This document shows, in pieces, positions 1 through 49,752 of a stretch of DNA of 49,752 nucleotides (position 1 is the first letter of the stretch; every line of letters starts with the position of its first letter). The DNA is taken from the IMG/VR virus record IMGVR_UViG_3300032322_001862, positions 1-49,752 of that record, one strand, 5' to 3'. The stretch is from a virus. The notes beneath the pieces were generated by a model. The model was not told the origin of the DNA, did no database searches, and saw nothing but the letters and a program-made list of their open reading frames with translations. A program made the translations under genes and the position numbers.

Positions 1-768
1 AATTGCTTTAGTGCCACCACCAACTTTTGCGTTATTGATGGTCAATCCATAAGACCCGGATGCACCGCCAGCAAGCGTCAAAATATCAGACGGCGAACTC
101 GTCCCGATGCCGAGGTTGCCGGAAGTGTCAAACCTTGCAGCCTCAACGCCGCCCTCCGTAAACGCAATCGTGTCTGCGGCGGGGAAGAAGATGCCGGTGT
201 TGGTGTCGCCGGTCGTGGTGATAGACGGGGCTGCGGCAGAACCAGCAGCGAAGGTGGCTATGCTGGAAGCGGTAAGCGTAGTGAAGGTACCCGCCGCGGC
301 TGACGAACCACCGATCGTGGTGCCGTCGATCGTGCCGCCGTTGATGTCCACGAAGTCATCCATGTAGATGACATCAGTGCCGTTGACGTAAAGGTGCGCC
401 TTGCGGCCGTTCGGGACCGTGATGCCCGTTCCCGCCGAAGTCTTGACCGTAATGCTCTGGCCGCCGGTCGTGTTGTTCTGGACGATGTACTGCTTCTGGA
501 TCGTCGGGACCACGAGCTCCCGAGTCCCCGTCAAACTCAGCGCGGAAGTGACGTTCAATACCAGCGCACGGGCAGTCTGTGCCGAGTTGGTGTCCGTGTA
601 GGTCAACGTCAGATTGGCATCCGAAAGGTAGTTCGGGTTGCCATAGCCGATGATGGCCTGCTCGAGCGCGGTGCCGAGATTGGTGTTGGTGATCGTACCC
701 CAAGTGCCGGAGTTCTCGCCGGTCGCTTGAAGCTCGATCTTCAGGTTTGTTGAATACGAACTAGGCAT
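1..768 (-). CDS. Tail fibre or tail-spike-like protein, 3' end outside window (partial)
   Basis: An ATG at 768 opens a frame that stays open to base 1, giving at least 256 residues. The N-terminus (MPSSYSTNLKIELQATGENS) and the following GTWGTITNTNLG are of the kind seen at the start of tail-fibre or receptor-binding proteins of environmental podoviruses. A QNNTTGGQSITVKTSAGTG segment, typical of beta-rich fibre shafts, and Ser/Thr/Ala/Gly-rich stretches with GIGTSSP follow. It would sit at the tail tip and touch the host surface. It is the last gene of the left structural operon, 12 bases after the repeat protein. The reading frame runs off the window, and a matching minus-strand 3' end exists at the right edge (49628-49752). 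Identity as a fibre is by family resemblance and position only. Confidence 0.8.
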   Translation of the reverse strand, partial: MPSSYSTNLKIELQATGENSGTWGTITNTNLGTALEQAIIGYGNPNYLSDANLTLTYTDTNSAQTARALVLNVTSALSLTGTRELVVPTIQKQYIVQNNTTGGQSITVKTSAGTGITVPNGRKAHLYVNGTDVIYMDDFVDINGGTIDGTTIGGSSAAAGTFTTLTASSIATFAAGSAAAPSITTTGDTNTGIFFPAADTIAFTEGGVEAARFDTSGNLGIGTSSPSDILTLAGGASGSYGLTINNAKVGGGTKAI

Positions 769-780
769 GTGAGTGTCCCT

Positions 781-1686
781 TTACGTCGAAATCTGAGTCC
801 AAACCACCGTGTTTCCGTCGTTGACTATGACCCAATTCTGTGTCTGTGCGTCATCGACATTCTGCCAGTTAGGCGTCTGATTGTCATTAATCACGCCCCA
901 GACAAGTACTGATCCCACCTGGGCCGTCCCAGAGACCCCCACCAGGGGGACATTGGCGTCGGAGGCTATCGTAACCGAGCCAACCTGCCCTGTGGCAGAC
1001 ACCCCGGTGACAGGCACGTTTTGCTCGGTAACAACCGTTACAGCGCCAAGCGCCGTGGTTCCCTGAACCCCCGTAAGCGTTACGATTCCCGTGCCGGTAA
1101 TGCTAACGGAGCCGACGGCCCCCGTGGCAAAGACGCCCGTGACAAGGACATCAGTGCCGACGGTGACCGTAACAGAGCCGACGGCCCCCGTGGCTTCCAG
1201 CCCCGTAACAGATACGTTGGCGTCGCCCGCGATCTGTACCGTGCCGATCGCACCCGTGGCCTGCACGCCCGTGAGACTGACATTAGCGTCCGCGGCAATC
1301 GTGACGGAGCCAACCTGGCCGGTGGCTTGGAGCCCCGTAACCGAGACATTCGCCCCGGCATTGATCGTAACGGAGCCAACCTGGCCGGTGCCCTCAACGC
1401 CCGTAAGGCTGACATTGGCCGTTCCAGTGACCTGGACCGAGCCCACAGAGCCCGTGGCCTGAAGCCCAGTGACGGGGACATCCGCCCCCGCCGTAACGGT
1501 GACGGTACCAACCTGCCCTGTCGCAGAAACGCCCGTAAGGCTGACGTTGGCGTCAGCCGCAATAGTGACAGAGCCAACCTGGCCCGTCCCCGTCGGAAGT
1601 GCCGCGAGGCTCTCACCCCAAGGATCGTCGCCCCAGCCTACGCCAGAAGCATTCCACCCTTGGAAGGCAACGACGGCATCGGTCAC
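781..1686 (-). CDS. Tandem-repeat beta-structured virion protein (22-aa repeats)
   Basis: 301 residues. After a short N-terminus, about ten 22-residue repeats run from roughly residue 32 to 265, each of the pattern ATGQVGSVTIAADANVSL followed by TGV plus one residue. The alternating Val/Thr/Ile pattern and fixed period fit a beta-solenoid or beta-prism. The C-terminal part is different, Asn/Gln/Trp-rich (NWQNVDD, NWVIVNDG), and looks like a small globular cap. It lies between a conserved tail-associated gene and the tail-fibre gene, so a tail or fibre-associated role is likely. Similar GSVTV repeat proteins occur near tail genes in environmental phages. The repeats are also visible in the DNA as 66-bp units, with third-position drift, so copy number could change by recombination. 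Confidence 0.85.
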   Translation of the reverse strand: MTDAVVAFQGWNASGVGWGDDPWGESLAALPTGTGQVGSVTIAADANVSLTGVSATGQVGTVTVTAGADVPVTGLQATGSVGSVQVTGTANVSLTGVEGTGQVGSVTINAGANVSVTGLQATGQVGSVTIAADANVSLTGVQATGAIGTVQIAGDANVSVTGLEATGAVGSVTVTVGTDVLVTGVFATGAVGSVSITGTGIVTLTGVQGTTALGAVTVVTEQNVPVTGVSATGQVGSVTIASDANVPLVGVSGTAQVGSVLVWGVINDNQTPNWQNVDDAQTQNWVIVNDGNTVVWTQIST

Positions 1687-1699
1687 TTCCGCCTCTTAC

Positions 1700-2137
1700 T
1701 TAGGCGATGCGGATGATCGCGTTGGTCGCGTCTGCCGTCGGGAAGATGATCGTGAAGGTGCCGTTCGTCGAGGTCTTGGCCCCACCGAAGTCCAGAATAC
1801 AGACCGAAGGGTCGCCCGCCGCCGAGTCGTTGTAGATCATCGCCCCAAAGGCCGTGATCGTCGCGCTCGTGAACGAAAGATCCGCAAAGTCCGTAAAGGC
1901 CGTGGTGCCGCTCGAGGTCGGGGTGACATTGGTCAGCGTACCGCCGCCCGCCGAGTAGGTACCGGAGTTCGCTACTTCGTTGGTGACCGTATATGCCGTA
2001 GTCGCCGCGGTGAAGGACGCACTGTTGTCGTACAGCGCGAGCTTAAAGGTATTGCCCGTGCTTGTCGTGAAGTTGTGCACCGCCCTCATCAGCTCCACCT
2101 TGAAGCTGGTGCACATAAAGTTGCCTGAAAATGCCAT
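1700..2137 (-). CDS. Conserved phage tail/structural protein
   Basis: 145 residues starting MAFSGNFMCTSFKVELMRAV. This start, with the following TFKLALYDNSA and a C-terminal IIFPTADATNAIIRI, is a recognisable conserved family found next to tail-adaptor genes in many environmental phages. Its exact role is unknown to me. The composition is beta-rich with many Thr and Ala and no membrane segment, as expected of a virion surface or tail protein. It follows the 95-aa gene with 2 bases between, and precedes the 22-aa-repeat protein. Start chosen at the ATG matching the family N-terminus. Confidence 0.8.
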   Translation of the reverse strand: MAFSGNFMCTSFKVELMRAVHNFTTSTGNTFKLALYDNSASFTAATTAYTVTNEVANSGTYSAGGGTLTNVTPTSSGTTAFTDFADLSFTSATITAFGAMIYNDSAAGDPSVCILDFGGAKTSTNGTFTIIFPTADATNAIIRIA

Positions 2138-2139
2138 TT

Positions 2140-2427
2140 CTACTCTCCTAACAGATGAACCAGCTCTGGATGCCCCGCTTCACGAAGGCGCTGGGCGATC
2201 GTGGCACGGTCCTGCTCGACGGCCTCCTTCAGATAGAAGGCGACCACATGCTTGACGCGGTCCTTAAAGGCCCGCGCCTGCGCCTGAATGACCGGATGTG
2301 ACTGGTCACCGACGAAAATGATCTTGTCCGCGGCCCGTTGAGCGAGCTCGTCGGCCGCCCAACCACGGGAGTCCGTGGTCACGACCTGCACGCCGTTCGT
2401 TAGTCCGGGCATTTCTACAGTGATCAT
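2140..2427 (-). CDS. Conserved small phage protein of adaptor region
   Basis: 95 residues, beginning MITVEMPGLTNGVQV. It has a helical middle (DELAQRAADKIIFVGDQ) and an amphipathic C-terminal half (AFYLKEAVEQDRATIAQRL) ending in a Pro-Glu-Leu helix. I recognise it as a conserved small protein found beside tail-adaptor genes of pelagiphage-like podoviruses; no biochemical function is known to me. The start codon overlaps the stop of the upstream adaptor gene by four bases (ATGA), which implies translational coupling. Position suggests a role in neck or tail assembly, or a chaperone for a neighbouring tail protein. Confidence 0.75.
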   Translation of the reverse strand: MITVEMPGLTNGVQVVTTDSRGWAADELAQRAADKIIFVGDQSHPVIQAQARAFKDRVKHVVAFYLKEAVEQDRATIAQRLREAGHPELVHLLGE

Positions 2428-3080
2428 GGGCCGGGCGACTCCGATTTAACCGGGATGCGGATCATACCATCACGGTACTCGTCGCGGCGGCGGCGTCCCT
2501 GCTGCTCGATGCCGAGACCCTGGATCGCCTGACGGTACGAGTTCTGGAAGTACTGCATCATCTCCGGCGGCCCCTTAGTGTAGCTGTACGCCTGAATCAT
2601 GCAGGCATAAAACAGGGCTTCCGGGGCGTTATTGCTGATCCAAGTCGTCGTATTGGTCGACGAAAGCTGCGCAGGGCGGTAGATGTAGCCAAGTTCGACC
2701 ACAAAGTTCGCATTCGGGGTGGGCGCAATGTAGAACGTGTTCTGGTCCCACACCGAATAGTACTTGGGGACGTCCGTGCTGGCCCCGTTGGGCCAGTATT
2801 CCTTCATGAAGGAAGTGTCACGGAAGTCCAAAAAGATCTGATCGCTGCCCGAGGTGATCATCATGTAACGATGAGTGAGGATGTCACTCGGGGCGGTCAG
2901 AAATTTGTTGCCGGAAGTCATGTTTCCACTGACTTCGAGCTTAAAAACGTCCAAATCGATCTCGCGGAGGATCTGATTCTCCGCGAAAGTGATGAAGTTG
3001 TTGATTACGGCATCCGTAAAGACGTTACTACCCACTTCGGAGTAGTTTCTGATGTTCGTAACGAGCTCGCTGTAGTTCAT
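2424..3080 (-). CDS. Head-tail adaptor protein (SU10-adaptor-like)
   Basis: 218 residues. The N-terminal helical part (MNYSELVTNIRNYSEVGSN, then FITFAENQILREIDLDVF) followed by a beta-rich centre (PSDILTHRYMMI, PKYYSVWDQNTFYIAP) and a C-terminal helical hairpin (PEALFYACMIQAYSYTKGP, MMQYFQNSYRQAI) matches the phage adaptor family named after phage SU10, analogous to T7 gp11-type connector rings. It would form a ring between portal and tail. It overlaps the upstream zinc-motif gene by four bases and the downstream 95-aa gene by four bases. I am confident about the family and less so about its exact place in the tail stack. Confidence 0.82.
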   Translation of the reverse strand: MNYSELVTNIRNYSEVGSNVFTDAVINNFITFAENQILREIDLDVFKLEVSGNMTSGNKFLTAPSDILTHRYMMITSGSDQIFLDFRDTSFMKEYWPNGASTDVPKYYSVWDQNTFYIAPTPNANFVVELGYIYRPAQLSSTNTTTWISNNAPEALFYACMIQAYSYTKGPPEMMQYFQNSYRQAIQGLGIEQQGRRRRDEYRDGMIRIPVKSESPGP

Positions 3081-3427
3081 GTGACCGTCACCGTGACCGA
3101 TCCGACCGTACCCAAGGCAATCAGCGCCTGTCCTAGCACATACGGACGCATATCAGCCGTGTTAAGGACCGATCCATAGCTCTGAAAAGCCGTAAAACCA
3201 GGCGCTCCAACGAACACCGAGACGGGTTCAATGCGGTCTGGGCGCGGATCGCGCAGCGCAATGGCGTCTCCGCGGTACCGCAAAGGCTCCAACTGGGGCT
3301 CTTTCGGCTCGTAATCGTCCGGGCAGACCATGAACCCCTGCCATTGCTTGCGCAAGACGTTGTAGGGGTACCGTTGGCCGCAGAAATCGCACAGCCCATA
3401 CGAAAATTTGCCGGTTGCGTAGGCCAT
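3077..3427 (-). CDS. Small neck/tail protein with Cys motif
   Basis: 116 residues from the ATG that shares a base with the upstream stop (TAATG); longer upstream frame is ignored because this start is coupled and matches the family. Residues 13-16 (CDFCG) and a later Cys (MVCPDDYEPKEPQLEP) suggest a three- or four-ligand metal site, and this pattern is shared by small proteins found between adaptor genes in environmental podoviruses. The last eleven residues, GTVGSVTVTVT, copy the motif of the repeat protein encoded at 781-1686. A virion role is inferred from position; the function is unknown. Confidence 0.75.
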   Translation of the reverse strand: MAYATGKFSYGLCDFCGQRYPYNVLRKQWQGFMVCPDDYEPKEPQLEPLRYRGDAIALRDPRPDRIEPVSVFVGAPGFTAFQSYGSVLNTADMRPYVLGQALIALGTVGSVTVTVT

Positions 3428-4092
3428 TAGACGCCCATGTCGGGCACAAACTGCACGCTGGCAGTGTCCCGATCCTCCATCGCAGCCCGGTTGAAGTCTT
3501 CTTCGTAGATGGCCTTCAGCGCAGCCGTCCGATCCGGGGCAAACTTGAGCGAAAGCTGGTACGCAAGCCCAGAAGCCAAGCATGGCAAGAAGCGGAAGTT
3601 GATGTCCGCCGTGTTGGTGTACACCCCCGCATCCTGAATGCGCCGAATGCGGTAGTACACGAAGGTATACGTCTGATCCGCCGCCGGATAGAAGAAAACC
3701 TTGGTCGGATTGGCGCGCTGTACGTAAAACTGCGCCGGCCGAGCCTCAGAGGTCTTGTTCGGGACGTTCAGGTAGTCCTCGCGGCTGATACGCTCGATGT
3801 AAACATCACTGTTGATGCCCTGGCTATTCTGGCGAATGATCGCCTCGAGCACATTGACCGTATCAGTAGGCAATGTGATCTCTTTGACACCCTGCGTCAG
3901 CGTATAAGTCGCCTGTTCAATGGTCCAAAGGTTCAAGCCACGGTTGGCCCAGTCCAGAAACAGCAAATTGAGCGAGCGGCGTGCGGAGTTGAGCTGATAA
4001 CCGCTCGTCGCCCGCATGCCGCAACGCTCAAATGCCTCTTCAACCAGATCGTCAATCGACAGGTTGAAGTCTGTAGTGCCTGACGTAGCCAT
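3427..4092 (-). CDS. Head-tail joining protein (P22 gp4-like tail accessory factor)
   Basis: 221 residues. The sequence DDLVEEAFERCGMRATSGYQ, then ARRSLNLLFLDWANRGLNLW and YTLTQGVKEITLP, is the recognisable pattern of podovirus head-tail joining proteins related to the P22 gp4 tail accessory factor. It would bind under the portal and seal the packaged head. It begins two bases after the small Gly/Lys/Met-rich gene and its stop overlaps the start of the next gene (TAATG). The mostly helical fold with a beta insertion agrees with that role. The assignment rests on pattern memory and gene order. Confidence 0.82.
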   Translation of the reverse strand: MATSGTTDFNLSIDDLVEEAFERCGMRATSGYQLNSARRSLNLLFLDWANRGLNLWTIEQATYTLTQGVKEITLPTDTVNVLEAIIRQNSQGINSDVYIERISREDYLNVPNKTSEARPAQFYVQRANPTKVFFYPAADQTYTFVYYRIRRIQDAGVYTNTADINFRFLPCLASGLAYQLSLKFAPDRTAALKAIYEEDFNRAAMEDRDTASVQFVPDMGV

Positions 4093-4095
4093 CGA

Positions 4096-4353
4096 TTAGC
4101 CGCAGGATCCGCCCATGCGCATCTTCTTGACCTTCATCTTCTTCTTAGCCGCACCGCCCTTCTTGTAGCCGCCAGGCATCCCGCCGCCCGTCATGCCCAT
4201 GGCCATGCGCTTGTGCTGATTGACATCGCCCCCCACGGCCATCATCAAGACCTTGCCGGTCTTCATGCTGGGCTCGGAGAGCATCTTGTTCTTCGGGCCA
4301 CTGCCCACGGCACCGCCACCACGGACGGCACAACCCATTCCACGACCTGCCAT
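4096..4353 (-). CDS. Small basic Gly/Met/Lys-rich virion-associated protein
   Basis: 85 residues, very rich in Gly, Met and Lys, ending KKKMKVKKMRMGGSCG. Near the N-terminus it has VRGGGAVGSG, a motif repeated in the neighbouring 107-aa protein and, in shorter form, in other virion genes. It is the last of three consecutive tiny basic proteins between the decoration-type genes and the head-tail joining protein. Composition suggests DNA- or capsid-interior binding, but no known fold is visible. It is separated from the 56-aa gene by a single base. Function inferred only from charge and context. Confidence 0.75.
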   Translation of the reverse strand: MAGRGMGCAVRGGGAVGSGPKNKMLSEPSMKTGKVLMMAVGGDVNQHKRMAMGMTGGGMPGGYKKGGAAKKKMKVKKMRMGGSCG

Positions 4354-4354
4354 T

Positions 4355-4525
4355 TTAGTACCCTCGCATCGCGCGACCGCGCGAATCCTTGCTCTTGCTC
4401 TTCATGGCACGGCCTTTCTTATCGGCCATACCACCCTTTTTCATCTTGCCGACGCCGTCGGCAGCAAAGGCCGGGACTTTTTTCCCGCCCTTCATCACCA
4501 TCTTTAATTTACCGGGCATTGTCAT
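4355..4525 (-). CDS. Tiny basic protein, Lys/Gly/Met-rich
   Basis: 56 residues, start ATG at 4525 placed five bases after a clear AAGGAG ribosome binding site; stop TAA at 4355-4357. The sequence begins MTMPGKLKMVMKGGKKVPAF and ends SKDSRGRAMRGY. It is strongly basic with no hydrophobic core, and two Lys-Gly-Gly stretches. The gene sits in the gap between two other small basic genes, uses their strand and has a good start signal, so I take it as real. The MPGKLKMV start is also seen in small proteins beside capsid genes of marine phages. Possible core or capsid-lining protein. Confidence 0.75.
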   Translation of the reverse strand: MTMPGKLKMVMKGGKKVPAFAADGVGKMKKGGMADKKGRAMKSKSKDSRGRAMRGY

Positions 4526-4539
4526 TTACTCCTTAAGGA

Positions 4540-4863
4540 TTAACACTTCCATCGTCGACGAGCCTGCCTAATCCTGCTGTTTGGATCCTTGGCAGCCTCT
4601 GGGTACATTTTCATCTGGCCGGCGGAACGCGCGCAAAACGACTTGCGTCGTTTGGCCCGGGCAGTACCCGGATTGCTTTCCGTCACAGCCGTCTGAAGCT
4701 TACTGCCGGGATTGGCACGGCGATACGCAGCCACGCCCTGACGGGTCATGCCCGCACCCTGCTTCGTAGGGCGAAAATTGCCGCTTTTAACGGAGGTCTT
4801 GATGCCCATGCCTTTACGCACGGCACCGCCCCCACGCAGCGCAATGCCCATGGAGCCAGGCAT
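4540..4863 (-). CDS. Basic conserved protein (DUF6321-like C-terminal pattern)
   Basis: 107 residues. The first part carries LRGGGAVRKGMG. The rest shows the conserved pattern MTRQGVAAYRRANPGSKLQ, TAVT, KRRKSFCARSAG, then NSRIRQARRRWKC at the C-terminus. This Arg/Lys-rich pattern ending in Trp-x-Cys is known from structural or hypothetical proteins of cyanophages and other marine phages (DUF6321-like). The role is not known; the charge suggests binding to packaged DNA. The start overlaps the stop of the upstream 100-aa gene by one base (TAATG type). Confidence 0.78.
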   Translation of the reverse strand: MPGSMGIALRGGGAVRKGMGIKTSVKSGNFRPTKQGAGMTRQGVAAYRRANPGSKLQTAVTESNPGTARAKRRKSFCARSAGQMKMYPEAAKDPNSRIRQARRRWKC

Positions 4864-5165
4864 TACGCCGGTGCCCCACCCACGTACAGCACGGTAACGC
4901 TCTTGACCTCGGCATCGGCGAGGGTGACATACACGCCATCCGTCGCCAGAATTCCGTCATCGGGAATGATGAGATCGTAGGCCCCAGCAGCCGCCGGAGT
5001 CTTGATGTCAAGAATCGTAGTGCCCGCGGAACCGCCCGTTTTAAGGGTAAAGCTCGAGGCAGTCGCTGAATTGGTGAAATACACGCCCTGAACACGCGTG
5101 CGACCATTCACCGCGTCGCCCGAAGCAATCACGGTTTTGGCTTTGACGTCACTTGCAAAACTCAT
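4863..5165 (-). CDS. Small decoration-type virion protein
   Basis: 100 residues, beta-rich with many Ala, Gly, Thr and Val (RVQGVYFTNSATASSFTLKT, DGVYVTLADAEVKSVTVLYV). No cysteines or membrane segments. It lies just downstream of the jelly-roll-like 237-aa gene, separated by a stretch with an intercistronic hairpin (5199-5226), and is coupled to the 107-aa gene. The same beta-rich pattern is found in the 108-aa protein encoded at 49294-49620. A capsid- or tail-decoration function is inferred; no enzymatic motif is present. An AAGGAAGC ribosome binding sequence precedes the ATG. Confidence 0.72.
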   Translation of the reverse strand: MSFASDVKAKTVIASGDAVNGRTRVQGVYFTNSATASSFTLKTGGSAGTTILDIKTPAAAGAYDLIIPDDGILATDGVYVTLADAEVKSVTVLYVGGAPA

Positions 5166-5198
5166 TGTTCTGCTTCCTTTGTCTAGGTGAAGCCGGAT

Positions 5199-5226
5199 CG
5201 CCCCGGATCATTGCTGACCCGGGGCG
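5199..5226 (-). other. Intercistronic hairpin
   Basis: CGCCCCGG at 5199-5206 pairs with CCGGGGCG at 5219-5226 around a 12-base loop, eleven bases past the stop of the upstream gene on the minus strand. No U-run follows on that strand, so it is more likely a processing or stability hairpin than a terminator. On the plus strand a T6 run follows six bases later. Confidence 0.4.
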
Positions 5227-5236
5227 CTTCCGTTTT

Positions 5237-5950
5237 TTAGCGCGTCGCCGAGGCGAAGAGGTAGTCGAGTTTCGTCGAACGGGTGCCAGAGGCACTCCCC
5301 GACAAAGACATCGCCGCCAACGCCAACTCCGTGGTCGGAATGTTGGTCGTGTGCGTCGCAACGAGCTTGCGGTTCACGAAGAACTCCACCAACCCCGTGC
5401 CGCTCACGCGGAAACCAAGGGTGATGTCGGTGTCGTCAACAAGATCAACGCCCGAGTCCGTCGAGGTCTCGGTGCCGCCCGACTCCGTCTTGCAGAGGAT
5501 CGAGGCATTGCCATCGTCCACCTGGAACACGATGCGATCGGCAGCCGTCAGCATGGCTTCCGGGTTGGTCGCAAAGTTAACGGTGAGCCCCGCGCAAATG
5601 TCCGTCTGATCGGCGTCATTGCACTGAAGACGGGTTTCAAACCACACAACCTTGTCCGCGGCGGCCTTGTAGACCTCGTTGCCCTGGACCGACGCGCCGT
5701 CGTTATCCGTGGTGGCAGCCGAAGTCAGCTCGAGAAGGCCATTGACCGTGTCGGCGACGATGCCGGCGGTGGCGCCAGAGTCCTTGACCACGGTCCAGTC
5801 GTTGGTGCTGTCAAGCGCAACGCCGAGAAAGTCGTCCAAGTACGAGACGACGGCCGGGTTTGCGGAAATGGTGAGATCGGTGCCCCAGGCGCCCGTGACG
5901 GTGCCCTTGCCCGAGTACTGAAGCGGGCCAGAAAAATGCGTAACAGCCAT
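5237..5950 (-). CDS. Head-fibre or decoration protein, jelly-roll-like
   Basis: 237 residues, starting MAVTHFSGPLQYSGKG. The middle shows a lectin or laminin-G-like beta-sandwich rhythm: LDDFLGVALDSTNDWTVV, VVWFETRLQCND, ITLGFRVSGTGLVEFFVNRK. Proteins of this kind follow the major capsid gene in many environmental podoviruses and are taken as head fibres or decoration proteins that coat the capsid. It is the first gene after the capsid terminator and has its own possible promoter upstream near 6019-6064. No catalytic residues are visible. The fold call is by pattern only. Confidence 0.75.
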   Translation of the reverse strand: MAVTHFSGPLQYSGKGTVTGAWGTDLTISANPAVVSYLDDFLGVALDSTNDWTVVKDSGATAGIVADTVNGLLELTSAATTDNDGASVQGNEVYKAAADKVVWFETRLQCNDADQTDICAGLTVNFATNPEAMLTAADRIVFQVDDGNASILCKTESGGTETSTDSGVDLVDDTDITLGFRVSGTGLVEFFVNRKLVATHTTNIPTTELALAAMSLSGSASGTRSTKLDYLFASATR

Positions 5951-6018
5951 GTTGTCCTCACATGCGAGTTAGGTACGGCTGTCTGCATGTCGTCAGCCGG
6001 GTCTGTCAGACGTACCTG

Positions 6019-6066
6019 GATTGCCCCGGAACAGCTCAACTATACGTCAGGAAATCCAATAAAAGA
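6019..6066 (-). promoter_or_regulatory. Possible promoter after the capsid terminator
   Basis: Read on the minus strand, TTCTTT, 17 bases, then TATAGT lie just beyond the terminator hairpin and upstream of the 237-aa gene. The -10 is good, the -35 is weak. It would let the tail genes be transcribed after capsid termination. Confidence 0.3.
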
Positions 6067-6087
6067 AGGGGGTCTTTCGACCCCCTC
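6059..6087 (-). terminator. Rho-independent terminator after major capsid gene
   Basis: On the minus strand GGGGGTC, a GAAA tetraloop and GACCCCC form a 7-bp stem, followed by TTCTTTTATT. It starts 16 bases after the major capsid stop codon. A terminator directly after the capsid gene is a common phage arrangement that gives extra capsid transcript over the tail genes. Confidence 0.85.
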
Positions 6088-6100
6088 CTGTTTGCCGCTA

Positions 6101-7009
6101 TTAGGCACCACCGGGCGAGCCGAAGATACCCCGCGGGTCGCTGAAGCCGAAGCTGTAGCGCTCGCGAGCCTTGTACCGCACGTTGCCGGTGTCGAAGTCA
6201 CCTTCGAAACCAGTCTTGATGGCAACACGCTGGAACATCTTCATGCCGTTCGGGGCGTCGGTCTTGATAAACCAGGCGTCCGGGTCGGTCAGGAAGTGGT
6301 TCACGGTGTAGCCCTGCGGCACCATGCCCATGTTCTTCACGGCGTTGATGTCGTTATCCGCAGTGCCGACACGGAGGGTCGACTTGAGGATACGGTCAGC
6401 CGTAAACATGAGTTCCTTCGGGATGATGAGCTTGAGGCCCTGAACAGCGATCTTCAGGCCACGCTCATCGGTGAACTTGGCGATGTCGATCAGAGCCTGC
6501 TCAAGGGAGGTCTCGCTTAGGTCAGCCGAAACGGCCAGCTCGTTGGCGAGGTCCGGGCCCGACAGGGTCGGGTGGTCCGTCGCGCAAAGCGGCTTGCCGT
6601 CACCACCAGTCGAGGTCGTGAACGCGCCGTTAAGCACGTCAGCGGCCTTGATCTGCTTGGTCTGCGCCATCGAACGGGCGAGCGCCTTGGTGTAACGCGC
6701 AGCGAGTCGGTCGTAGAGGTTGTCCTCAACGGCTTCTTCGGTGAGCGAGAACGCCAGAGCGATCGTCTCGTGGGTGTAGCGAGCGGTGTAGACTTCCTGC
6801 GCCTGGTCGTACGCGACGCCAGCGCCTTCAGACTTCACCGGAGCCTCGGCAAAGCCGGACTCCATCACCTCTTCCTCGAACGCACGATCAGAGCTCTCGA
6901 CCGAGTAGATCTCGGCGTGCTCGTTCTCGTAGTTCTTGTACTCGAGGCCGAACAGGGCGTTCAAACCCGGCTCGAGCTCCTTAACAAGTTGTGCACGTGA
7001 AATTGCCAT
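6101..7009 (-). CDS. Major capsid protein (Mu gpT-like)
   Basis: 302 residues. MAISRAQLVKELEPGLNALF at the N-terminus, FAEAPVKSEGAGVAYDQAQE, YTARYTHETIALAFSLTEEA, then SMAQTKQIKAADVLNGAF, PLCATDHPTLSG and a C-terminal RYKARERYSFGFSDPRGIFG are the signature of the gpT-like major head subunit family, an HK97-fold capsid protein. It forms the icosahedral shell. Upstream lie a capsid-associated gene and the scaffold gene, and a terminator follows immediately. The length is usual for this family without an N-terminal protease or delta domain; assembly is presumably guided by the scaffold at 8116-9036. Confidence 0.92.
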   Translation of the reverse strand: MAISRAQLVKELEPGLNALFGLEYKNYENEHAEIYSVESSDRAFEEEVMESGFAEAPVKSEGAGVAYDQAQEVYTARYTHETIALAFSLTEEAVEDNLYDRLAARYTKALARSMAQTKQIKAADVLNGAFTTSTGGDGKPLCATDHPTLSGPDLANELAVSADLSETSLEQALIDIAKFTDERGLKIAVQGLKLIIPKELMFTADRILKSTLRVGTADNDINAVKNMGMVPQGYTVNHFLTDPDAWFIKTDAPNGMKMFQRVAIKTGFEGDFDTGNVRYKARERYSFGFSDPRGIFGSPGGA

Positions 7010-7027
7010 GTCTTTATGCCCCTATAA

Positions 7028-7606
7028 TCAGGTTACGGCCTTGACGCCGCTGCTGCCATACAGGTGCTCGTTGATTTTCACAACGACCACAGCAAAGTTC
7101 CCCAGCTCGTTGCCCGGAACATTCCAGAGGCCAACGATCTTCAGGTTCAGTGCCGCTGTATCCGCGATGGTGGACGAATCCAGTTCCATCGAAGAAACAC
7201 CCGTGGTGGAGCTTCCGCCCGTCCCAACGACATCGGCGTTCTTGCCGATATCAGCCTGCTCAATGTCCTCATCCGCCTGGATGATGAACAGCTGGCTCGG
7301 ATCGTCGATCACGTCGGCAACAATCTTGCCCGAGGTGATGTTGACGCTGCCCGGATAGAAGTTCTTCCAGGTCGGCTTGCCGGTCGTCGGATCGATATAG
7401 AAGCAGCCGTTAAGCACTCCGAGAGCCGCAGCATGCGTCCCCGGGAGAAACTTAACGACATAGCCATTGACGATCGTCACCAGGTCGCCCTGATAGATCG
7501 CCCCACTCTGGTTATCCGCAATCTCGTAGCCGTACTGCTTCTGAGCACCAGTCGCAGACAGATTGCCGAGAGGACGGAAACCAAAGGCTTTGTCTACATT
7601 TGCCAT
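7028..7606 (-). CDS. Capsid-associated protein (possible decoration or stabilisation protein)
   Basis: 192 residues, beginning MANVDKAFGFRPLGNLSATG. It is rich in beta structure (GDLVTIVNGYVVKFLPG, FAVVVVKINEHLYGSSGVK) and has a Ser/Thr/Gly-rich loop. Proteins with the AFGFRP start are regularly encoded immediately upstream of gpT-like capsid genes, and I take it as a head decoration or stabilisation protein. It is 18 bases from the capsid gene. There is no protease motif, so it is not a prohead protease. The family is familiar; the function is inferred. Confidence 0.75.
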   Translation of the reverse strand: MANVDKAFGFRPLGNLSATGAQKQYGYEIADNQSGAIYQGDLVTIVNGYVVKFLPGTHAAALGVLNGCFYIDPTTGKPTWKNFYPGSVNITSGKIVADVIDDPSQLFIIQADEDIEQADIGKNADVVGTGGSSTTGVSSMELDSSTIADTAALNLKIVGLWNVPGNELGNFAVVVVKINEHLYGSSGVKAVT

Positions 7607-7626
7607 TTGATTATCCTCAGAAAAAG

Positions 7627-8112
7627 TTATTCACTGGCCTTTTTAGAGCCGCCGAATGAAACGCGAGACTTACGGGTCGGTCGCTCAATCTGCATGCTTC
7701 CATGAGCATTGCTCTTCATGAGCTCGTTGTCCGCAGCCTGCATTTGGTTGTTCGCTCGTTCGCGGTAATACATGCTGCGCTCTTGAACCGTATCTTCAGG
7801 AATACGTGCCAGAAGCAGACCTCCCACGCTGATCACACCAGCGTGTCGGCCATCATCCGTCGTTGAGACCGGAAAGTCAGGGTACTCGTCCCCACGAACC
7901 AGCTCGTACCCCTCACGGAGACGACCTGCAATGTTCGTGCGGTCTTCCACCCCACCTGCCGAAGCCCGAATCCAACGATGCTTGTATCCCATGGGAGCCG
8001 GTGGCGCATCAAGCCGGGAAGGAGGTGCCCACGGACGGCGTCGCGCGGTCTTCGTACGAGATTCGGTCTCGCGCGAAGCGCGGTTCAGAGAAGGCAATTT
8101 GACGTCCGACAT
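7627..8112 (-). CDS. Conserved head-module protein
   Basis: 161 residues. The N-terminal half is Arg/Pro-rich (RRRPWAPPSRLDAPPAP) followed by GYKHRWIRASAGGVEDRTNI, GRLREGYELVRGDEYPD and a C-terminal YYRERANNQMQAADNELM. This conserved protein always lies between scaffold and capsid genes in the environmental phages where I know the pattern. A head assembly or scaffold-partner role is plausible. It begins three bases after the scaffold stop. No enzymatic motif is visible. Confidence 0.75.
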   Translation of the reverse strand: MSDVKLPSLNRASRETESRTKTARRRPWAPPSRLDAPPAPMGYKHRWIRASAGGVEDRTNIAGRLREGYELVRGDEYPDFPVSTTDDGRHAGVISVGGLLLARIPEDTVQERSMYYRERANNQMQAADNELMKSNAHGSMQIERPTRKSRVSFGGSKKASE

Positions 8113-8115
8113 GTG

Positions 8116-9036
8116 TTACTCCTTCACGTACTTGGCGTATTCCTCGAGAGGAACACCCAGCTTTTTAGCAATTGCCACTTGACTTGGGGTCAATTTGACA
8201 GTGCGGCGTGCTGTGTTGTTGATCCCGGAGGATCGGGAGGCAGGCGCAACCGTTTGCACGTTACGGGTCCTGCTCTGCGTGCTCGCTCCGCCGTCCCCAA
8301 ACTTCTGGGGAAAGGCGTCTCGAATACGTTTGTCAAGTTCATCATAGTACTCATCCGAGCTGGGGTCAAATCCCTCAACTTGGATCAACTGGCGGTGAAT
8401 ACCCCAGGCGGCATGGGTCATGACGTTGTCCCGGCCATACCACTTGTTCTTTTCCGCCCACTCCTCCACTCGCGGGTCCACCTGCTGCTGGGCGGGCTGC
8501 TGGGCCTGCTGGGCCTGCTGGGCCTGATAAGCCGCCTGCTGGGCGGCATACTGCTGCTGTTGCAAGTAGGCCTGGCGCTGGGCCGTGGCAGAGTCTAGCT
8601 GCCCCTGCTCCATCGTCAGGGCGGTCAACCGCTGCTGGGCCTCGGTTTCGGTGTCAATGTCACCTTCCTCACGGGCCTTGCGGATGATCTGCTTGAGGGC
8701 CACCGCCTGCGTCTCAACCCGGCTCTTGGCCTCAACCAGCCGCTCCTCGTCCGTACGGACATACTGCTGCTCGAGCTCCTGAGCCCGGGCCTGCACCTGC
8801 TTGGCATACTCCAAGGCCGCCTGCTCACGGCGCTGGGTCTCGCGAAGCCGGGCCGTCAGCTTGTTGATGCGCTTCTGCACCCCCTCGCTGTACTGGTCCA
8901 GCTCTTCTTCCTTACGGGCCTGCCGCGGCTCCTCTTCCGTCACCAGAGGCAGCCTTGGGGCCTCCTCCTCAACGGGCACCTGTACGGTCGCGGGCTGTTC
9001 GCCCTCGCCGACGCTAAATTCCAACTGTTCGTTCAT
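8116..9036 (-). CDS. Scaffolding protein
   Basis: 306 residues from the ATG at 9036, which has AAGGAG nine bases upstream; an in-frame GTG at 9054 lies before that ribosome site and is rejected. The N-terminus is acidic, residues about 60-190 are strongly helical and charged (coiled coil: RLRETQRREQAALEYAKQ), a Gln/Ala tract (QAQQAQQAQQPAQQQ) follows, then a globular part (EEWAEKNKWYGRDNVMTHAA) and a C-terminal helix LGVPLEEYAKYVKE. This architecture and position before the capsid gene fit a scaffold whose C-terminal helix binds capsid subunits. The Gln/Ala tract is encoded by a CTGGGC(CTG) simple repeat near 8485-8560. Confidence 0.8.
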   Translation of the reverse strand: MNEQLEFSVGEGEQPATVQVPVEEEAPRLPLVTEEEPRQARKEEELDQYSEGVQKRINKLTARLRETQRREQAALEYAKQVQARAQELEQQYVRTDEERLVEAKSRVETQAVALKQIIRKAREEGDIDTETEAQQRLTALTMEQGQLDSATAQRQAYLQQQQYAAQQAAYQAQQAQQAQQPAQQQVDPRVEEWAEKNKWYGRDNVMTHAAWGIHRQLIQVEGFDPSSDEYYDELDKRIRDAFPQKFGDGGASTQSRTRNVQTVAPASRSSGINNTARRTVKLTPSQVAIAKKLGVPLEEYAKYVKE

Positions 9037-9047
9037 CTCGGATCTCC

Positions 9048-9515
9048 TTACCACATGTGAAGGACGTCTTCAGGATCGGCAACGATCCCCAAGACCTCAT
9101 CGTCGTTAATCAAACGAATCTCCCCGCCATCGATCGGGATCCGCGCGCCGGCATAGCGGCCGAAGATGATCCAATCCCCCTCCTTGCACCACGGGCCGGT
9201 CGGGAACTTGACCTCATCGCCATAGGCGATAGGCCCAACCTTGAGGACATAGCCACACACCGTCGAAACCTGCTGCTTGCGCTGGGTCTCTTCGGCCAAG
9301 GCAATGCCACCCTTGGTCTTCTCCGCACCCCGGTAGGGCAGGATCGCAATGCGCCACCCGGTCGGAGTGGGGATGCGGTTGAGTACCGCCGCATGGAGCT
9401 TGTCGGGCTTGAGCCCTTCGGCCGTGTAGGCATCTTCCAGGGATGGAACATGCGCTGCGGCCTCTTCCGCCCACTTCTTCTCTAAAGCCGTGGGCTCTTT
9501 AACTATCGCATTCAC
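9048..9515 (-). CDS. GroES-like co-chaperonin
   Basis: 155 residues. Residues about 50-155 form a Cpn10 fold: TPTGWRIAILPYRGAEKTKG (first strands and start of the mobile loop), EETQRKQQVSTVCGYVLKVG, then WCKEGDWIIFGRYAGARIPI and INDDEVLGIVADPEDVLHMW. An extra 50-residue N-terminal helical extension is not found in bacterial GroES. It would cap host GroEL and help fold the capsid protein, as T4 gp31 does; no GroEL gene is in the window. It lies between portal-side genes and scaffold, which fits a capsid-folding role. The mobile loop appears intact, so GroEL binding is expected. Confidence 0.88.
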   Translation of the reverse strand: MNAIVKEPTALEKKWAEEAAAHVPSLEDAYTAEGLKPDKLHAAVLNRIPTPTGWRIAILPYRGAEKTKGGIALAEETQRKQQVSTVCGYVLKVGPIAYGDEVKFPTGPWCKEGDWIIFGRYAGARIPIDGGEIRLINDDEVLGIVADPEDVLHMW

Positions 9516-9527
9516 GTTGGTTCTCCT

Positions 9528-9728
9528 TTAGATCAAAAAGCCGTCGTCATCCGTTCGAGACTTCAGTAGTCGCTTTACGGAATCCTCAACCAGCTTCAAT
9601 CCTTCAAGGCGACCCATCATGAAGCGATACCGCTCCATGTCGGCGATCGTTCCATTTAGGACGATTTGTTCCGAGCTTTCTCTAAGAGATCTGATCTCAC
9701 GAAGCACTGCTTCTGCAAATTCAAGCAT
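9528..9728 (-). CDS. Conserved small helical protein near portal
   Basis: 66 residues, almost all helical: VLREIRSLRESSEQIVLNG, MERYRFMMGRLEGLKLVEDS, VKRLLKSRTDDD. Similar small proteins sit directly downstream of portal genes in pelagiphage-like genomes. No function is established. It may be a head assembly accessory or dimeric coiled coil. Starts at an ATG 57 bases after the 82-aa gene. Confidence 0.72.
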   Translation of the reverse strand: MLEFAEAVLREIRSLRESSEQIVLNGTIADMERYRFMMGRLEGLKLVEDSVKRLLKSRTDDDGFLI

Positions 9729-9785
9729 GGTTGGTTTCCATGAAAAAGCAGCCAGTTTTGCGCACCGGCCGAGGCGCTTATCGAC

Positions 9786-10034
9786 TTAGTAAATCTTGAC
9801 TGGGCGGTTGCCATCCTTCTTCTTGACCGTGCGCACAGCACCCATGACGCCGCCGTCCTTCATGCCGCGCGACTTGCCGGCCTTCGCATACGCGATCGCT
9901 GCCGCCTGTTTCACCGCAGCGGACTTGCTCTTCGGCTTGCTCGTGCCAATGCGGCCCTTTTCCTTGTAGGTGCCGACAAGCTCGCCGATGTTGCGGCTGA
10001 TCGTCTTCTGGCTCGATCCCTTTTTAAGCGGCAT
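9786..10034 (-). CDS. Small basic protein (DUF6496-like)
   Basis: 82 residues from the ATG at 10034, which overlaps the end of the portal gene by 11 bases. The start MPLKKGSSQKTISRNIGELV, with VKQAAAIAYAKAGKSRGMKD, is the pattern of DUF6496-type small phage proteins. It is very basic and predicted to be helical. A GMKDGGVMGAVR segment repeats the Gly-Gly-Val motif seen in other virion proteins here. Function unknown; DNA or capsid interaction is possible. The long upstream in-frame extension lies inside the portal gene in another frame and is not used. Confidence 0.8.
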   Translation of the reverse strand: MPLKKGSSQKTISRNIGELVGTYKEKGRIGTSKPKSKSAAVKQAAAIAYAKAGKSRGMKDGGVMGAVRTVKKKDGNRPVKIY

Positions 10035-12357
10035 TTCGCCCTCCTCGTTGTAACTGAAGTTGTAACTTCGCCTGGTCAATCTGCATCGACTGCTGGGCCT
10101 TTTGCGACTCAAGCTGCAACTTCGCCTGATCCAACTGCATCTTGGCCTGGTCGGCCGCGGCGCGCTGATCGAGCTCCTGCTTCTTGAGCGCCACCAACGG
10201 GTCCTCCCCGCCGCCAGCCGCCTCGCCAGAAAGTTGCCCTTGCAGGTTCTTGAGCTCCTGCAAGTAGGTGGCGATCTTGATCGCGACCATGCCTTCCTTC
10301 TGGATCGGCGACACCAGTCGATCGGGGTCGGTGCCGTACGCCTTGAAGATGTCCGCCTCAACGTCCTCTTCAGCCTTGATGCGCACGTGCTCGAAAATGT
10401 GCTGCTGAAGCTCCATCGCCGACATCGGCGCGGCCTGAAGCAGCGGCGACATGCCCATGATCAAGTGAGCGACGATGTGCGCGTCATGCTGCTGGCCCGG
10501 GAAGGCCTTGAGCTTCATCCCGTTCAACACAGAAGAGTTCTCGGACGCCGGATCACGGGGCATCTGGTTGTTCTGCGGGATCAAGATGCCGTCGATGTCG
10601 CGGATGTTCAGCGCGGAATACACACGGTAGTACGCTTCGTACATGTTGTGCATCTGCGGGGCGCCCTGCGCCATCTGCAACTGCATCTGTGCAAGCTGGA
10701 TGCGCTGCGCGGAGCTGAAAATGTTCGGGTCAGCAACCGGCAGCACCGAAACGATCTTGTCAAAGTCCGTGCGCTTGACCTTGCGGCTCGCCCCCGGCAC
10801 ATCGTACGGGTACTCATCCTCAAGATACTGTCCAAAGCCCTCAAAGAGCAGCCGGAACTCAAGCGACTGGGCGTAATGCAGGCGCTTGTGGATCGCCGAC
10901 ATCACCATGGAGCCACGCTCGAGCAATGCGAGCGTCGTGCCGACCTGCGCGTACTGATTTCCGTCGCCGACCTGCATGTCGGCCGTGCTCGAGAGGCGCT
11001 TGCCGGCGTCTACGAGGAATCCAAGCAGCGCAAACAACACTTGGCTCGGCTCCTTGTACGGAAGCGGCAGCAAAGACGACTGCAACTCCGCGCCACCGGC
11101 GTCAATGTCGCGCCACTCGCCCGGTTGGATCGGATCCGAGTCGTCCGCGATGCGCGCGCCCTTGGCCTTGAAGCCCGCAGGCAGGTTGGCAAGCGTTCCG
11201 GCGTCGATCAACTGCCGCAACGCGCTCGTCGCCGACTTGGAAAGGCCGCCGATGAGGTGCACAAAGCCCAAACCGTACGCGCCGGGGCCTTCCACCAGCA
11301 CGTAATGGACAAAATAGTTGCGCCGACGCTTCAGTTCATCGTCTTCGCGCCAGTTTCGGCGGATTCCGATGACCTTGAGCGAGTCTTCGGCGAGCGTAAC
11401 GACGTACGGAAGCTTGATTCCCGTCGGTTCGCCGTCTTCGCCAATCTCTTCAAAGCCCGGCAGGTCCAAATCGACCAGCATTTCGAGCAAAAATACCTCG
11501 CCAGCCTGGTCCGTCGGCTGCACACCCGTCACTTTGTCGATTGCCGCCTGGATTTTGCTCGGGTCCGCGGGCGTCGGCTCAAGATCAACCGCAATATCGA
11601 GGTATTCGCCGATCAAAACGCGCTTGCGGAACTCGTTTGAGTCCATCGCAATGCGGTGCGTCAGCCGCGAACACTGCGAAACAACGCTCGAACCGTTGTA
11701 CGGGATGTACACATCGTCCGCCAGACACAGGCGGGAGACCATCCGACCGAGCTGAAAGTCGTAATAGACCTTCTTGAAGGTCGATCCGCCGTATCCGGTG
11801 TAGTACAGGAGCTGGTCGAACTCCGGGGTGTACTCCTCCATCACCGTCGTGAGCTGGTAATTCATGAAGTCCTGCACGCGCGCGGCTTGCTGGAACTTGT
11901 CGACGGTCTCTTTGCCTAGTACTTGCGTGCGAACCGGGCCACCCGCGGGCAGCAATTCTTTAAACGCCTGCGACTGGAACTGGATGATCGCCTCTTGCAG
12001 CATCGGATGCGTCGCGCCAGAGGCACCACGGAAGGGCTTGGTGCGCTCTTCCATGCGCAGGCCCAGCAATTCCAGGCCCTTGGCGTACATCTGCTCCCAA
12101 TCCGACCGCGATCCCTTGTCCGCCTCGAACATCGCCGAGACATCGATGGCAATCCGACCAAGGTCATCCGGGTCTACTACCTCCGCAAGGTTCGCGTAGA
12201 AGTCGACCTCTTTCGCCTCATCCTCGCCAATCTCGATGACCGCCCCGCCATCCGGCTCCAGGACGATCTCGATCTCCGGGGCCTCCTCTGGCGGACCCCC
12301 GGCAATGACCAGGACGCCTGCGTCAGGGGCTTGGTTGATCGCTTTATCAATTGGCAT
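10024..12357 (-). CDS. Portal protein
   Basis: 777 residues. The body shows portal features of the P22/podovirus type: SDWEQMYAKGLELLGLRMEE, PFRGASGATHPMLQEAIIQF, DQLLYYTGYGGSTFKKVYYD, a central GPGAYGLGFVHLIGGLSKSA and SSTADMQVGDGNQYAQVGTT, then a long helical part (LLERGSMVMSAIHKRLHYAQ). The C-terminal 80 residues are a Gln/Ala/Lys coiled coil (AKMQLDQAKLQLESQ), as in the barrel extension of P22-like portals. A dodecamer would form the DNA entry vertex and bind terminase. It lies between the PcfJ-like gene and the small portal-adjacent genes. Size and order agree with pelagiphage-like portals. Confidence 0.9.
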   Translation of the reverse strand: MPIDKAINQAPDAGVLVIAGGPPEEAPEIEIVLEPDGGAVIEIGEDEAKEVDFYANLAEVVDPDDLGRIAIDVSAMFEADKGSRSDWEQMYAKGLELLGLRMEERTKPFRGASGATHPMLQEAIIQFQSQAFKELLPAGGPVRTQVLGKETVDKFQQAARVQDFMNYQLTTVMEEYTPEFDQLLYYTGYGGSTFKKVYYDFQLGRMVSRLCLADDVYIPYNGSSVVSQCSRLTHRIAMDSNEFRKRVLIGEYLDIAVDLEPTPADPSKIQAAIDKVTGVQPTDQAGEVFLLEMLVDLDLPGFEEIGEDGEPTGIKLPYVVTLAEDSLKVIGIRRNWREDDELKRRRNYFVHYVLVEGPGAYGLGFVHLIGGLSKSATSALRQLIDAGTLANLPAGFKAKGARIADDSDPIQPGEWRDIDAGGAELQSSLLPLPYKEPSQVLFALLGFLVDAGKRLSSTADMQVGDGNQYAQVGTTLALLERGSMVMSAIHKRLHYAQSLEFRLLFEGFGQYLEDEYPYDVPGASRKVKRTDFDKIVSVLPVADPNIFSSAQRIQLAQMQLQMAQGAPQMHNMYEAYYRVYSALNIRDIDGILIPQNNQMPRDPASENSSVLNGMKLKAFPGQQHDAHIVAHLIMGMSPLLQAAPMSAMELQQHIFEHVRIKAEEDVEADIFKAYGTDPDRLVSPIQKEGMVAIKIATYLQELKNLQGQLSGEAAGGGEDPLVALKKQELDQRAAADQAKMQLDQAKLQLESQKAQQSMQIDQAKLQLQLQRGGRNAA

Positions 12358-12389
12358 GTTGATATCCTAATACAGATTGGGCAGGAATG

Positions 12390-14381
12390 CTATTGCTGAG
12401 AAGGGGTAAGTGCATCAATTCGCGATTGAAGTTCCTGTGGAGTTACATAACGCAGCCCCTCTTCCTGAAGCTGCATGATGGCCGTTTGCCTGATGCTTTG
12501 TCGTTGGGTTATGCCAAGCTCTTGTTTGCTGGCACGACCAGTCGAAGTAAGCGGGAATTGAGTGCTGTGGCGCATAAGATCCACAAGGCCTGTGTTATCT
12601 AGGTCCTCAACGCTGTCCCATCTCCCCGACCGAACAAAATCTTGGACAAAAGGCAGATATTCGTCCTTCGGCTTTCTATTGCCCTTGCCTTTGATCTGTT
12701 CAATGACTGGGGTGTATTTTGGAGGAACTCCTGCCTCTTTCAAAGCTTGGGTCATCTGTTCGGAGTCAAGTTCCCCCGTCACGTTGGGATTACGCACCCG
12801 CCATTGCCGAATGTATTCTCGATACTCCGCCCTGGTTTGCGGCGTTAGCTCCACATTCCGCCGGTATGCCGGATCTTGGAAGTCCAGCCCATACGGATCC
12901 ACAGGGGGCACAACCTCGATCGTCACATGCGGGGCGCCGGTCTTTTTGTCCCGGAGAGAGTAGATCTTCGATCGCCCTGAAAGGACATCGTCGCAGTACC
13001 CGCCCACACAGTGCCCCATCATGTCGCCTTCGTATCGCAGGGCCTCCTGTAGCGCCCCCCGACCCTCGGGGGTGTCTGCCCTAAGCTGAAACCACCCGTA
13101 CTTCTGGTCCGGGTAATCCTTAAACGGCGCGGTGGCTGCGTTGTTCGCCAGAGCAAAGTTGGCTTCTGCCTTCTTCTTCTCACGCCACTTGTTGATCTTG
13201 CTGACATGCCGCACAGCATCCGGCACGGACATGCGGCCGAGCTGCTCGTTGGTCAGACGAAGCTGCTGCGGCAGGCCGGACTCTGCGTCAATGGAATTCA
13301 ACAACTCATCACGAAGGTGGTCAAAGCCAAGATCCCGTCCGATATCTTCCGAAGGTAGGTAAAGCTTACGATCGGGGTCGGCTTGTGCGACCTTATAGAC
13401 CCAAGGGTTTTCGTCCATGAAACGCTTCAGGCCTGGAGCCGAGGGATCCGTTTTGGCCAGCTTGCCAAGACGCATACCTCTGCCCATCATGTAGTCAGTG
13501 GCACCTTCCCACACACGAGCGGGGCCTGACTCTGCCATAAGCGTTGGGGCTGGTTGGCCTAAGAGGGGCACACCATACCGGCTGGGATCGTAGTTAATCA
13601 TATCCGGATTCACATGCAGGATGCCCTGCTCCGCCAACTTGCGGATCGGATCCTCCGGCGTCGCCATCTCGTTCCTAATATAGCGATCTAGCTTGGTGCC
13701 AAGCCAATTGTTTACAGCCGCTTCCTTGGTAGATGCATTTGCTCCTAACTGCATTCCCTCAGTGTCAGGCTCAAACAGTTTCATTGACTCAACAGCCTCC
13801 AACCGCTTCGGGAAGTCCCCGCCCTTGGGCTTGACGACTTGCGTCATCACAGGCTTTGAACGCCCGCCCGGCGTAAGGTTGCTGGCAATGAACTCCGTCA
13901 TGCTGGCAGGGGATTTGGCGGCCTGAACGCCGACATCCACAAACGCTGAAGCCAGGTTCTTGGCCGTGGTCAGCGGGTCTTGCGCCGCCTGCGATACAGC
14001 ACGATTGACCGACCCATACGTCTCTTTGCTTCGTGCGGGGGCGGTGCCTTGTAGCTCGACAGGCGATCGCTCGCGCACCGATTGCATAAACCCACCAAGA
14101 TAGTCCCGCGCGCCCCCGAACGTCTGCGCCATGCCTTCAAGCGCGCTCGTAATGCCACGGCCCGCAGCAGCACTCAATACCTGCGGGTCGTAGGATTTCA
14201 AATCTCTCCAACCAGGCTGCTTGACCGGCGCGCCGCTCGGGGGACTCGTCGGTATTGAACGCGACAAATCGGAGCTCTCTAGTAACGAACGATACAAATC
14301 CGCGCTCGTCTCTCCCGTACGCGGGCTGCCCTTCGCGCGGCGCTTCGGTCGTACCTTGAGCCCTGACAGCGCGTTCTTCAT
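12390..14381 (-). CDS. PcfJ-like domain protein, unknown role
   Basis: 663 residues. A PcfJ-like segment spans about 425-492: YGWFQLRADT, EGDMMGHCVGGYCDDVLSGR and KIYSLRDKKTGAPHVTIEVV; the invariant HCVGGY is at 457-462. PcfJ-like proteins are known from conjugative plasmids and phages, without an established activity. Residues 1-420 are low in known domains, with Ala/Gly-rich helices (about 66-160). The C-terminal part holds HSTQFPLTSTGRASKQELG and a helical end. The start overlaps the stop of the 897-aa gene (ATGA), and the portal gene follows. The location between terminase and portal is unusual for an accessory gene and suggests a virion or packaging link. Function not known. Confidence 0.75.
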   Translation of the reverse strand: MKNALSGLKVRPKRRAKGSPRTGETSADLYRSLLESSDLSRSIPTSPPSGAPVKQPGWRDLKSYDPQVLSAAAGRGITSALEGMAQTFGGARDYLGGFMQSVRERSPVELQGTAPARSKETYGSVNRAVSQAAQDPLTTAKNLASAFVDVGVQAAKSPASMTEFIASNLTPGGRSKPVMTQVVKPKGGDFPKRLEAVESMKLFEPDTEGMQLGANASTKEAAVNNWLGTKLDRYIRNEMATPEDPIRKLAEQGILHVNPDMINYDPSRYGVPLLGQPAPTLMAESGPARVWEGATDYMMGRGMRLGKLAKTDPSAPGLKRFMDENPWVYKVAQADPDRKLYLPSEDIGRDLGFDHLRDELLNSIDAESGLPQQLRLTNEQLGRMSVPDAVRHVSKINKWREKKKAEANFALANNAATAPFKDYPDQKYGWFQLRADTPEGRGALQEALRYEGDMMGHCVGGYCDDVLSGRSKIYSLRDKKTGAPHVTIEVVPPVDPYGLDFQDPAYRRNVELTPQTRAEYREYIRQWRVRNPNVTGELDSEQMTQALKEAGVPPKYTPVIEQIKGKGNRKPKDEYLPFVQDFVRSGRWDSVEDLDNTGLVDLMRHSTQFPLTSTGRASKQELGITQRQSIRQTAIMQLQEEGLRYVTPQELQSRIDALTPSQQ

Positions 14382-17071
14382 GGCTTCTTTTGCTTTACCG
14401 CGCCGCCCTTGGCGTACCCCGTACGCTCTTTCTTCGGCAGGACCCGGGCCTTGTTCTTGTCCACGTACTCGCGCGCGAGCCGCACAACATCCTCGTCCGT
14501 CATGGCCCGCTTGCCGATCTCCCGGCCCAACGCGTCGTTGAAGAGATCCATCGCCTCCTCCTCATCCGACTGCCCGGGCGAAGTAAACTCATGCAAACGG
14601 CTCACTACGTTCGCCGTTCTCGGGCCAATCCTGCGAGTCAGATCCGCCTGATACATCAGGTGCCGCATCGCATCGGCCTTGCCGCCGCCAGACTCCTTGA
14701 GGCCATACGCCGCAACCGACTCCCGCTCGGCACGCTGCGGAATGTCCGCAATCTTCAAAAACTCCGCTGCACCACGCTTCGCCTTTCGCGCGCCACGGCC
14801 GGCCAGCTCGATAAGCTCGTCCAACTGCTCACGAAGCACGCCCTTCGCCTCACCGCCTTCGTTAAACCGACGCGTCATCAGATCCCCGAGCCGCGATAAC
14901 TGCTTCTTGGTCAACTTCTCCGCGCCAAAGGTGTCACGCATCAAATCCTTCGCCGACATCGCATCCCGCGAACGCACGGACTCGGACATCTTGAGAAGCT
15001 CCGCGAGCGTGTCCGGAGCACCCTTTGGCTCTTGGGCCGCGGTCAACGACTCAAGCTCCATGGCCATGCCCTTCGCAGTGCCCCTGTCCGTCTGCTTGTT
15101 GATCGGCCGCCGCGTCGCACGACGCACAGTCTGAGAGACCGGCGTCGCGTCAAACTCCACCTGCGTCTCACCAGGCGACTCCGACAAACTCTCCAACATG
15201 CCACGCGCAGAGTCGATGTTCTTCATCGACTCCGCATACGAGTCCTTGCTGTCACCCTTCAAGAGCGCAAGCAACTCAGCATCCGAAGACGGACCACCCT
15301 TCGCACGCCCCGTCGGACGCACCGCCCCAGGCGACAGGATGATGTTGCCAAAACGGTCCGTGTAATACCCCGCGTTCTGCGCCCCACCCAACATCGTCGG
15401 CCCAAGGTTCGGGTTCGCAGCAAGCGCCTGCAACGGCAGATCGCTCGTCTGCAAGCTCGGCAGCCGTGTGCTCGAGGGCAACGTGCCAGGGCTCAAGGCC
15501 CCAGGAGTCGGCGTGAAATACGGGGTCGATGTGCCTTGGCCCGGGGCAACGGGCAAGGGGTTCGCAATATACCCCGGCGTCGGAATGTTCGCGGTCGGGA
15601 TGTACCCGCCACCAGGAATGCCCGTGGCCGGAGGCGACACAGGGATGTCGAACGAAAGCTGCCCCGGCGCAGGCCTTTCACTCACCGTCCGCGGAGAAGG
15701 CGTTCCGCCCCCCGAGCGAGTCTTGCTGCCAGCAGGGGGCTTCCCAATCCGGCCAAGCAACCGCCCAACATCGCTGTTCTGGTCGATCGCGCTCCAGTTA
15801 AAGTTAAACCCACCACGGTCCGGGGTGCCGGTGTCCGGCTTCTCGTCCCGATCGTCAATGCCGTTCAGGTTCTTGTCAATGAAGTCTGCCGTACGAACCC
15901 GACTCGAATCGTCTTTCGGCGGCTGAGAGGTCGGAGGATTGACCGGCAACCCGCTGTCAACCAGCCCAGGGGGCGGTACCGGAGGCGGTACCGGAGGCGG
16001 TACCGGAGGCGGCCGGTTCCTGCGAGCTTCTTCTGCTGCACGCCGGGCTTCCTCTTCAGCAGCCATCCGACGAGCGTTCTCCTCCGCTAGGCGACGGGCT
16101 TCCTCAGCCGCTCGAGCAGATTGCAAATCCTGCTCCTCACGACGACGAGCCGCTTCTTCAGCCGCCCGACGAGCCGCTTCCTCAGCCGCCCGACGAGCTT
16201 CCTCTTGAGCAATGCGCCTGGCGTCTTCCTCGGCCTTACGACGAGCTTCTTCTTCCGCGGCTTTGCGGGCGGCTTCTGCTTCTGCTGCACGACGGGCTGC
16301 CTCCTCTTGCGCTGCTCGGCGAGCAGCTTCTTCTCGAGCCAAACGAAAGGCCTCGCGCTCGTCCTCGTCCCGACCAGGATAGTCTCTTGTTCCCGGACGG
16401 ACGCCAACGTCAAACGGAGGCCGTAAAAGATCCTCCTGCTCGCGCGTCTCTCGCCGCAGACGAGCACGCACAGCCTCATCCGCACTCATGGACATGCCAG
16501 AGGTTGTCGGCGGCGGGGCGGCGGCCCCGAAAACCGGAGCACCCTCTGGCTGCTGCCTCGGGATGTAGTCCCGCTCTTCCGCAACAGGAGGCAGGAAGGA
16601 CGGCCGGCCATACACCGGACTCGGCGGAGCGCCAGGGGACTCGTAAACCCTCGGCGGGGTGTACGCAGGGGGAGCAAACTGCTGAAGATCCGCCGCCGCA
16701 GAGCCAGGCTGCGCGGCCACCGGGGGCTCCGACTCAGGCTCTACCTGAGTGCGCATCGTGTCAGGGGCTACCGAAAACCCGGGGAACGGGGGAGCCACAA
16801 CCTCCGATCGAGGCGCAGGCATCATCGGGTTATCCCCAAACAAGCCTAACGGCTCCTCCCCCTCACCAAGCGCCTCCATCCCAAACACAGGCTGATACTC
16901 GCGCAGCTTCGTCTTCGGGTTCTTGGTCCCCGCGCCACCGAGCTTCTTCAACAGCTCACGGGCCTTGGGGCTGAGGTAAGCCAACTCCGTGTCGCCCCCA
17001 CGGCCTGCGGAAGCAACCTTCTTGATAAACGACGCTGTGTCTTTCTTCGCGGACTTCTTGGCTTTGGCCAT
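14378..17071 (-). CDS. Large Ala/Arg/Glu coiled-coil protein with C-terminal His-Glu domain
   Basis: 897 residues. Basic N-terminus (MAKAKKSAKKDTASFIKKVA), a Pro-rich stretch to about 230, then a highly charged Ala/Arg/Glu coiled coil at 238-352 made of EEAARRAAEEAARR-type repeats, a PPPVPPP repeat at 354-368, and DKNLNGIDDRDE at 399-410 that looks like a single calcium-binding loop. A long Pro/Gly/Thr linker follows. The last 110 residues form a separate domain: DAMRH (800-804), LHEF (His827, Glu828) and EEAMDLFNDALGREIG, a pattern recalling DUF6973-type domains with paired His/Glu residues. C-terminal tail YAKGGAVKQ. It lies between terL and the PcfJ-like gene. No function is known; an ejected or virion-attached effector is possible. 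Confidence 0.78.
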   Translation of the reverse strand: MAKAKKSAKKDTASFIKKVASAGRGGDTELAYLSPKARELLKKLGGAGTKNPKTKLREYQPVFGMEALGEGEEPLGLFGDNPMMPAPRSEVVAPPFPGFSVAPDTMRTQVEPESEPPVAAQPGSAAADLQQFAPPAYTPPRVYESPGAPPSPVYGRPSFLPPVAEERDYIPRQQPEGAPVFGAAAPPPTTSGMSMSADEAVRARLRRETREQEDLLRPPFDVGVRPGTRDYPGRDEDEREAFRLAREEAARRAAQEEAARRAAEAEAARKAAEEEARRKAEEDARRIAQEEARRAAEEAARRAAEEAARRREEQDLQSARAAEEARRLAEENARRMAAEEEARRAAEEARRNRPPPVPPPVPPPVPPPGLVDSGLPVNPPTSQPPKDDSSRVRTADFIDKNLNGIDDRDEKPDTGTPDRGGFNFNWSAIDQNSDVGRLLGRIGKPPAGSKTRSGGGTPSPRTVSERPAPGQLSFDIPVSPPATGIPGGGYIPTANIPTPGYIANPLPVAPGQGTSTPYFTPTPGALSPGTLPSSTRLPSLQTSDLPLQALAANPNLGPTMLGGAQNAGYYTDRFGNIILSPGAVRPTGRAKGGPSSDAELLALLKGDSKDSYAESMKNIDSARGMLESLSESPGETQVEFDATPVSQTVRRATRRPINKQTDRGTAKGMAMELESLTAAQEPKGAPDTLAELLKMSESVRSRDAMSAKDLMRDTFGAEKLTKKQLSRLGDLMTRRFNEGGEAKGVLREQLDELIELAGRGARKAKRGAAEFLKIADIPQRAERESVAAYGLKESGGGKADAMRHLMYQADLTRRIGPRTANVVSRLHEFTSPGQSDEEEAMDLFNDALGREIGKRAMTDEDVVRLAREYVDKNKARVLPKKERTGYAKGGAVKQKKP
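15972..16012. repeat. 12-bp tandem repeat inside the 897-aa gene
   Basis: Three and a half copies of GGCGGTACCGGA in tandem, encoding the PPPVPPPVPPP stretch. Perfect copies suggest recent slippage and possible length variation of the Pro hinge. Confidence 0.85.
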
Positions 17072-17112
17072 GGCGCATCATCCTCAGAGGAGCGGCCTTG
17101 ACATTCTAGGCC

Positions 17113-18576
17113 TCAGTAGTATTCAGGAGCAAGCGTGCGTCCAGACGGCTCCGGTTTCTCGTCCGTGTTCAGCGTCACGAAGTTGCCCTGACGGAACCGC
17201 ATGATCGCCTGCGTCGTCGAGTCGACCATGTCGTCGTTATCGCCGTTCGGGAACGCAGCGCACTCCTCGACCAGCTCTTCCGCCCAATCAGTGTCCGGGG
17301 CCCAGACCATCCCCGACTCAAACACAGGCGCCACCGCATGCGCCCGGCTGATCTTGTCCGTGCCCGAACGACGGCCGCCAGGGGTGTACATGGTGACAGG
17401 GATGCCCAGCCGCCGCAGCTCCTGCTGGAGCGTGACACCCGTGGCCTTCGCCTCGATCAGCACATTATCAGGATTCCAGTGCTTGTACTCGTCCTTCGCA
17501 ATGCGCTTGAGCTCCGGGAAGTCCCACCGGCCCCGTACGACATCCAACAGGATGATGTTCGGCCCCGAGTCCTGGTCCGGGTAAAACACTCCCCAGGTCG
17601 TGATCACCGAGAAGTCCGCCGTCTCCTTCTTGCTGTAGGCCGTGTCATAGCTCTGGATGATGTAGTTCACAAGCGGGGGATTCGGATCCGGCCAGACCCG
17701 CCACCACTCACGCTTGAGGATTGCACCCTCGTCGTTTGTCGGCTGCTGCTGGTACATCGCGTTCCACTTCTGGACCGATAGCGATGCCTTGACCGATTCC
17801 AACTCCTCGAGCTTCCAGAACTCCGGCCACAACGGCTTGCCACTCGGCAGGATCGCCGGGAACTCAATGACCTCCCACTTGTCCGCGCCACGGCTGGCCT
17901 GCGCCTTGAGCAGCCGGGCCGTCAGGTCCTTCGTTCCCCAGCGCGTCATCACGAGCACGATCGCACCGCCCGGCTGCAAACGGGTACGCGGACCGCCCTG
18001 GTACCAGTCCCAGGCGTTATCTAGCGCAAGCTCCGACAGCGCGTCCTGTTCCGAATGCGGGTCGTCGATGATCAAGATGTCCGCACCGCGGCCGGTCACG
18101 GCACCGCCCACGCCGACTGCAAAGTAACTACCGCCCGCGTTCGTGTCCCACCGGCCGGCAGCCTTGCTGTCCTGCTTCAGGACCACCTCGGGGAACAGCT
18201 CCTTGTAGCGGTCACTGTCCATCAGGTCACGCACCTTGCGGCCGAACTTAACGGCAAGCTCCGCCGTGTGCGTCGCCTCAAGGGCCTGAAGGTTGGGGTT
18301 ACGGCCCATCAGGTACGCGGGCAGCAGATACGACGCAAACTCCGACTTGGTGTGACGGGGCGGCATGTTCACGATCAGCCGCTTCAGCGTCCCGTTGGCA
18401 ATGCGATCAAACGCACTCGCCATGCGCCGGTGATGCTCGCCCAGGATTGCCGAGGGCCACACATAGCGCACGAAGTCGATGAAGTTCTTGCGCGCCTTGT
18501 CCTGCGTGTCGAGCAGCATCAGCCGGTATTCCAACCGCAGACGCTCCTCCTCGATCTCCTTCGGAACGGCGCTCAT
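17113..18576 (-). CDS. terL: Terminase large subunit
   Basis: 487 residues from ATG 18576; an in-frame GTG at 18615 would add 13 residues. Neither has a good ribosome site, so the start is unsure. The ATPase half has the Walker A-like MPPRHTKSE (about residues 71-79), an ILIIDDPHSEQ Walker B (about 167-177) with GGAVTGRGAD before it, and the coupling motif VMTRWGTKD. The nuclease half has QSYDTAYSKKETADFSV, NVLIEAKATGVTLQQEL and the acidic NGDNDDMVDSTTQA, the expected RNase H-fold metal sites. It cuts and pumps genome concatemers into the prohead. The small subunit is not adjacent; it lies about 5 kb upstream at 23425-24138. It is the first gene of the structural operon. Confidence 0.93.
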   Translation of the reverse strand: MSAVPKEIEEERLRLEYRLMLLDTQDKARKNFIDFVRYVWPSAILGEHHRRMASAFDRIANGTLKRLIVNMPPRHTKSEFASYLLPAYLMGRNPNLQALEATHTAELAVKFGRKVRDLMDSDRYKELFPEVVLKQDSKAAGRWDTNAGGSYFAVGVGGAVTGRGADILIIDDPHSEQDALSELALDNAWDWYQGGPRTRLQPGGAIVLVMTRWGTKDLTARLLKAQASRGADKWEVIEFPAILPSGKPLWPEFWKLEELESVKASLSVQKWNAMYQQQPTNDEGAILKREWWRVWPDPNPPLVNYIIQSYDTAYSKKETADFSVITTWGVFYPDQDSGPNIILLDVVRGRWDFPELKRIAKDEYKHWNPDNVLIEAKATGVTLQQELRRLGIPVTMYTPGGRRSGTDKISRAHAVAPVFESGMVWAPDTDWAEELVEECAAFPNGDNDDMVDSTTQAIMRFRQGNFVTLNTDEKPEPSGRTLAPEYY

Positions 18577-18612
18577 GGGGTCGAATTGCTTTTCATATGC
18601 GCAAAATTTTTG

Positions 18613-18627
18613 CACAAGTTGACAAGT
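18613..18627 (-). promoter_or_regulatory. Direct-repeat site upstream of terL
   Basis: Minus strand reads ACTTGTCAACTTGTG, two copies of ACTTGT eight bases apart, next to the palindrome GTTGATCAAC (18626-18635). A nearly identical pair, ACTTGTCCACTTGTC, lies at 49281-49295 in front of the other large structural operon. It may be an operator. No clear -10 box can be placed for terL. Confidence 0.35.
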
Positions 18628-18827
18628 TGATCAACCGGGGTGGTTTTTTTCTACCCGGGTACCCCGTTCTCTTTAGCCGCACATTGACTGTCTGAAATCA
18701 GGCATACGCCCGCGAAGCCAACAAAGCGGCCTGTTTTTTGGGCCCCGGGGGCGCGGAATTCCCCTAGGCCGTGGCGCCGTGCAGCTCGCCCAAAGATTTC
18801 TCAAAGATTAGGGGCGGGCCGCGGCTC

Positions 18828-18872
18828 GAGCATCCCGAGCATCCCGAGCATCCCGAGCATCCCGAGCATCCC
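18828..18872. repeat. Five tandem copies of a 9-bp unit
   Basis: GAGCATCCC is repeated five times without a mismatch in non-coding DNA. It has no spacer structure, so it is a microsatellite-like array and not a CRISPR. Confidence 0.95.
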
Positions 18873-18962
18873 GGACCACGGGCGGCGGACCACGGCCGGC
18901 GGACCACGGCCGGCGGCCCCAGCTCGAGGGCCGCGGGCGGCCAGCTACGGACCACGGCCGGC
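18873..18962. repeat. 14-bp GGACCACGGCCGGC units
   Basis: Three consecutive 14-bp units (the first with one change) at 18873-18914 and a fourth at 18949-18962, each block followed by GGCCCC and AGCTCGAG. The GGACCACG word also appears at 18991 and in the minus-strand start of the gene at 25312. Confidence 0.85.
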
Positions 18963-19317
18963 GGCCCCCAGCTCGAGCACCACGGCCCGCGGACCACGTA
19001 CCAGGGCGAAAGGCCCCAACGGGCATTTCCCAGGGAAAGGCCCCCAAAACACTCGGGAAAAATAGAGCGGCCCGCGGACAATCCCGCCCACGGGCGCTCG
19101 ATACCGCGCGCAAACTTTCACTGATCCCTAACCAAGGCCCATGGGCCAGCCATGGCCGGGAGCGGCCCCGGAGCTCGAAGGCGGGAGCGGGAGCCGGGAG
19201 AGCTCGAGGAAGGGCCCGGGAAGGGCGGCCGCGGCCCAGATACCACACGGCCGCGGGAGCTCGAGGGCGGCCCCTCGAGAGCGGGCGTAGGCGGCCCGGA
19301 GCGGGCACGCGCGGGCA

Positions 19318-19346
19318 TAAAAAAAGGGGCCCCTTTCGGGGCCCCT
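19318..19346 (-). terminator. Strong rho-independent terminator
   Basis: Minus strand reads AGGGGCCCC, GAAA, GGGGCCCCT then a run of seven T, a 9-bp perfect stem with a GNRA loop. It starts about 30 bases after the DUF932 stop and ends the accessory transcript before the terL region. The self-complementary GGGGCCCC arms make the hairpin very stable. Confidence 0.92.
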
Positions 19347-19376
19347 CGAGAGCGGCCAGCGGGAGCTGGCCGGGCC

Positions 19377-20471
19377 TTACGCATCGACCTCTTCGAGAAG
19401 CCCGCCCGCGAGCTCTTCAAATTCCACACGCTCCGCCGTCCACGGGATGCTGCGGGCGTAGGCCGTGGCGCCGGTTACCGCGTCCCATACGGTCTCGATA
19501 GGGCGCCCCTCTTCCGTAACGTGCACGGCCTTCACACGCTCCGCGATACGGGGCCCGAAACGCGACGCGAGAAACGCGTCGACCTTGTCGACCTTGGAAG
19601 CTTGCGCAGCCCGCAGGACGTTCGACACGCTCGAAGCGCTCGCGCGCGAGTACTCGAGCAATGCCGGGGCGGCCTCTTCGAGGAAACGGTCCGGGGCGCT
19701 GGCCGTGTGGCGGATGCTAATTTCCTCGAGCTCATGCGCGCCCCATACGATTCGATTCGCGCACACGTAGTCGAAGAGGAAGGTTTTGATTTTGAGGGCG
19801 CTGGCGCCGGTCTCGGAATTGGTGACGAAAAACCCACGGGCGAGCTGGCCGGTCTTCCCGTCGCGGCGGCCCGGGAGCTCAATACGATTTTTTTCATCGG
19901 CGAGGAAAACGAACATGTCACGGTCGCCGGCGAAAAGTGTCGTATTAGCCGAAGTCACTTCAGCGAGCCCGCGGCCGAATTCGCCCGGCACGCGAAAATC
20001 GCCCGTGACGCCATCGCCGAAACGCTCTTCGAGGGCGCGCACCACGTCAACGTTCCAAATGCGCCCGTACCGCGGGCCAGTGGCGGCCCGGAGCTCGAGC
20101 CCGTCGGCGCCGCGCGTGAGTAGCACGCCGGTGTCGGTTGCGTCGCGTTCGACCTTGAGCCCGTAGTTCAGGCAATCCGCGGCCAGCGGGGCCGGCAAGC
20201 TGCGCAGATACGCGGCCGGGGCGCCGGACAACGTCGCGAGCTGGCCGAATGCCCAGTTCGTCGGGGCGGCCGTGTGGCCGCTCGGGCCCTCGATAAGAAT
20301 GCCCGCGTTGTCGTCCGTAGGGATCACCCCAAGCTGGCGGGAGCTAAACACGGCCGCGCGGGAATTCGCGCGGAGCTGTTCGAGCTTGGCGCGCATGGCG
20401 GGCAAGCTGGTAAAGCGCTCTTCCGGCGGGCGGGTGGACCACTGGCGGGAAGCTTGCATAAGTGTCGACAT
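19377..20471 (-). CDS. DUF932 family protein
   Basis: 364 residues. WAFGQLATLSGAPAAYLRSL, YGRIWNVDVVRALEERFGD, ANTTLFAGDRDMFVFLADEK, RGFFVTNSETGASALKIKTF, LFDYVCANRIVWGAHELEEI and IRHTASAPDRF are the ordered hallmarks of DUF932, the phage/plasmid family first noted in mycobacteriophages (TIGR03299). Its biochemical role is unknown; it is found in phages, plasmids and mobile islands. It has its own promoter-like leader with a 9-bp hairpin and AAAGGAG, and a strong terminator follows, so it is likely a single-gene transcript. Codon use is very GC-rich with many GAGCTC/CTCGAG words, unlike the replication genes, which may mean recent transfer. Confidence 0.9.
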   Translation of the reverse strand: MSTLMQASRQWSTRPPEERFTSLPAMRAKLEQLRANSRAAVFSSRQLGVIPTDDNAGILIEGPSGHTAAPTNWAFGQLATLSGAPAAYLRSLPAPLAADCLNYGLKVERDATDTGVLLTRGADGLELRAATGPRYGRIWNVDVVRALEERFGDGVTGDFRVPGEFGRGLAEVTSANTTLFAGDRDMFVFLADEKNRIELPGRRDGKTGQLARGFFVTNSETGASALKIKTFLFDYVCANRIVWGAHELEEISIRHTASAPDRFLEEAAPALLEYSRASASSVSNVLRAAQASKVDKVDAFLASRFGPRIAERVKAVHVTEEGRPIETVWDAVTGATAYARSIPWTAERVEFEELAGGLLEEVDA

Positions 20472-20496
20472 GGTGGAATCTCCTTTCTTACTTTCT

Positions 20497-20520
20497 GGCC
20501 GGGACGAAATTGTCCCGGCC
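20497..20520 (-). promoter_or_regulatory. 5' leader hairpin of DUF932 gene
   Basis: GGCCGGGAC at 20497-20505 pairs perfectly with GTCCCGGCC at 20512-20520 (6-base loop), between the promoter-like boxes and the AAAGGAG site. It lacks a U-run, so I read it as a transcript-stabilising 5' hairpin or a protein-binding site, not a terminator. Confidence 0.55.
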
Positions 20521-20523
20521 CCG

Positions 20524-20553
20524 ATACTAACCTAACGGAATAAAAAGTAACAA
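20524..20553 (-). promoter_or_regulatory. Promoter-like boxes before DUF932 gene
   Basis: TTGTTA (20548-20553), 18 bases, TAGTAT (20524-20529) on the minus strand. The same N18 arrangement is found before the genes at 21253, 22151, 22596 and 23015. Confidence 0.5.
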
Positions 20554-20560
20554 GGGGCCC

Positions 20561-21253
20561 CTAGTCGGGGCGGCCTAGGTCGCCGACGACGTGGTGCCGC
20601 AGGAATGAGCCCGGCGGGAGCTCCCGGGCGAATTGCTCGAGGGCGGCCACGTCATCCCGGGCCCCGCTCGAGCTGGTCCGATTCCATTGCAGCGCCACGG
20701 GGCCGCCGGCGCCGTAGCATCCGCCGGCCTTGTCGGTCCCGACGCGTGCAGCTTGCGCGCCATGTGCTTCGAATACGACGACGAGCCGCCGGTCCGCCCC
20801 TCGAGCACACAAGGGGCGGCCGTTCCCACACGTGGCGCAGTTGATACGGTCCGACACTTCGGCCGGACAACGTACGAGCCGGACATCCCCGACGCGGGCC
20901 GGCCACGTGGCGCCCTTAGCTACCGTAAGCACGGCCGCGCGCCCTTTCGCCGTGGCATCTATGGCGCCCTCGAGCGTGTCGGCGCTGTGGTTTATCACGG
21001 TCTCGCCGGGAGCTGGCACCGGGAGCTGGTCCGCCGGGAAATGCGAATAGGTCCACGCGGTACCGTTTCGCGGTACCGCGTGCCGAACAGCTTCGAGATA
21101 TTCCGCGTCCAGATCCCTAGCGCCCTTATCGGGTCGCGGGTTGAGCGGGCACGTGGCCGGGCAAGTATTGAAAACATCCCCGGAGCCCGCCCGATACGTT
21201 ACAGCTATCGGGCCGGTCTTTCGGTTTGCAGACTGGCGAACGGTCTTCAACAT
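20561..21253 (-). CDS. Gp88/DUF7227-like cysteine-containing protein
   Basis: 230 residues. NRKTGPIAVTYRAGSGDVFN, TCPATCPLN near residues 31-39, then CGNGRPLC and GGCYGAGG give several paired cysteines. The pattern (KTGPI, TCP-x2-CPL, GCYG) is the one I know from the DUF7227/Gp88-like proteins of phages and plasmids, possibly metal or iron-sulfur binding. Function is unknown. The gene has its own promoter-like leader, nearly identical to that of the 141-aa gene at 21726-22151. Like DUF932 it is very GC-rich. The two genes travel next to each other, which supports a shared early or host-takeover role, but this is inference. Confidence 0.75.
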   Translation of the reverse strand: MLKTVRQSANRKTGPIAVTYRAGSGDVFNTCPATCPLNPRPDKGARDLDAEYLEAVRHAVPRNGTAWTYSHFPADQLPVPAPGETVINHSADTLEGAIDATAKGRAAVLTVAKGATWPARVGDVRLVRCPAEVSDRINCATCGNGRPLCARGADRRLVVVFEAHGAQAARVGTDKAGGCYGAGGPVALQWNRTSSSGARDDVAALEQFARELPPGSFLRHHVVGDLGRPD

Positions 21254-21334
21254 GGCGCCTTTCTCCTTTCTAGTGCGGGCCCGGTATGGGCTCGACGTCG
21301 CGATACTCTCACGAAATAAAAAGCCAGCGCAAGC
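21251..21334 (-). repeat. Duplicated promoter/leader, copy 2
   Basis: This 84-bp minus-strand leader aligns without gaps to 22149-22232 with about 70 of 84 bases identical by hand count, from the -35 region through GGGCCCGCACTAG and AAAGGAGAAAGG to the ATG. The genes behind them are unrelated, so the leader itself was duplicated or is under selection. Confidence 0.85.
21303..21332 (-). promoter_or_regulatory. Promoter-like boxes before Gp88-like gene
   Basis: TTGCGC (21327-21332), 18 bases, GAGTAT (21303-21308), then CGCGACGTCGAG. The -10 is a poor match to the sigma70 consensus, but position and sequence are shared with four other leaders. Confidence 0.5.
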
Positions 21335-21346
21335 GGGCCGGCCCCC

Positions 21347-21517
21347 TCACCCCTCCCTCAAAAAATACTTCTCGCCGTCGTCGTCCTCTTCCAGTTCATC
21401 CTGCCGATAACACCACGTGTCGTAATCCCGGATTTCCACGTCGACACCGTCCGGTGCTTCGATAATCTCGGGGATGCCACCCCTGATAGTGACCACCACT
21501 CGTGTTCTCTCATTCAT
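21347..21517 (-). CDS. Small acidic conserved phage protein
   Basis: 56 residues, from ATG 21517 (overlapping the upstream stop as ATGA) to TGA at 21347-21349. It starts MNERTRVVVTIRGGIPEIIE, then APDGVDVEIRDYDTW and an acidic tail (DELEEDDDGEKYF). The VTIRGG...VEIRDYD pattern recurs in many phages as a small acidic protein of unknown role. The acidic tail could mimic DNA or RNA. It ends 14 bases before the promoter boxes of the Gp88-like gene. Confidence 0.8.
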   Translation of the reverse strand: MNERTRVVVTIRGGIPEIIEAPDGVDVEIRDYDTWCYRQDELEEDDDGEKYFLREG

Positions 21518-21714
21518 GCCTTGTTCTCCTCGTCCATGTTGTAGACCTCGACCGTGTAGCAGTCTGGGAACTTATTTGTCACGGCCTTGATGATGCTGTT
21601 GATTGCTTGGCTCACCTTGCGCTTGCTGTATCGGATAAACACAAGGTCAGGCTCGGGGCTGTCGCGGTGCATGAACACCTTGACCTGATACATCCTCAAC
21701 TTCGCCTCACTCAT
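21514..21714 (-). CDS. Small conserved hypothetical protein
   Basis: 66 residues: MSEAKLRMYQVKVFMHRDSP, then VSQAINSIIKAVTNKFPDCY, VEVYNMDEE. A short beta strand, a helix and another strand can be seen, as in small ferredoxin-like domains. No known family comes to mind. It follows the zinc-ribbon gene by 11 bases and is coupled to the acidic 56-aa gene. Confidence 0.7.
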   Translation of the reverse strand: MSEAKLRMYQVKVFMHRDSPEPDLVFIRYSKRKVSQAINSIIKAVTNKFPDCYTVEVYNMDEENKA

Positions 21715-21725
21715 GTCTCGCTTGC

Positions 21726-22151
21726 TTATGCCTTGTCCCCTTCTTTAATTTGCACTTGGCAATCAATCGTCCACGATTCGAGGTGGTACCTGTTCGGGTC
21801 GAGGTTCATCTTCCGCAGTTGCTCGCGGAACATCGCGGTGATGCCTTCGTAGAACCCTGCATCCACCAACTCATAAGCATCGGCCAACTCGACGCGCAAC
21901 CTGTTCGGAGCCGGGTCTTCGTCGTCCACCATGTACTCGTCGGGGTCTTCGCCCCACGTCGTCCAGTACGATTCGCTAGGTTCAAGCGCATCGTCATCGT
22001 CGTCGCACATCTCCTGCCATTCCTCGGGAGTGAAGTGCTTATGCAAGCACTCGTCGCTGCAGTAGTAAGCCCTGCCGCCATCAAAGCAGTAGCCCTGATT
22101 CATGCCCTTGCCGCACTCGTCGCACTCACGGGCGTATTTCTTATAAGCCAT
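21726..22151 (-). CDS. Zinc-ribbon-like acidic protein
   Basis: 141 residues from ATG 22151, which has AAAGGAG upstream; the longer frame to 22217 crosses the leader. The N-terminus MAYKKYARECDECGKGMNQG and AYYCSDECLHKH supply two CxxC-type pairs (CDEC and CSDEC), a treble-clef-like zinc ribbon. A very acidic central part (EMCDDDDDALEPSESYWTTW) and a helical C-terminus follow. This combination is familiar from early phage genes of unknown function. Protein or nucleic-acid binding is plausible. It is first in a three-gene transcript with the 66- and 56-aa proteins. Confidence 0.75.
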   Translation of the reverse strand: MAYKKYARECDECGKGMNQGYCFDGGRAYYCSDECLHKHFTPEEWQEMCDDDDDALEPSESYWTTWGEDPDEYMVDDEDPAPNRLRVELADAYELVDAGFYEGITAMFREQLRKMNLDPNRYHLESWTIDCQVQIKEGDKA

Positions 22152-22232
22152 AGTGCCTTTCTCCTTTCTAGTGCGGGCCCGACATAGGCCCGACGTCGCA
22201 ATACTCGCATGGAACAAAAAGCGCGTGCAAGC
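22149..22232 (-). repeat. Duplicated promoter/leader, copy 1
   Basis: Counterpart of 21251-21334. Shared blocks include CTTTTT, GAGTAT, GCGACGTCG, GGGCCCGCACTAGAAAGGAG. Differences are spread, so the duplication is not very recent or the element is conserved by function. Confidence 0.85.
22201..22230 (-). promoter_or_regulatory. Promoter-like boxes before zinc-ribbon gene
   Basis: TTGCAC (22225-22230), 18 bases, GAGTAT (22201-22206) on the minus strand, about 50 bases before the ATG. Confidence 0.5.
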
Positions 22233-22242
22233 CCCCCCCCGC

Positions 22243-22596
22243 CTATTGTCTGTCTGGCCGCAGGATGCGTCCCCGCACCTCGAGTGTCTGATGATCTAGC
22301 TCGAACACATCGCCGGCCGTGTCGACTCCGACAAAAAGCACGTGCTCCTCGTTTTCCAAGCTCTCCCGCTGCCTTTCCATGTACTCGGGAAGCTCTTCGG
22401 GCGCGACGGCCGCATTCCTCGAGTACGCCTCAAGGCAATCGTCTATGTATTGCAAACGCTCGGTCTCGGCCTCTTCCCGGGTGTCAAAAAGCAGCGGCTC
22501 GGCATCTTCTGGCGTGCTGCCTTCGAGCGGAACGTAAAGGCCGCACATGGTGCCCGTGATGGTGGCCCAGCCGGTTTTCACAATCTTAATGGACAT
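22243..22596 (-). CDS. Conserved hypothetical protein
   Basis: 117 residues from ATG 22596 with AAAGGAGAAAG upstream. MSIKIVKTGWATITGTMCGL, PLLFDTREEAETERLQYIDD and a C-terminal EEHVLFVGVDTAGDVFELDH. The first part (strand, turn, strand; then FDTREEAE followed by a helix) resembles small phage proteins that carry an FDTREEAE-type helix start. No catalytic motif. It has its own promoter-like leader and is probably an early single-gene unit. Function unknown. Confidence 0.75.
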   Translation of the reverse strand: MSIKIVKTGWATITGTMCGLYVPLEGSTPEDAEPLLFDTREEAETERLQYIDDCLEAYSRNAAVAPEELPEYMERQRESLENEEHVLFVGVDTAGDVFELDHQTLEVRGRILRPDRQ

Positions 22597-22642
22597 GGCT
22601 TCTTTCTCCTTTGTGTTATGGCCTAGCGGCCCCTTCGGTGCA

Positions 22643-22672
22643 GTATCGATTGCCAAAGCATGAAAAGTACAA
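22643..22672 (-). promoter_or_regulatory. Promoter-like boxes before 117-aa gene
   Basis: TTGTAC (22667-22672) and CGATAC (22643-22648) with 18 bases between on the minus strand; shifting by one gives GATACT. This is the weakest member of the leader family. Confidence 0.4.
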
Positions 22673-22748
22673 AACGCACAATGTTCTTTTTTGGTGGCGG
22701 TTCGTCCGGTAGCCTTAACGGCCCCGATGGGAACGGTTTTCTTTTCAT

Positions 22749-23015
22749 TCAGGCTCCCCCCAATGCCGCAGTAATCGCGCCAGCGAGCAGCGCCTCCACA
22801 CGGTTGGCGGCGAATTCGTCCGCGTCCGGGTCGGTAAGCAGCGCATGAGCGGCCTGTGCTGCGGCAAGTAATGCGGGCGCCGATGCGATTAGATCGCCGT
22901 TCCACATATCGCGGCGCGGGGTCAACATGCAGATGGCCTTGTCGGCGGTATCCACAACCTTAACGCTCGCACCATTGCTGCCCACTCTCCACGGGCCGGG
23001 CGTGTGCTGTGCCAT
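22749..23015 (-). CDS. HTPGPW-type small phage protein
   Basis: 88 residues beginning MAQHTPGPWRVGSNGASVKV and containing NGDLIASAPALLAAAQAAH. This HTPGPW...LIAAAPELL pattern is one of the commonest small phage protein families; its function is unknown. AAAGGAG lies before the ATG and a promoter-like leader with a small hairpin (GCTGG/CCAGC near 23041-23056) precedes it. Between this gene and the 117-aa gene lie 152 bases with no other gene. Confidence 0.82.
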   Translation of the reverse strand: MAQHTPGPWRVGSNGASVKVVDTADKAICMLTPRRDMWNGDLIASAPALLAAAQAAHALLTDPDADEFAANRVEALLAGAITAALGGA

Positions 23016-23062
23016 TGTCGTCTCCTTTCTAACTTTCTACGCTGGAACATCCCAGCACCGCG

Positions 23063-23092
23063 AATCTACACCAACGGCTTACGCCTCCGCAA
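23063..23092 (-). promoter_or_regulatory. Promoter-like boxes before HTPGPW gene
   Basis: TTGCGG (23087-23092), 18 bases, TAGATT (23063-23068) on the minus strand, overlapping the end of the nuclease gene. Confidence 0.45.
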
Positions 23093-23501
23093 GGGTGTAC
23101 ATCAACAGGCTCCACGGGACCGTACCGTAGTGATAGCCCACAACGGGGTCCGTATCGATGCCGGACTTCGCGAGCTCGAACACTTGCTTTCCAGAAAACA
23201 GCAAGAGCTGCCCCTCCCTCGAGGCCACCTTACCGGGGGGCACGTACAGGACCAGAATGAACGTCCGCACTCCGAGCTCCGCGTGCCGGGCGTGAAAGGC
23301 AATCTGGTGCGGCGACAAGGCCACCTTGCGCCCGCGTTTCACCACCTTCAGCTCGACCGGGACAAACTCCCCCGTCTGCTTCAACGCGATGAAGCAGTCC
23401 GGGATGCCCAGATTTACCCGCGACTCAATCCGGGTAATAAGGCAGTTTGGGAGGTTTTCCTTTAGCCTTTGGTACAGGCTTGTTTCGGGCTTTGACGGCA
23501 T
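23079..23501 (-). CDS. VRR-NUC-type PD-(D/E)XK nuclease
   Basis: 140 residues from ATG 23501; the longer upstream frame lies inside terS. Residues Glu27 (RIESRVNLG), Asp35 (GIPDCFIAL), Glu50-x-Lys52 (VPVELKVVKRG) and a downstream Gln66 (SPHQIAFHARHAELG) form the PD-(D/E)XK arrangement of VRR-NUC or Holliday-junction-resolvase-like enzymes. It probably cuts branched replication or packaging intermediates. It overlaps the last 77 bases of terS in another frame, so the two are tightly linked. The fold is short and complete; the exact substrate is inferred. Confidence 0.8.
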   Translation of the reverse strand: MPSKPETSLYQRLKENLPNCLITRIESRVNLGIPDCFIALKQTGEFVPVELKVVKRGRKVALSPHQIAFHARHAELGVRTFILVLYVPPGKVASREGQLLLFSGKQVFELAKSGIDTDPVVGYHYGTVPWSLLMYTLAEA

Positions 23502-24138
23502 CCACAGGCTCCTCGGAGGGCTCCGGTTCGGGGGGTTCCAACTGGATCGGCTCCTCGAGGCTTTCCTCCACCTGCTGCGGCGTGACATCGATGATGGGGC
23601 TGCCGTTGCCGTAGAGCTTCTTGATTTCCTCGAGCTTGCGCATGACCTCCTCCTTACTCATGGAGTCAATCGTGCCGTGCCGAATCTCCTTGCGGTCGAT
23701 GTAAATCGTCCCAAGGGCCTGCCCTCGACGATACTCGGCCTGTACGGCGGCCCCGTAGGCCCCCGCGGACAGCGCTTGGTCCCGGATGACCTGAAGGTCC
23801 CGCATGTGCCGCTCGTAGGTCGTGCCGTACTTCTCGGCCATCTCCGCCCGGACCTTCTGGATGGCCGCGACGATGTGCGGGTTGACATCCGAATTGGTCA
23901 GGTCCTCCGCCCTACGCTTGGCGTTCTTCTCGGGCCACCCCGCACGGACCACGGCCTCCTGCAACGTCACATGGCCGTCCCCCGACACAAACTCGTGGAC
24001 GAACTTCCATTCCTGCGTCGTGAGCTCGCGGCTCTTATGGGGCTTTACGGGCCGTGCCAGCTTCTCCAGCGTCTGGGGCTGGATACCCCTGCCCATCTTC
24101 TTGCTGAACTCCTTGTCGGCTTTGCTGCGCAGTTTCAC
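23425..24138 (-). CDS. terS: Terminase small subunit
   Basis: 237 residues from a GTG at 24138 that overlaps the upstream stop (GTGA) and has GGAGGG before it; the longer frame to 24216 runs through the upstream gene. The DNA-binding part is LTTQEWKFVHEFVSGDGHVT, LQEAVVRAGWPEKNAKRRAE, DLTNSDVNPHIVAAIQKVRA, the terminase_2-type helix-turn-helix pattern (compare the LTxQQxxFV...AAxxAGY...A...L...P.V...I). Helical oligomerisation region follows, then an acidic Pro/Glu-rich tail and a basic C-terminus. It recognises the phage genome and hands it to TerL, which lies about 5 kb downstream. Confidence 0.85.
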   Translation of the reverse strand: MKLRSKADKEFSKKMGRGIQPQTLEKLARPVKPHKSRELTTQEWKFVHEFVSGDGHVTLQEAVVRAGWPEKNAKRRAEDLTNSDVNPHIVAAIQKVRAEMAEKYGTTYERHMRDLQVIRDQALSAGAYGAAVQAEYRRGQALGTIYIDRKEIRHGTIDSMSKEEVMRKLEEIKKLYGNGSPIIDVTPQQVEESLEEPIQLEPPEPEPSEEPVDAVKARNKPVPKAKGKPPKLPYYPD

Positions 24139-24350
24139 GCGACCCTCCAGACCCGCCAGCCGTCCTCGACCTTTCGGCACGAAAACTTCGTCCCGTGGCG
24201 CTTGGAAAACATCCACGCGGCGCTCCGGGCGTTCTTGGCCGACTCGGCATCGGCTAACAGGAAACTGTCCCCTACGGCCATGACAGGGAATGGGTACTTC
24301 TCCCGCTGGGCTTCGGCGGGGATCGGAATGCCCGAATCAACTCTTAACAT
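24135..24350 (-). CDS. Conserved small protein (DUF7303-like)
   Basis: 71 residues. YPFPVMAVGDSFLL, ARSAAWMFSKRHGTKFSCRK and VEDGWRVWRV match a very common small phage family (DUF7303-like) with a conserved YPF...VGDSF...RVWRV frame. Function unknown; basic surface. Stop codon overlaps the GTG of terS. This is the first gene of the terS transcript, facing the divergent gap with the inverted repeat. Confidence 0.8.
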   Translation of the reverse strand: MLRVDSGIPIPAEAQREKYPFPVMAVGDSFLLADAESAKNARSAAWMFSKRHGTKFSCRKVEDGWRVWRVA

Positions 24351-24399
24351 GCCACTAGTCTACTCCGAGCAATTCGGGATCGTCTAGGGGCTAGAGGCC

Positions 24400-24426
24400 G
24401 CGGTAGTAGAACCTCAGAGGGGTCTA
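24400..24426. repeat. Inverted repeat, left arm
   Basis: 27 bases (starting GCGGTAGTAGAACCTCAGAG) that match the reverse complement of 24592-24618 at 24 of 27 positions. The arms are 165 bases apart. Confidence 0.9.
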
Positions 24427-24591
24427 CTAGTTTTTCATTTCAGAAAAACGACCCGCGCGCGCACCCCAGAGAAATTACCCCTATTGAACCTCCGTAAGTC
24501 TCCGTGTAGCTCTAACACGTTGATCTACAAACCTTCTTACACCTATTACGGCATTACGGTAAATTTTAAAAATTTTTGAAAAAAAATTCAC

Positions 24592-24618
24592 TAGACCCCT
24601 CTAGGGTTCTACTGCCGC
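24592..24618. repeat. Inverted repeat, right arm
   Basis: Partner of 24400-24426; ends ...GTTCTACTGCCGC. The A/T-rich core of the gap lies just left of it. Confidence 0.9.
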
Positions 24619-24697
24619 CGTGTTTTGAGCACTTTTGTATACTTTTCGTTGACAAAACTGATATATTGCCCCGTGGTCCATGGTCCATGGTGAACAA

Positions 24698-24982
24698 ATG
24701 AAGCAAGTTGACCTTGAACATATTGACAGGTGGTACGCCTACGATCCGAACACGGGGGAGGTCTACCGTAAAACGACCTACGCCACCCTTTGCACCCCCG
24801 ATGGCTATGGTGGTTACAAGGCGAGCATTCGCGGCAGGATGTGTTCGGTTCACAAGATCGCGTGGTTCTTGAGCCACGGCGAATGGCCCACGTTCCAGTT
24901 ACGGCACCGGGATGGGGATCGCCGTAACAACCGGATCGAGAACTTGGAGCCGGTGTCGCTGAAGCGGGCTAACGCAGCTTAG
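24698..24982 (+). CDS. HNH endonuclease (HNH_3-like), lone plus-strand gene
   Basis: 94 residues from ATG 24698; an in-frame ATG at 24680 would add six residues coming from the GGTCCATGG repeat. WYAYDPNTGEVYRKTTY, VHKIAWFLSHGEWPTFQLRH and RDGDRRNNRIENLEPVSL give the HNH_3 pattern (H...H.DGD..NNR..NL). The position normally Asp/Asn before the second His is Arg here, but the catalytic-type His, Asp and Asn residues are present. It is flanked by minus-strand transcripts on both sides. It could be a homing endonuclease or assist packaging, as HNH proteins beside terminases do. No good ribosome site is visible. Confidence 0.8.
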   Translation: MKQVDLEHIDRWYAYDPNTGEVYRKTTYATLCTPDGYGGYKASIRGRMCSVHKIAWFLSHGEWPTFQLRHRDGDRRNNRIENLEPVSLKRANAA

Positions 24983-25010
24983 AAAACCCCCGGGTCTTTC
25001 GACCCGGGGT
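24983..25010 (-). terminator. Rho-independent terminator of the replication/accessory operon
   Basis: Minus strand reads CCCCGGGTC, GAAA, GACCCGGGG then GTTTTC, a 9-bp perfect stem with a GNRA loop. It lies 53 bases after the stop of the 82-aa gene and directly abuts the end of the plus-strand HNH gene, so it separates the two. Confidence 0.85.
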
Positions 25011-25063
25011 CCGCGGCAGGTGATGGCTTGGGGTCTGGAGGAGCGCCGCGGGAAACCTGAGCT

Positions 25064-25312
25064 TTACTGGACGCCGGCGCCCATGGCCTTCTTGAAGTCC
25101 CCTTCGAGCATACGGGCGGCCGTGCGGCCGGTCATGATTTCGCCGAATTCGATTTCGGAGATATCGACCTCGAGGGGGCCTGGGGTGAGCCCGGGGACGA
25201 CGACCACGGGCCCGACGAGCCCGTAGCGTGTGCCGTTGATCGTGAGGGTGATCATCTGCACGAGTGAGGCGCAGTCGTGGTCCGTGGTCCGTGGTTCGTC
25301 CATGTGGTTCAT
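25064..25312 (-). CDS. Small hypothetical protein
   Basis: 82 residues. The first 17 (MNHMDEPRTTDHDCASL) are encoded by a GGACCACGG-type repeat; the conserved part then starts at MITLTINGTRYGLVGPVVVV, followed by EVDISEIEFGEIMTGRTAAR. An internal ATG at 25255 could be the older start. Its beta-rich body is not one I can name. It is the last gene before the terminator, coupled to the upstream gene by ATGA. Confidence 0.65.
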   Translation of the reverse strand: MNHMDEPRTTDHDCASLVQMITLTINGTRYGLVGPVVVVPGLTPGPLEVDISEIEFGEIMTGRTAARMLEGDFKKAMGAGVQ

Positions 25313-25545
25313 TCCCTGATGTTGCGCTTAGAGTCGAGCCAATGCAAATCGAGCAGCAGTCGCTCGATGTGCGAGGACAGCCCGTCGCGTTCCTGTTTGA
25401 GCCCTTTGATTTCCTCGGCGAGGGACTCGAGGAGGACGTTTTGGACTTCGATGCGTCGGCGCAGGGCGAAGACATACTCCCGGAGCTGGAGGTCGTGGAT
25501 CGGGATGGGCGGGTCGTCGGTCGAGTTGATCGCGGGGACTAGCAT
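25309..25545 (-). CDS. Small coiled-coil protein
   Basis: 78 residues. From about residue 20 it is one long amphipathic helix: LREYVFALRRRIEVQNVLLE, LAEEIKGLKQERDGLSSHI. No membrane segment. Probably an oligomeric helical protein of unknown role. It overlaps the genes on both sides by 4 to 7 bases. Confidence 0.65.
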   Translation of the reverse strand: MLVPAINSTDDPPIPIHDLQLREYVFALRRRIEVQNVLLESLAEEIKGLKQERDGLSSHIERLLLDLHWLDSKRNIRE

Positions 25546-25745
25546 GTTGCGGTCTCCCTCTCGTAGTAGCCTTCTTGGTTCAGGATGGCGCGTACCATGC
25601 TCTCAGCGGCGAGGGCGTCCTCGACCAGCGGCCGGAGGGCCTTGGTCCGTGGCTCGTGGTTATAGCCTCCTGTGAGCTCGAGGGTGAGCCCTTGGAGGGC
25701 CATGTTGGCCTCGTGGAGGGCGAGGAGGGTGTCTTTGCGGTTCAT
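25539..25745 (-). CDS. Small hypothetical protein
   Basis: 68 residues from ATG 25745 that overlaps the upstream stop (ATGA); the longer frame is inside the DUF6378 gene. MNRKDTLLALHEANMALQGL, then EPRTKALRPLVEDALAAESM. Mostly helical, slightly acidic. I do not recognise the family. Confidence 0.65.
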   Translation of the reverse strand: MNRKDTLLALHEANMALQGLTLELTGGYNHEPRTKALRPLVEDALAAESMVRAILNQEGYYERETATC

Positions 25746-26260
25746 CGTGGGGTCCCCCGCAGCCGGTCGGAGATGAGCTTGGCGTAGCCGGCGATATCGT
25801 CCCAGTTGTCGACCTTGTCGGGGTTGCCGTTGACGATACGGGACATCTTGCTGGCGATCATCTCGAGGGCTTCCCATTGGTCGTCGGCGAAGGTGCGGCC
25901 GTGGTCTGAGGCGTGGTCGGCCATGGCGCGTTTGAGGGCTTGGGCGAGGCGGGAGTTATCGGCGAAGGTGCCGTAGTCCGTGGCCCGTGAGTCGAGGATA
26001 TCGTCGATGGGGTCTTTGTCCGTTGTCTTGAGGTCATCGAAGAGTGCTGTGGTCTCCTCGTTGCTGAGGAGGGTGGCGTTCCACTCGCGCGCGTCGGCCT
26101 CGGACTTCCCTGCGGCCTTCTCGCGAAGCTTGTAGGCGTAGGGGATGGAGATCCCGAAACGCTTGGCGACGGAGGCGACCTTGGCGCCGGGGCTGTCGTG
26201 GAACCAGTTGATGGCGCGTTGGGCGGCATCGGACTTCTTCAGTTTCTTACCGGATTTCAT
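25742..26260 (-). CDS. HTH plus DUF6378-like protein
   Basis: 172 residues from ATG 26260, with AGAAGGAAG upstream. Residues 12-50 (AAQRAINWFHDSPGAKVASV, AKRFGISIPYAYKLREKAAG) form a helix-turn-helix of the IS-element/sigma-like type. Residues 120-168 (WEALEMIASKMSRIVNGNPD, KVDNWDDIAGYAKLISDRL) match DUF6378, a small helical phage domain thought to be related to nucleotide-metabolism MazG-like folds. I have not seen the two fused before. It could be a regulator that senses a nucleotide. Both domains look intact; the linker (50-115) is acidic. Confidence 0.72.
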   Translation of the reverse strand: MKSGKKLKKSDAAQRAINWFHDSPGAKVASVAKRFGISIPYAYKLREKAAGKSEADAREWNATLLSNEETTALFDDLKTTDKDPIDDILDSRATDYGTFADNSRLAQALKRAMADHASDHGRTFADDQWEALEMIASKMSRIVNGNPDKVDNWDDIAGYAKLISDRLRGTPR

Positions 26261-26477
26261 TGGGCACTTCCTTCTGTTGATAAAGATAGGCGACACAAGA
26301 GGGCGGGAAAGCCGCTTCGCCTGAGTCGTAGGCACAGGCCGCGGCGATCGGGTCGGAGGCGCTGTTGATGTACTCTGTTCTCAGATGCAAGTCGTACGCG
26401 CAGTACGCAAAAACACTGAGAAGAATAGAGCCAAGCACGCCGCAGACAGCAGCAAAAAACTTTATATCACTTTCCAT
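26247..26477 (-). CDS. Small membrane protein
   Basis: 76 residues from ATG 26477 behind AAAGGAGATTGAA. One hydrophobic span lies at about 6-26 (KFFAAVCGVLGSILLSVFAY). The periplasmic-side part has SDPIAAACAYDSGEAAFPP and SCVAYLY with two or three cysteines, a pattern common in small phage membrane proteins. A role in lysis or superinfection exclusion is possible but unsupported. Overlaps the DUF6378 gene by 14 bases. Confidence 0.7.
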   Translation of the reverse strand: MESDIKFFAAVCGVLGSILLSVFAYCAYDLHLRTEYINSASDPIAAACAYDSGEAAFPPSCVAYLYQQKEVPNEIR

Positions 26478-26506
26478 TTCAATCTCCTTTCTAGGCTTTC
26501 TAACGA

Positions 26507-26665
26507 TTAAAAGTAGTCTCTTCCGCCCCTCGAGCATCTCCAGTTTGGCTTAGGGAGATGCGGGTCGATGGGCCTGCGTTTATTGCGCAGGAACCAAGTT
26601 ATACCCACAAAGACGGATAAAAACAAGAGTAGACCCAGTCCAGACATAAGTATCTCCTTCGTCAT
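26507..26665 (-). CDS. Very small single-span membrane protein
   Basis: 52 residues from ATG 26665, coupled to the HNH stop by ATGA. MTKEILMSGLGLLLFLSVFV is a strong membrane span, followed by GITWFLRNKRRPIDPHLPKP, a basic cytoplasmic tail. It resembles small holin-like or inner-membrane accessory proteins in size only. The next gene downstream is also a membrane protein. Confidence 0.65.
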   Translation of the reverse strand: MTKEILMSGLGLLLFLSVFVGITWFLRNKRRPIDPHLPKPNWRCSRGGRDYF

Positions 26666-27033
26666 TTCTTCTTTCTCGCGGCCTTTATACCCCGCCTTTC
26701 CTCGAAGTGCAAGATGCGGTGGCAGTTGGCGCAGAGGGGGATGCACTTCTCCTCTGCCTCCTTGATGGCCTCCTTGATGTTGTGGTGTTTGACAATAAGC
26801 TCATTCACCGAGCGTTTGTTGTGGCGGATCACGTGGTGAAAATCGATGACCGCGGGGTGAGAAAAGCCGCAGTGGGCGCAGGATTGTTTGGAGCGGTAGT
26901 CGAGCCAGACCTTCTTGATGGAGGTGCGGCGCGCGCTCGACTGATCGATGACGTGCTGGGTGTTCTTCAAATACCAGCGACGCGAGTACTCGCGTTGCCG
27001 TTCGCGTCGGACGTTGGCGTCCTTAAACGGCAC
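26662..27033 (-). CDS. HNH endonuclease
   Basis: 123 residues from a GTG at 27033 overlapping the upstream stop (TAGTG). The N-terminus is basic (RRERQREYSRRWYLKN). SCAHCGFSHPAVIDFHHVIR holds the first CxxC and the His-His pair, and KCIPLCANCHRILHFEE holds the second CxxC and the last His: a complete HNH beta-beta-alpha-metal motif with two zinc knuckles. Such proteins nick or cut DNA; in phages they serve packaging, homing or host DNA breakdown. Lies in the middle of the accessory operon, 2 kb from the other HNH gene, to which it is not closely related. Confidence 0.88.
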   Translation of the reverse strand: MPFKDANVRRERQREYSRRWYLKNTQHVIDQSSARRTSIKKVWLDYRSKQSCAHCGFSHPAVIDFHHVIRHNKRSVNELIVKHHNIKEAIKEAEEKCIPLCANCHRILHFEERRGIKAARKKK

Positions 27034-27458
27034 TAGAGCCGTCGTTTCCAGTAGAGGGCTCGTGCAAAGGAGTAGGGGATGGCGGGCTCGTAGAGCCGAA
27101 AGCCACAGGTGATGAGATTGTTGGCGCTTGATGCGTTATCCGTGGTGTCTGAAACCGCCCAGTTGTACCCCTGACGCTTGGCCCAGAGCAGCCGCGCGCG
27201 GATGAGCCGGCGTTGGATGCCGCCGCCCCGGGCGAGCGGTGTGACACCGCAGCGCCCGAGGTAGACCCCGTCAGGGATTTGTTGGGAAGGAGACAGACAC
27301 GCGAATGCGACCGGCGTGCGCCGGTGGTGAGCGATCCACCAGACCCCTTCTTCCGGGAAGTACAAAGCATCGTGCGGCAGACAAGCCCGTTGCAGCTCGA
27401 TGAGTGTCTCTTCGACTTCCGGGTTAGAAGGATCGACCTTTTCACAGACGACCTTCAT
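27033..27458 (-). CDS. GNAT-family acetyltransferase
   Basis: 141 residues. WIAHHRRTPVAFACLSPSQQ gives the first beta strands; YLGRCGVTPLARGGGIQRRL is motif A with the acetyl-CoA pyrophosphate loop (R-G-G-G-I-Q); NWAVSDTTDNASSANNLITC, GFRLYEP is the motif B region, with Asn and the Gly-Phe turn. It would transfer an acetyl group to an amine on a small molecule or protein, possibly to modify host factors. GNAT proteins with this architecture occur in many phages with unknown targets. Complete domain length. Confidence 0.85.
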   Translation of the reverse strand: MKVVCEKVDPSNPEVEETLIELQRACLPHDALYFPEEGVWWIAHHRRTPVAFACLSPSQQIPDGVYLGRCGVTPLARGGGIQRRLIRARLLWAKRQGYNWAVSDTTDNASSANNLITCGFRLYEPAIPYSFARALYWKRRL

Positions 27459-27485
27459 AGGGCGTCAGTGTACGGAAGATCCCTG

Positions 27486-27791
27486 TCATTTCAATGTCGT
27501 GCCGTAGTATTTTAGGATTGTTTCAAGGCAGAACAGGTGGCCCTCGAGGGTCTTGATATCCAGGTCGCGATCGGTGTCGAAGATGGCGGAGCCTCTGCCG
27601 GCCTTGCGTGCCGCGAGGTCCGTGGTCATTGAGCCGTAGGTCGCGGTCAGTTCCTGGACGACGAGCTGTTCGATGAGATCGAGGGGCAGATCGAGCGTCA
27701 CGGACGCGGGCTTGGACTTAGGGGGTTTGGTCAGGAACTTCCTGGCGCCCTTGTTGCCGAGGGTGCGTTTTAGGACGGCGTTACGGGTCAT
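27486..27791 (-). CDS. Conserved hypothetical protein
   Basis: 101 residues. Basic N-terminus (AVLKRTLGNKGARKFLTKPP), then VTLDLPLDLIEQLVVQELTA and a C-terminal helix KTLEGHLFCLETILKYYGT. The helix ending YYG is frequent in small phage proteins that are about 100 residues long. Function unknown. ATGA overlap with the gene upstream. Confidence 0.68.
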   Translation of the reverse strand: MTRNAVLKRTLGNKGARKFLTKPPKSKPASVTLDLPLDLIEQLVVQELTATYGSMTTDLAARKAGRGSAIFDTDRDLDIKTLEGHLFCLETILKYYGTTLK

Positions 27792-28030
27792 GGCTGCTCT
27801 CCTATGACGAACACTGGGGTGTACTCACCGACATATGAGCCGACCACGTTGTACTCCATCCACTCGATAGCCTCTTCGTGCGTCATCTCTTGATCATATA
27901 TGAGTACCTCTATGCACTTTTTGTAATCGTACACGGCAATCAGTTTGGTGTGCTGCCATCCAAGACCGATCAAGGCGTCCTCAAAGCCGTCAGCGTAGAG
28001 CGTGTTCGGGTCAAGTGGTTCTTCGGTCAC
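27788..28030 (-). CDS. Small conserved protein, paralogue of 33303-33602
   Basis: 80 residues from GTG 28030 (GTGA overlap). DALIGLGWQHTKLIAVYDYK, KCIEVLI, HEEAIEWMEYNVVGSYVGEY and TPVFV form a compact alpha/beta pattern. The same frame (ALVGIA, DTLIYDG..., DEAEEYISYNIEGGYVGET, TPIIV) is present in the 99-aa protein encoded at 33303-33602, so they are paralogues. This family is very common in environmental phages; its function is unknown. Confidence 0.78.
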   Translation of the reverse strand: MTEEPLDPNTLYADGFEDALIGLGWQHTKLIAVYDYKKCIEVLIYDQEMTHEEAIEWMEYNVVGSYVGEYTPVFVIGEQP

Positions 28031-28233
28031 TTCGTCCCCCTCGCACGGATGTTGGCGGCGCACCGCTGCGCGATGCCCTCAATGGTCGCCTCCGCGTCGC
28101 AGATCTCCGCACACGCCTCCCGCTCGGCTGCTGCGACATATTCCGCATACCGATAACGCGCAAGACCATCACCCGCAGTGATTGATATGTTCACGGATTT
28201 ATTCCACAGCGCGTCCAGTTCTTCGTGTGTCAT
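28027..28233 (-). CDS. Small conserved hypothetical protein
   Basis: 68 residues. MTHEELDALWNKSVNISITA, YAEYVAAAEREACAEICDAE, and a C-terminal IEGIAQRCAANIRARG. An almost fully helical protein with the pattern EREACAxxC and AxxIRARG seen in many small phage proteins. Two cysteines four residues apart could bind a metal. Start overlaps the stop of the upstream gene by four bases. Confidence 0.75.
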   Translation of the reverse strand: MTHEELDALWNKSVNISITAGDGLARYRYAEYVAAAEREACAEICDAEATIEGIAQRCAANIRARGTK

Positions 28234-28412
28234 GTCTTATTTTCCTTCAGCGCGGTACTAAGCACATCTATCGCAGCCCAAATCGGGCGTAACGGTTCGC
28301 ACTCCTCACAATCCGAATCGCCACAGTCGCTGTCGGCGTGGCTGACAAGAGCGCGCAACTCTGAGCGCATGTGCGTAATTACGGCGCGGGGCAGGGTAAT
28401 TGTTTCGGTCAC
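28230..28412 (-). CDS. Small hypothetical protein
   Basis: 60 residues from GTG 28412, overlapping the previous stop (GTGA). TLPRAVITHMRSELRALVSH, DSDCGDSDCEECEPLRPIW. A Cys-rich acidic knot (C-x4-C-x2-C) lies between two helices. No known family. Possibly metal binding. Confidence 0.65.
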   Translation of the reverse strand: MTETITLPRAVITHMRSELRALVSHADSDCGDSDCEECEPLRPIWAAIDVLSTALKENKT

Positions 28413-28657
28413 GGCTGCGCCCCCGCTGACAACTGGACTGCGTACAATGCAAAGACGATGCCCGTCAAGAGGATGATGCCTAGTGTGACGCTTAAAAAAG
28501 TATGCGTCTTATCTGCATCTGCTAACTCACGGCGCACTGCGTTCAGTTCAAGATCTTTGCGGAAGAGCGCGTCCTTGAGGTGTCCGTTCTGTTGCACGAG
28601 GTCACGTATCTGTTTGTTGAGCCGGTCCCTTGAGTATTCCATAGTTTTATCGTTCAT
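28409..28657 (-). CDS. Coiled-coil protein with C-terminal membrane span
   Basis: 82 residues. The first 50 form a charged coiled coil (YSRDRLNKQIRDLVQQNGHL, KDALFRKDLELNAVRRELAD), then one hydrophobic span (FLSVTLGIILLTGIVFALYA). A strong AGGAGG that overlaps the upstream stop precedes the ATG. This tail-anchored plan could be a lysis accessory (spanin- or pinholin-like in a broad sense) or an inner-membrane anchor for host takeover; no lipobox or signal peptide is present. Confidence 0.72.
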   Translation of the reverse strand: MNDKTMEYSRDRLNKQIRDLVQQNGHLKDALFRKDLELNAVRRELADADKTHTFLSVTLGIILLTGIVFALYAVQLSAGAQP

Positions 28658-28668
28658 GTCCTAACCTC

Positions 28669-28848
28669 CTATTTCTTCGAAGAAGGGGGCCTTGACTTCC
28701 AGCCCTGCGATGTTTGTTGAAACCCTACAGCAAGGAGTGCCTCGGGGGTGCGGCATGCCCCGTCGACACGCTTGTGGCTGCGGAAGCTCTCGGGCGTAGC
28801 GAAAACCTGTTTGCACTCCGTGCAGCGACGGATCTTTGCGACGCTCAT
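28669..28848 (-). CDS. Small C2HC-type zinc-finger-like protein
   Basis: 59 residues from ATG 28848 (ATGA overlap with the 65-aa gene) to TAG 28669-28671. MSVAKIRRCTECKQVFATPE, SFRSHKRVDGACRTPEALLA: CxxC at 9-12 followed by His25 and Cys32 gives a C2HC finger. The C-terminal GFQQTSQGWKSRP resembles small phage C2H2 proteins. A longer frame at 28661-28855 in another register has no such features. Nucleic-acid or protein binding is likely. Confidence 0.75.
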   Translation of the reverse strand: MSVAKIRRCTECKQVFATPESFRSHKRVDGACRTPEALLAVGFQQTSQGWKSRPPSSKK

Positions 28849-29042
28849 TGATCACGCGTCTCGAGCATGATGTCCGCGAGCCGATAGGCTTTATGCACGG
28901 CAGAGTACACAGACTCCAGGTCGTCTCGTGTCACAAGCCCTGACAATGCGTGAGCGGCGAAGTAATCGCGCAGCGTGAGGCCACCTTGGATGCTGGCGTC
29001 CCCGTCGTCGTTGACTACCCGATCAGGAAAGATGTTGGTCAT
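28845..29042 (-). CDS. Small conserved phage protein (RDYFAAHAL type)
   Basis: 65 residues. GLTLRDYFAAHALSGLVT followed by AVHKAYRLADIMLETRD is a frequently seen small phage frame (RDYFAAxAL...AYxxADxML). Function unknown. ATGA overlaps on both sides. Confidence 0.78.
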   Translation of the reverse strand: MTNIFPDRVVNDDGDASIQGGLTLRDYFAAHALSGLVTRDDLESVYSAVHKAYRLADIMLETRDQ

Positions 29043-29293
29043 TCTAGGTCTCCGTCGTCGTATTCATTTTCAGCAAGTTCCTCGATGATCTGGTCTTCGA
29101 GCAGGATGCGTTGAGATTCACTCAACACCTTGAGTATGTTTACTCGCGAGACCTTCCCATCGGGCTTCTCCAGTGAGGCATAAGCGGCCTGGATATCGAT
29201 CATCGGGGGTAACATGACGCCCTTGACATCCATGGCCTCGAGCACCTCAAAAGTGAGTTCGACGCTTAGGCTTAACTGTGTCAGATGTTTCAC
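29039..29293 (-). CDS. Hypothetical acidic protein
   Basis: 84 residues from GTG 29293, with AGGAAG about ten bases upstream; the track upstream lies inside the previous gene. MKHLTQLSLSVELTFEVLEA, VKGVMLPPMIDIQAAYASLE, VNILKVLSESQRILLEDQII, acidic C-terminus. No known family; beta-alpha mix. Confidence 0.65.
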   Translation of the reverse strand: MKHLTQLSLSVELTFEVLEAMDVKGVMLPPMIDIQAAYASLEKPDGKVSRVNILKVLSESQRILLEDQIIEELAENEYDDGDLE

Positions 29294-29720
29294 TTTCTTT
29301 CTTCCTGTTAGCCTCAATGCGGGCGAGGAGCTCCGCTTCCTTATGCGTCTTGTCAAAGAGCTCGTCGATAAGCGGGCGTAGGATGGACCCCATGCCGGCC
29401 TTGTAGAACTTCTGGAGTTCCTTGATCTTCTGGTAGGTCTCCAGATGGATCATGATCGACTTGAACTTTGTGCCCTTGCGCTTTTCGGGCGAATAGCGGC
29501 CGGGGTAGCGGTACAGGCGCCTGCGCCGGTACTTCCAGACATAAGCTTTTAGCTTATCGAGCTTTTCTTTTGCCTCTTCATCCCCGTTTTCCACGCGTTC
29601 AGTCAAACGCTTAACTCCAATGCGTGGAAAGCGCTTGTTGAAGTCGTCGTAACTCAGGTTGGTCCACTTCAGACCTTTCGGCAAAACACTGGTGTCGCCT
29701 TTTTTCTTGCGGCTAGGCAT
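29247..29720 (-). CDS. Basic ribbon-helix-helix-like protein
   Basis: 157 residues. Lys/Arg-rich N-terminus (KLKAYVWKYRRRRLYRYPGR). Residues about 84-122 (TKFKSIMIHLETYQKIKELQ, KFYKAGMGSILRPLIDELFD) fit a ribbon-helix-helix: a short strand, then two helices with a turn at GMG. The C-terminal third is charged. It is the first gene after polA, has its own TTGCGT-N17-TAGAGT promoter and AAAGGAG, and could be a DNA-binding regulator of the small-gene operon. Family assignment is weak. Confidence 0.65.
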   Translation of the reverse strand: MPSRKKKGDTSVLPKGLKWTNLSYDDFNKRFPRIGVKRLTERVENGDEEAKEKLDKLKAYVWKYRRRRLYRYPGRYSPEKRKGTKFKSIMIHLETYQKIKELQKFYKAGMGSILRPLIDELFDKTHKEAELLARIEANRKKESETSDTVKPKRRTHF

Positions 29721-29743
29721 ACGGTTCTCCTTTCTTGTCCTCG

Positions 29744-29772
29744 ACTCTACGCGTTCGATACCCTAAACGCAA
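29744..29772 (-). promoter_or_regulatory. Sigma70-like promoter before the small-gene operon
   Basis: TTGCGT (29767-29772), 17 bases, TAGAGT (29744-29749) on the minus strand, just inside the end of polA, followed by AAAGGAG before ATG 29720. Confidence 0.55.
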
Positions 29773-31641
29773 CTACTCTTTTGCCTCGCCCCATGAGGGC
29801 CCGATCTCCACATCCACCCGGGAGGGGACCTCGAGGGAGACGGCTTGGGCCATGATCCGTGCGGCTTCTTCCGCTTCGGACCGATCGTTCACGCTGACCG
29901 CTATTTCGTCGTGCACTTGCAGGAGGAGGCGGAAGCCGGCCTTGTTGAGGGCGACCATGGCGGCCTTGGTCTGGTCGGCGGCGGACCCTTGGATGAGGCG
30001 GTTGAGGCCCTTGTAGGTCATCGCACGTTTGATCCGTGGTCCGTATTCCACGACCGCTTGCTCGCGCGGGAGGGCCTTGTTGATGCCGTATTCGACGGGT
30101 TCCCAGAGGGGGAAGCGGCACTTTCGGCCGAGGAGCGTACGGATCGAGCCCCCGGAGGCCGGGTGTTCGATGCGCTTCATGACGGAGTTTACGGTGCCCT
30201 TCAGGAACGGGACGTTCATGTGGAAGCTGTTGATGAGCTCTGCGGCCTCGTCGAGGGGCAGGTCGAGGGAGTTGGCGAGCTTTTGCTTGCCCATCCCGTA
30301 CATCAGCCCGAGTCCGATTGTCTTGGCGGCCTTGCGCTGGATCCCCGCCATATCTGCCACCATTTGGTGGAAGTCGGTGTCTGGGTTGTTGCGATATGCG
30401 TCTGCCATGCGTTCCGCTCCCGGGAGGTCGAGTAGGGTGGCATAGTGGACGAGAAGCCGAGGCTCCTGTGAGCTGAAGTCATTGGCCGCCCAGAGCTGTC
30501 CTTCTTCGGGGAGGAAAAGCGAGCGAACCATCGGACCGATGATTTCATGACGCGCGGGTACCTGTTGTAGGTTGGGGTTGTTCATGGAGAGGCGCCCGGT
30601 GACGGTTCCGCCGTCTTCGGAGCGCATCTGGTTGATATGCGGGTGGATGCGCCCGTCGGCGGCGCTGTGCTTGAGATAGGGCTCGAGGAAGGTGCCGTGG
30701 GTCTTGTTGAACTCACGTGCTTCGATGATGAGCTTGGCGATCTCGTGCTCATGGCCGTCGAGGAAGCTTTTTGTGAAGCTCGGCAAGCCGGTGGTGGTCT
30801 TGGGGTAGGGGATCCCGAGCTTGTCAAAGGCCTTGGCGATGCTGGCCGCGGCCCATATGTCAACTTTTTCGCCAGAAATTAACTTGATCTGCTTAATGTG
30901 TTCGTTTTCTTTACGCTTAAAGTCAGCGATGAGTTGCTCGCACTTGTCGCGGTTGAAGCGGATGCCCTGAAGGGTGAGGTCGATCAGCACCGGCAGCAGC
31001 TCGGTTTCGAGGGTGAAGATGGACTCGACTTCCTCCTTGCGCAGAAGCGCCTTCAGGTGGTGCCAGAGCTTGAGCGTGAGCGCCGCGTCCTGTTCGGCGT
31101 ACTCGCCGACGTACATCGCCGGCAGTTTCCAGAGCTCCTTCTTGGCGTGCACGCCGAAGTCGGAGGCGGCGTCCTTCAGGCCCTGCTCGGACTTGACCTC
31201 CTTGAGGTAGTCAAAGCCGAGGCTGTTGAGGGCGTAGCTGAAGCGGTTCTCATCGATGAGAGGCGCCGCGAGCATGGTGTCGTAGACCGTGCCGTTGACC
31301 GTGAAGCCCGAGGCTCGAAGCCAGCCGAGATCGTAGGCGGCGTTGTGCATGACCTTGTCGCACGGCAGCTCGAGGACTTTCTTCATCCAGCGGTTGACGA
31401 TGCGTTCGTCGAGGTTGCCCCCGCCCTGATGGGCGATCGGGAAGTAGCCCTTCCATCCGTCTACCGCGACCGCATAGCCGACGATGTAGCCGTCCTTGCG
31501 GGGCCATCCTGGCCCCATCGAATCCATGTGGGGGTCACACGTTTCAAGGTCGATCGCAATCTCCGTTGCGGAGGAGAGGTCTGGGAAACTGGCGGGCGGA
31601 ACCCACTCGGAGGGTCGCTCGAACATAGGCATGGTCTTCAA
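29773..31641 (-). CDS. Family A DNA polymerase with 3'-5' exonuclease
   Basis: 622 residues, short for the family because there is no 5' nuclease domain. The proofreading domain has Asp31/Glu33 (IAIDLETCD), Asn100/Asp104 (MHNAAYDLGWL) and Tyr181/Asp185 (YAEQDAALT). The polymerase has TVTGRLSMNNPNLQQVPAR, motif A Asp388 (ANDFSSQEPRLLVHYA), the O helix Arg436, Lys440, Leu444, Tyr448 (QRKAAKTIGLGLMYGMG) and motif C His577-Asp-Glu (LLLQVHDEIAV). Leu444 replaces the usual Phe at the E. coli F762 position. It copies the phage genome. Its ATG overlaps the stop of the UvrD-like gene. A ribosome site is not obvious, so coupling is likely. Confidence 0.95.
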   Translation of the reverse strand: MKTMPMFERPSEWVPPASFPDLSSATEIAIDLETCDPHMDSMGPGWPRKDGYIVGYAVAVDGWKGYFPIAHQGGGNLDERIVNRWMKKVLELPCDKVMHNAAYDLGWLRASGFTVNGTVYDTMLAAPLIDENRFSYALNSLGFDYLKEVKSEQGLKDAASDFGVHAKKELWKLPAMYVGEYAEQDAALTLKLWHHLKALLRKEEVESIFTLETELLPVLIDLTLQGIRFNRDKCEQLIADFKRKENEHIKQIKLISGEKVDIWAAASIAKAFDKLGIPYPKTTTGLPSFTKSFLDGHEHEIAKLIIEAREFNKTHGTFLEPYLKHSAADGRIHPHINQMRSEDGGTVTGRLSMNNPNLQQVPARHEIIGPMVRSLFLPEEGQLWAANDFSSQEPRLLVHYATLLDLPGAERMADAYRNNPDTDFHQMVADMAGIQRKAAKTIGLGLMYGMGKQKLANSLDLPLDEAAELINSFHMNVPFLKGTVNSVMKRIEHPASGGSIRTLLGRKCRFPLWEPVEYGINKALPREQAVVEYGPRIKRAMTYKGLNRLIQGSAADQTKAAMVALNKAGFRLLLQVHDEIAVSVNDRSEAEEAARIMAQAVSLEVPSRVDVEIGPSWGEAKE

Positions 31642-33137
31642 AGTCTGAACCCCTTGTAAGAATTCTTGGGTAGAACGAAGTGTAAGGATTGCTTGGCGCG
31701 GGTAATACCGACATAGAGCAGCCGGTTGATGTCGTCGGAGTTCTTGTCGTACTCCTGCGCGAACTTGGTAGAGAGGTCGCCGATGAGGAGGACGTTATCC
31801 GCCTCGCCGCCCTTCGCCCCGTGGATCGTGGAGAGCTTGATCGGCACCTTGCCCGTGATCTTCACGCCGCGGCGTAGGAGCGCGATGAGGTAGTTGCGCT
31901 TGTCCTCGGCGATCTTCGTCAGCGCCTCGTGCCAGATCGCATCGGTCAGTAGGCCGTGGTCCTTGGTCAGCGAGGCGTGTGTATAGGCTATATCTACGCT
32001 TGCCGTTTTCAGCCCCTTATGTCCGCGTTTGACGGCGCTGGGGTCGAGGAACTTGTATATGGTTTTGACTGTCTCGAAAGGTATCTCCCCACCTTTTCGT
32101 AAGCGTTCCCAGCCGATGACGGCGGAGAGGACGGACTCGGGGATGCTCCGTTGTCCGTGGCGCTCGAAGAGCAGGCCTTGGGATTTGATCCACTCGTGCA
32201 TATCGGTGAGCATGTAGTTTGCGGCGGCGAGCACGAGCCATTCGCCCTTGGTGATATCGACGTGGTGGAAGTCGTTGTAATAGGCGATCGCGCCGCCTTC
32301 GGTGCGGGGCTTCCAGATTTTAGGCTGACGCTTACGGATACGGTTTACGACCTGATCGGCGAGCGCGTGGATCTTGGAGGGGACGCGGTAGGATTGATCG
32401 AGGACTTTGACCTGGCCTTCCAGTGTCAGGAAGGAGTCGACATCGGCTCCAGCCCATGTGTAGACCGCTTGGTCGTCATCGCCGGCGATGTAGGTATGTT
32501 CGGCGCGTTCAATCAGCTCCTTGACGAGCCGCCACTGTAGCTGGGAGAGGTCCTGCGCTTCGTCGATGATGAGTGTTTTTAGCGACGGAAGTCTGTCAGG
32601 ATCATCTAGGACTCTTTCCAGCAAGTCCGTAAAATCGAGAAGTCCGCGGGATGCCTTGTAATGTCTATACGCTCTGTCAACGTACTCGAAGTGGTGCCAC
32701 TCGATCGCCATGCGGCTTTCGTTGTAGTGCTGGCGAAGATCCTTGCCCTTGATCCGCGCGATATTGACCTCGTTCAGGATGGGGTGGTCCGCCTTAATGG
32801 CAAACTCCTCTTCACCCTTCTCCACTCCCAACTCAATCCCCGCCTCTTTAGCGAACTCTGCGTAGTGTTCGGGGCCCATCATGTCCTTGCTGGTGATGCC
32901 GAGACAGCGATAAGCGAGCGAGTGCAGGGTACGGAACCACGGGAAGTCTAGGTCCGGGTTCAGCGCAGGGAATTTCTGGATCGCCCGATCACGGGCCTCG
33001 GTCGCGGCCTTGCGGGTGAACGCAAAGTAGCCGATCTGCGTCGGATGGATATCCTCCGCAAGTTCGTTTTGCACCACCGAGAGCAGGTAGGTCGTCTTGC
33101 CTGCACCGGGGGGACCGAAGACCTTCTCGACGCTCAT
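31638..33137 (-). CDS. UvrD/PcrA-like SF1 helicase
   Basis: 499 residues. Walker A GPPGAGKTT (8-16), motif Ia GYFAFTRKAATEARDRA, motif II LIIDEAQDLSQLQW, motif III AGDDDQAVYTWAGADVDSF, motif IV QSYRVPSKIHALA, motif V LSTIHGAKGGEADNVLLIGD and motif VI INRLLYVGITRAKQSLHFVL are all present and in order. It is compact, without large 1B/2B inserts. It would unwind DNA 3' to 5' at the fork or during recombination. It is coupled to the polymerase (ATGA) and overlaps the small 58-aa gene upstream. Confidence 0.93.
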   Translation of the reverse strand: MSVEKVFGPPGAGKTTYLLSVVQNELAEDIHPTQIGYFAFTRKAATEARDRAIQKFPALNPDLDFPWFRTLHSLAYRCLGITSKDMMGPEHYAEFAKEAGIELGVEKGEEEFAIKADHPILNEVNIARIKGKDLRQHYNESRMAIEWHHFEYVDRAYRHYKASRGLLDFTDLLERVLDDPDRLPSLKTLIIDEAQDLSQLQWRLVKELIERAEHTYIAGDDDQAVYTWAGADVDSFLTLEGQVKVLDQSYRVPSKIHALADQVVNRIRKRQPKIWKPRTEGGAIAYYNDFHHVDITKGEWLVLAAANYMLTDMHEWIKSQGLLFERHGQRSIPESVLSAVIGWERLRKGGEIPFETVKTIYKFLDPSAVKRGHKGLKTASVDIAYTHASLTKDHGLLTDAIWHEALTKIAEDKRNYLIALLRRGVKITGKVPIKLSTIHGAKGGEADNVLLIGDLSTKFAQEYDKNSDDINRLLYVGITRAKQSLHFVLPKNSYKGFRL

Positions 33138-33310
33138 GGCTCGATGGGCAATGTTGGGTAGTAAGGGGCAATTTGTATAGCGAACTGCTCGGGCTGTTCG
33201 GCCTGCTTGTCCTGTGCGTCTCGATAATCGTCGTATACGCCGACGATCGACACCGGGTGATCCGGTTTGATCCAGTACACGACGAACACCATGAGTTGAT
33301 GGTTATGCAT
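33134..33310 (-). CDS. Small hypothetical protein between helicase and primase
   Basis: 58 residues from ATG 33310, overlapping the upstream gene by 8 bases. MHNHQLMVFVVYWIKPDHPV, SIVGVYDDYRDAQDKQAEQP, ending PYYPTLPIEP. The VYWIKP...YDDYRDAQ frame recalls small phage proteins with a strand followed by a helix. Function unknown. Confidence 0.62.
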   Translation of the reverse strand: MHNHQLMVFVVYWIKPDHPVSIVGVYDDYRDAQDKQAEQPEQFAIQIAPYYPTLPIEP

Positions 33311-33602
33311 CGCCGTCTCTTGTAAGTTCTTCTTCCGCGGCAAGGATCTCTTCGACTCGATCCATCGCACACGGCCATACGATGATGGGAGTGGTTTCGC
33401 CGACATAGCCGCCCTCGATGTTGTAGCTGATGTACTCCTCTGCCTCGTCCAAGGAGATCCCGGACTCGTGCATGAGGATGGTGACGATGGCATCGCCGTC
33501 GTAGATCAGCGTGTCGATGCGGCGTGCACCGCCGCCTTCTGCTCGCTGCCACACAGTTGCTATGCCGACTAGTGCACTGTCAAAGCCGTCTATCTTGAGC
33601 AT
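33303..33602 (-). CDS. Small conserved protein, paralogue of 27788-28030
   Basis: 99 residues. MLKIDGFDSALVGIATVWQR, IDTLIYDGDAIVTILM, SLDEAEEYISYNIEGGYVGE, TTPIIVW, then a charged helix. The EEAEEYISYNIEG-YVGE-TP core is shared with the 80-aa protein at 27788-28030. ATG overlaps the primase stop. Widespread in environmental phages, function unknown; presence of two copies in one operon argues for distinct partners. Confidence 0.78.
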   Translation of the reverse strand: MLKIDGFDSALVGIATVWQRAEGGGARRIDTLIYDGDAIVTILMHESGISLDEAEEYISYNIEGGYVGETTPIIVWPCAMDRVEEILAAEEELTRDGDA

Positions 33603-35134
33603 CAGAATGGACTCCTGCTTTTCTTCTGTTCAGGGGTGTCAAACGGGGAATCTTGCCGCTCGAAGCGGGGGATGCGCCAGCACCGCGTCGCGCGGTTCTT
33701 GAGGAAAAGACTGATTGGCTCGCCGCCGATGTCGCGCATGCGCTGTGCCATTTTTGGCAGAGTCATGCCCTTGAAGTTGTTGCGCGTGAGGTGTGCCTCG
33801 AGATCCTTCATGCGGAAATATGTGCGGCCTTCCTCGTCGTTGGTCCACGGCCGGCCGAGCAGAATCTCGTCCCGATCGAGGGCCTGCTGCAAGTGTGTGC
33901 AGAACTCCTCGAGGAGGTCGTTGAAGCGGCCCGTGACGGTGGTGTCTTCACTCGCGACCGTGATCTGCTCCGTCTCAACCATCTCGGTGAGCAGTGCGTT
34001 CAGGAGCTGTTCCCAGTCGGGCTTCTTCACCGCCGGGGGCAACAGGTTGAGCTTCTCGACGCAAGACTTCTGGAAGGCCATCTGGTTGAACAGGCTCTCA
34101 GTGTCAAGCTCGATGCGCTTGCCGTTGACGTCGAGAAACCAAAGTGGCGGTTCGCTCGCGTACTTCGAGAGCGCAGAGAGTTGCGGGGAGTCTGGCCCGT
34201 GGGCCCCGATCCCAAACTTGCGAGTCCTGCACAGGCCGCTATTGCAGAAGCTATTGAGCGGCGCGTCTTTGCACTTGTACCGATACTCCTTCTTATTGAT
34301 CTGTTTGATCAACATCTGCACTTCGTTGTTCGGAAGCGGAGGGCTCACGTACTTGTAGTTGTACTCGACGATCAGGTTGTCCCACGTCGCCGGGTGCGCG
34401 CGCTTGAGGTACAGGCCGATGTTGAAAAGCGCGTTGTTCCGTGTGCCTTCGGGCACGCCTTGTGCGCAGATAGCCTGTAGGCATGGTGGGCCGTCCTTGA
34501 TCGGTGATTCAGGGGCCTTGGGCTCCTCTGGAAACTTCAGGTCCGGGTCCTGCACGAACTGGTCGTACAGGGTGTAGAACTCTTCAAGGGAGGCGGCCTT
34601 CCCGTCGTCATTGAAGGCGTAACGCATGGTGTCGTCGCCGCCGAAGTACGGGAGGTTCAGGAAGTTGCCTGTGTCCCCGCGCTCGACGAGGATTTCGGCC
34701 TGTTTCGGGAAGATCTCGCGACCGGCCTCGCCGAGGAGCGCCGCGGAGGCCTTCAGGTAACGCTGCATCGAGGCAGCGGGGATCGGTTCTTTGACGAACA
34801 GGAACACGTGTGCGCCGCCTGACTTGCTGCGGCACACGACAAGGGGCAGCTCGAGGCTGCGTATCTTCTTGATCAGCCCTGCGTGATCGAGAGGGTACTG
34901 ATCAATATCAATGCATCCCCAAATGCAGGAGTTATCTGCGCGGATGGGGATGATGCCCAGAGAAGGCTCCACGCCTTCAAGGTGCTTCTGCCAGAGATCA
35001 TCAGTTGGCGGCTTACGAACGACAACGGCTTTGCCGGCTTGCTTGCCATTACCCTTGTCGCCCTCGATCCTGTAGGTCCCATAGGCGATGTCTAAGCCCA
35101 GAAATATCGCCTTGAACCTTGTGATGTCGGTCAT
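33602..35134 (-). CDS. Archaeo-eukaryotic-type primase (AEP/PrimPol-like)
   Basis: 510 residues. Catalytic residues of the AEP fold: Asp76 and Asp78 (WGCIDIDQYPLDH), then SKSGGAHVFLFVK with His109, FPKQAEILVERGDTGNFLNL and PYFGG. This DhD ... SGG-H ... FPKQ pattern is that of the TOTE/PrimPol-like AEP group. Residues about 300-330 hold four cysteines (KCKDAPLNSFCNSGLCRTRK) that may bind zinc, and the C-terminal third is helical (a PriCT-like part). It would lay RNA or DNA primers and may extend them. It lies directly upstream of the UvrD-like helicase and polymerase. No DnaB-type helicase gene is present, so unwinding may rely on the UvrD or SNF2 enzyme. Confidence 0.85.
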   Translation of the reverse strand: MTDITRFKAIFLGLDIAYGTYRIEGDKGNGKQAGKAVVVRKPPTDDLWQKHLEGVEPSLGIIPIRADNSCIWGCIDIDQYPLDHAGLIKKIRSLELPLVVCRSKSGGAHVFLFVKEPIPAASMQRYLKASAALLGEAGREIFPKQAEILVERGDTGNFLNLPYFGGDDTMRYAFNDDGKAASLEEFYTLYDQFVQDPDLKFPEEPKAPESPIKDGPPCLQAICAQGVPEGTRNNALFNIGLYLKRAHPATWDNLIVEYNYKYVSPPLPNNEVQMLIKQINKKEYRYKCKDAPLNSFCNSGLCRTRKFGIGAHGPDSPQLSALSKYASEPPLWFLDVNGKRIELDTESLFNQMAFQKSCVEKLNLLPPAVKKPDWEQLLNALLTEMVETEQITVASEDTTVTGRFNDLLEEFCTHLQQALDRDEILLGRPWTNDEEGRTYFRMKDLEAHLTRNNFKGMTLPKMAQRMRDIGGEPISLFLKNRATRCWRIPRFERQDSPFDTPEQKKSRSPF

Positions 35135-35209
35135 TTCTGCTTTCTCGAAAGAAGGGGCCTACTCGCAGTGAGTGGGGGGAAATGGCACTGCTTTCGGCCC
35201 CAGGAAACA

Positions 35210-35983
35210 TCAGAACGGTGCGGAACCCGAGGATGCCTCACCGTCGCTATCGTGCTTGGTCTTTACCGCACCGGAAGACACCGATGCCGCAAAGCTCTTA
35301 CAAATAGCGTAAATGCTCTCGTCTTCGACAGTACCGATGCGCTCGACTTCCCAGCCGAACCACTTACCCTTGTCGTTCGACTCAGGCTGCGTGGACAGAC
35401 GGTACATCTGGCTGTACATCGGGGGCGTGAACAGACCGTTCTTGCCCTGGAGCTTAACCGCTTGCATCATGCTATTCCACTTGCGGCTCTTCTTGAGCTG
35501 CGTGGACTTCATGACCACAAGCGCCGGGGACGGGGTGCCATCCGCGTCAACGATCATGACGTAGTGGTTAGCCGTGTTCTCGATGTAGTTGCCGTTGTCG
35601 AGGTAGTCCTTGTTGTCACCGGGTTCCCGATGGGTCCTGGACAGGATGTCGCTGGTAGCCGGGTATATATGGAGCGGCGCTCCAGATCCGCTACCCCGCG
35701 GGGCCCACTCGATATACTGCCTGATGTAGGCACAAGGAATCACGGTGATGCCCTTCTTGCCGTCATAAAGCTGATTCGTTACCGTATTCAGGATCATGCC
35801 GGGCAATGCGCCGTCAAGCTCGCCCACTTCCGGCGAGGTGTTCGTCAACAGTCGCAGGAAGGGCAGGGCGAAGTCGTCCTGATTCATCCCGGAGAAGCTG
35901 CTGCCGGCATCCTCCTCGAAAGCCGAGGCGATCGCCAAAGCGGTGGAGGATTGGGTCTTTTCTGCAAGTGCTGTTCTAGCCAT
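35210..35983 (-). CDS. Candidate ssDNA-binding or replication accessory protein
   Basis: 257 residues from ATG 35983; the upstream frame to 36064 lies in the preceding gene. DDFALPFLRLLTNTSPEVGE, GMILNTVTNQLYDGKKGITV, IPCAYIRQYIEWAPRGSG, ENTANHYVMIVDADGTPSPA and WNSMMQAVKLQGKNGLFTPP, then an acidic tail (HDSDGEASSGSAPF). The beta-rich body with an acidic C-terminal tail and place next to the primase fit a single-stranded DNA-binding protein. I recall this family as conserved hypothetical in environmental phages; the role is inferred. Confidence 0.65.
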   Translation of the reverse strand: MARTALAEKTQSSTALAIASAFEEDAGSSFSGMNQDDFALPFLRLLTNTSPEVGELDGALPGMILNTVTNQLYDGKKGITVIPCAYIRQYIEWAPRGSGSGAPLHIYPATSDILSRTHREPGDNKDYLDNGNYIENTANHYVMIVDADGTPSPALVVMKSTQLKKSRKWNSMMQAVKLQGKNGLFTPPMYSQMYRLSTQPESNDKGKWFGWEVERIGTVEDESIYAICKSFAASVSSGAVKTKHDSDGEASSGSAPF

Positions 35984-35996
35984 GGTTCGTGGTCCT

Positions 35997-36548
35997 TTAA
36001 GATTTAATCGAGGCCTTTTTACCGATGTACGCGCCGAAGAGTTCCATGGGGAACTGCTCGCCACGTGTCACCCGCTCCTTGACCCAGGCCTTGAGGGTCG
36101 AGGGTTCGATTTTCTCGGACTGCTCGACAGGGAAACCCTGCTGACCAAGCATCCCGAGGAGACGGTTGCACAGCTCGTCCTCGCCGCGCCCGAAGCGCAC
36201 GCTGACGGTGTTCTTGATGATGTCGTCAAAGCCGTGGTCCCTGAGCCATTGGAAGGCTTCGGCACGCCGGGCTTCACTGATCGAGGCGCTGTAGAAGGGC
36301 TTTATGTCGATCGAGCTGCCGTCATCCATACGGAACGACGTCATGCCGAGCTCCGAAAGCGCTTCCGGGATCGTCTCCTCGGTCAGCTTGCGGTATTGCT
36401 CTTTGTGCCCTTTAAGGACGTCTTCCGCATCGCTGATCTGCTTTTCCAGCGACTTGGCGCGACGGGCCAATGCGGCAATGCCACTGATCTGGTCGTCTTC
36501 GACCTTCAGGGCGTCCGCTTCGTTTTCAAACAAGCTCGTAAGGTTCAT
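35997..36548 (-). CDS. Conserved coiled-coil protein of replication module
   Basis: 183 residues from ATG 36548, behind AAGGAGAATCTG; an upstream in-frame codon at 36659 lies inside the previous gene and is not used. Residues 18-55 are a coiled coil (LARRAKSLEKQISDAEDVLK), then IPEALSELGMTSFRMDDGSS, DIKPFYSASISEARRAEAFQ, DHGFDDIIKNTVSVRFGRGE. A familiar phage family of unknown function, always near replication genes. Could be a partner of the ssDNA-binding candidate 13 bases downstream. Confidence 0.75.
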   Translation of the reverse strand: MNLTSLFENEADALKVEDDQISGIAALARRAKSLEKQISDAEDVLKGHKEQYRKLTEETIPEALSELGMTSFRMDDGSSIDIKPFYSASISEARRAEAFQWLRDHGFDDIIKNTVSVRFGRGEDELCNRLLGMLGQQGFPVEQSEKIEPSTLKAWVKERVTRGEQFPMELFGAYIGKKASIKS

Positions 36549-36870
36549 CAGATTCTCCTTTCTTGAAAAGATCAACCTCGAGGGGGATGTAGCGGCGTTC
36601 CCGCTTGTCCCACTTGAGGCACTTGAAGCGTCCATTGTTCTTGAACGCTGCCACCGCACAACAGATTCCTATTGCCGATGGATCGCCGATCAACAACAAA
36701 TAGTCGTTGTCGGTGAATTTGTCCAGCTTACGCTGGATGCGACGTACCGTCGGTACGACAGAAAACGCAATCTGCGCGTTAGGCGGCAGGATTGTGTCGA
36801 TTTGGCCGTAATCCTGAGCACTTGCAATGTTGTGCTGCAAGGTCTCGGAAACGACGTACACTTTAGGCAC
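36526..36870 (-). CDS. Conserved hypothetical protein, first gene of replication operon
   Basis: 114 residues from GTG 36870, chosen because AAAGGAG lies eight bases before it; the longer TTG-started frame (36891) would put the ribosome site inside the gene. MPKVYVVSETLQHNIASAQD, AQIAFSVVPTVRRIQRKLDK, NDYLLLIGDPSAIGICCAVA, FKCLKWDKRERRYIPLEVDL. Alternating strand-helix pattern ending with a basic strand (KWDKRERRYIPLEVDL) that is common in small phage proteins of the same place. Function unknown. A TTGCAA-N17-TACACT promoter precedes it. Confidence 0.75.
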   Translation of the reverse strand: MPKVYVVSETLQHNIASAQDYGQIDTILPPNAQIAFSVVPTVRRIQRKLDKFTDNDYLLLIGDPSAIGICCAVAAFKNNGRFKCLKWDKRERRYIPLEVDLFKKGESDEPYELV

Positions 36871-36902
36871 GGGGCAGTTCTCCTTTCTCAAGTTCTGGGA
36901 CT

Positions 36903-36931
36903 AGTGTAGACTCGCGCTTCAGGGATTGCAA
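36903..36931 (-). promoter_or_regulatory. Sigma70-like promoter of the replication operon
   Basis: Minus strand TTGCAA (36926-36931), 17 bases, TACACT (36903-36908), then about 26 bases to AAAGGAG. It is the best-matching promoter in the window and faces away from the plus-strand helicase gene. Confidence 0.65.
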
Positions 36932-36955
36932 GCCCTGTCAGAAAGCGAGATCAAC

Positions 36956-38407
36956 ATGAGCCAATTTTTACAGACTTATCGGTTTAAAAACAAGCCTTTC
37001 GCGCATCAGGCCGCGTATCTTCAGCGGTTCTGGGACCATCAGGTCGCCGCCCTGTTCGCGGACATGGGCACTGGCAAGAGCTTCATGCTCATCAATAACG
37101 TTGCCATGCTCTACGATCAAGGCCGCATTAATGCTGCGCTGATCGTCGCGCCGAAGGGCGTGTACCGCAACTGGGTCGACACCGAGATCCCGAAGCACAT
37201 GCCGGACCATGTGGTCTACCGCATGGCGCTGTGGGCAGCAACGCCACGCAAGGCGGAGGAGCAGGCCCTTGATTCGTTGTTCGAGATCACTGAGGACTTG
37301 AAGATCCTCGTGATGAACATCGAGGCGTTCTCGACGCCAAAGGGCGCGAAGTTTGCTCAAAGGTTTTTGTTCGTCCACAACGCGATGATGGCGATCGATG
37401 AGTCGACGACGATCAAGACGCCAAACAGCAAACGCAGCAAAAACACTGAAAAAACAGGCAAAACGGCGAAGTATCGTCGCATCATGACGGGCTCGCCGGT
37501 GACCAAGTCGCCCCTTGATCTGTATCAACAGTGCGCGTTCCTGTCAGAGGCGTGCCTGGACTCCCCGTCCTACTACGCGTTTCAGGCGCGCTATGCCGTG
37601 ACCTTCGAGCGCCGCGTCGCGACACACAGCTTCAAGCAGATCATCGGCTATCGAAAGCTCGACGAGCTCAAAGAAAAGCTTGATCGCTTCAGCTTCCGTG
37701 TCAAGAAAGAAGAGTGCCTCGATCTACCCGACAAGCTCTACGTCAAGCGCGAAGTTGATCTGACTGACGAGCAAGTCAAGGCATACAACGAGATGAAGAC
37801 GATGGCGCTGGCGCAGTTCAACGAAGGGCTGATGTCCACGGTGAACGCGCTGACGCAGTTGATGCGGCTGCATCAGATCGTCTGCGGGCATGTCAAGCTC
37901 GACAGCGGGGCCGTGCTGTCGCTGCCCAACAAGCGGGTGGACGAGCTGATGTCCATCGTCGAAGAGACGGACGGAAAGATCATCATCTGGGCCACCTACC
38001 GGCATGACATCGAGGCCATCAAGAAGGCCCTTCAGGGCGAATACGGCATGGAAAGTGTCGGTACGTACTACGGGGACACGGAGTCGGACGAGCGCCAGCG
38101 GGTGGTCGCGGAGTTCCAGAACCCCGAGAGCAAACTGCGCTTTTTCATCGGTAATCCGAGCACCGGCGGCTACGGCCTGACACTGACGGCGGCCAATGTG
38201 GTCGTCTACTACAGCAACAGCTTCGATCTCGAAAAGCGGTTGCAGTCCGAGGACCGCGCGCACCGCATCGGGCAGACCAAGAATGTGACCTATATCGACC
38301 TGATAACGCCCAAGACGGTGGACGAGAAGATCGTCAAGGCCCTGCGAGACAAGATCAACATCGCGACCCAGGTTATGGGCGAAGAGGTGATGAAATGGTT
38401 GATTTGA
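36956..38407 (+). CDS. SNF2-family helicase
   Basis: 483 residues from ATG 36956; a TTG at 36926 is in frame but has no ribosome site. Motif I ADMGTGKSFM (Lys41), ALIVAPKGVYRNWVDTEIPK (Ia), MMAIDESTTIKTPNSKR (motif II, D-E-S-T), RIMTGSPVTKSPLDLYQQC (motif III), KIIIWATYRHDIEAIKKAL, then GGYGLTLTAANVVVYYSNSF and EDRAHRIGQTKNVTYIDLIT (motifs V and VI). This is a complete SNF2/RapA-like ATPase core. In phages such enzymes remodel protein-DNA complexes or help replication. Overlaps the exonuclease gene by 13 bases. Confidence 0.93.
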   Translation: MSQFLQTYRFKNKPFAHQAAYLQRFWDHQVAALFADMGTGKSFMLINNVAMLYDQGRINAALIVAPKGVYRNWVDTEIPKHMPDHVVYRMALWAATPRKAEEQALDSLFEITEDLKILVMNIEAFSTPKGAKFAQRFLFVHNAMMAIDESTTIKTPNSKRSKNTEKTGKTAKYRRIMTGSPVTKSPLDLYQQCAFLSEACLDSPSYYAFQARYAVTFERRVATHSFKQIIGYRKLDELKEKLDRFSFRVKKEECLDLPDKLYVKREVDLTDEQVKAYNEMKTMALAQFNEGLMSTVNALTQLMRLHQIVCGHVKLDSGAVLSLPNKRVDELMSIVEETDGKIIIWATYRHDIEAIKKALQGEYGMESVGTYYGDTESDERQRVVAEFQNPESKLRFFIGNPSTGGYGLTLTAANVVVYYSNSFDLEKRLQSEDRAHRIGQTKNVTYIDLITPKTVDEKIVKALRDKINIATQVMGEEVMKWLI

Positions 38408-39114
38408 TCCCGATCAAGCGCCTGTATCAGTACGAGAAGCTCAAGCGCATCGATTCGCCCGAGGGCCGGCGGTACGTCGACGGTAATGCAAACGCATTGC
38501 CTAGCGTCACCACGGTGCTGTCGGCGACCAAGGACAAAAAGGCCCTTGATGCGTGGGCCGCGAGGGTTGGTGAGGCAGAAGCGAACAGGATCAAAAACGA
38601 GGCGGCCACGGTCGGCACGCACATGCATGCGGTGATCGAGCGGATGATCGCGTACCGGGACCTACCGCGCCCGACCAACTGGCTCATGGTCAAGGGCTAT
38701 GAGATGGGCTATCGGCTCGTCAACGAGTACTTCATGAACCTCGGGGAGATCTGGGGCTCGGAAGTGCCGCTGTATTACCCTGGCAAGTACGCTGGAACGA
38801 CTGATTTGGTGGGCGTGTACCGTGGCAATCCTGCCATCGTCGACTTCAAGCAGTCGCTGAAGCCGAAGAAGCACGAGTGGATCGAGGACTACTTCCATCA
38901 ACTCGCAGCCTACGCGCTCGCGCACGATGCGGTGCATGGCACCACGATCAAGCACGGCTACGTGCTGATCTCGCTACAGACAGGCGGCACGCAGGAATTC
39001 AGCACCAGTGGCGCTGAATTTGATCGCTACAAGGCGGCCTGGCTGGAGCGTGTTGAACGCTTCCTTAGCCAGGCATCGGCGGCACCCCCGCCTGCATCGC
39101 AGCCGCCCCCGTAA
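38395..39114 (+). CDS. PD-(D/E)XK exonuclease (RecB/Cas4-like)
   Basis: 239 residues. Motifs: THMHAVIERMI (H77 region), Glu123 (WGSEVPLYYP), YAGTTDLVGVY with Asp137, Asp150-x-Lys152 (AIVDFKQSLKP) and Gln169-x3-Tyr (YFHQLAAYALAHD). This order is that of phage RecB-like or MGME1-like exonucleases. It would resect DNA ends for recombination or degrade host DNA. It follows the SNF2 helicase with a 13-base overlap. Its last 16 codons lie on the opposite strand of the end of the 1232-aa gene, giving a Pro/Ala-rich tail (ASAAPPPASQPPP) unlike the rest of the protein. Confidence 0.88.
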   Translation: MVDLIPIKRLYQYEKLKRIDSPEGRRYVDGNANALPSVTTVLSATKDKKALDAWAARVGEAEANRIKNEAATVGTHMHAVIERMIAYRDLPRPTNWLMVKGYEMGYRLVNEYFMNLGEIWGSEVPLYYPGKYAGTTDLVGVYRGNPAIVDFKQSLKPKKHEWIEDYFHQLAAYALAHDAVHGTTIKHGYVLISLQTGGTQEFSTSGAEFDRYKAAWLERVERFLSQASAAPPPASQPPP

Positions 39115-42100
39115 TCGCATCGTTCGGGAAGAGCTGCTGGAGCATCATCCGGCTCTGCGAAGACGGCGGGCCGCCACTTGTCGGCGGAGGGCCCGCGGGC
39201 GGCGGACCTCCCTGTCCGGCAGGCATGCCTGGCATACCACGAGTCGTGGGGGCCGGAGGCGCGGTACGGATGCGGCGAGCTTCATCGCGACGACGAGCGG
39301 TATCTTCCCGTTGCTCTCTGGTGACGTTAAGCGCAGGAATCGTGGCGCGCTGGCCCGTCTGCATGAGGATGCCGGCAGCGCTGAAACGGTCGCGGACCTC
39401 GCGGAGGAACGCCAGATTTTCTTCATCTGTGCGCCCCTTGCGCAGCAAGGCAGCCATGATTTTCGGGTCCGCCGCCGCTTCCTTCAATGCGGCCAGGGCA
39501 TTGAGCCGTGGCATTTGATTGAAGAGCTGCTGGGCCGTGCTCGACACGGCGCTGGCCGCGGCAAGCGAGCCCGGACCGCTTGGGATCGCATTGGAGCCCA
39601 GATGCAGCGCAATAAAGCGCACCGCAAAAGCATCCAATGGACTGCCGCCTGCCATAACGTTCTCGAGGAACGCACGGTTGCCCTTGGCCTCTTCGATGCG
39701 GCGCATCGGGATGAGCAAACGGCGAAGGTTCTTCACCTCGTCGGCAGTCATCAGGCCTTGCGTACGCAGGACGTTGATGATCGACGGCTGCCCCGGGGCA
39801 AGCGGCCTGAAGAGGTTGTCGTCAAAGGCCTTGACGCTGAACTGATTGCCCGTGCCGCCGGCCTTGGTGTACGCCCACTCCAGGATGGAGGACTTCAGCC
39901 CATCCAAAGCGGACTGGCGATTCGGGCCGGCCCTGTTGACCACCTCGATGAGCTGACGCACTCCGGCCACCGGCGTACGGCTTGCCAGGATGTCCGAAAC
40001 TGCTGCGGTGGGCTTTTCCCCGCCCACAAGCACCGAGGCGAACGCTTCTTGGTTACGCAACTGCCGTGCTGCGGCGGAGTTGGGGTCTTTAAGTGCAGCA
40101 AGTGCAGTCTCTGCATCCAGCGCATTCGTCAGATCGTTCTTCAACGAACCGAACTTGTCCAATATGTTCTGGTTACGCGCCATCCAGTTGGCAAGCGCCG
40201 CCTGATTGACACGGCCCGTCTGCAGATTGACGATCGTCGGGTCCGTCATCGCCATGCGCAGCACACGCTCCATGGCATCTGTGACGGATATCACGCGCTC
40301 CTTGGAAGCCTTCGCCAGCGGTTCCATGTCCTTGAGCTGCTGCCGGACGATAGCGATCTGCGACGAAGGCGCCTTGATGGAACGAAGCTGCGCGAGCTGC
40401 TGCGTCAGCGCGTCATACTGTCGCCCGAAGAGGCCAACGGCGTCCTCGATCTGCTCCATGCGCGCAAAGGTCAGGTCGCTGTCGCGACCGAACATGCGGC
40501 TGACGAGGATCTCCGGCGGGATGCGCTCGGCACCGGCCTTGGTCACCGCCGTGATGTCACGAGCGTAGCTACGAGTAAAGTTATCGTTCAGCGAACGCGA
40601 GAACTGACGCGCGCGATCGTATGCCTTGGTGTTGAGCTGCGAGAAGTCATCGAGGATGGACTCGGCAAGCATGCCAAACATACGGGCATCACTCGGCGAG
40701 CGCTGTCCTGTGCTCGAGGCCGAATCGCGGGCCCAGCCAAGCAGGTCTCCACGGATGCGGATGAGCTCGTCCACCGGGGTCTTGTTGCCCAGCGGCTCGT
40801 AGATCGTCTTTCCGCCGCGACCAGGTCGCAGGCCGCCGATGAGGAACTCCTCGGGCACCTTTCCGGTTTCAAGGTACTCAGGCGTACGCATGCCACGCTG
40901 GTACGAAGCGATCGCCGTCTCGTTGATGCCAAGACGGCCCATGATTGAGCGAAGCTCGGTAGGCAGTGACGAGTAACGCTCGGGCGTCATGTTTGACGCC
41001 ATGTCGAGGAACGTCGTCAGCATCTTCTTAGGGACAAGCGTCTTAGGGACAATCTCGCCTTTCCGCACGCGCGTGCTCTGTTGGAACGCGGCGCGCCAGA
41101 GCGACTTTTCGTAATCACGGACCTCGTCAAGCGCCTGGTTGACGCTGCGCTTGATGGTGTCGCCGATCAACAGGCGATTAGCCGCCGTGTCCGTTTGGAT
41201 ACGGGACACCGCGTTGGCGGCGTTACGCTCTGCGATACCGATTCGGCCAAGGATCATGCTGTCGTATGTCTGCGCCTGCATCTCTGCGGCAGCACGTAGC
41301 ATGGCTGGACTGCCCACCTTCTGAAGGGCCTCGATCAGCGACTGCTGCGCGCGCATTGCAAGTAGCGCCTGATTTTCAACGCGCGACTTGAACATCGGAT
41401 CGCCGCGGGCGAGGCTCAATTCAAGGATTGAGAGCCCCGGATCGCCTGTCGCTTGAGCCGCGGTTGGTCTTGCATCAGGCGGGAAGTCCTTCTCGAGCTG
41501 CTTGATGAGGTTCTTGTAGTAACGCTCGCGCAAGAAAGCCGCCCGTTGCAGGGCATCTGGCGTACCAAGTTGCTCGAGCTCACGGATCGGGGCAGATTCC
41601 TTGAGGACGCCATCCAGGATCCCATACAGGCGATTTGCGCGCGCCTGGTCCACCACACCTTCGCTGAACTGGCGGTTGATGACGTTTTTGACCGTGTTGT
41701 ACCCGGTCCCGATACCGTTCCAAAGCAGGCGGCCCGGCGTAAACACGCTCGCGCCAAACTCAGACGCAAAACGCACCCCAGCCTCCCCGGGGTAGAAGGC
41801 TTCTGCGGCACCGCCGGCTGCGCCTGCCGAACCCGCGGTCAGTGCCTCTGCCCCGACATACGTCTTCGGGTTACGGCGCGCCATGCTGGAAGTGTAATCA
41901 ATGAGCTTGTAGAGACGGGACCCGACATTATTGCCCGTATAGACGGCTGCGGGCGTGCGGAGAAGGAATGCGGCCGGACTGGCGGCTAACATGCCGCCTG
42001 CGGTGATGGCCCCCTCACGATACGGAACAAGGTCCTCCCGCGGCGGGGACGGAAAAAAGTCTGCGAGCGTATCGCTCAACAGGTACGTGCCGCCGTAAGC

Positions 42101-42763
42101 TCCGGCCGCAGCAATAAACGGAATAGTGGCGGCCAACGGAACAGGAAGCGCGGCAGCGGGGGCGGTCGCAGTGAATGTAGCCGCAGCGGCCACTGACGGC
42201 GCACCATACCGAACCGCGCCCTCTGCGAGGCCCAGCCCCACTTGCGAGGCTTTTTCCCCAACTGTCGGACTAATGGATATCAAAGATGGCGGAAGCGGAG
42301 GCGTTTCTTCTCGAAGCGGGTCAAAAATCACGCCCAGCAATGAGTCAACGCCTGGTTCAGTGATTGGAACCAGACTCGGGGGCAGTTCCGAAGAAGGAGC
42401 TGAGGCCCCCATTGCCACAGTAGCGGGAGAAATAAGAGTCGCTGCGACGGCATCAGAAATTGAAGGCGCTTGATCCGTGGTCGGTACAGCCTGATCCCCC
42501 TCTCGTCCATCAAAACGAAAAACTCGATTGCCAATCGTGACTTCAGAGATGCCCGATGACTCAGGAGGAGGTGCCGAAGTGGGCTGCATATTCGGCAACT
42601 GCGAAAACAACGCCTGTCGCTTGTCCACAGGGATGTTGTTGAACGTGTCCGGGTTCATAGCAAGCTGTGGGTTTAGCCCAAGGTCCGCTATAGACGCGCG
42701 AACGGTAGCCACCTGTTCCGGGGTGAGGTTTTCAAACCGAAAACGATCCGAAGGCGTTGCCAT
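39065..42763 (-). CDS. Large internal virion (ejection) protein
   Basis: 1232 residues, the largest protein here. The first 330 residues hold Pro/Ser-rich and hydrophobic glycine/alanine stretches (VPLAATIPFIAAAGAYGGTY, EGAITAGGMLAASPAAFLLR). The centre (360-1150) is long, helical and Arg/Ala/Leu-rich (RIGIAERNAANAVSRIQTDT, KSLWRAAFQQSTRVRKGE). The tail is Pro/Gly/Met-rich (GMPGMPAGQGGPPPAGPP) and ends GAAAMQAGVPPMPG. Such size, hydrophobic patches and position match the internal core proteins ejected by podoviruses to form a channel in the host envelope. No lysozyme or transglycosylase motif is apparent. Follows the 706-aa gene by two bases and converges on the plus-strand exonuclease. Confidence 0.75.
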   Translation of the reverse strand: MATPSDRFRFENLTPEQVATVRASIADLGLNPQLAMNPDTFNNIPVDKRQALFSQLPNMQPTSAPPPESSGISEVTIGNRVFRFDGREGDQAVPTTDQAPSISDAVAATLISPATVAMGASAPSSELPPSLVPITEPGVDSLLGVIFDPLREETPPLPPSLISISPTVGEKASQVGLGLAEGAVRYGAPSVAAAATFTATAPAAALPVPLAATIPFIAAAGAYGGTYLLSDTLADFFPSPPREDLVPYREGAITAGGMLAASPAAFLLRTPAAVYTGNNVGSRLYKLIDYTSSMARRNPKTYVGAEALTAGSAGAAGGAAEAFYPGEAGVRFASEFGASVFTPGRLLWNGIGTGYNTVKNVINRQFSEGVVDQARANRLYGILDGVLKESAPIRELEQLGTPDALQRAAFLRERYYKNLIKQLEKDFPPDARPTAAQATGDPGLSILELSLARGDPMFKSRVENQALLAMRAQQSLIEALQKVGSPAMLRAAAEMQAQTYDSMILGRIGIAERNAANAVSRIQTDTAANRLLIGDTIKRSVNQALDEVRDYEKSLWRAAFQQSTRVRKGEIVPKTLVPKKMLTTFLDMASNMTPERYSSLPTELRSIMGRLGINETAIASYQRGMRTPEYLETGKVPEEFLIGGLRPGRGGKTIYEPLGNKTPVDELIRIRGDLLGWARDSASSTGQRSPSDARMFGMLAESILDDFSQLNTKAYDRARQFSRSLNDNFTRSYARDITAVTKAGAERIPPEILVSRMFGRDSDLTFARMEQIEDAVGLFGRQYDALTQQLAQLRSIKAPSSQIAIVRQQLKDMEPLAKASKERVISVTDAMERVLRMAMTDPTIVNLQTGRVNQAALANWMARNQNILDKFGSLKNDLTNALDAETALAALKDPNSAAARQLRNQEAFASVLVGGEKPTAAVSDILASRTPVAGVRQLIEVVNRAGPNRQSALDGLKSSILEWAYTKAGGTGNQFSVKAFDDNLFRPLAPGQPSIINVLRTQGLMTADEVKNLRRLLIPMRRIEEAKGNRAFLENVMAGGSPLDAFAVRFIALHLGSNAIPSGPGSLAAASAVSSTAQQLFNQMPRLNALAALKEAAADPKIMAALLRKGRTDEENLAFLREVRDRFSAAGILMQTGQRATIPALNVTREQREDTARRRDEARRIRTAPPAPTTRGMPGMPAGQGGPPPAGPPPTSGGPPSSQSRMMLQQLFPNDAITGAAAMQAGVPPMPG

Positions 42764-42765
42764 GC

Positions 42766-44886
42766 TTATCGGTCCTTAATTCTTGCCGGGGTTGTCCCCA
42801 TCCACAGAACTACTTCGACATCAGGCGGAAGTTTAGCAATCTCTTCTTCGCTATACACGGACGGCGGAAGATCAAAGTAACTGAGAAGACGCTCAAGCGT
42901 CGACACCTTGGCCCGTGCCTGAGTACGCTGTTCGGGCGACAGCGTCGACCCCAGCGTGCCCGGACGAGTGTCGGACTTCTTGCGGTAGTCGTCCAGCACT
43001 TGTTTAATAATCGTGGAAAGACCGATAAGATGCGTCCCGTAGGCTTCTGGATCATTCCAAGCCCCGGGTTTGATCTTCAACATACCCTGCACCATGAGCT
43101 GCTCTGTCACGCTGTTCTGCGCGCTCTTGAGGAAGGCCTCCGTGGCCTCCTCCGCAACAATTTCTGCCTGTGAACGCGCAAGTGTGATGTCGTTAAACGG
43201 ATCGCCAAGCCCCGGAGTCTGCGAAACGGCTGCATAAACGGCCGCGAAGGGGCCTGAAACTTTCGAGCGATTGCGCCACAACGATATCGGAGCTGTCATC
43301 GCCACTTCCCGCGACAAACGTGCGGGCTCATCAGCAGGACGATCCGATGCACGCGCGGTGCCCGCCTCGGTTTTCTGTTCTCCGCCCGGCGAAAGCAACG
43401 GAGCAGGCGCTTCGACCACCTCGCCAGGAGCCGCCTCGTCGCGAGGAATATCTCTCGTAACCGGCTCGCGATTAAGCGTGACCTGCGTACCGGCAGGCAC
43501 AGTACCGCTATTACGCATGCGTTGCGCGTCAACTATAAACTGCGGGAGTTTCTTGCCCGGAAGAGTTTCATACCGCCCCGTGGGCAACCGGGAATCGGGG
43601 TCGAGAACGGGCTGATACCGCGGCTCGGTGTAGCTCGTGATCGCCGATGCAAGAAGGTTGTTCTCCTGCGGCGTCGTCTGCCCCGCGGCATACCGTTCGG
43701 CAAGCCCCGGCGTATTGAAGACGTTCTGCTCCCAGTCGCCCTTGCCAAACGGGCTGCCTGCCCCGCGCCGTTCTGCGGCCTTGAATCGCGCATCTGCCTG
43801 AAGAATTGTGTTGAGCACCGCTCGCTTCTCTGAAGCAAGCTTGGTGTTGATCTGCTGGATCTCATCACGATCCTTCTCGCCCGCCTGCAACGCCAAGAGC
43901 TTGAGCTGACGCTGCGTCGTCTCGATGTCGTTGACGCGCTTTTGAATGGCAGCGGGAAGATTGCTGAACGCCCCGGCCAGCCGCGACACCGGCGAGCCGC
44001 GGAGGGCTTCGCCGCGCGGGCCGCGGTTCGAGGCGAAATTAAGCGCCGCCCCGGCAATGTCAAACAGCATGTTTGCCTTGGTGGCCTCACGGTCCGGGCC
44101 AAGCATCTGCTCGTACTGAGGAAGCCGTGCCGCCATCGCTTTTTCAAGCGTCGGAACTTCTTGCGGGCGCTGGAACAGCGAACGCATCGCCTCCATTTGC
44201 GCCATTTCAGTCATCTCAGGAGAGTAAAGCATGCCCGCGGCAGTGCTTCTTTCGTCATCCGGGGTCACGCCCTCCTCATCGGACCCGTCCTGAAAACGCT
44301 GGACAAGCCCGCCGTCCTTCATCTGGATCGGAGGCAGTCCTTCCGGCGGAATCGGCTGGCCATCCGGCCCCGTCATCGGCCCCGGAGGTGCCATGCCGCC
44401 CCCAGGGGGAGGGCCGGCAGCAGCGAGAAGAGCGGCCATGTCACCGCCAGCAGGCGGTGCGGCTCCGCCAGGAGGAGGCGGCGGAGCACCGGGAGGCATA
44501 GCTCCCATGGGTCCCCCCGGGGGCGGCGGCATTGGAGGTTGTGGCCCTTGGGCCATGGGCTCTGATTGGGGGAGCGCGCCGATCCCGCCGCCCTGCGCGA
44601 GCACCGGCTGGAGCATCGCAAGGACAGAATCGGGAGTTTCGGTAGCGGCCTCGTATCCCACCAGATCGGCAAGCTCTTCGCGACGCGCATCGACCGAGCG
44701 CATGTCGCCGCGAAGGTTGTTCATAAGGATTTCAGGCGAATCGACGCGACGGTTGAGCATTTTTGCGGAAACTGCGTCGTCGGAGTTTTCCTCCTCTTCG
44801 CGTTCGTTCTCTTCCTCGCCAACATCGTCGAGGAAGCCCTGCATAATGCCGACGTTTTCGTAGTCGTCCATCATCTTGTCTTTCAT
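42766..44886 (-). CDS. Internal virion protein with Pro/Gly-rich tract
   Basis: 706 residues. Acidic start (DDVGEEENEREEEENSDDAV), a helical part, then a Pro/Gly/Met-rich tract at about 110-180 (PPMPPPPGGPMGAMPPGAPP), followed by the motif IQMKDGGLVQRFQDGS and a longer helical domain (TTQRQLKLLALQAGEKDRDE). The C-terminal 150 residues (EIVAEEATEAFLKSAQNSVT, MLKIKPGAWNDPEAYGTHLI) look globular. Probably part of the virion core or ejection complex with its neighbours. Start ATG is preceded by GGGGCCACGATAATC, with no strong ribosome site. Confidence 0.72.
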   Translation of the reverse strand: MKDKMMDDYENVGIMQGFLDDVGEEENEREEEENSDDAVSAKMLNRRVDSPEILMNNLRGDMRSVDARREELADLVGYEAATETPDSVLAMLQPVLAQGGGIGALPQSEPMAQGPQPPMPPPPGGPMGAMPPGAPPPPPGGAAPPAGGDMAALLAAAGPPPGGGMAPPGPMTGPDGQPIPPEGLPPIQMKDGGLVQRFQDGSDEEGVTPDDERSTAAGMLYSPEMTEMAQMEAMRSLFQRPQEVPTLEKAMAARLPQYEQMLGPDREATKANMLFDIAGAALNFASNRGPRGEALRGSPVSRLAGAFSNLPAAIQKRVNDIETTQRQLKLLALQAGEKDRDEIQQINTKLASEKRAVLNTILQADARFKAAERRGAGSPFGKGDWEQNVFNTPGLAERYAAGQTTPQENNLLASAITSYTEPRYQPVLDPDSRLPTGRYETLPGKKLPQFIVDAQRMRNSGTVPAGTQVTLNREPVTRDIPRDEAAPGEVVEAPAPLLSPGGEQKTEAGTARASDRPADEPARLSREVAMTAPISLWRNRSKVSGPFAAVYAAVSQTPGLGDPFNDITLARSQAEIVAEEATEAFLKSAQNSVTEQLMVQGMLKIKPGAWNDPEAYGTHLIGLSTIIKQVLDDYRKKSDTRPGTLGSTLSPEQRTQARAKVSTLERLLSYFDLPPSVYSEEEIAKLPPDVEVVLWMGTTPARIKDR

Positions 44887-44901
44887 GATTATCGTGGCCC
44901 C

Positions 44902-46830
44902 TTAAAAGAGTCCGGCTGCTTTTGCGCCCGCCGCGGCGGACAACCCCGCCAATCCGATGCCCGCCGCCTGCTGGAACGGGCTCGCCGAAGGTTGGCTGAC
45001 CGCGGATGTTGCCATCTGCGTGGACGGCGCACCGCGATAGATGTCGGAGAGGAAGGCTGCCTGCTGGTACGGGGAGTATAGGCGCTGCATCTGCGTTGCG
45101 CGCTGTGCATCGAGCGACTGCTGGTTGAACGCCTGCTGCGCCTGCCCGGTGTTGTACAGGAAGTTGATATCGGACTGCTGCATGCCCTGCGCCGCTTGAC
45201 CGATGCCGAGCTGCTGAAGGCCCTGCTGCCCATACTGCGCGCCCAACTGACCAAGGTTCTGCGCTGTTTGCTGGCCGATGCCAAACTGCTGCCCCGCCAG
45301 CGAGCCAATGCCCTGCGCGATGTTCTGGAACTGCCCCGACTGCTGCCCGTAGATGCCGGCAAGCGCCTGCGCAGCGTTCGTGCGCCCCGCGCCTTGCTGC
45401 ATGAGCAGGTTGGCAATGTTCTGCTGGATGTTCGATTCCTGACCGGCCAGCGCGCCCTGCTGCGAAGCAAGATTGCCGTAACCCTGAGCAGCCTGCTGGT
45501 ACAGGCCCGCGGCGGACTGGCCCAAACGAGCCTGTTCCACGCCGAGCTGACCAAGGCCCTGGCCCGCAGCGATCTGCTGTTGCGAGAGATTGCCGTAGAG
45601 GCCCGCGCCCGACTGCCCAAGCTGCGCCTGCTGCGCGGCCTGCTGGCCTACGGTCTGGCCGATGTTGGCGATCTGCCCCGCAGCCGCCTGTTCGGCCGCC
45701 GCGCGCTGCGCCTCGAGCGAGCCCATGGCCTGCCCGGCCTGCACTCCGAGCTGCCCGATCGCCTGACCGCCCTGCAATGCACGCTGCTGCTGCTGTTCAA
45801 AGGAGGCCATTGCATTGGCCTGCGCCTGTGAGTAGCCCTGAGAGAGGAGGTTGGCAATCGAGCCCGCCTTCTGCTCCATAAGCCCGCGCTCGAGTTCGGC
45901 ACGCTGCACGCCTTCGCGCTCGCCGCCAAAGGCCCCCGCACGCACCGCCTGAGAGGAAAGCCCCTGCTGGGCGATCGCACCCTGACGGCTGATCTGCCGC
46001 ATCGTCTCGTCGATGACCTGCTGACGATACGGGTCCATGAAGGCCTGCGCGCGCGAGGGGTCATAGCCCCCCATGCCGCCACCGATGCCGCCAAGGCCCC
46101 CCGCCAGCCCAAGCTGGACAGCGCCCTGCGCACCACCCATCTGCGGCACGCCACCGGCGCCCGCAGCACGCTGGGCAGCGTTTTGCAGAAGCTGCTGCGA
46201 GCCAGAGAAGTCCGCGCCCATGGCCCCGGCGGCCATGCGCTGTGCGTCGGTGACCCCGCGCATGCCCTGCCCGATCGCTGCCGTCGCCGGCGTAAGATCC
46301 GCCTGCGAAGCGCGGGCGGCCATGTTCTGCGAAGTGGCGAGCGCATTGACGCCAGTGCCGATGTCCTGGTAGGCCGCGCCAAAGCGCCCCGTCGTATCCG
46401 ACTGAAGCGCACGCTGGCCGGCAAGATCCATGTAGCCAAGGCCGGTATTGATCTGGCCAATACCGCCGCCCATGCCCGCCGCAGCGGCTCCAGCCTGCCG
46501 CATCGCGGCCGCGGCGTCCCCAAACTGTGCCCGGGTGTCGGCGCCACGGAGAACGTCCGCCGCCTCACGGGTCATGCCCATGCCACCGGCAATTCCTTGG
46601 TTTGCAGCGGTCACATAGGGGCTAAACGCCCCCACCCCCTGCTGTTCGGCAGCGCGCATCGCGGCGATCTGCGCGGGGGAGAAGCCCGCAACCTGGTATC
46701 CCGGGATTTGATCGGCAAATCCGGGCTGGAAGGCCAACTTTTGCGCTTCCTCAAGCAGTCGAAGCTTGTATGCCTCGATTTCCGGGGCTTCTCGGACAAT
46801 CTGCTGCTGGACTGAAGTATCTGTTGCCAT
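44902..46830 (-). CDS. Gln/Ala/Gly-rich internal virion protein
   Basis: 642 residues. After YKLRLLEEAQKLAFQPGFAD and GYQVAGFSPAQIAAMRAAE comes a very long Gln/Ala/Gly-rich helical body (QQGLSSQAVRAGAFGGEREG, GQLGVEQARLGQSAAGLY, repeated LGQLG and AGQ units) and a C-terminal SDINFLYNTGQAQQAFNQQS, RLYSPYQQAAFLSDIYRGAP. The pattern is of ejected internal proteins of environmental podoviruses. The start follows the stop of the 784-aa gene directly (TAAATG). Gln/Ala codons are CAG/GCG/GCC-rich, giving internal repeats. Confidence 0.75.
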   Translation of the reverse strand: MATDTSVQQQIVREAPEIEAYKLRLLEEAQKLAFQPGFADQIPGYQVAGFSPAQIAAMRAAEQQGVGAFSPYVTAANQGIAGGMGMTREAADVLRGADTRAQFGDAAAAMRQAGAAAAGMGGGIGQINTGLGYMDLAGQRALQSDTTGRFGAAYQDIGTGVNALATSQNMAARASQADLTPATAAIGQGMRGVTDAQRMAAGAMGADFSGSQQLLQNAAQRAAGAGGVPQMGGAQGAVQLGLAGGLGGIGGGMGGYDPSRAQAFMDPYRQQVIDETMRQISRQGAIAQQGLSSQAVRAGAFGGEREGVQRAELERGLMEQKAGSIANLLSQGYSQAQANAMASFEQQQQRALQGGQAIGQLGVQAGQAMGSLEAQRAAAEQAAAGQIANIGQTVGQQAAQQAQLGQSGAGLYGNLSQQQIAAGQGLGQLGVEQARLGQSAAGLYQQAAQGYGNLASQQGALAGQESNIQQNIANLLMQQGAGRTNAAQALAGIYGQQSGQFQNIAQGIGSLAGQQFGIGQQTAQNLGQLGAQYGQQGLQQLGIGQAAQGMQQSDINFLYNTGQAQQAFNQQSLDAQRATQMQRLYSPYQQAAFLSDIYRGAPSTQMATSAVSQPSASPFQQAAGIGLAGLSAAAGAKAAGLF

Positions 46831-49185
46831 TTATTTGCCCTCGACCTTGCCGCCTTCCAGCATTTTCATCAGTTTGTACATGCGCCGCGCGCCTTTGCGG
46901 CGACTTCCGCCGCCGGCGTTGCGAACAGCGCGTGCAGTGAACACAAACTCCCCGTCCGAAAGCATCGCCGGGATCGAATCCGAGGTTCCCGTGCCGGGGC
47001 CGTCGATCGGGCCCGTTTTACGCGGGAAATGGGTCGGTTGACCACCGTCACGCAGCCCCTGGGCGGCCATGATCCCCTGATTATTTTGCTTGTTTAGCGT
47101 TTGAACGGCCTGTCCCGCGGCCATTGCCGCCTCCGGGCCGCCGTACAACAGCCCTTCGGTCTGCGCCACCTGGAAAGGATCCTTCGCCGCCTGCTTGACC
47201 GCATTCGTCACGGCACCGCCCTGCCGATACCCAGTGGGGCGCGCCGGCTGAACCGGGTTCCCGTACAGCAACGGCACGCCGTACGTCCCGGAGACGTTAT
47301 ACGGCTGCGGGATGCCTTCCGGCATGTTCGTCGGGGAGCCACTCGGGGTGAAGTACCTCGGAACAGGGCTCACGGGCATCGTCGGATAAGGCCCGGGGGC
47401 CGTGGGGCTTGGGCCGCGGTTCGTGTTCAGTGCATCAAGCCCATACGACGGGGTTTCCACCACCGGGTTGTAGGGCTTCAGCACCGTGGGCGTGAGGCCG
47501 CCGGCGAACTTTTCCGGGTTGTCGCGGATGTAGTCTTCGCCCGTGTAGTTACGATCGAAGAGCGGGTTCTCGTCCGACTTCCCTGCTTTAAATCCGCCGG
47601 CGAGGCCCGTGACGGTGAGTGCTGTTGCGACACCCGGTACGTACCGACTGAGTTTGCCCTCGAGCTTAGGATCAGGATTGACAAGAAACGCGTTCTTGAA
47701 GGCGTCGTATGTCGGCTTCTCGCCGCCCGGGGCGAGGGACTTGAGGTAACTCCCCATGCGCCCAAAGGTGGTCGAGCCCGGCGCTGTGGCGGGGGCTGCG
47801 GAGACGTCAGTAGCCCGAGCCAGCTCCTGCTCAAACCTAGCGCCCGGGGCACCGGAGGACGTCACGTAGGGCACCGAAGAGCCAACGGGCTGTGTCTGCG
47901 GAGCGCCAGCGCCTGTCGTTTCATATGGTCCGCTAACGACACCTCGCATCGCATCTGGATTAGGCGTATCAGGGCCGCCTGCAACCATGTCGTAGGCTTG
48001 CCCAGCTTGCGCCCGCACGGGAACTCTTTTCCCGGTGACACTGACCTCTTGAAGCTGGTCAGCTCCCGGAGGCTTATAGGACATGCCCGCCATGACGCCT
48101 GACTGAAGGCCCATGCCAAGGGCTTCCTGCGTGCCCATGCCCGCGAGTTTGCCGATGCCAGCGCTTGTGACGCCCGCACCAATGCCCTGCGCAAGCTTAC
48201 CCCCCTCGGTAACCCCAGGGATCTTGCCCGCAAACTTGGCGACGCTTGAAACCGGATTGACGCCGAACGCCGTGCCGCCCGCACCGAAGTAGCTCGTTGC
48301 GGCAGTGACCAACAGGTTCTTGGCGTTAATCTTTTCCCCTGCCATGGCGCTAATAGCCGCGGAGCCTACGACAGAGGCGGTAGCCGTAGCAGCGGCAGCG
48401 GCTGTGGTCGATAGCGCCACCCCCGCCGCTGTTGCGCCAGTGATGGACCCCATAACGGCCGCCGCGGCCGGTCCGAGGACCGTGGCAAGTGCGACCGTGG
48501 CGATTACGCGAAAGATCGGGTTTTTAAGGACCTTCTTGACCGCCTTCTTGACGCTCTTAAAGATCTTCTTCAGGAAGAATTCAGGCAGGCCGGTCTTGGG
48601 GTTGATCGTCCCGGAACCGCCCATGGCCTTGAGAAGCCGCGCTTCCCCCGGGGTGATATGGGCAAGGATCGAGTCGCCATTGCGACCCTGAGAGGCCAGA
48701 TACTTAGCTACATCGGCCAGGCCACCCTGGGCCATGGCCATCGGCTCAAGGCCTTCGACGGCCGGCGACATCTCCATCGGGGCCTGCGCGCCCTGAGCGC
48801 CGGAGGCCTGATACTCGTTGAGAGCCATGATGGCAACGCCGAGGAAGGCCGGGTCGTACTCTTCCGGCAGGTCATCGGCGTCCATCATCCCGGTGTCGAT
48901 CAGGCGCTGGCGAAGCTGCGGATACTCGTCCGGCTTCTGCGACATGTACTCGAGGACCTCGAGTAGCGCCGAAACCTCAGCCGGGCTGAGGTCCAGTTCG
49001 TCAATGCTTTCCCTGACCGCCTGGCGGACAGCCTCTGCTTGCGCAGGGTCGCCCGAAGACATGCCCAATGCCGTCAGAGCGGCGTCGTAACTGTCCGCGC
49101 TCGAGACGTAAAGCGGCTGGTCCGTGGGCCTTGGATCTTGCATGGCTTGCCCTGCGGGCAGGCCCATGATGCCTTCATTTTCCAT
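46831..49185 (-). CDS. Internal virion protein with membrane-like region
   Basis: 784 residues, AAAGGA before the ATG. Residues about 160-210 (NGDSILAHITPGEARLLKAM, GGSGTINPKTGLPEFFLKK) are a segment I know from large structural proteins of environmental phages. A basic helix (FKSVKKAVKKVLKNPIFRVI) leads into about 60 hydrophobic Ala/Val/Thr residues that could insert in a membrane. A long Pro/Gly/Tyr-rich linker follows and the C-terminus holds GPGTGTSDSIPAMLSDGEFV, FTARAVRNAGGGSRRKGARR, another conserved phage motif. Ejection-type protein is likely. It has a promoter-like site upstream. Confidence 0.78.
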   Translation of the reverse strand: MENEGIMGLPAGQAMQDPRPTDQPLYVSSADSYDAALTALGMSSGDPAQAEAVRQAVRESIDELDLSPAEVSALLEVLEYMSQKPDEYPQLRQRLIDTGMMDADDLPEEYDPAFLGVAIMALNEYQASGAQGAQAPMEMSPAVEGLEPMAMAQGGLADVAKYLASQGRNGDSILAHITPGEARLLKAMGGSGTINPKTGLPEFFLKKIFKSVKKAVKKVLKNPIFRVIATVALATVLGPAAAAVMGSITGATAAGVALSTTAAAAATATASVVGSAAISAMAGEKINAKNLLVTAATSYFGAGGTAFGVNPVSSVAKFAGKIPGVTEGGKLAQGIGAGVTSAGIGKLAGMGTQEALGMGLQSGVMAGMSYKPPGADQLQEVSVTGKRVPVRAQAGQAYDMVAGGPDTPNPDAMRGVVSGPYETTGAGAPQTQPVGSSVPYVTSSGAPGARFEQELARATDVSAAPATAPGSTTFGRMGSYLKSLAPGGEKPTYDAFKNAFLVNPDPKLEGKLSRYVPGVATALTVTGLAGGFKAGKSDENPLFDRNYTGEDYIRDNPEKFAGGLTPTVLKPYNPVVETPSYGLDALNTNRGPSPTAPGPYPTMPVSPVPRYFTPSGSPTNMPEGIPQPYNVSGTYGVPLLYGNPVQPARPTGYRQGGAVTNAVKQAAKDPFQVAQTEGLLYGGPEAAMAAGQAVQTLNKQNNQGIMAAQGLRDGGQPTHFPRKTGPIDGPGTGTSDSIPAMLSDGEFVFTARAVRNAGGGSRRKGARRMYKLMKMLEGGKVEGK

Positions 49186-49259
49186 AGGGGTCCTTTCCAG
49201 TTTGTGCCAATGACCCTACAGGGGGTCGCGCGCCGGGAAAGGACGCGAAGATGGGGCTG

Positions 49260-49289
49260 ATTATGGGGTAAGTTGTCAAGACTTGTCCA
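49260..49289 (-). promoter_or_regulatory. Promoter-like boxes before internal virion operon
   Basis: TGGACA (49284-49289), 18 bases, CATAAT (49260-49265) on the minus strand, inside the gap after the 108-aa gene. The direct repeat ACTTGTCCACTTGTC (49281-49295, plus strand) overlaps the -35 box. Confidence 0.45.
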
Positions 49290-49295
49290 CTTGTC
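49281..49295 (+). promoter_or_regulatory. Direct-repeat site (ACTTGTC)2
   Basis: Two ACTTGT half sites eight bases apart, 13 of 15 bases identical to the site on the minus strand at 18613-18627. It covers the -35 box of the internal virion operon and could be an operator. Confidence 0.35.
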
Positions 49296-49620
49296 ACGAG
49301 CGGTCGATTTCTAGGTAAGAGAGGTAGAAGTGGACCGTCGCAATGCTGGATTCGACCTGAAGCGAGTCCCCTGCCTCGAGCACGCATGGGATGCCGTTGA
49401 AGACGTCAAACGTGCCGTTCACCGAAAGCGATCGGGACTTCTGTAGGTAATAGGTTGTGCCAGTCCCGATGTGAGTCACTGTGATTGCGGCCACCCCGGT
49501 CCCGGCGTTGGTGACACGCAGAGAGCGGACGATGGCCGAATTGGCTGCAGGCACGGTGTACAGGGCCGTTGGCGTTGCCGCTGCAGGGATGGAGTATTTG
49601 CGAAAATATTTATTTGCCAT
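49294..49620 (-). CDS. Small beta-rich virion protein
   Basis: 108 residues. MANKYFRKYSIPAAATPTAL, YTVPAANSAIVRSLRVTNAG, TGVAAITVTHIGTGTTYYLQ, VLEAGDSLQVESSIATVHFY. An immunoglobulin-like or decoration-type beta sandwich, in the same style as the 100-aa protein at 4863-5165. Located seven bases after the tail-fibre end and before the internal virion operon. Proteins with the TVPA...AIVRSL frame occur beside fibre genes in many phages. No enzymatic motif. Confidence 0.75.
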   Translation of the reverse strand: MANKYFRKYSIPAAATPTALYTVPAANSAIVRSLRVTNAGTGVAAITVTHIGTGTTYYLQKSRSLSVNGTFDVFNGIPCVLEAGDSLQVESSIATVHFYLSYLEIDRS

Positions 49621-49627
49621 CTGTGTC

Positions 49628-49752
49628 TCACTGAGTCAAATCGTAAAAAGAGATGGAACCTATACCGCCCCCGCTGCCTCCACCGCCTGTCGTTACAACA
49701 CGTGCTGCCAGCGTAAATGTGTCACTAACACTTGCTAAAGATGCTCCAAGCT
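49628..49752 (-). CDS. Tail-fibre-like protein, C-terminus (partial)
   Basis: The open frame enters from the right edge and gives LGASLASVSDTFTLAARVVT, TGGGGSGGGIGSISFYDLTQ, stop TGA at 49628-49630. The Gly-rich ISFYDLTQ ending is typical of phage fibre or tail-tip proteins. It may be the missing 3' end of the gene at 1-768; a direct head-to-tail join of the window puts TAG before this frame, so at least one missing base (1 mod 3) would be needed. Confidence 0.7.
   Translation of the reverse strand, partial: LGASLASVSDTFTLAARVVTTGGGGSGGGIGSISFYDLTQ

Follow-up and report, generated by a model that had tools for sequence, protein, structure and literature searches.

A conserved element with mutually matching inverted arms and an IHF-type core beside the small terminase gene of aquatic phages, a candidate packaging-initiation site

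We analysed a stretch of viral DNA of 49,752 bases (hereafter referred to as the window), which is the entire IMG/VR record. Its nearest named relatives, as judged by TerL, are DSL-LC04, 023Pt_psg01 and the Pelagibacter phages HTVC027P and HTVC023P. An element of interest is located between the early operon and terS (Table 1). The initial annotation had reported an inverted repeat with arms at 24400-24426 and 24592-24618, enclosing an AT-rich region between terS on the minus strand and a lone HNH gene on the plus strand. This description was borne out: the arms match as reverse complements at 24 of 27 positions, the element is 56% AT in a genome of about 60% GC, and the two genes lie as described, with a 71-aa gene between the element and terS. 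Ungapped extension lengthens the match to 29 of 36 positions, with 147 nt between the arms. Among inverted repeats with inner gaps of 110-230 nt, this one has the highest score in the genome (22; the runner-up scored 14), and the maximum obtained from 30 dinucleotide shuffles of the full window sequence was 17. The arm consensus occurs in the window at these two places only, with 0.01 occurrences expected. What the initial annotation missed is that the core between the arms is itself a conserved structure of iteron-like repeats and an IHF-like site.

Table 1. Features of the element and neighbouring genes in the window
Feature	Coordinates	Strand	Basis or remark
terS-side inverted arm, outer edge 24400	24400..24435		36 nt, 81% complementary to 24583-24618
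HNH-side inverted arm, outer edge 24618	24583..24618		complementary to 24400-24435
A/T tract inside terS-side arm	24430..24449		sequence; relatives have A/T tracts at the same place
CGCGCGCGC run	24454..24462		relatives: (GC)n run at this position
Iteron-like repeats, terS side of IHF site (GGTAATTT; inverted CCGTAAG)	24473..24498	-	sequence; conserved in alignment
IHF-type site GATCAACGTGTTA	24513..24525	-	8/9 defined positions of WATCAANNNNTTR; near core centre
Three iteron-like repeats ACCGTAAT GCCGTAAT AGGTGTAAG, ~9 bp apart	24532..24561	-	sequence; relatives: GACGTAATAGACGTAATG(G/C)(T/C)GTAA
A/T tract inside HNH-side arm	24564..24590		sequence; relatives have it at the same place
sigma70-like promoter TAGACG-N18-TAGACT, outside arms	24357..24386	-	sequence
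71-aa gene between element and terS	24135..24350	-	phrog_10287 relative
terS, small terminase of SPP1/SF6 (Terminase_2) type	23425..24216	-	phrog_51; profile matches
HNH endonuclease gene (HNH_3)	24680..24982	+	optional neighbour, outside the conserved element

Several further features of this neighbourhood were recorded. The counterpart of the sigma70-like promoter in relatives reads TTGGCA/CTGGAC-N18-TAGACT. Its -10 hexamer ends six bases before the ATG of the small gene at 24135-24350, an arrangement conserved in relatives, and this gene appears to be leaderless. The annotated start of terS may lie too far upstream, with the true start further downstream. The tetranucleotide CTAG is depleted in the window (40 copies, 99 expected), yet six copies fall within the 250 bases 24355-24604. 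Dispersed CCGTGGTCC / GGACCACGG repeats are found at 24668-24688, 25279-25299 and 25637-25657, and in almost every window-like relative such repeats also sit next to the element, on the side of the early genes. Elsewhere in the genome, the block 12390-17071 between TerL and portal, which encodes PcfJ-like and DUF6973 proteins, is highly mosaic and is replaced between otherwise near-identical relatives.

Relatives were collected through the window's TerS (80 loci) and through the TerS proteins of HTVC027P, HTVC023P, 023Pt and DSL-LC04 (262 further loci). The same layout was found beside terS in five phage groups, which extend from freshwater window-like phages and DSL-LC04 to the Pelagibacter phages HTVC023P and HTVC027P and to 023Pt_psg01, with inverted arms at the homologous place in other groups as well. 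Over some 200-250 bp, the order is an arm, an A/T tract, iterons spaced by about 9 bp, a central IHF-type site, iterons again, often a GCGCGCG run, an A/T tract and the inverted arm. The (GC)n run is present in most window-like, DSL-like and 023Pt-like elements and in several HTVC027P-like ones, and was not found in HTVC023P-like elements. The short repeats on the two sides of the IHF site, recognised by eye, recur about every 8-10 bp and differ between groups: GACGTAAT in window-like and many DSL-like phages, TTGTAACA in HTVC027P-like, CTAGGAAA in HTVC023P-like and TGTGCCA in 023Pt-like phages. The IHF consensus was matched near the core centre at 9/9 positions in 48% of the genomes and at 8/9 or more in 86% (36 of 42), as compared with 0.8% and 18%, respectively, in shuffled sequences. 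Among inverted repeats of this spacing in the DNA scanned, the element ranks first in the window, L007, L041, L049, L058, DSL-LC04 and 023Pt, and narrowly so in HTVC023P; in HTVC027P the inverted repeat becomes visible only when an indel is allowed, and in L029 the element was not detected by the inverted-repeat score. The core pattern was also seen in a contig of 58 kb from an Armatimonadetes MAG (L505:5862-5886; CAIRTT010000055.1), which is probably a binned phage. Searches of the open-paper literature found no described site of this layout, and the architecture appears to be undescribed. The inverted repeat is the visible portion of a larger conserved control site, which is common to a large group of abundant aquatic phages.

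The element is tightly linked to terS. A scan with the core pattern recovered 112 further contigs, and all 103 that reach terS, from window-like and DSL-LC04-like phages, carry it on the same strand, 183-677 bp away; in the remaining nine, which have no terS, the core lies close to a locus end. In HTVC023P-like phages, the element directly precedes terS by about 25-250 bp. In the HTVC027P- and 023Pt-like phages, two marine groups, it lies within about 3 kb of terS, though the orientation of terS differs. For the isolates HTVC023P and HTVC027P, both grown on Pelagibacter HTCC1062, the element is placed at L092:11622-11842 and at 14.7-15.0 kb, respectively. We found no clean case of a relative that keeps terS and has lost the repeat, a situation that the initial annotation had listed as counting against a role for it, but some relatives retain the core with arms that match poorly. 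We regard it as highly probable that the region is a conserved functional cis element.

The arm sequences are wholly different between lineages, for instance GTTCCTATAGGATACACTCTCTGAGAATTC in DSL-LC04, TAGTAGAACCCTAGAGGGGTCTA in the window and AACTTYATTTACGTGT in L065; their outermost part (TAGTAGA / TATAGA-like) is the only portion that is widely similar by eye. The two arms of one genome nevertheless match each other. When left arms were compared with inverted right arms, the mean local score was 19.1 for own pairs and 11.3 for foreign pairs, a difference not equalled in any of 20000 permutations (p<5e-5), and the own right arm ranked first of 41 in 17 genomes. A match within genomes that so far exceeds the match between genomes counts against neutral drift. 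It is not perfect, and a minority of genomes have poor or mixed arms (L014, L021, L028, L030, L059, L060 and L078). The relative L005 has another arm type than the window, yet its TerS is 98% identical and its primase, helicase and polymerase are 99-100% identical to those of the window; these four proteins therefore do not read the arms rigidly. It appears that the arms travel within a block.

We propose, with a probability of roughly 0.45, that the element at about 24400-24618 is a packaging-initiation (pac-type) site at which terminase is loaded and which is folded by IHF. TerS, of the SPP1/SF6 type that forms rings in its solved relatives, would bind the iterons on both sides of the IHF site. 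Host IHF would bend the DNA sharply at the central site, aided by the A/T tracts, and the resulting fold would place the two inverted arms side by side in two-fold symmetry. TerL, positioned on the folded site, would then make the first cut, followed by headful packaging. We lean moderately towards this reading because of the linkage to terS and of a layout, with short repeats flanking an IHF-type site, that resembles those of lambda cosB and P1 pac. By profile, the small terminase is of a type known from pac phages: that of the window matches the SF6-type structures 4zc3, 3zqp and 2cmp as well as phrog_51, and the TerS homologues of HTVC023P and HTVC027P fall just below the cut-off of the Terminase_2 profile. 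The cos phage PaP3, however, has a TerS about 22% identical to that of SF6. When ten phage proteins were compared, the similarity of TerS followed that of the core best (rank r 0.79, partial 0.54), with the helicase second (0.77, partial 0.42), a small margin obtained from genomes that are not independent. The genomes of HTVC023P-type phages were closed into circles through overlaps at their ends (PMC9599517), which is compatible with permuted genomes. The other arm type of L005, the poorly matching arms of some relatives and contig ends that do not stack weigh against the packaging reading.

Of three groups, two, the HTVC023P-like and the DSL-like (loci L309-L378 in this count), show an excess of contig ends within or close to the element; the ends are scattered, without stacking on one base. 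Upstream of terS in HTVC023P-like loci (L197-L276), the first 500 bases hold 12 contig ends, and elsewhere there is about one per 250. Such an enrichment reflects either assembly breakage or physical ends; a pile-up as a sign of fixed ends, looked for here, was set aside since the ends are scattered. A packaging signal hidden within the terS coding sequence was likewise discarded as a candidate: the peaks of synonymous conservation at 24160-24204 and 23431-23475 coincide with overlapping reading frames and are uninformative.

Known packaging sites share parts of this layout. P1 pac, a 161-bp site in the order HEX4/IHF/HEX3 inside pacA (PMC10028697), is of similar size and also combines two groups of short repeats with an IHF site at the small-terminase gene. 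It lacks long inverted arms, however, and its repeats are Dam sites, whereas the present element is intergenic and its repeats vary between phage groups. Lambda cosB, ordered R3-IHF-R2-R1 with I1 as the IHF site (PMC4856287), similarly has its repeated sites arranged around a bend made by IHF, close to the gene for the small terminase, and it has A/T tracts. It differs in that we identified no cosN-like site in the present element, which has repeats on both sides and is accompanied by a TerS of the SF6 type, not the lambda type. In SPP1, the TerS sites bracket the cut at the start of terS (PMC6316719). This pacL - pacC - pacR arrangement of SPP1/SF6 resembles the element in its related TerS type, its position adjoining terS and its bracketing, possibly symmetric layout. 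Unlike the arms described here, pacL and pacR share no identity; no IHF site has been reported for SPP1, and its pac extends across the start of the gene 1 coding sequence. We know of no packaging site of which inverted arms are a part.

The main alternative is a replication origin, a tenable if less probable scheme in which an initiator, perhaps the AEP/PriCT_1 primase or some early protein, would bind the iterons, IHF would bend the centre and the A/T tracts would melt, with the inverted arms acting as mirror-image priming or loading sites, one for each strand. Replication origins are just as typically furnished with iterons, an IHF site and A/T tracts, a point against the packaging reading; the element also stands where the early operon ends, and the primase has AEP and weak PriCT_1 matches. 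The replication genes, on the other hand, are several kb away while terS adjoins, and the primase follows core similarity poorly (partial 0.07). The cumulative GC skew, an indirect sign, reaches its lowest point next to the element in the window, L007 and L058 and has a local low nearby in L049, but a switch at the site was not found across the family, being absent from DSL-LC04, HTVC023P, HTVC027P and 023Pt. The iteron origins with IHF of plasmids pSC101 and R6K are alike in having A/T-rich stretches along with these sites; they differ in that the present repeats are shorter and closer together, that no initiator is recognised beside them and that the DnaA-box-like TTATCCACA occurs in a single relative. 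Typical Rep iterons are longer than the 8-10 bp spacing seen here, which also counts against an origin. The relative in question, L037, carries the exact TTATCCACA in the right half of its core, about 200-400 bases upstream of terS.

The remaining explanations are less probable. The element could, though improbably, be a maturation site for short direct terminal repeats, with the arms nicked on opposite strands and the ~200-bp core duplicated to both virion ends: the podoviruses LUZ24 and tf, which have a related TerS type, carry terminal repeats of 184 and 186 bp, close to the arm spacing, and the enrichment of contig ends in the HTVC023P- and DSL-like groups would fit. Yet those ends do not fall at arm edges, and the repeat boundaries of LUZ24 and T7 are not inverted, LUZ24 having a direct GGGGAATATCCC at both. 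Transcriptional control, by which the arms would be paired operators or divergent promoters for terS and the genes opposite, is similarly improbable. It would suit an element that is intergenic between the early and terS operons and has some arm edges similar to TATA or T7 promoter starts, and SPP1 pac, too, overlaps promoters of its terS gene (PMC6316719). Against it, the terS promoter lies outside the arms, which have no further copies in the window, the far side often lacks a divergent gene, and a T7-type RNA polymerase (PF00940), the single-subunit polymerase that such promoters would use, was not found in 10 genomes, the T7 control being positive. Inward-facing terminators that shield the core from transcription on both sides are very unlikely. 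The arms of the window do form weak hairpins with T runs on the inner side (z -2.3 and -1.6), but arms are mostly non-self-folding (mean z -0.86 and -0.25; positive in DSL-LC04), and a stable hairpin with a T run in each arm was not found across relatives, DSL-LC04 having none. We give hardly any credence to a site for site-specific recombination, whether attP or a segment that inverts. A core enclosed by two inverted sites with partial dyad symmetry would be in keeping with one; however, the core has a single orientation relative to terS in all aligned window-like relatives, a recombinase search limited to tyrosine integrases (PF00589) found none in 10 genomes (14/14 controls positive), and HTVC027P is described as obligately lytic (PMC12753301), which counts against this reading. 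Just as implausible is the scar of an inserted HNH element: an HNH gene adjoins the element in the window and L007, and a divergent one is present in L029, but L013, L018, L022 and L058 have the element without the HNH gene beside it. Of the four readings that the initial annotation had offered, this one falls and a bidirectional operator as the sole function is weakened, while packaging and origin both stand.

Returning to the proposed packaging-initiation site, the variable but mutually matching arms raise a more general, and rather speculative, idea, that of a class of cis sites in phages whose paired inverted arms are almost unconstrained in sequence beyond the requirement to match one another. 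Arms of this kind might conceivably be read through their symmetry after folding by IHF, or through pairing, and not through a fixed sequence. It is no less conjectural that they would diversify fast, or swap as blocks between co-infecting phages; this would perhaps deny parasites or rivals the use of the site. A single element of about 220 bp that freshwater relatives share offers a well-defined target for experiments. If it is true that the arms need only match each other, such a rule would be uncommon among phage cis sites.
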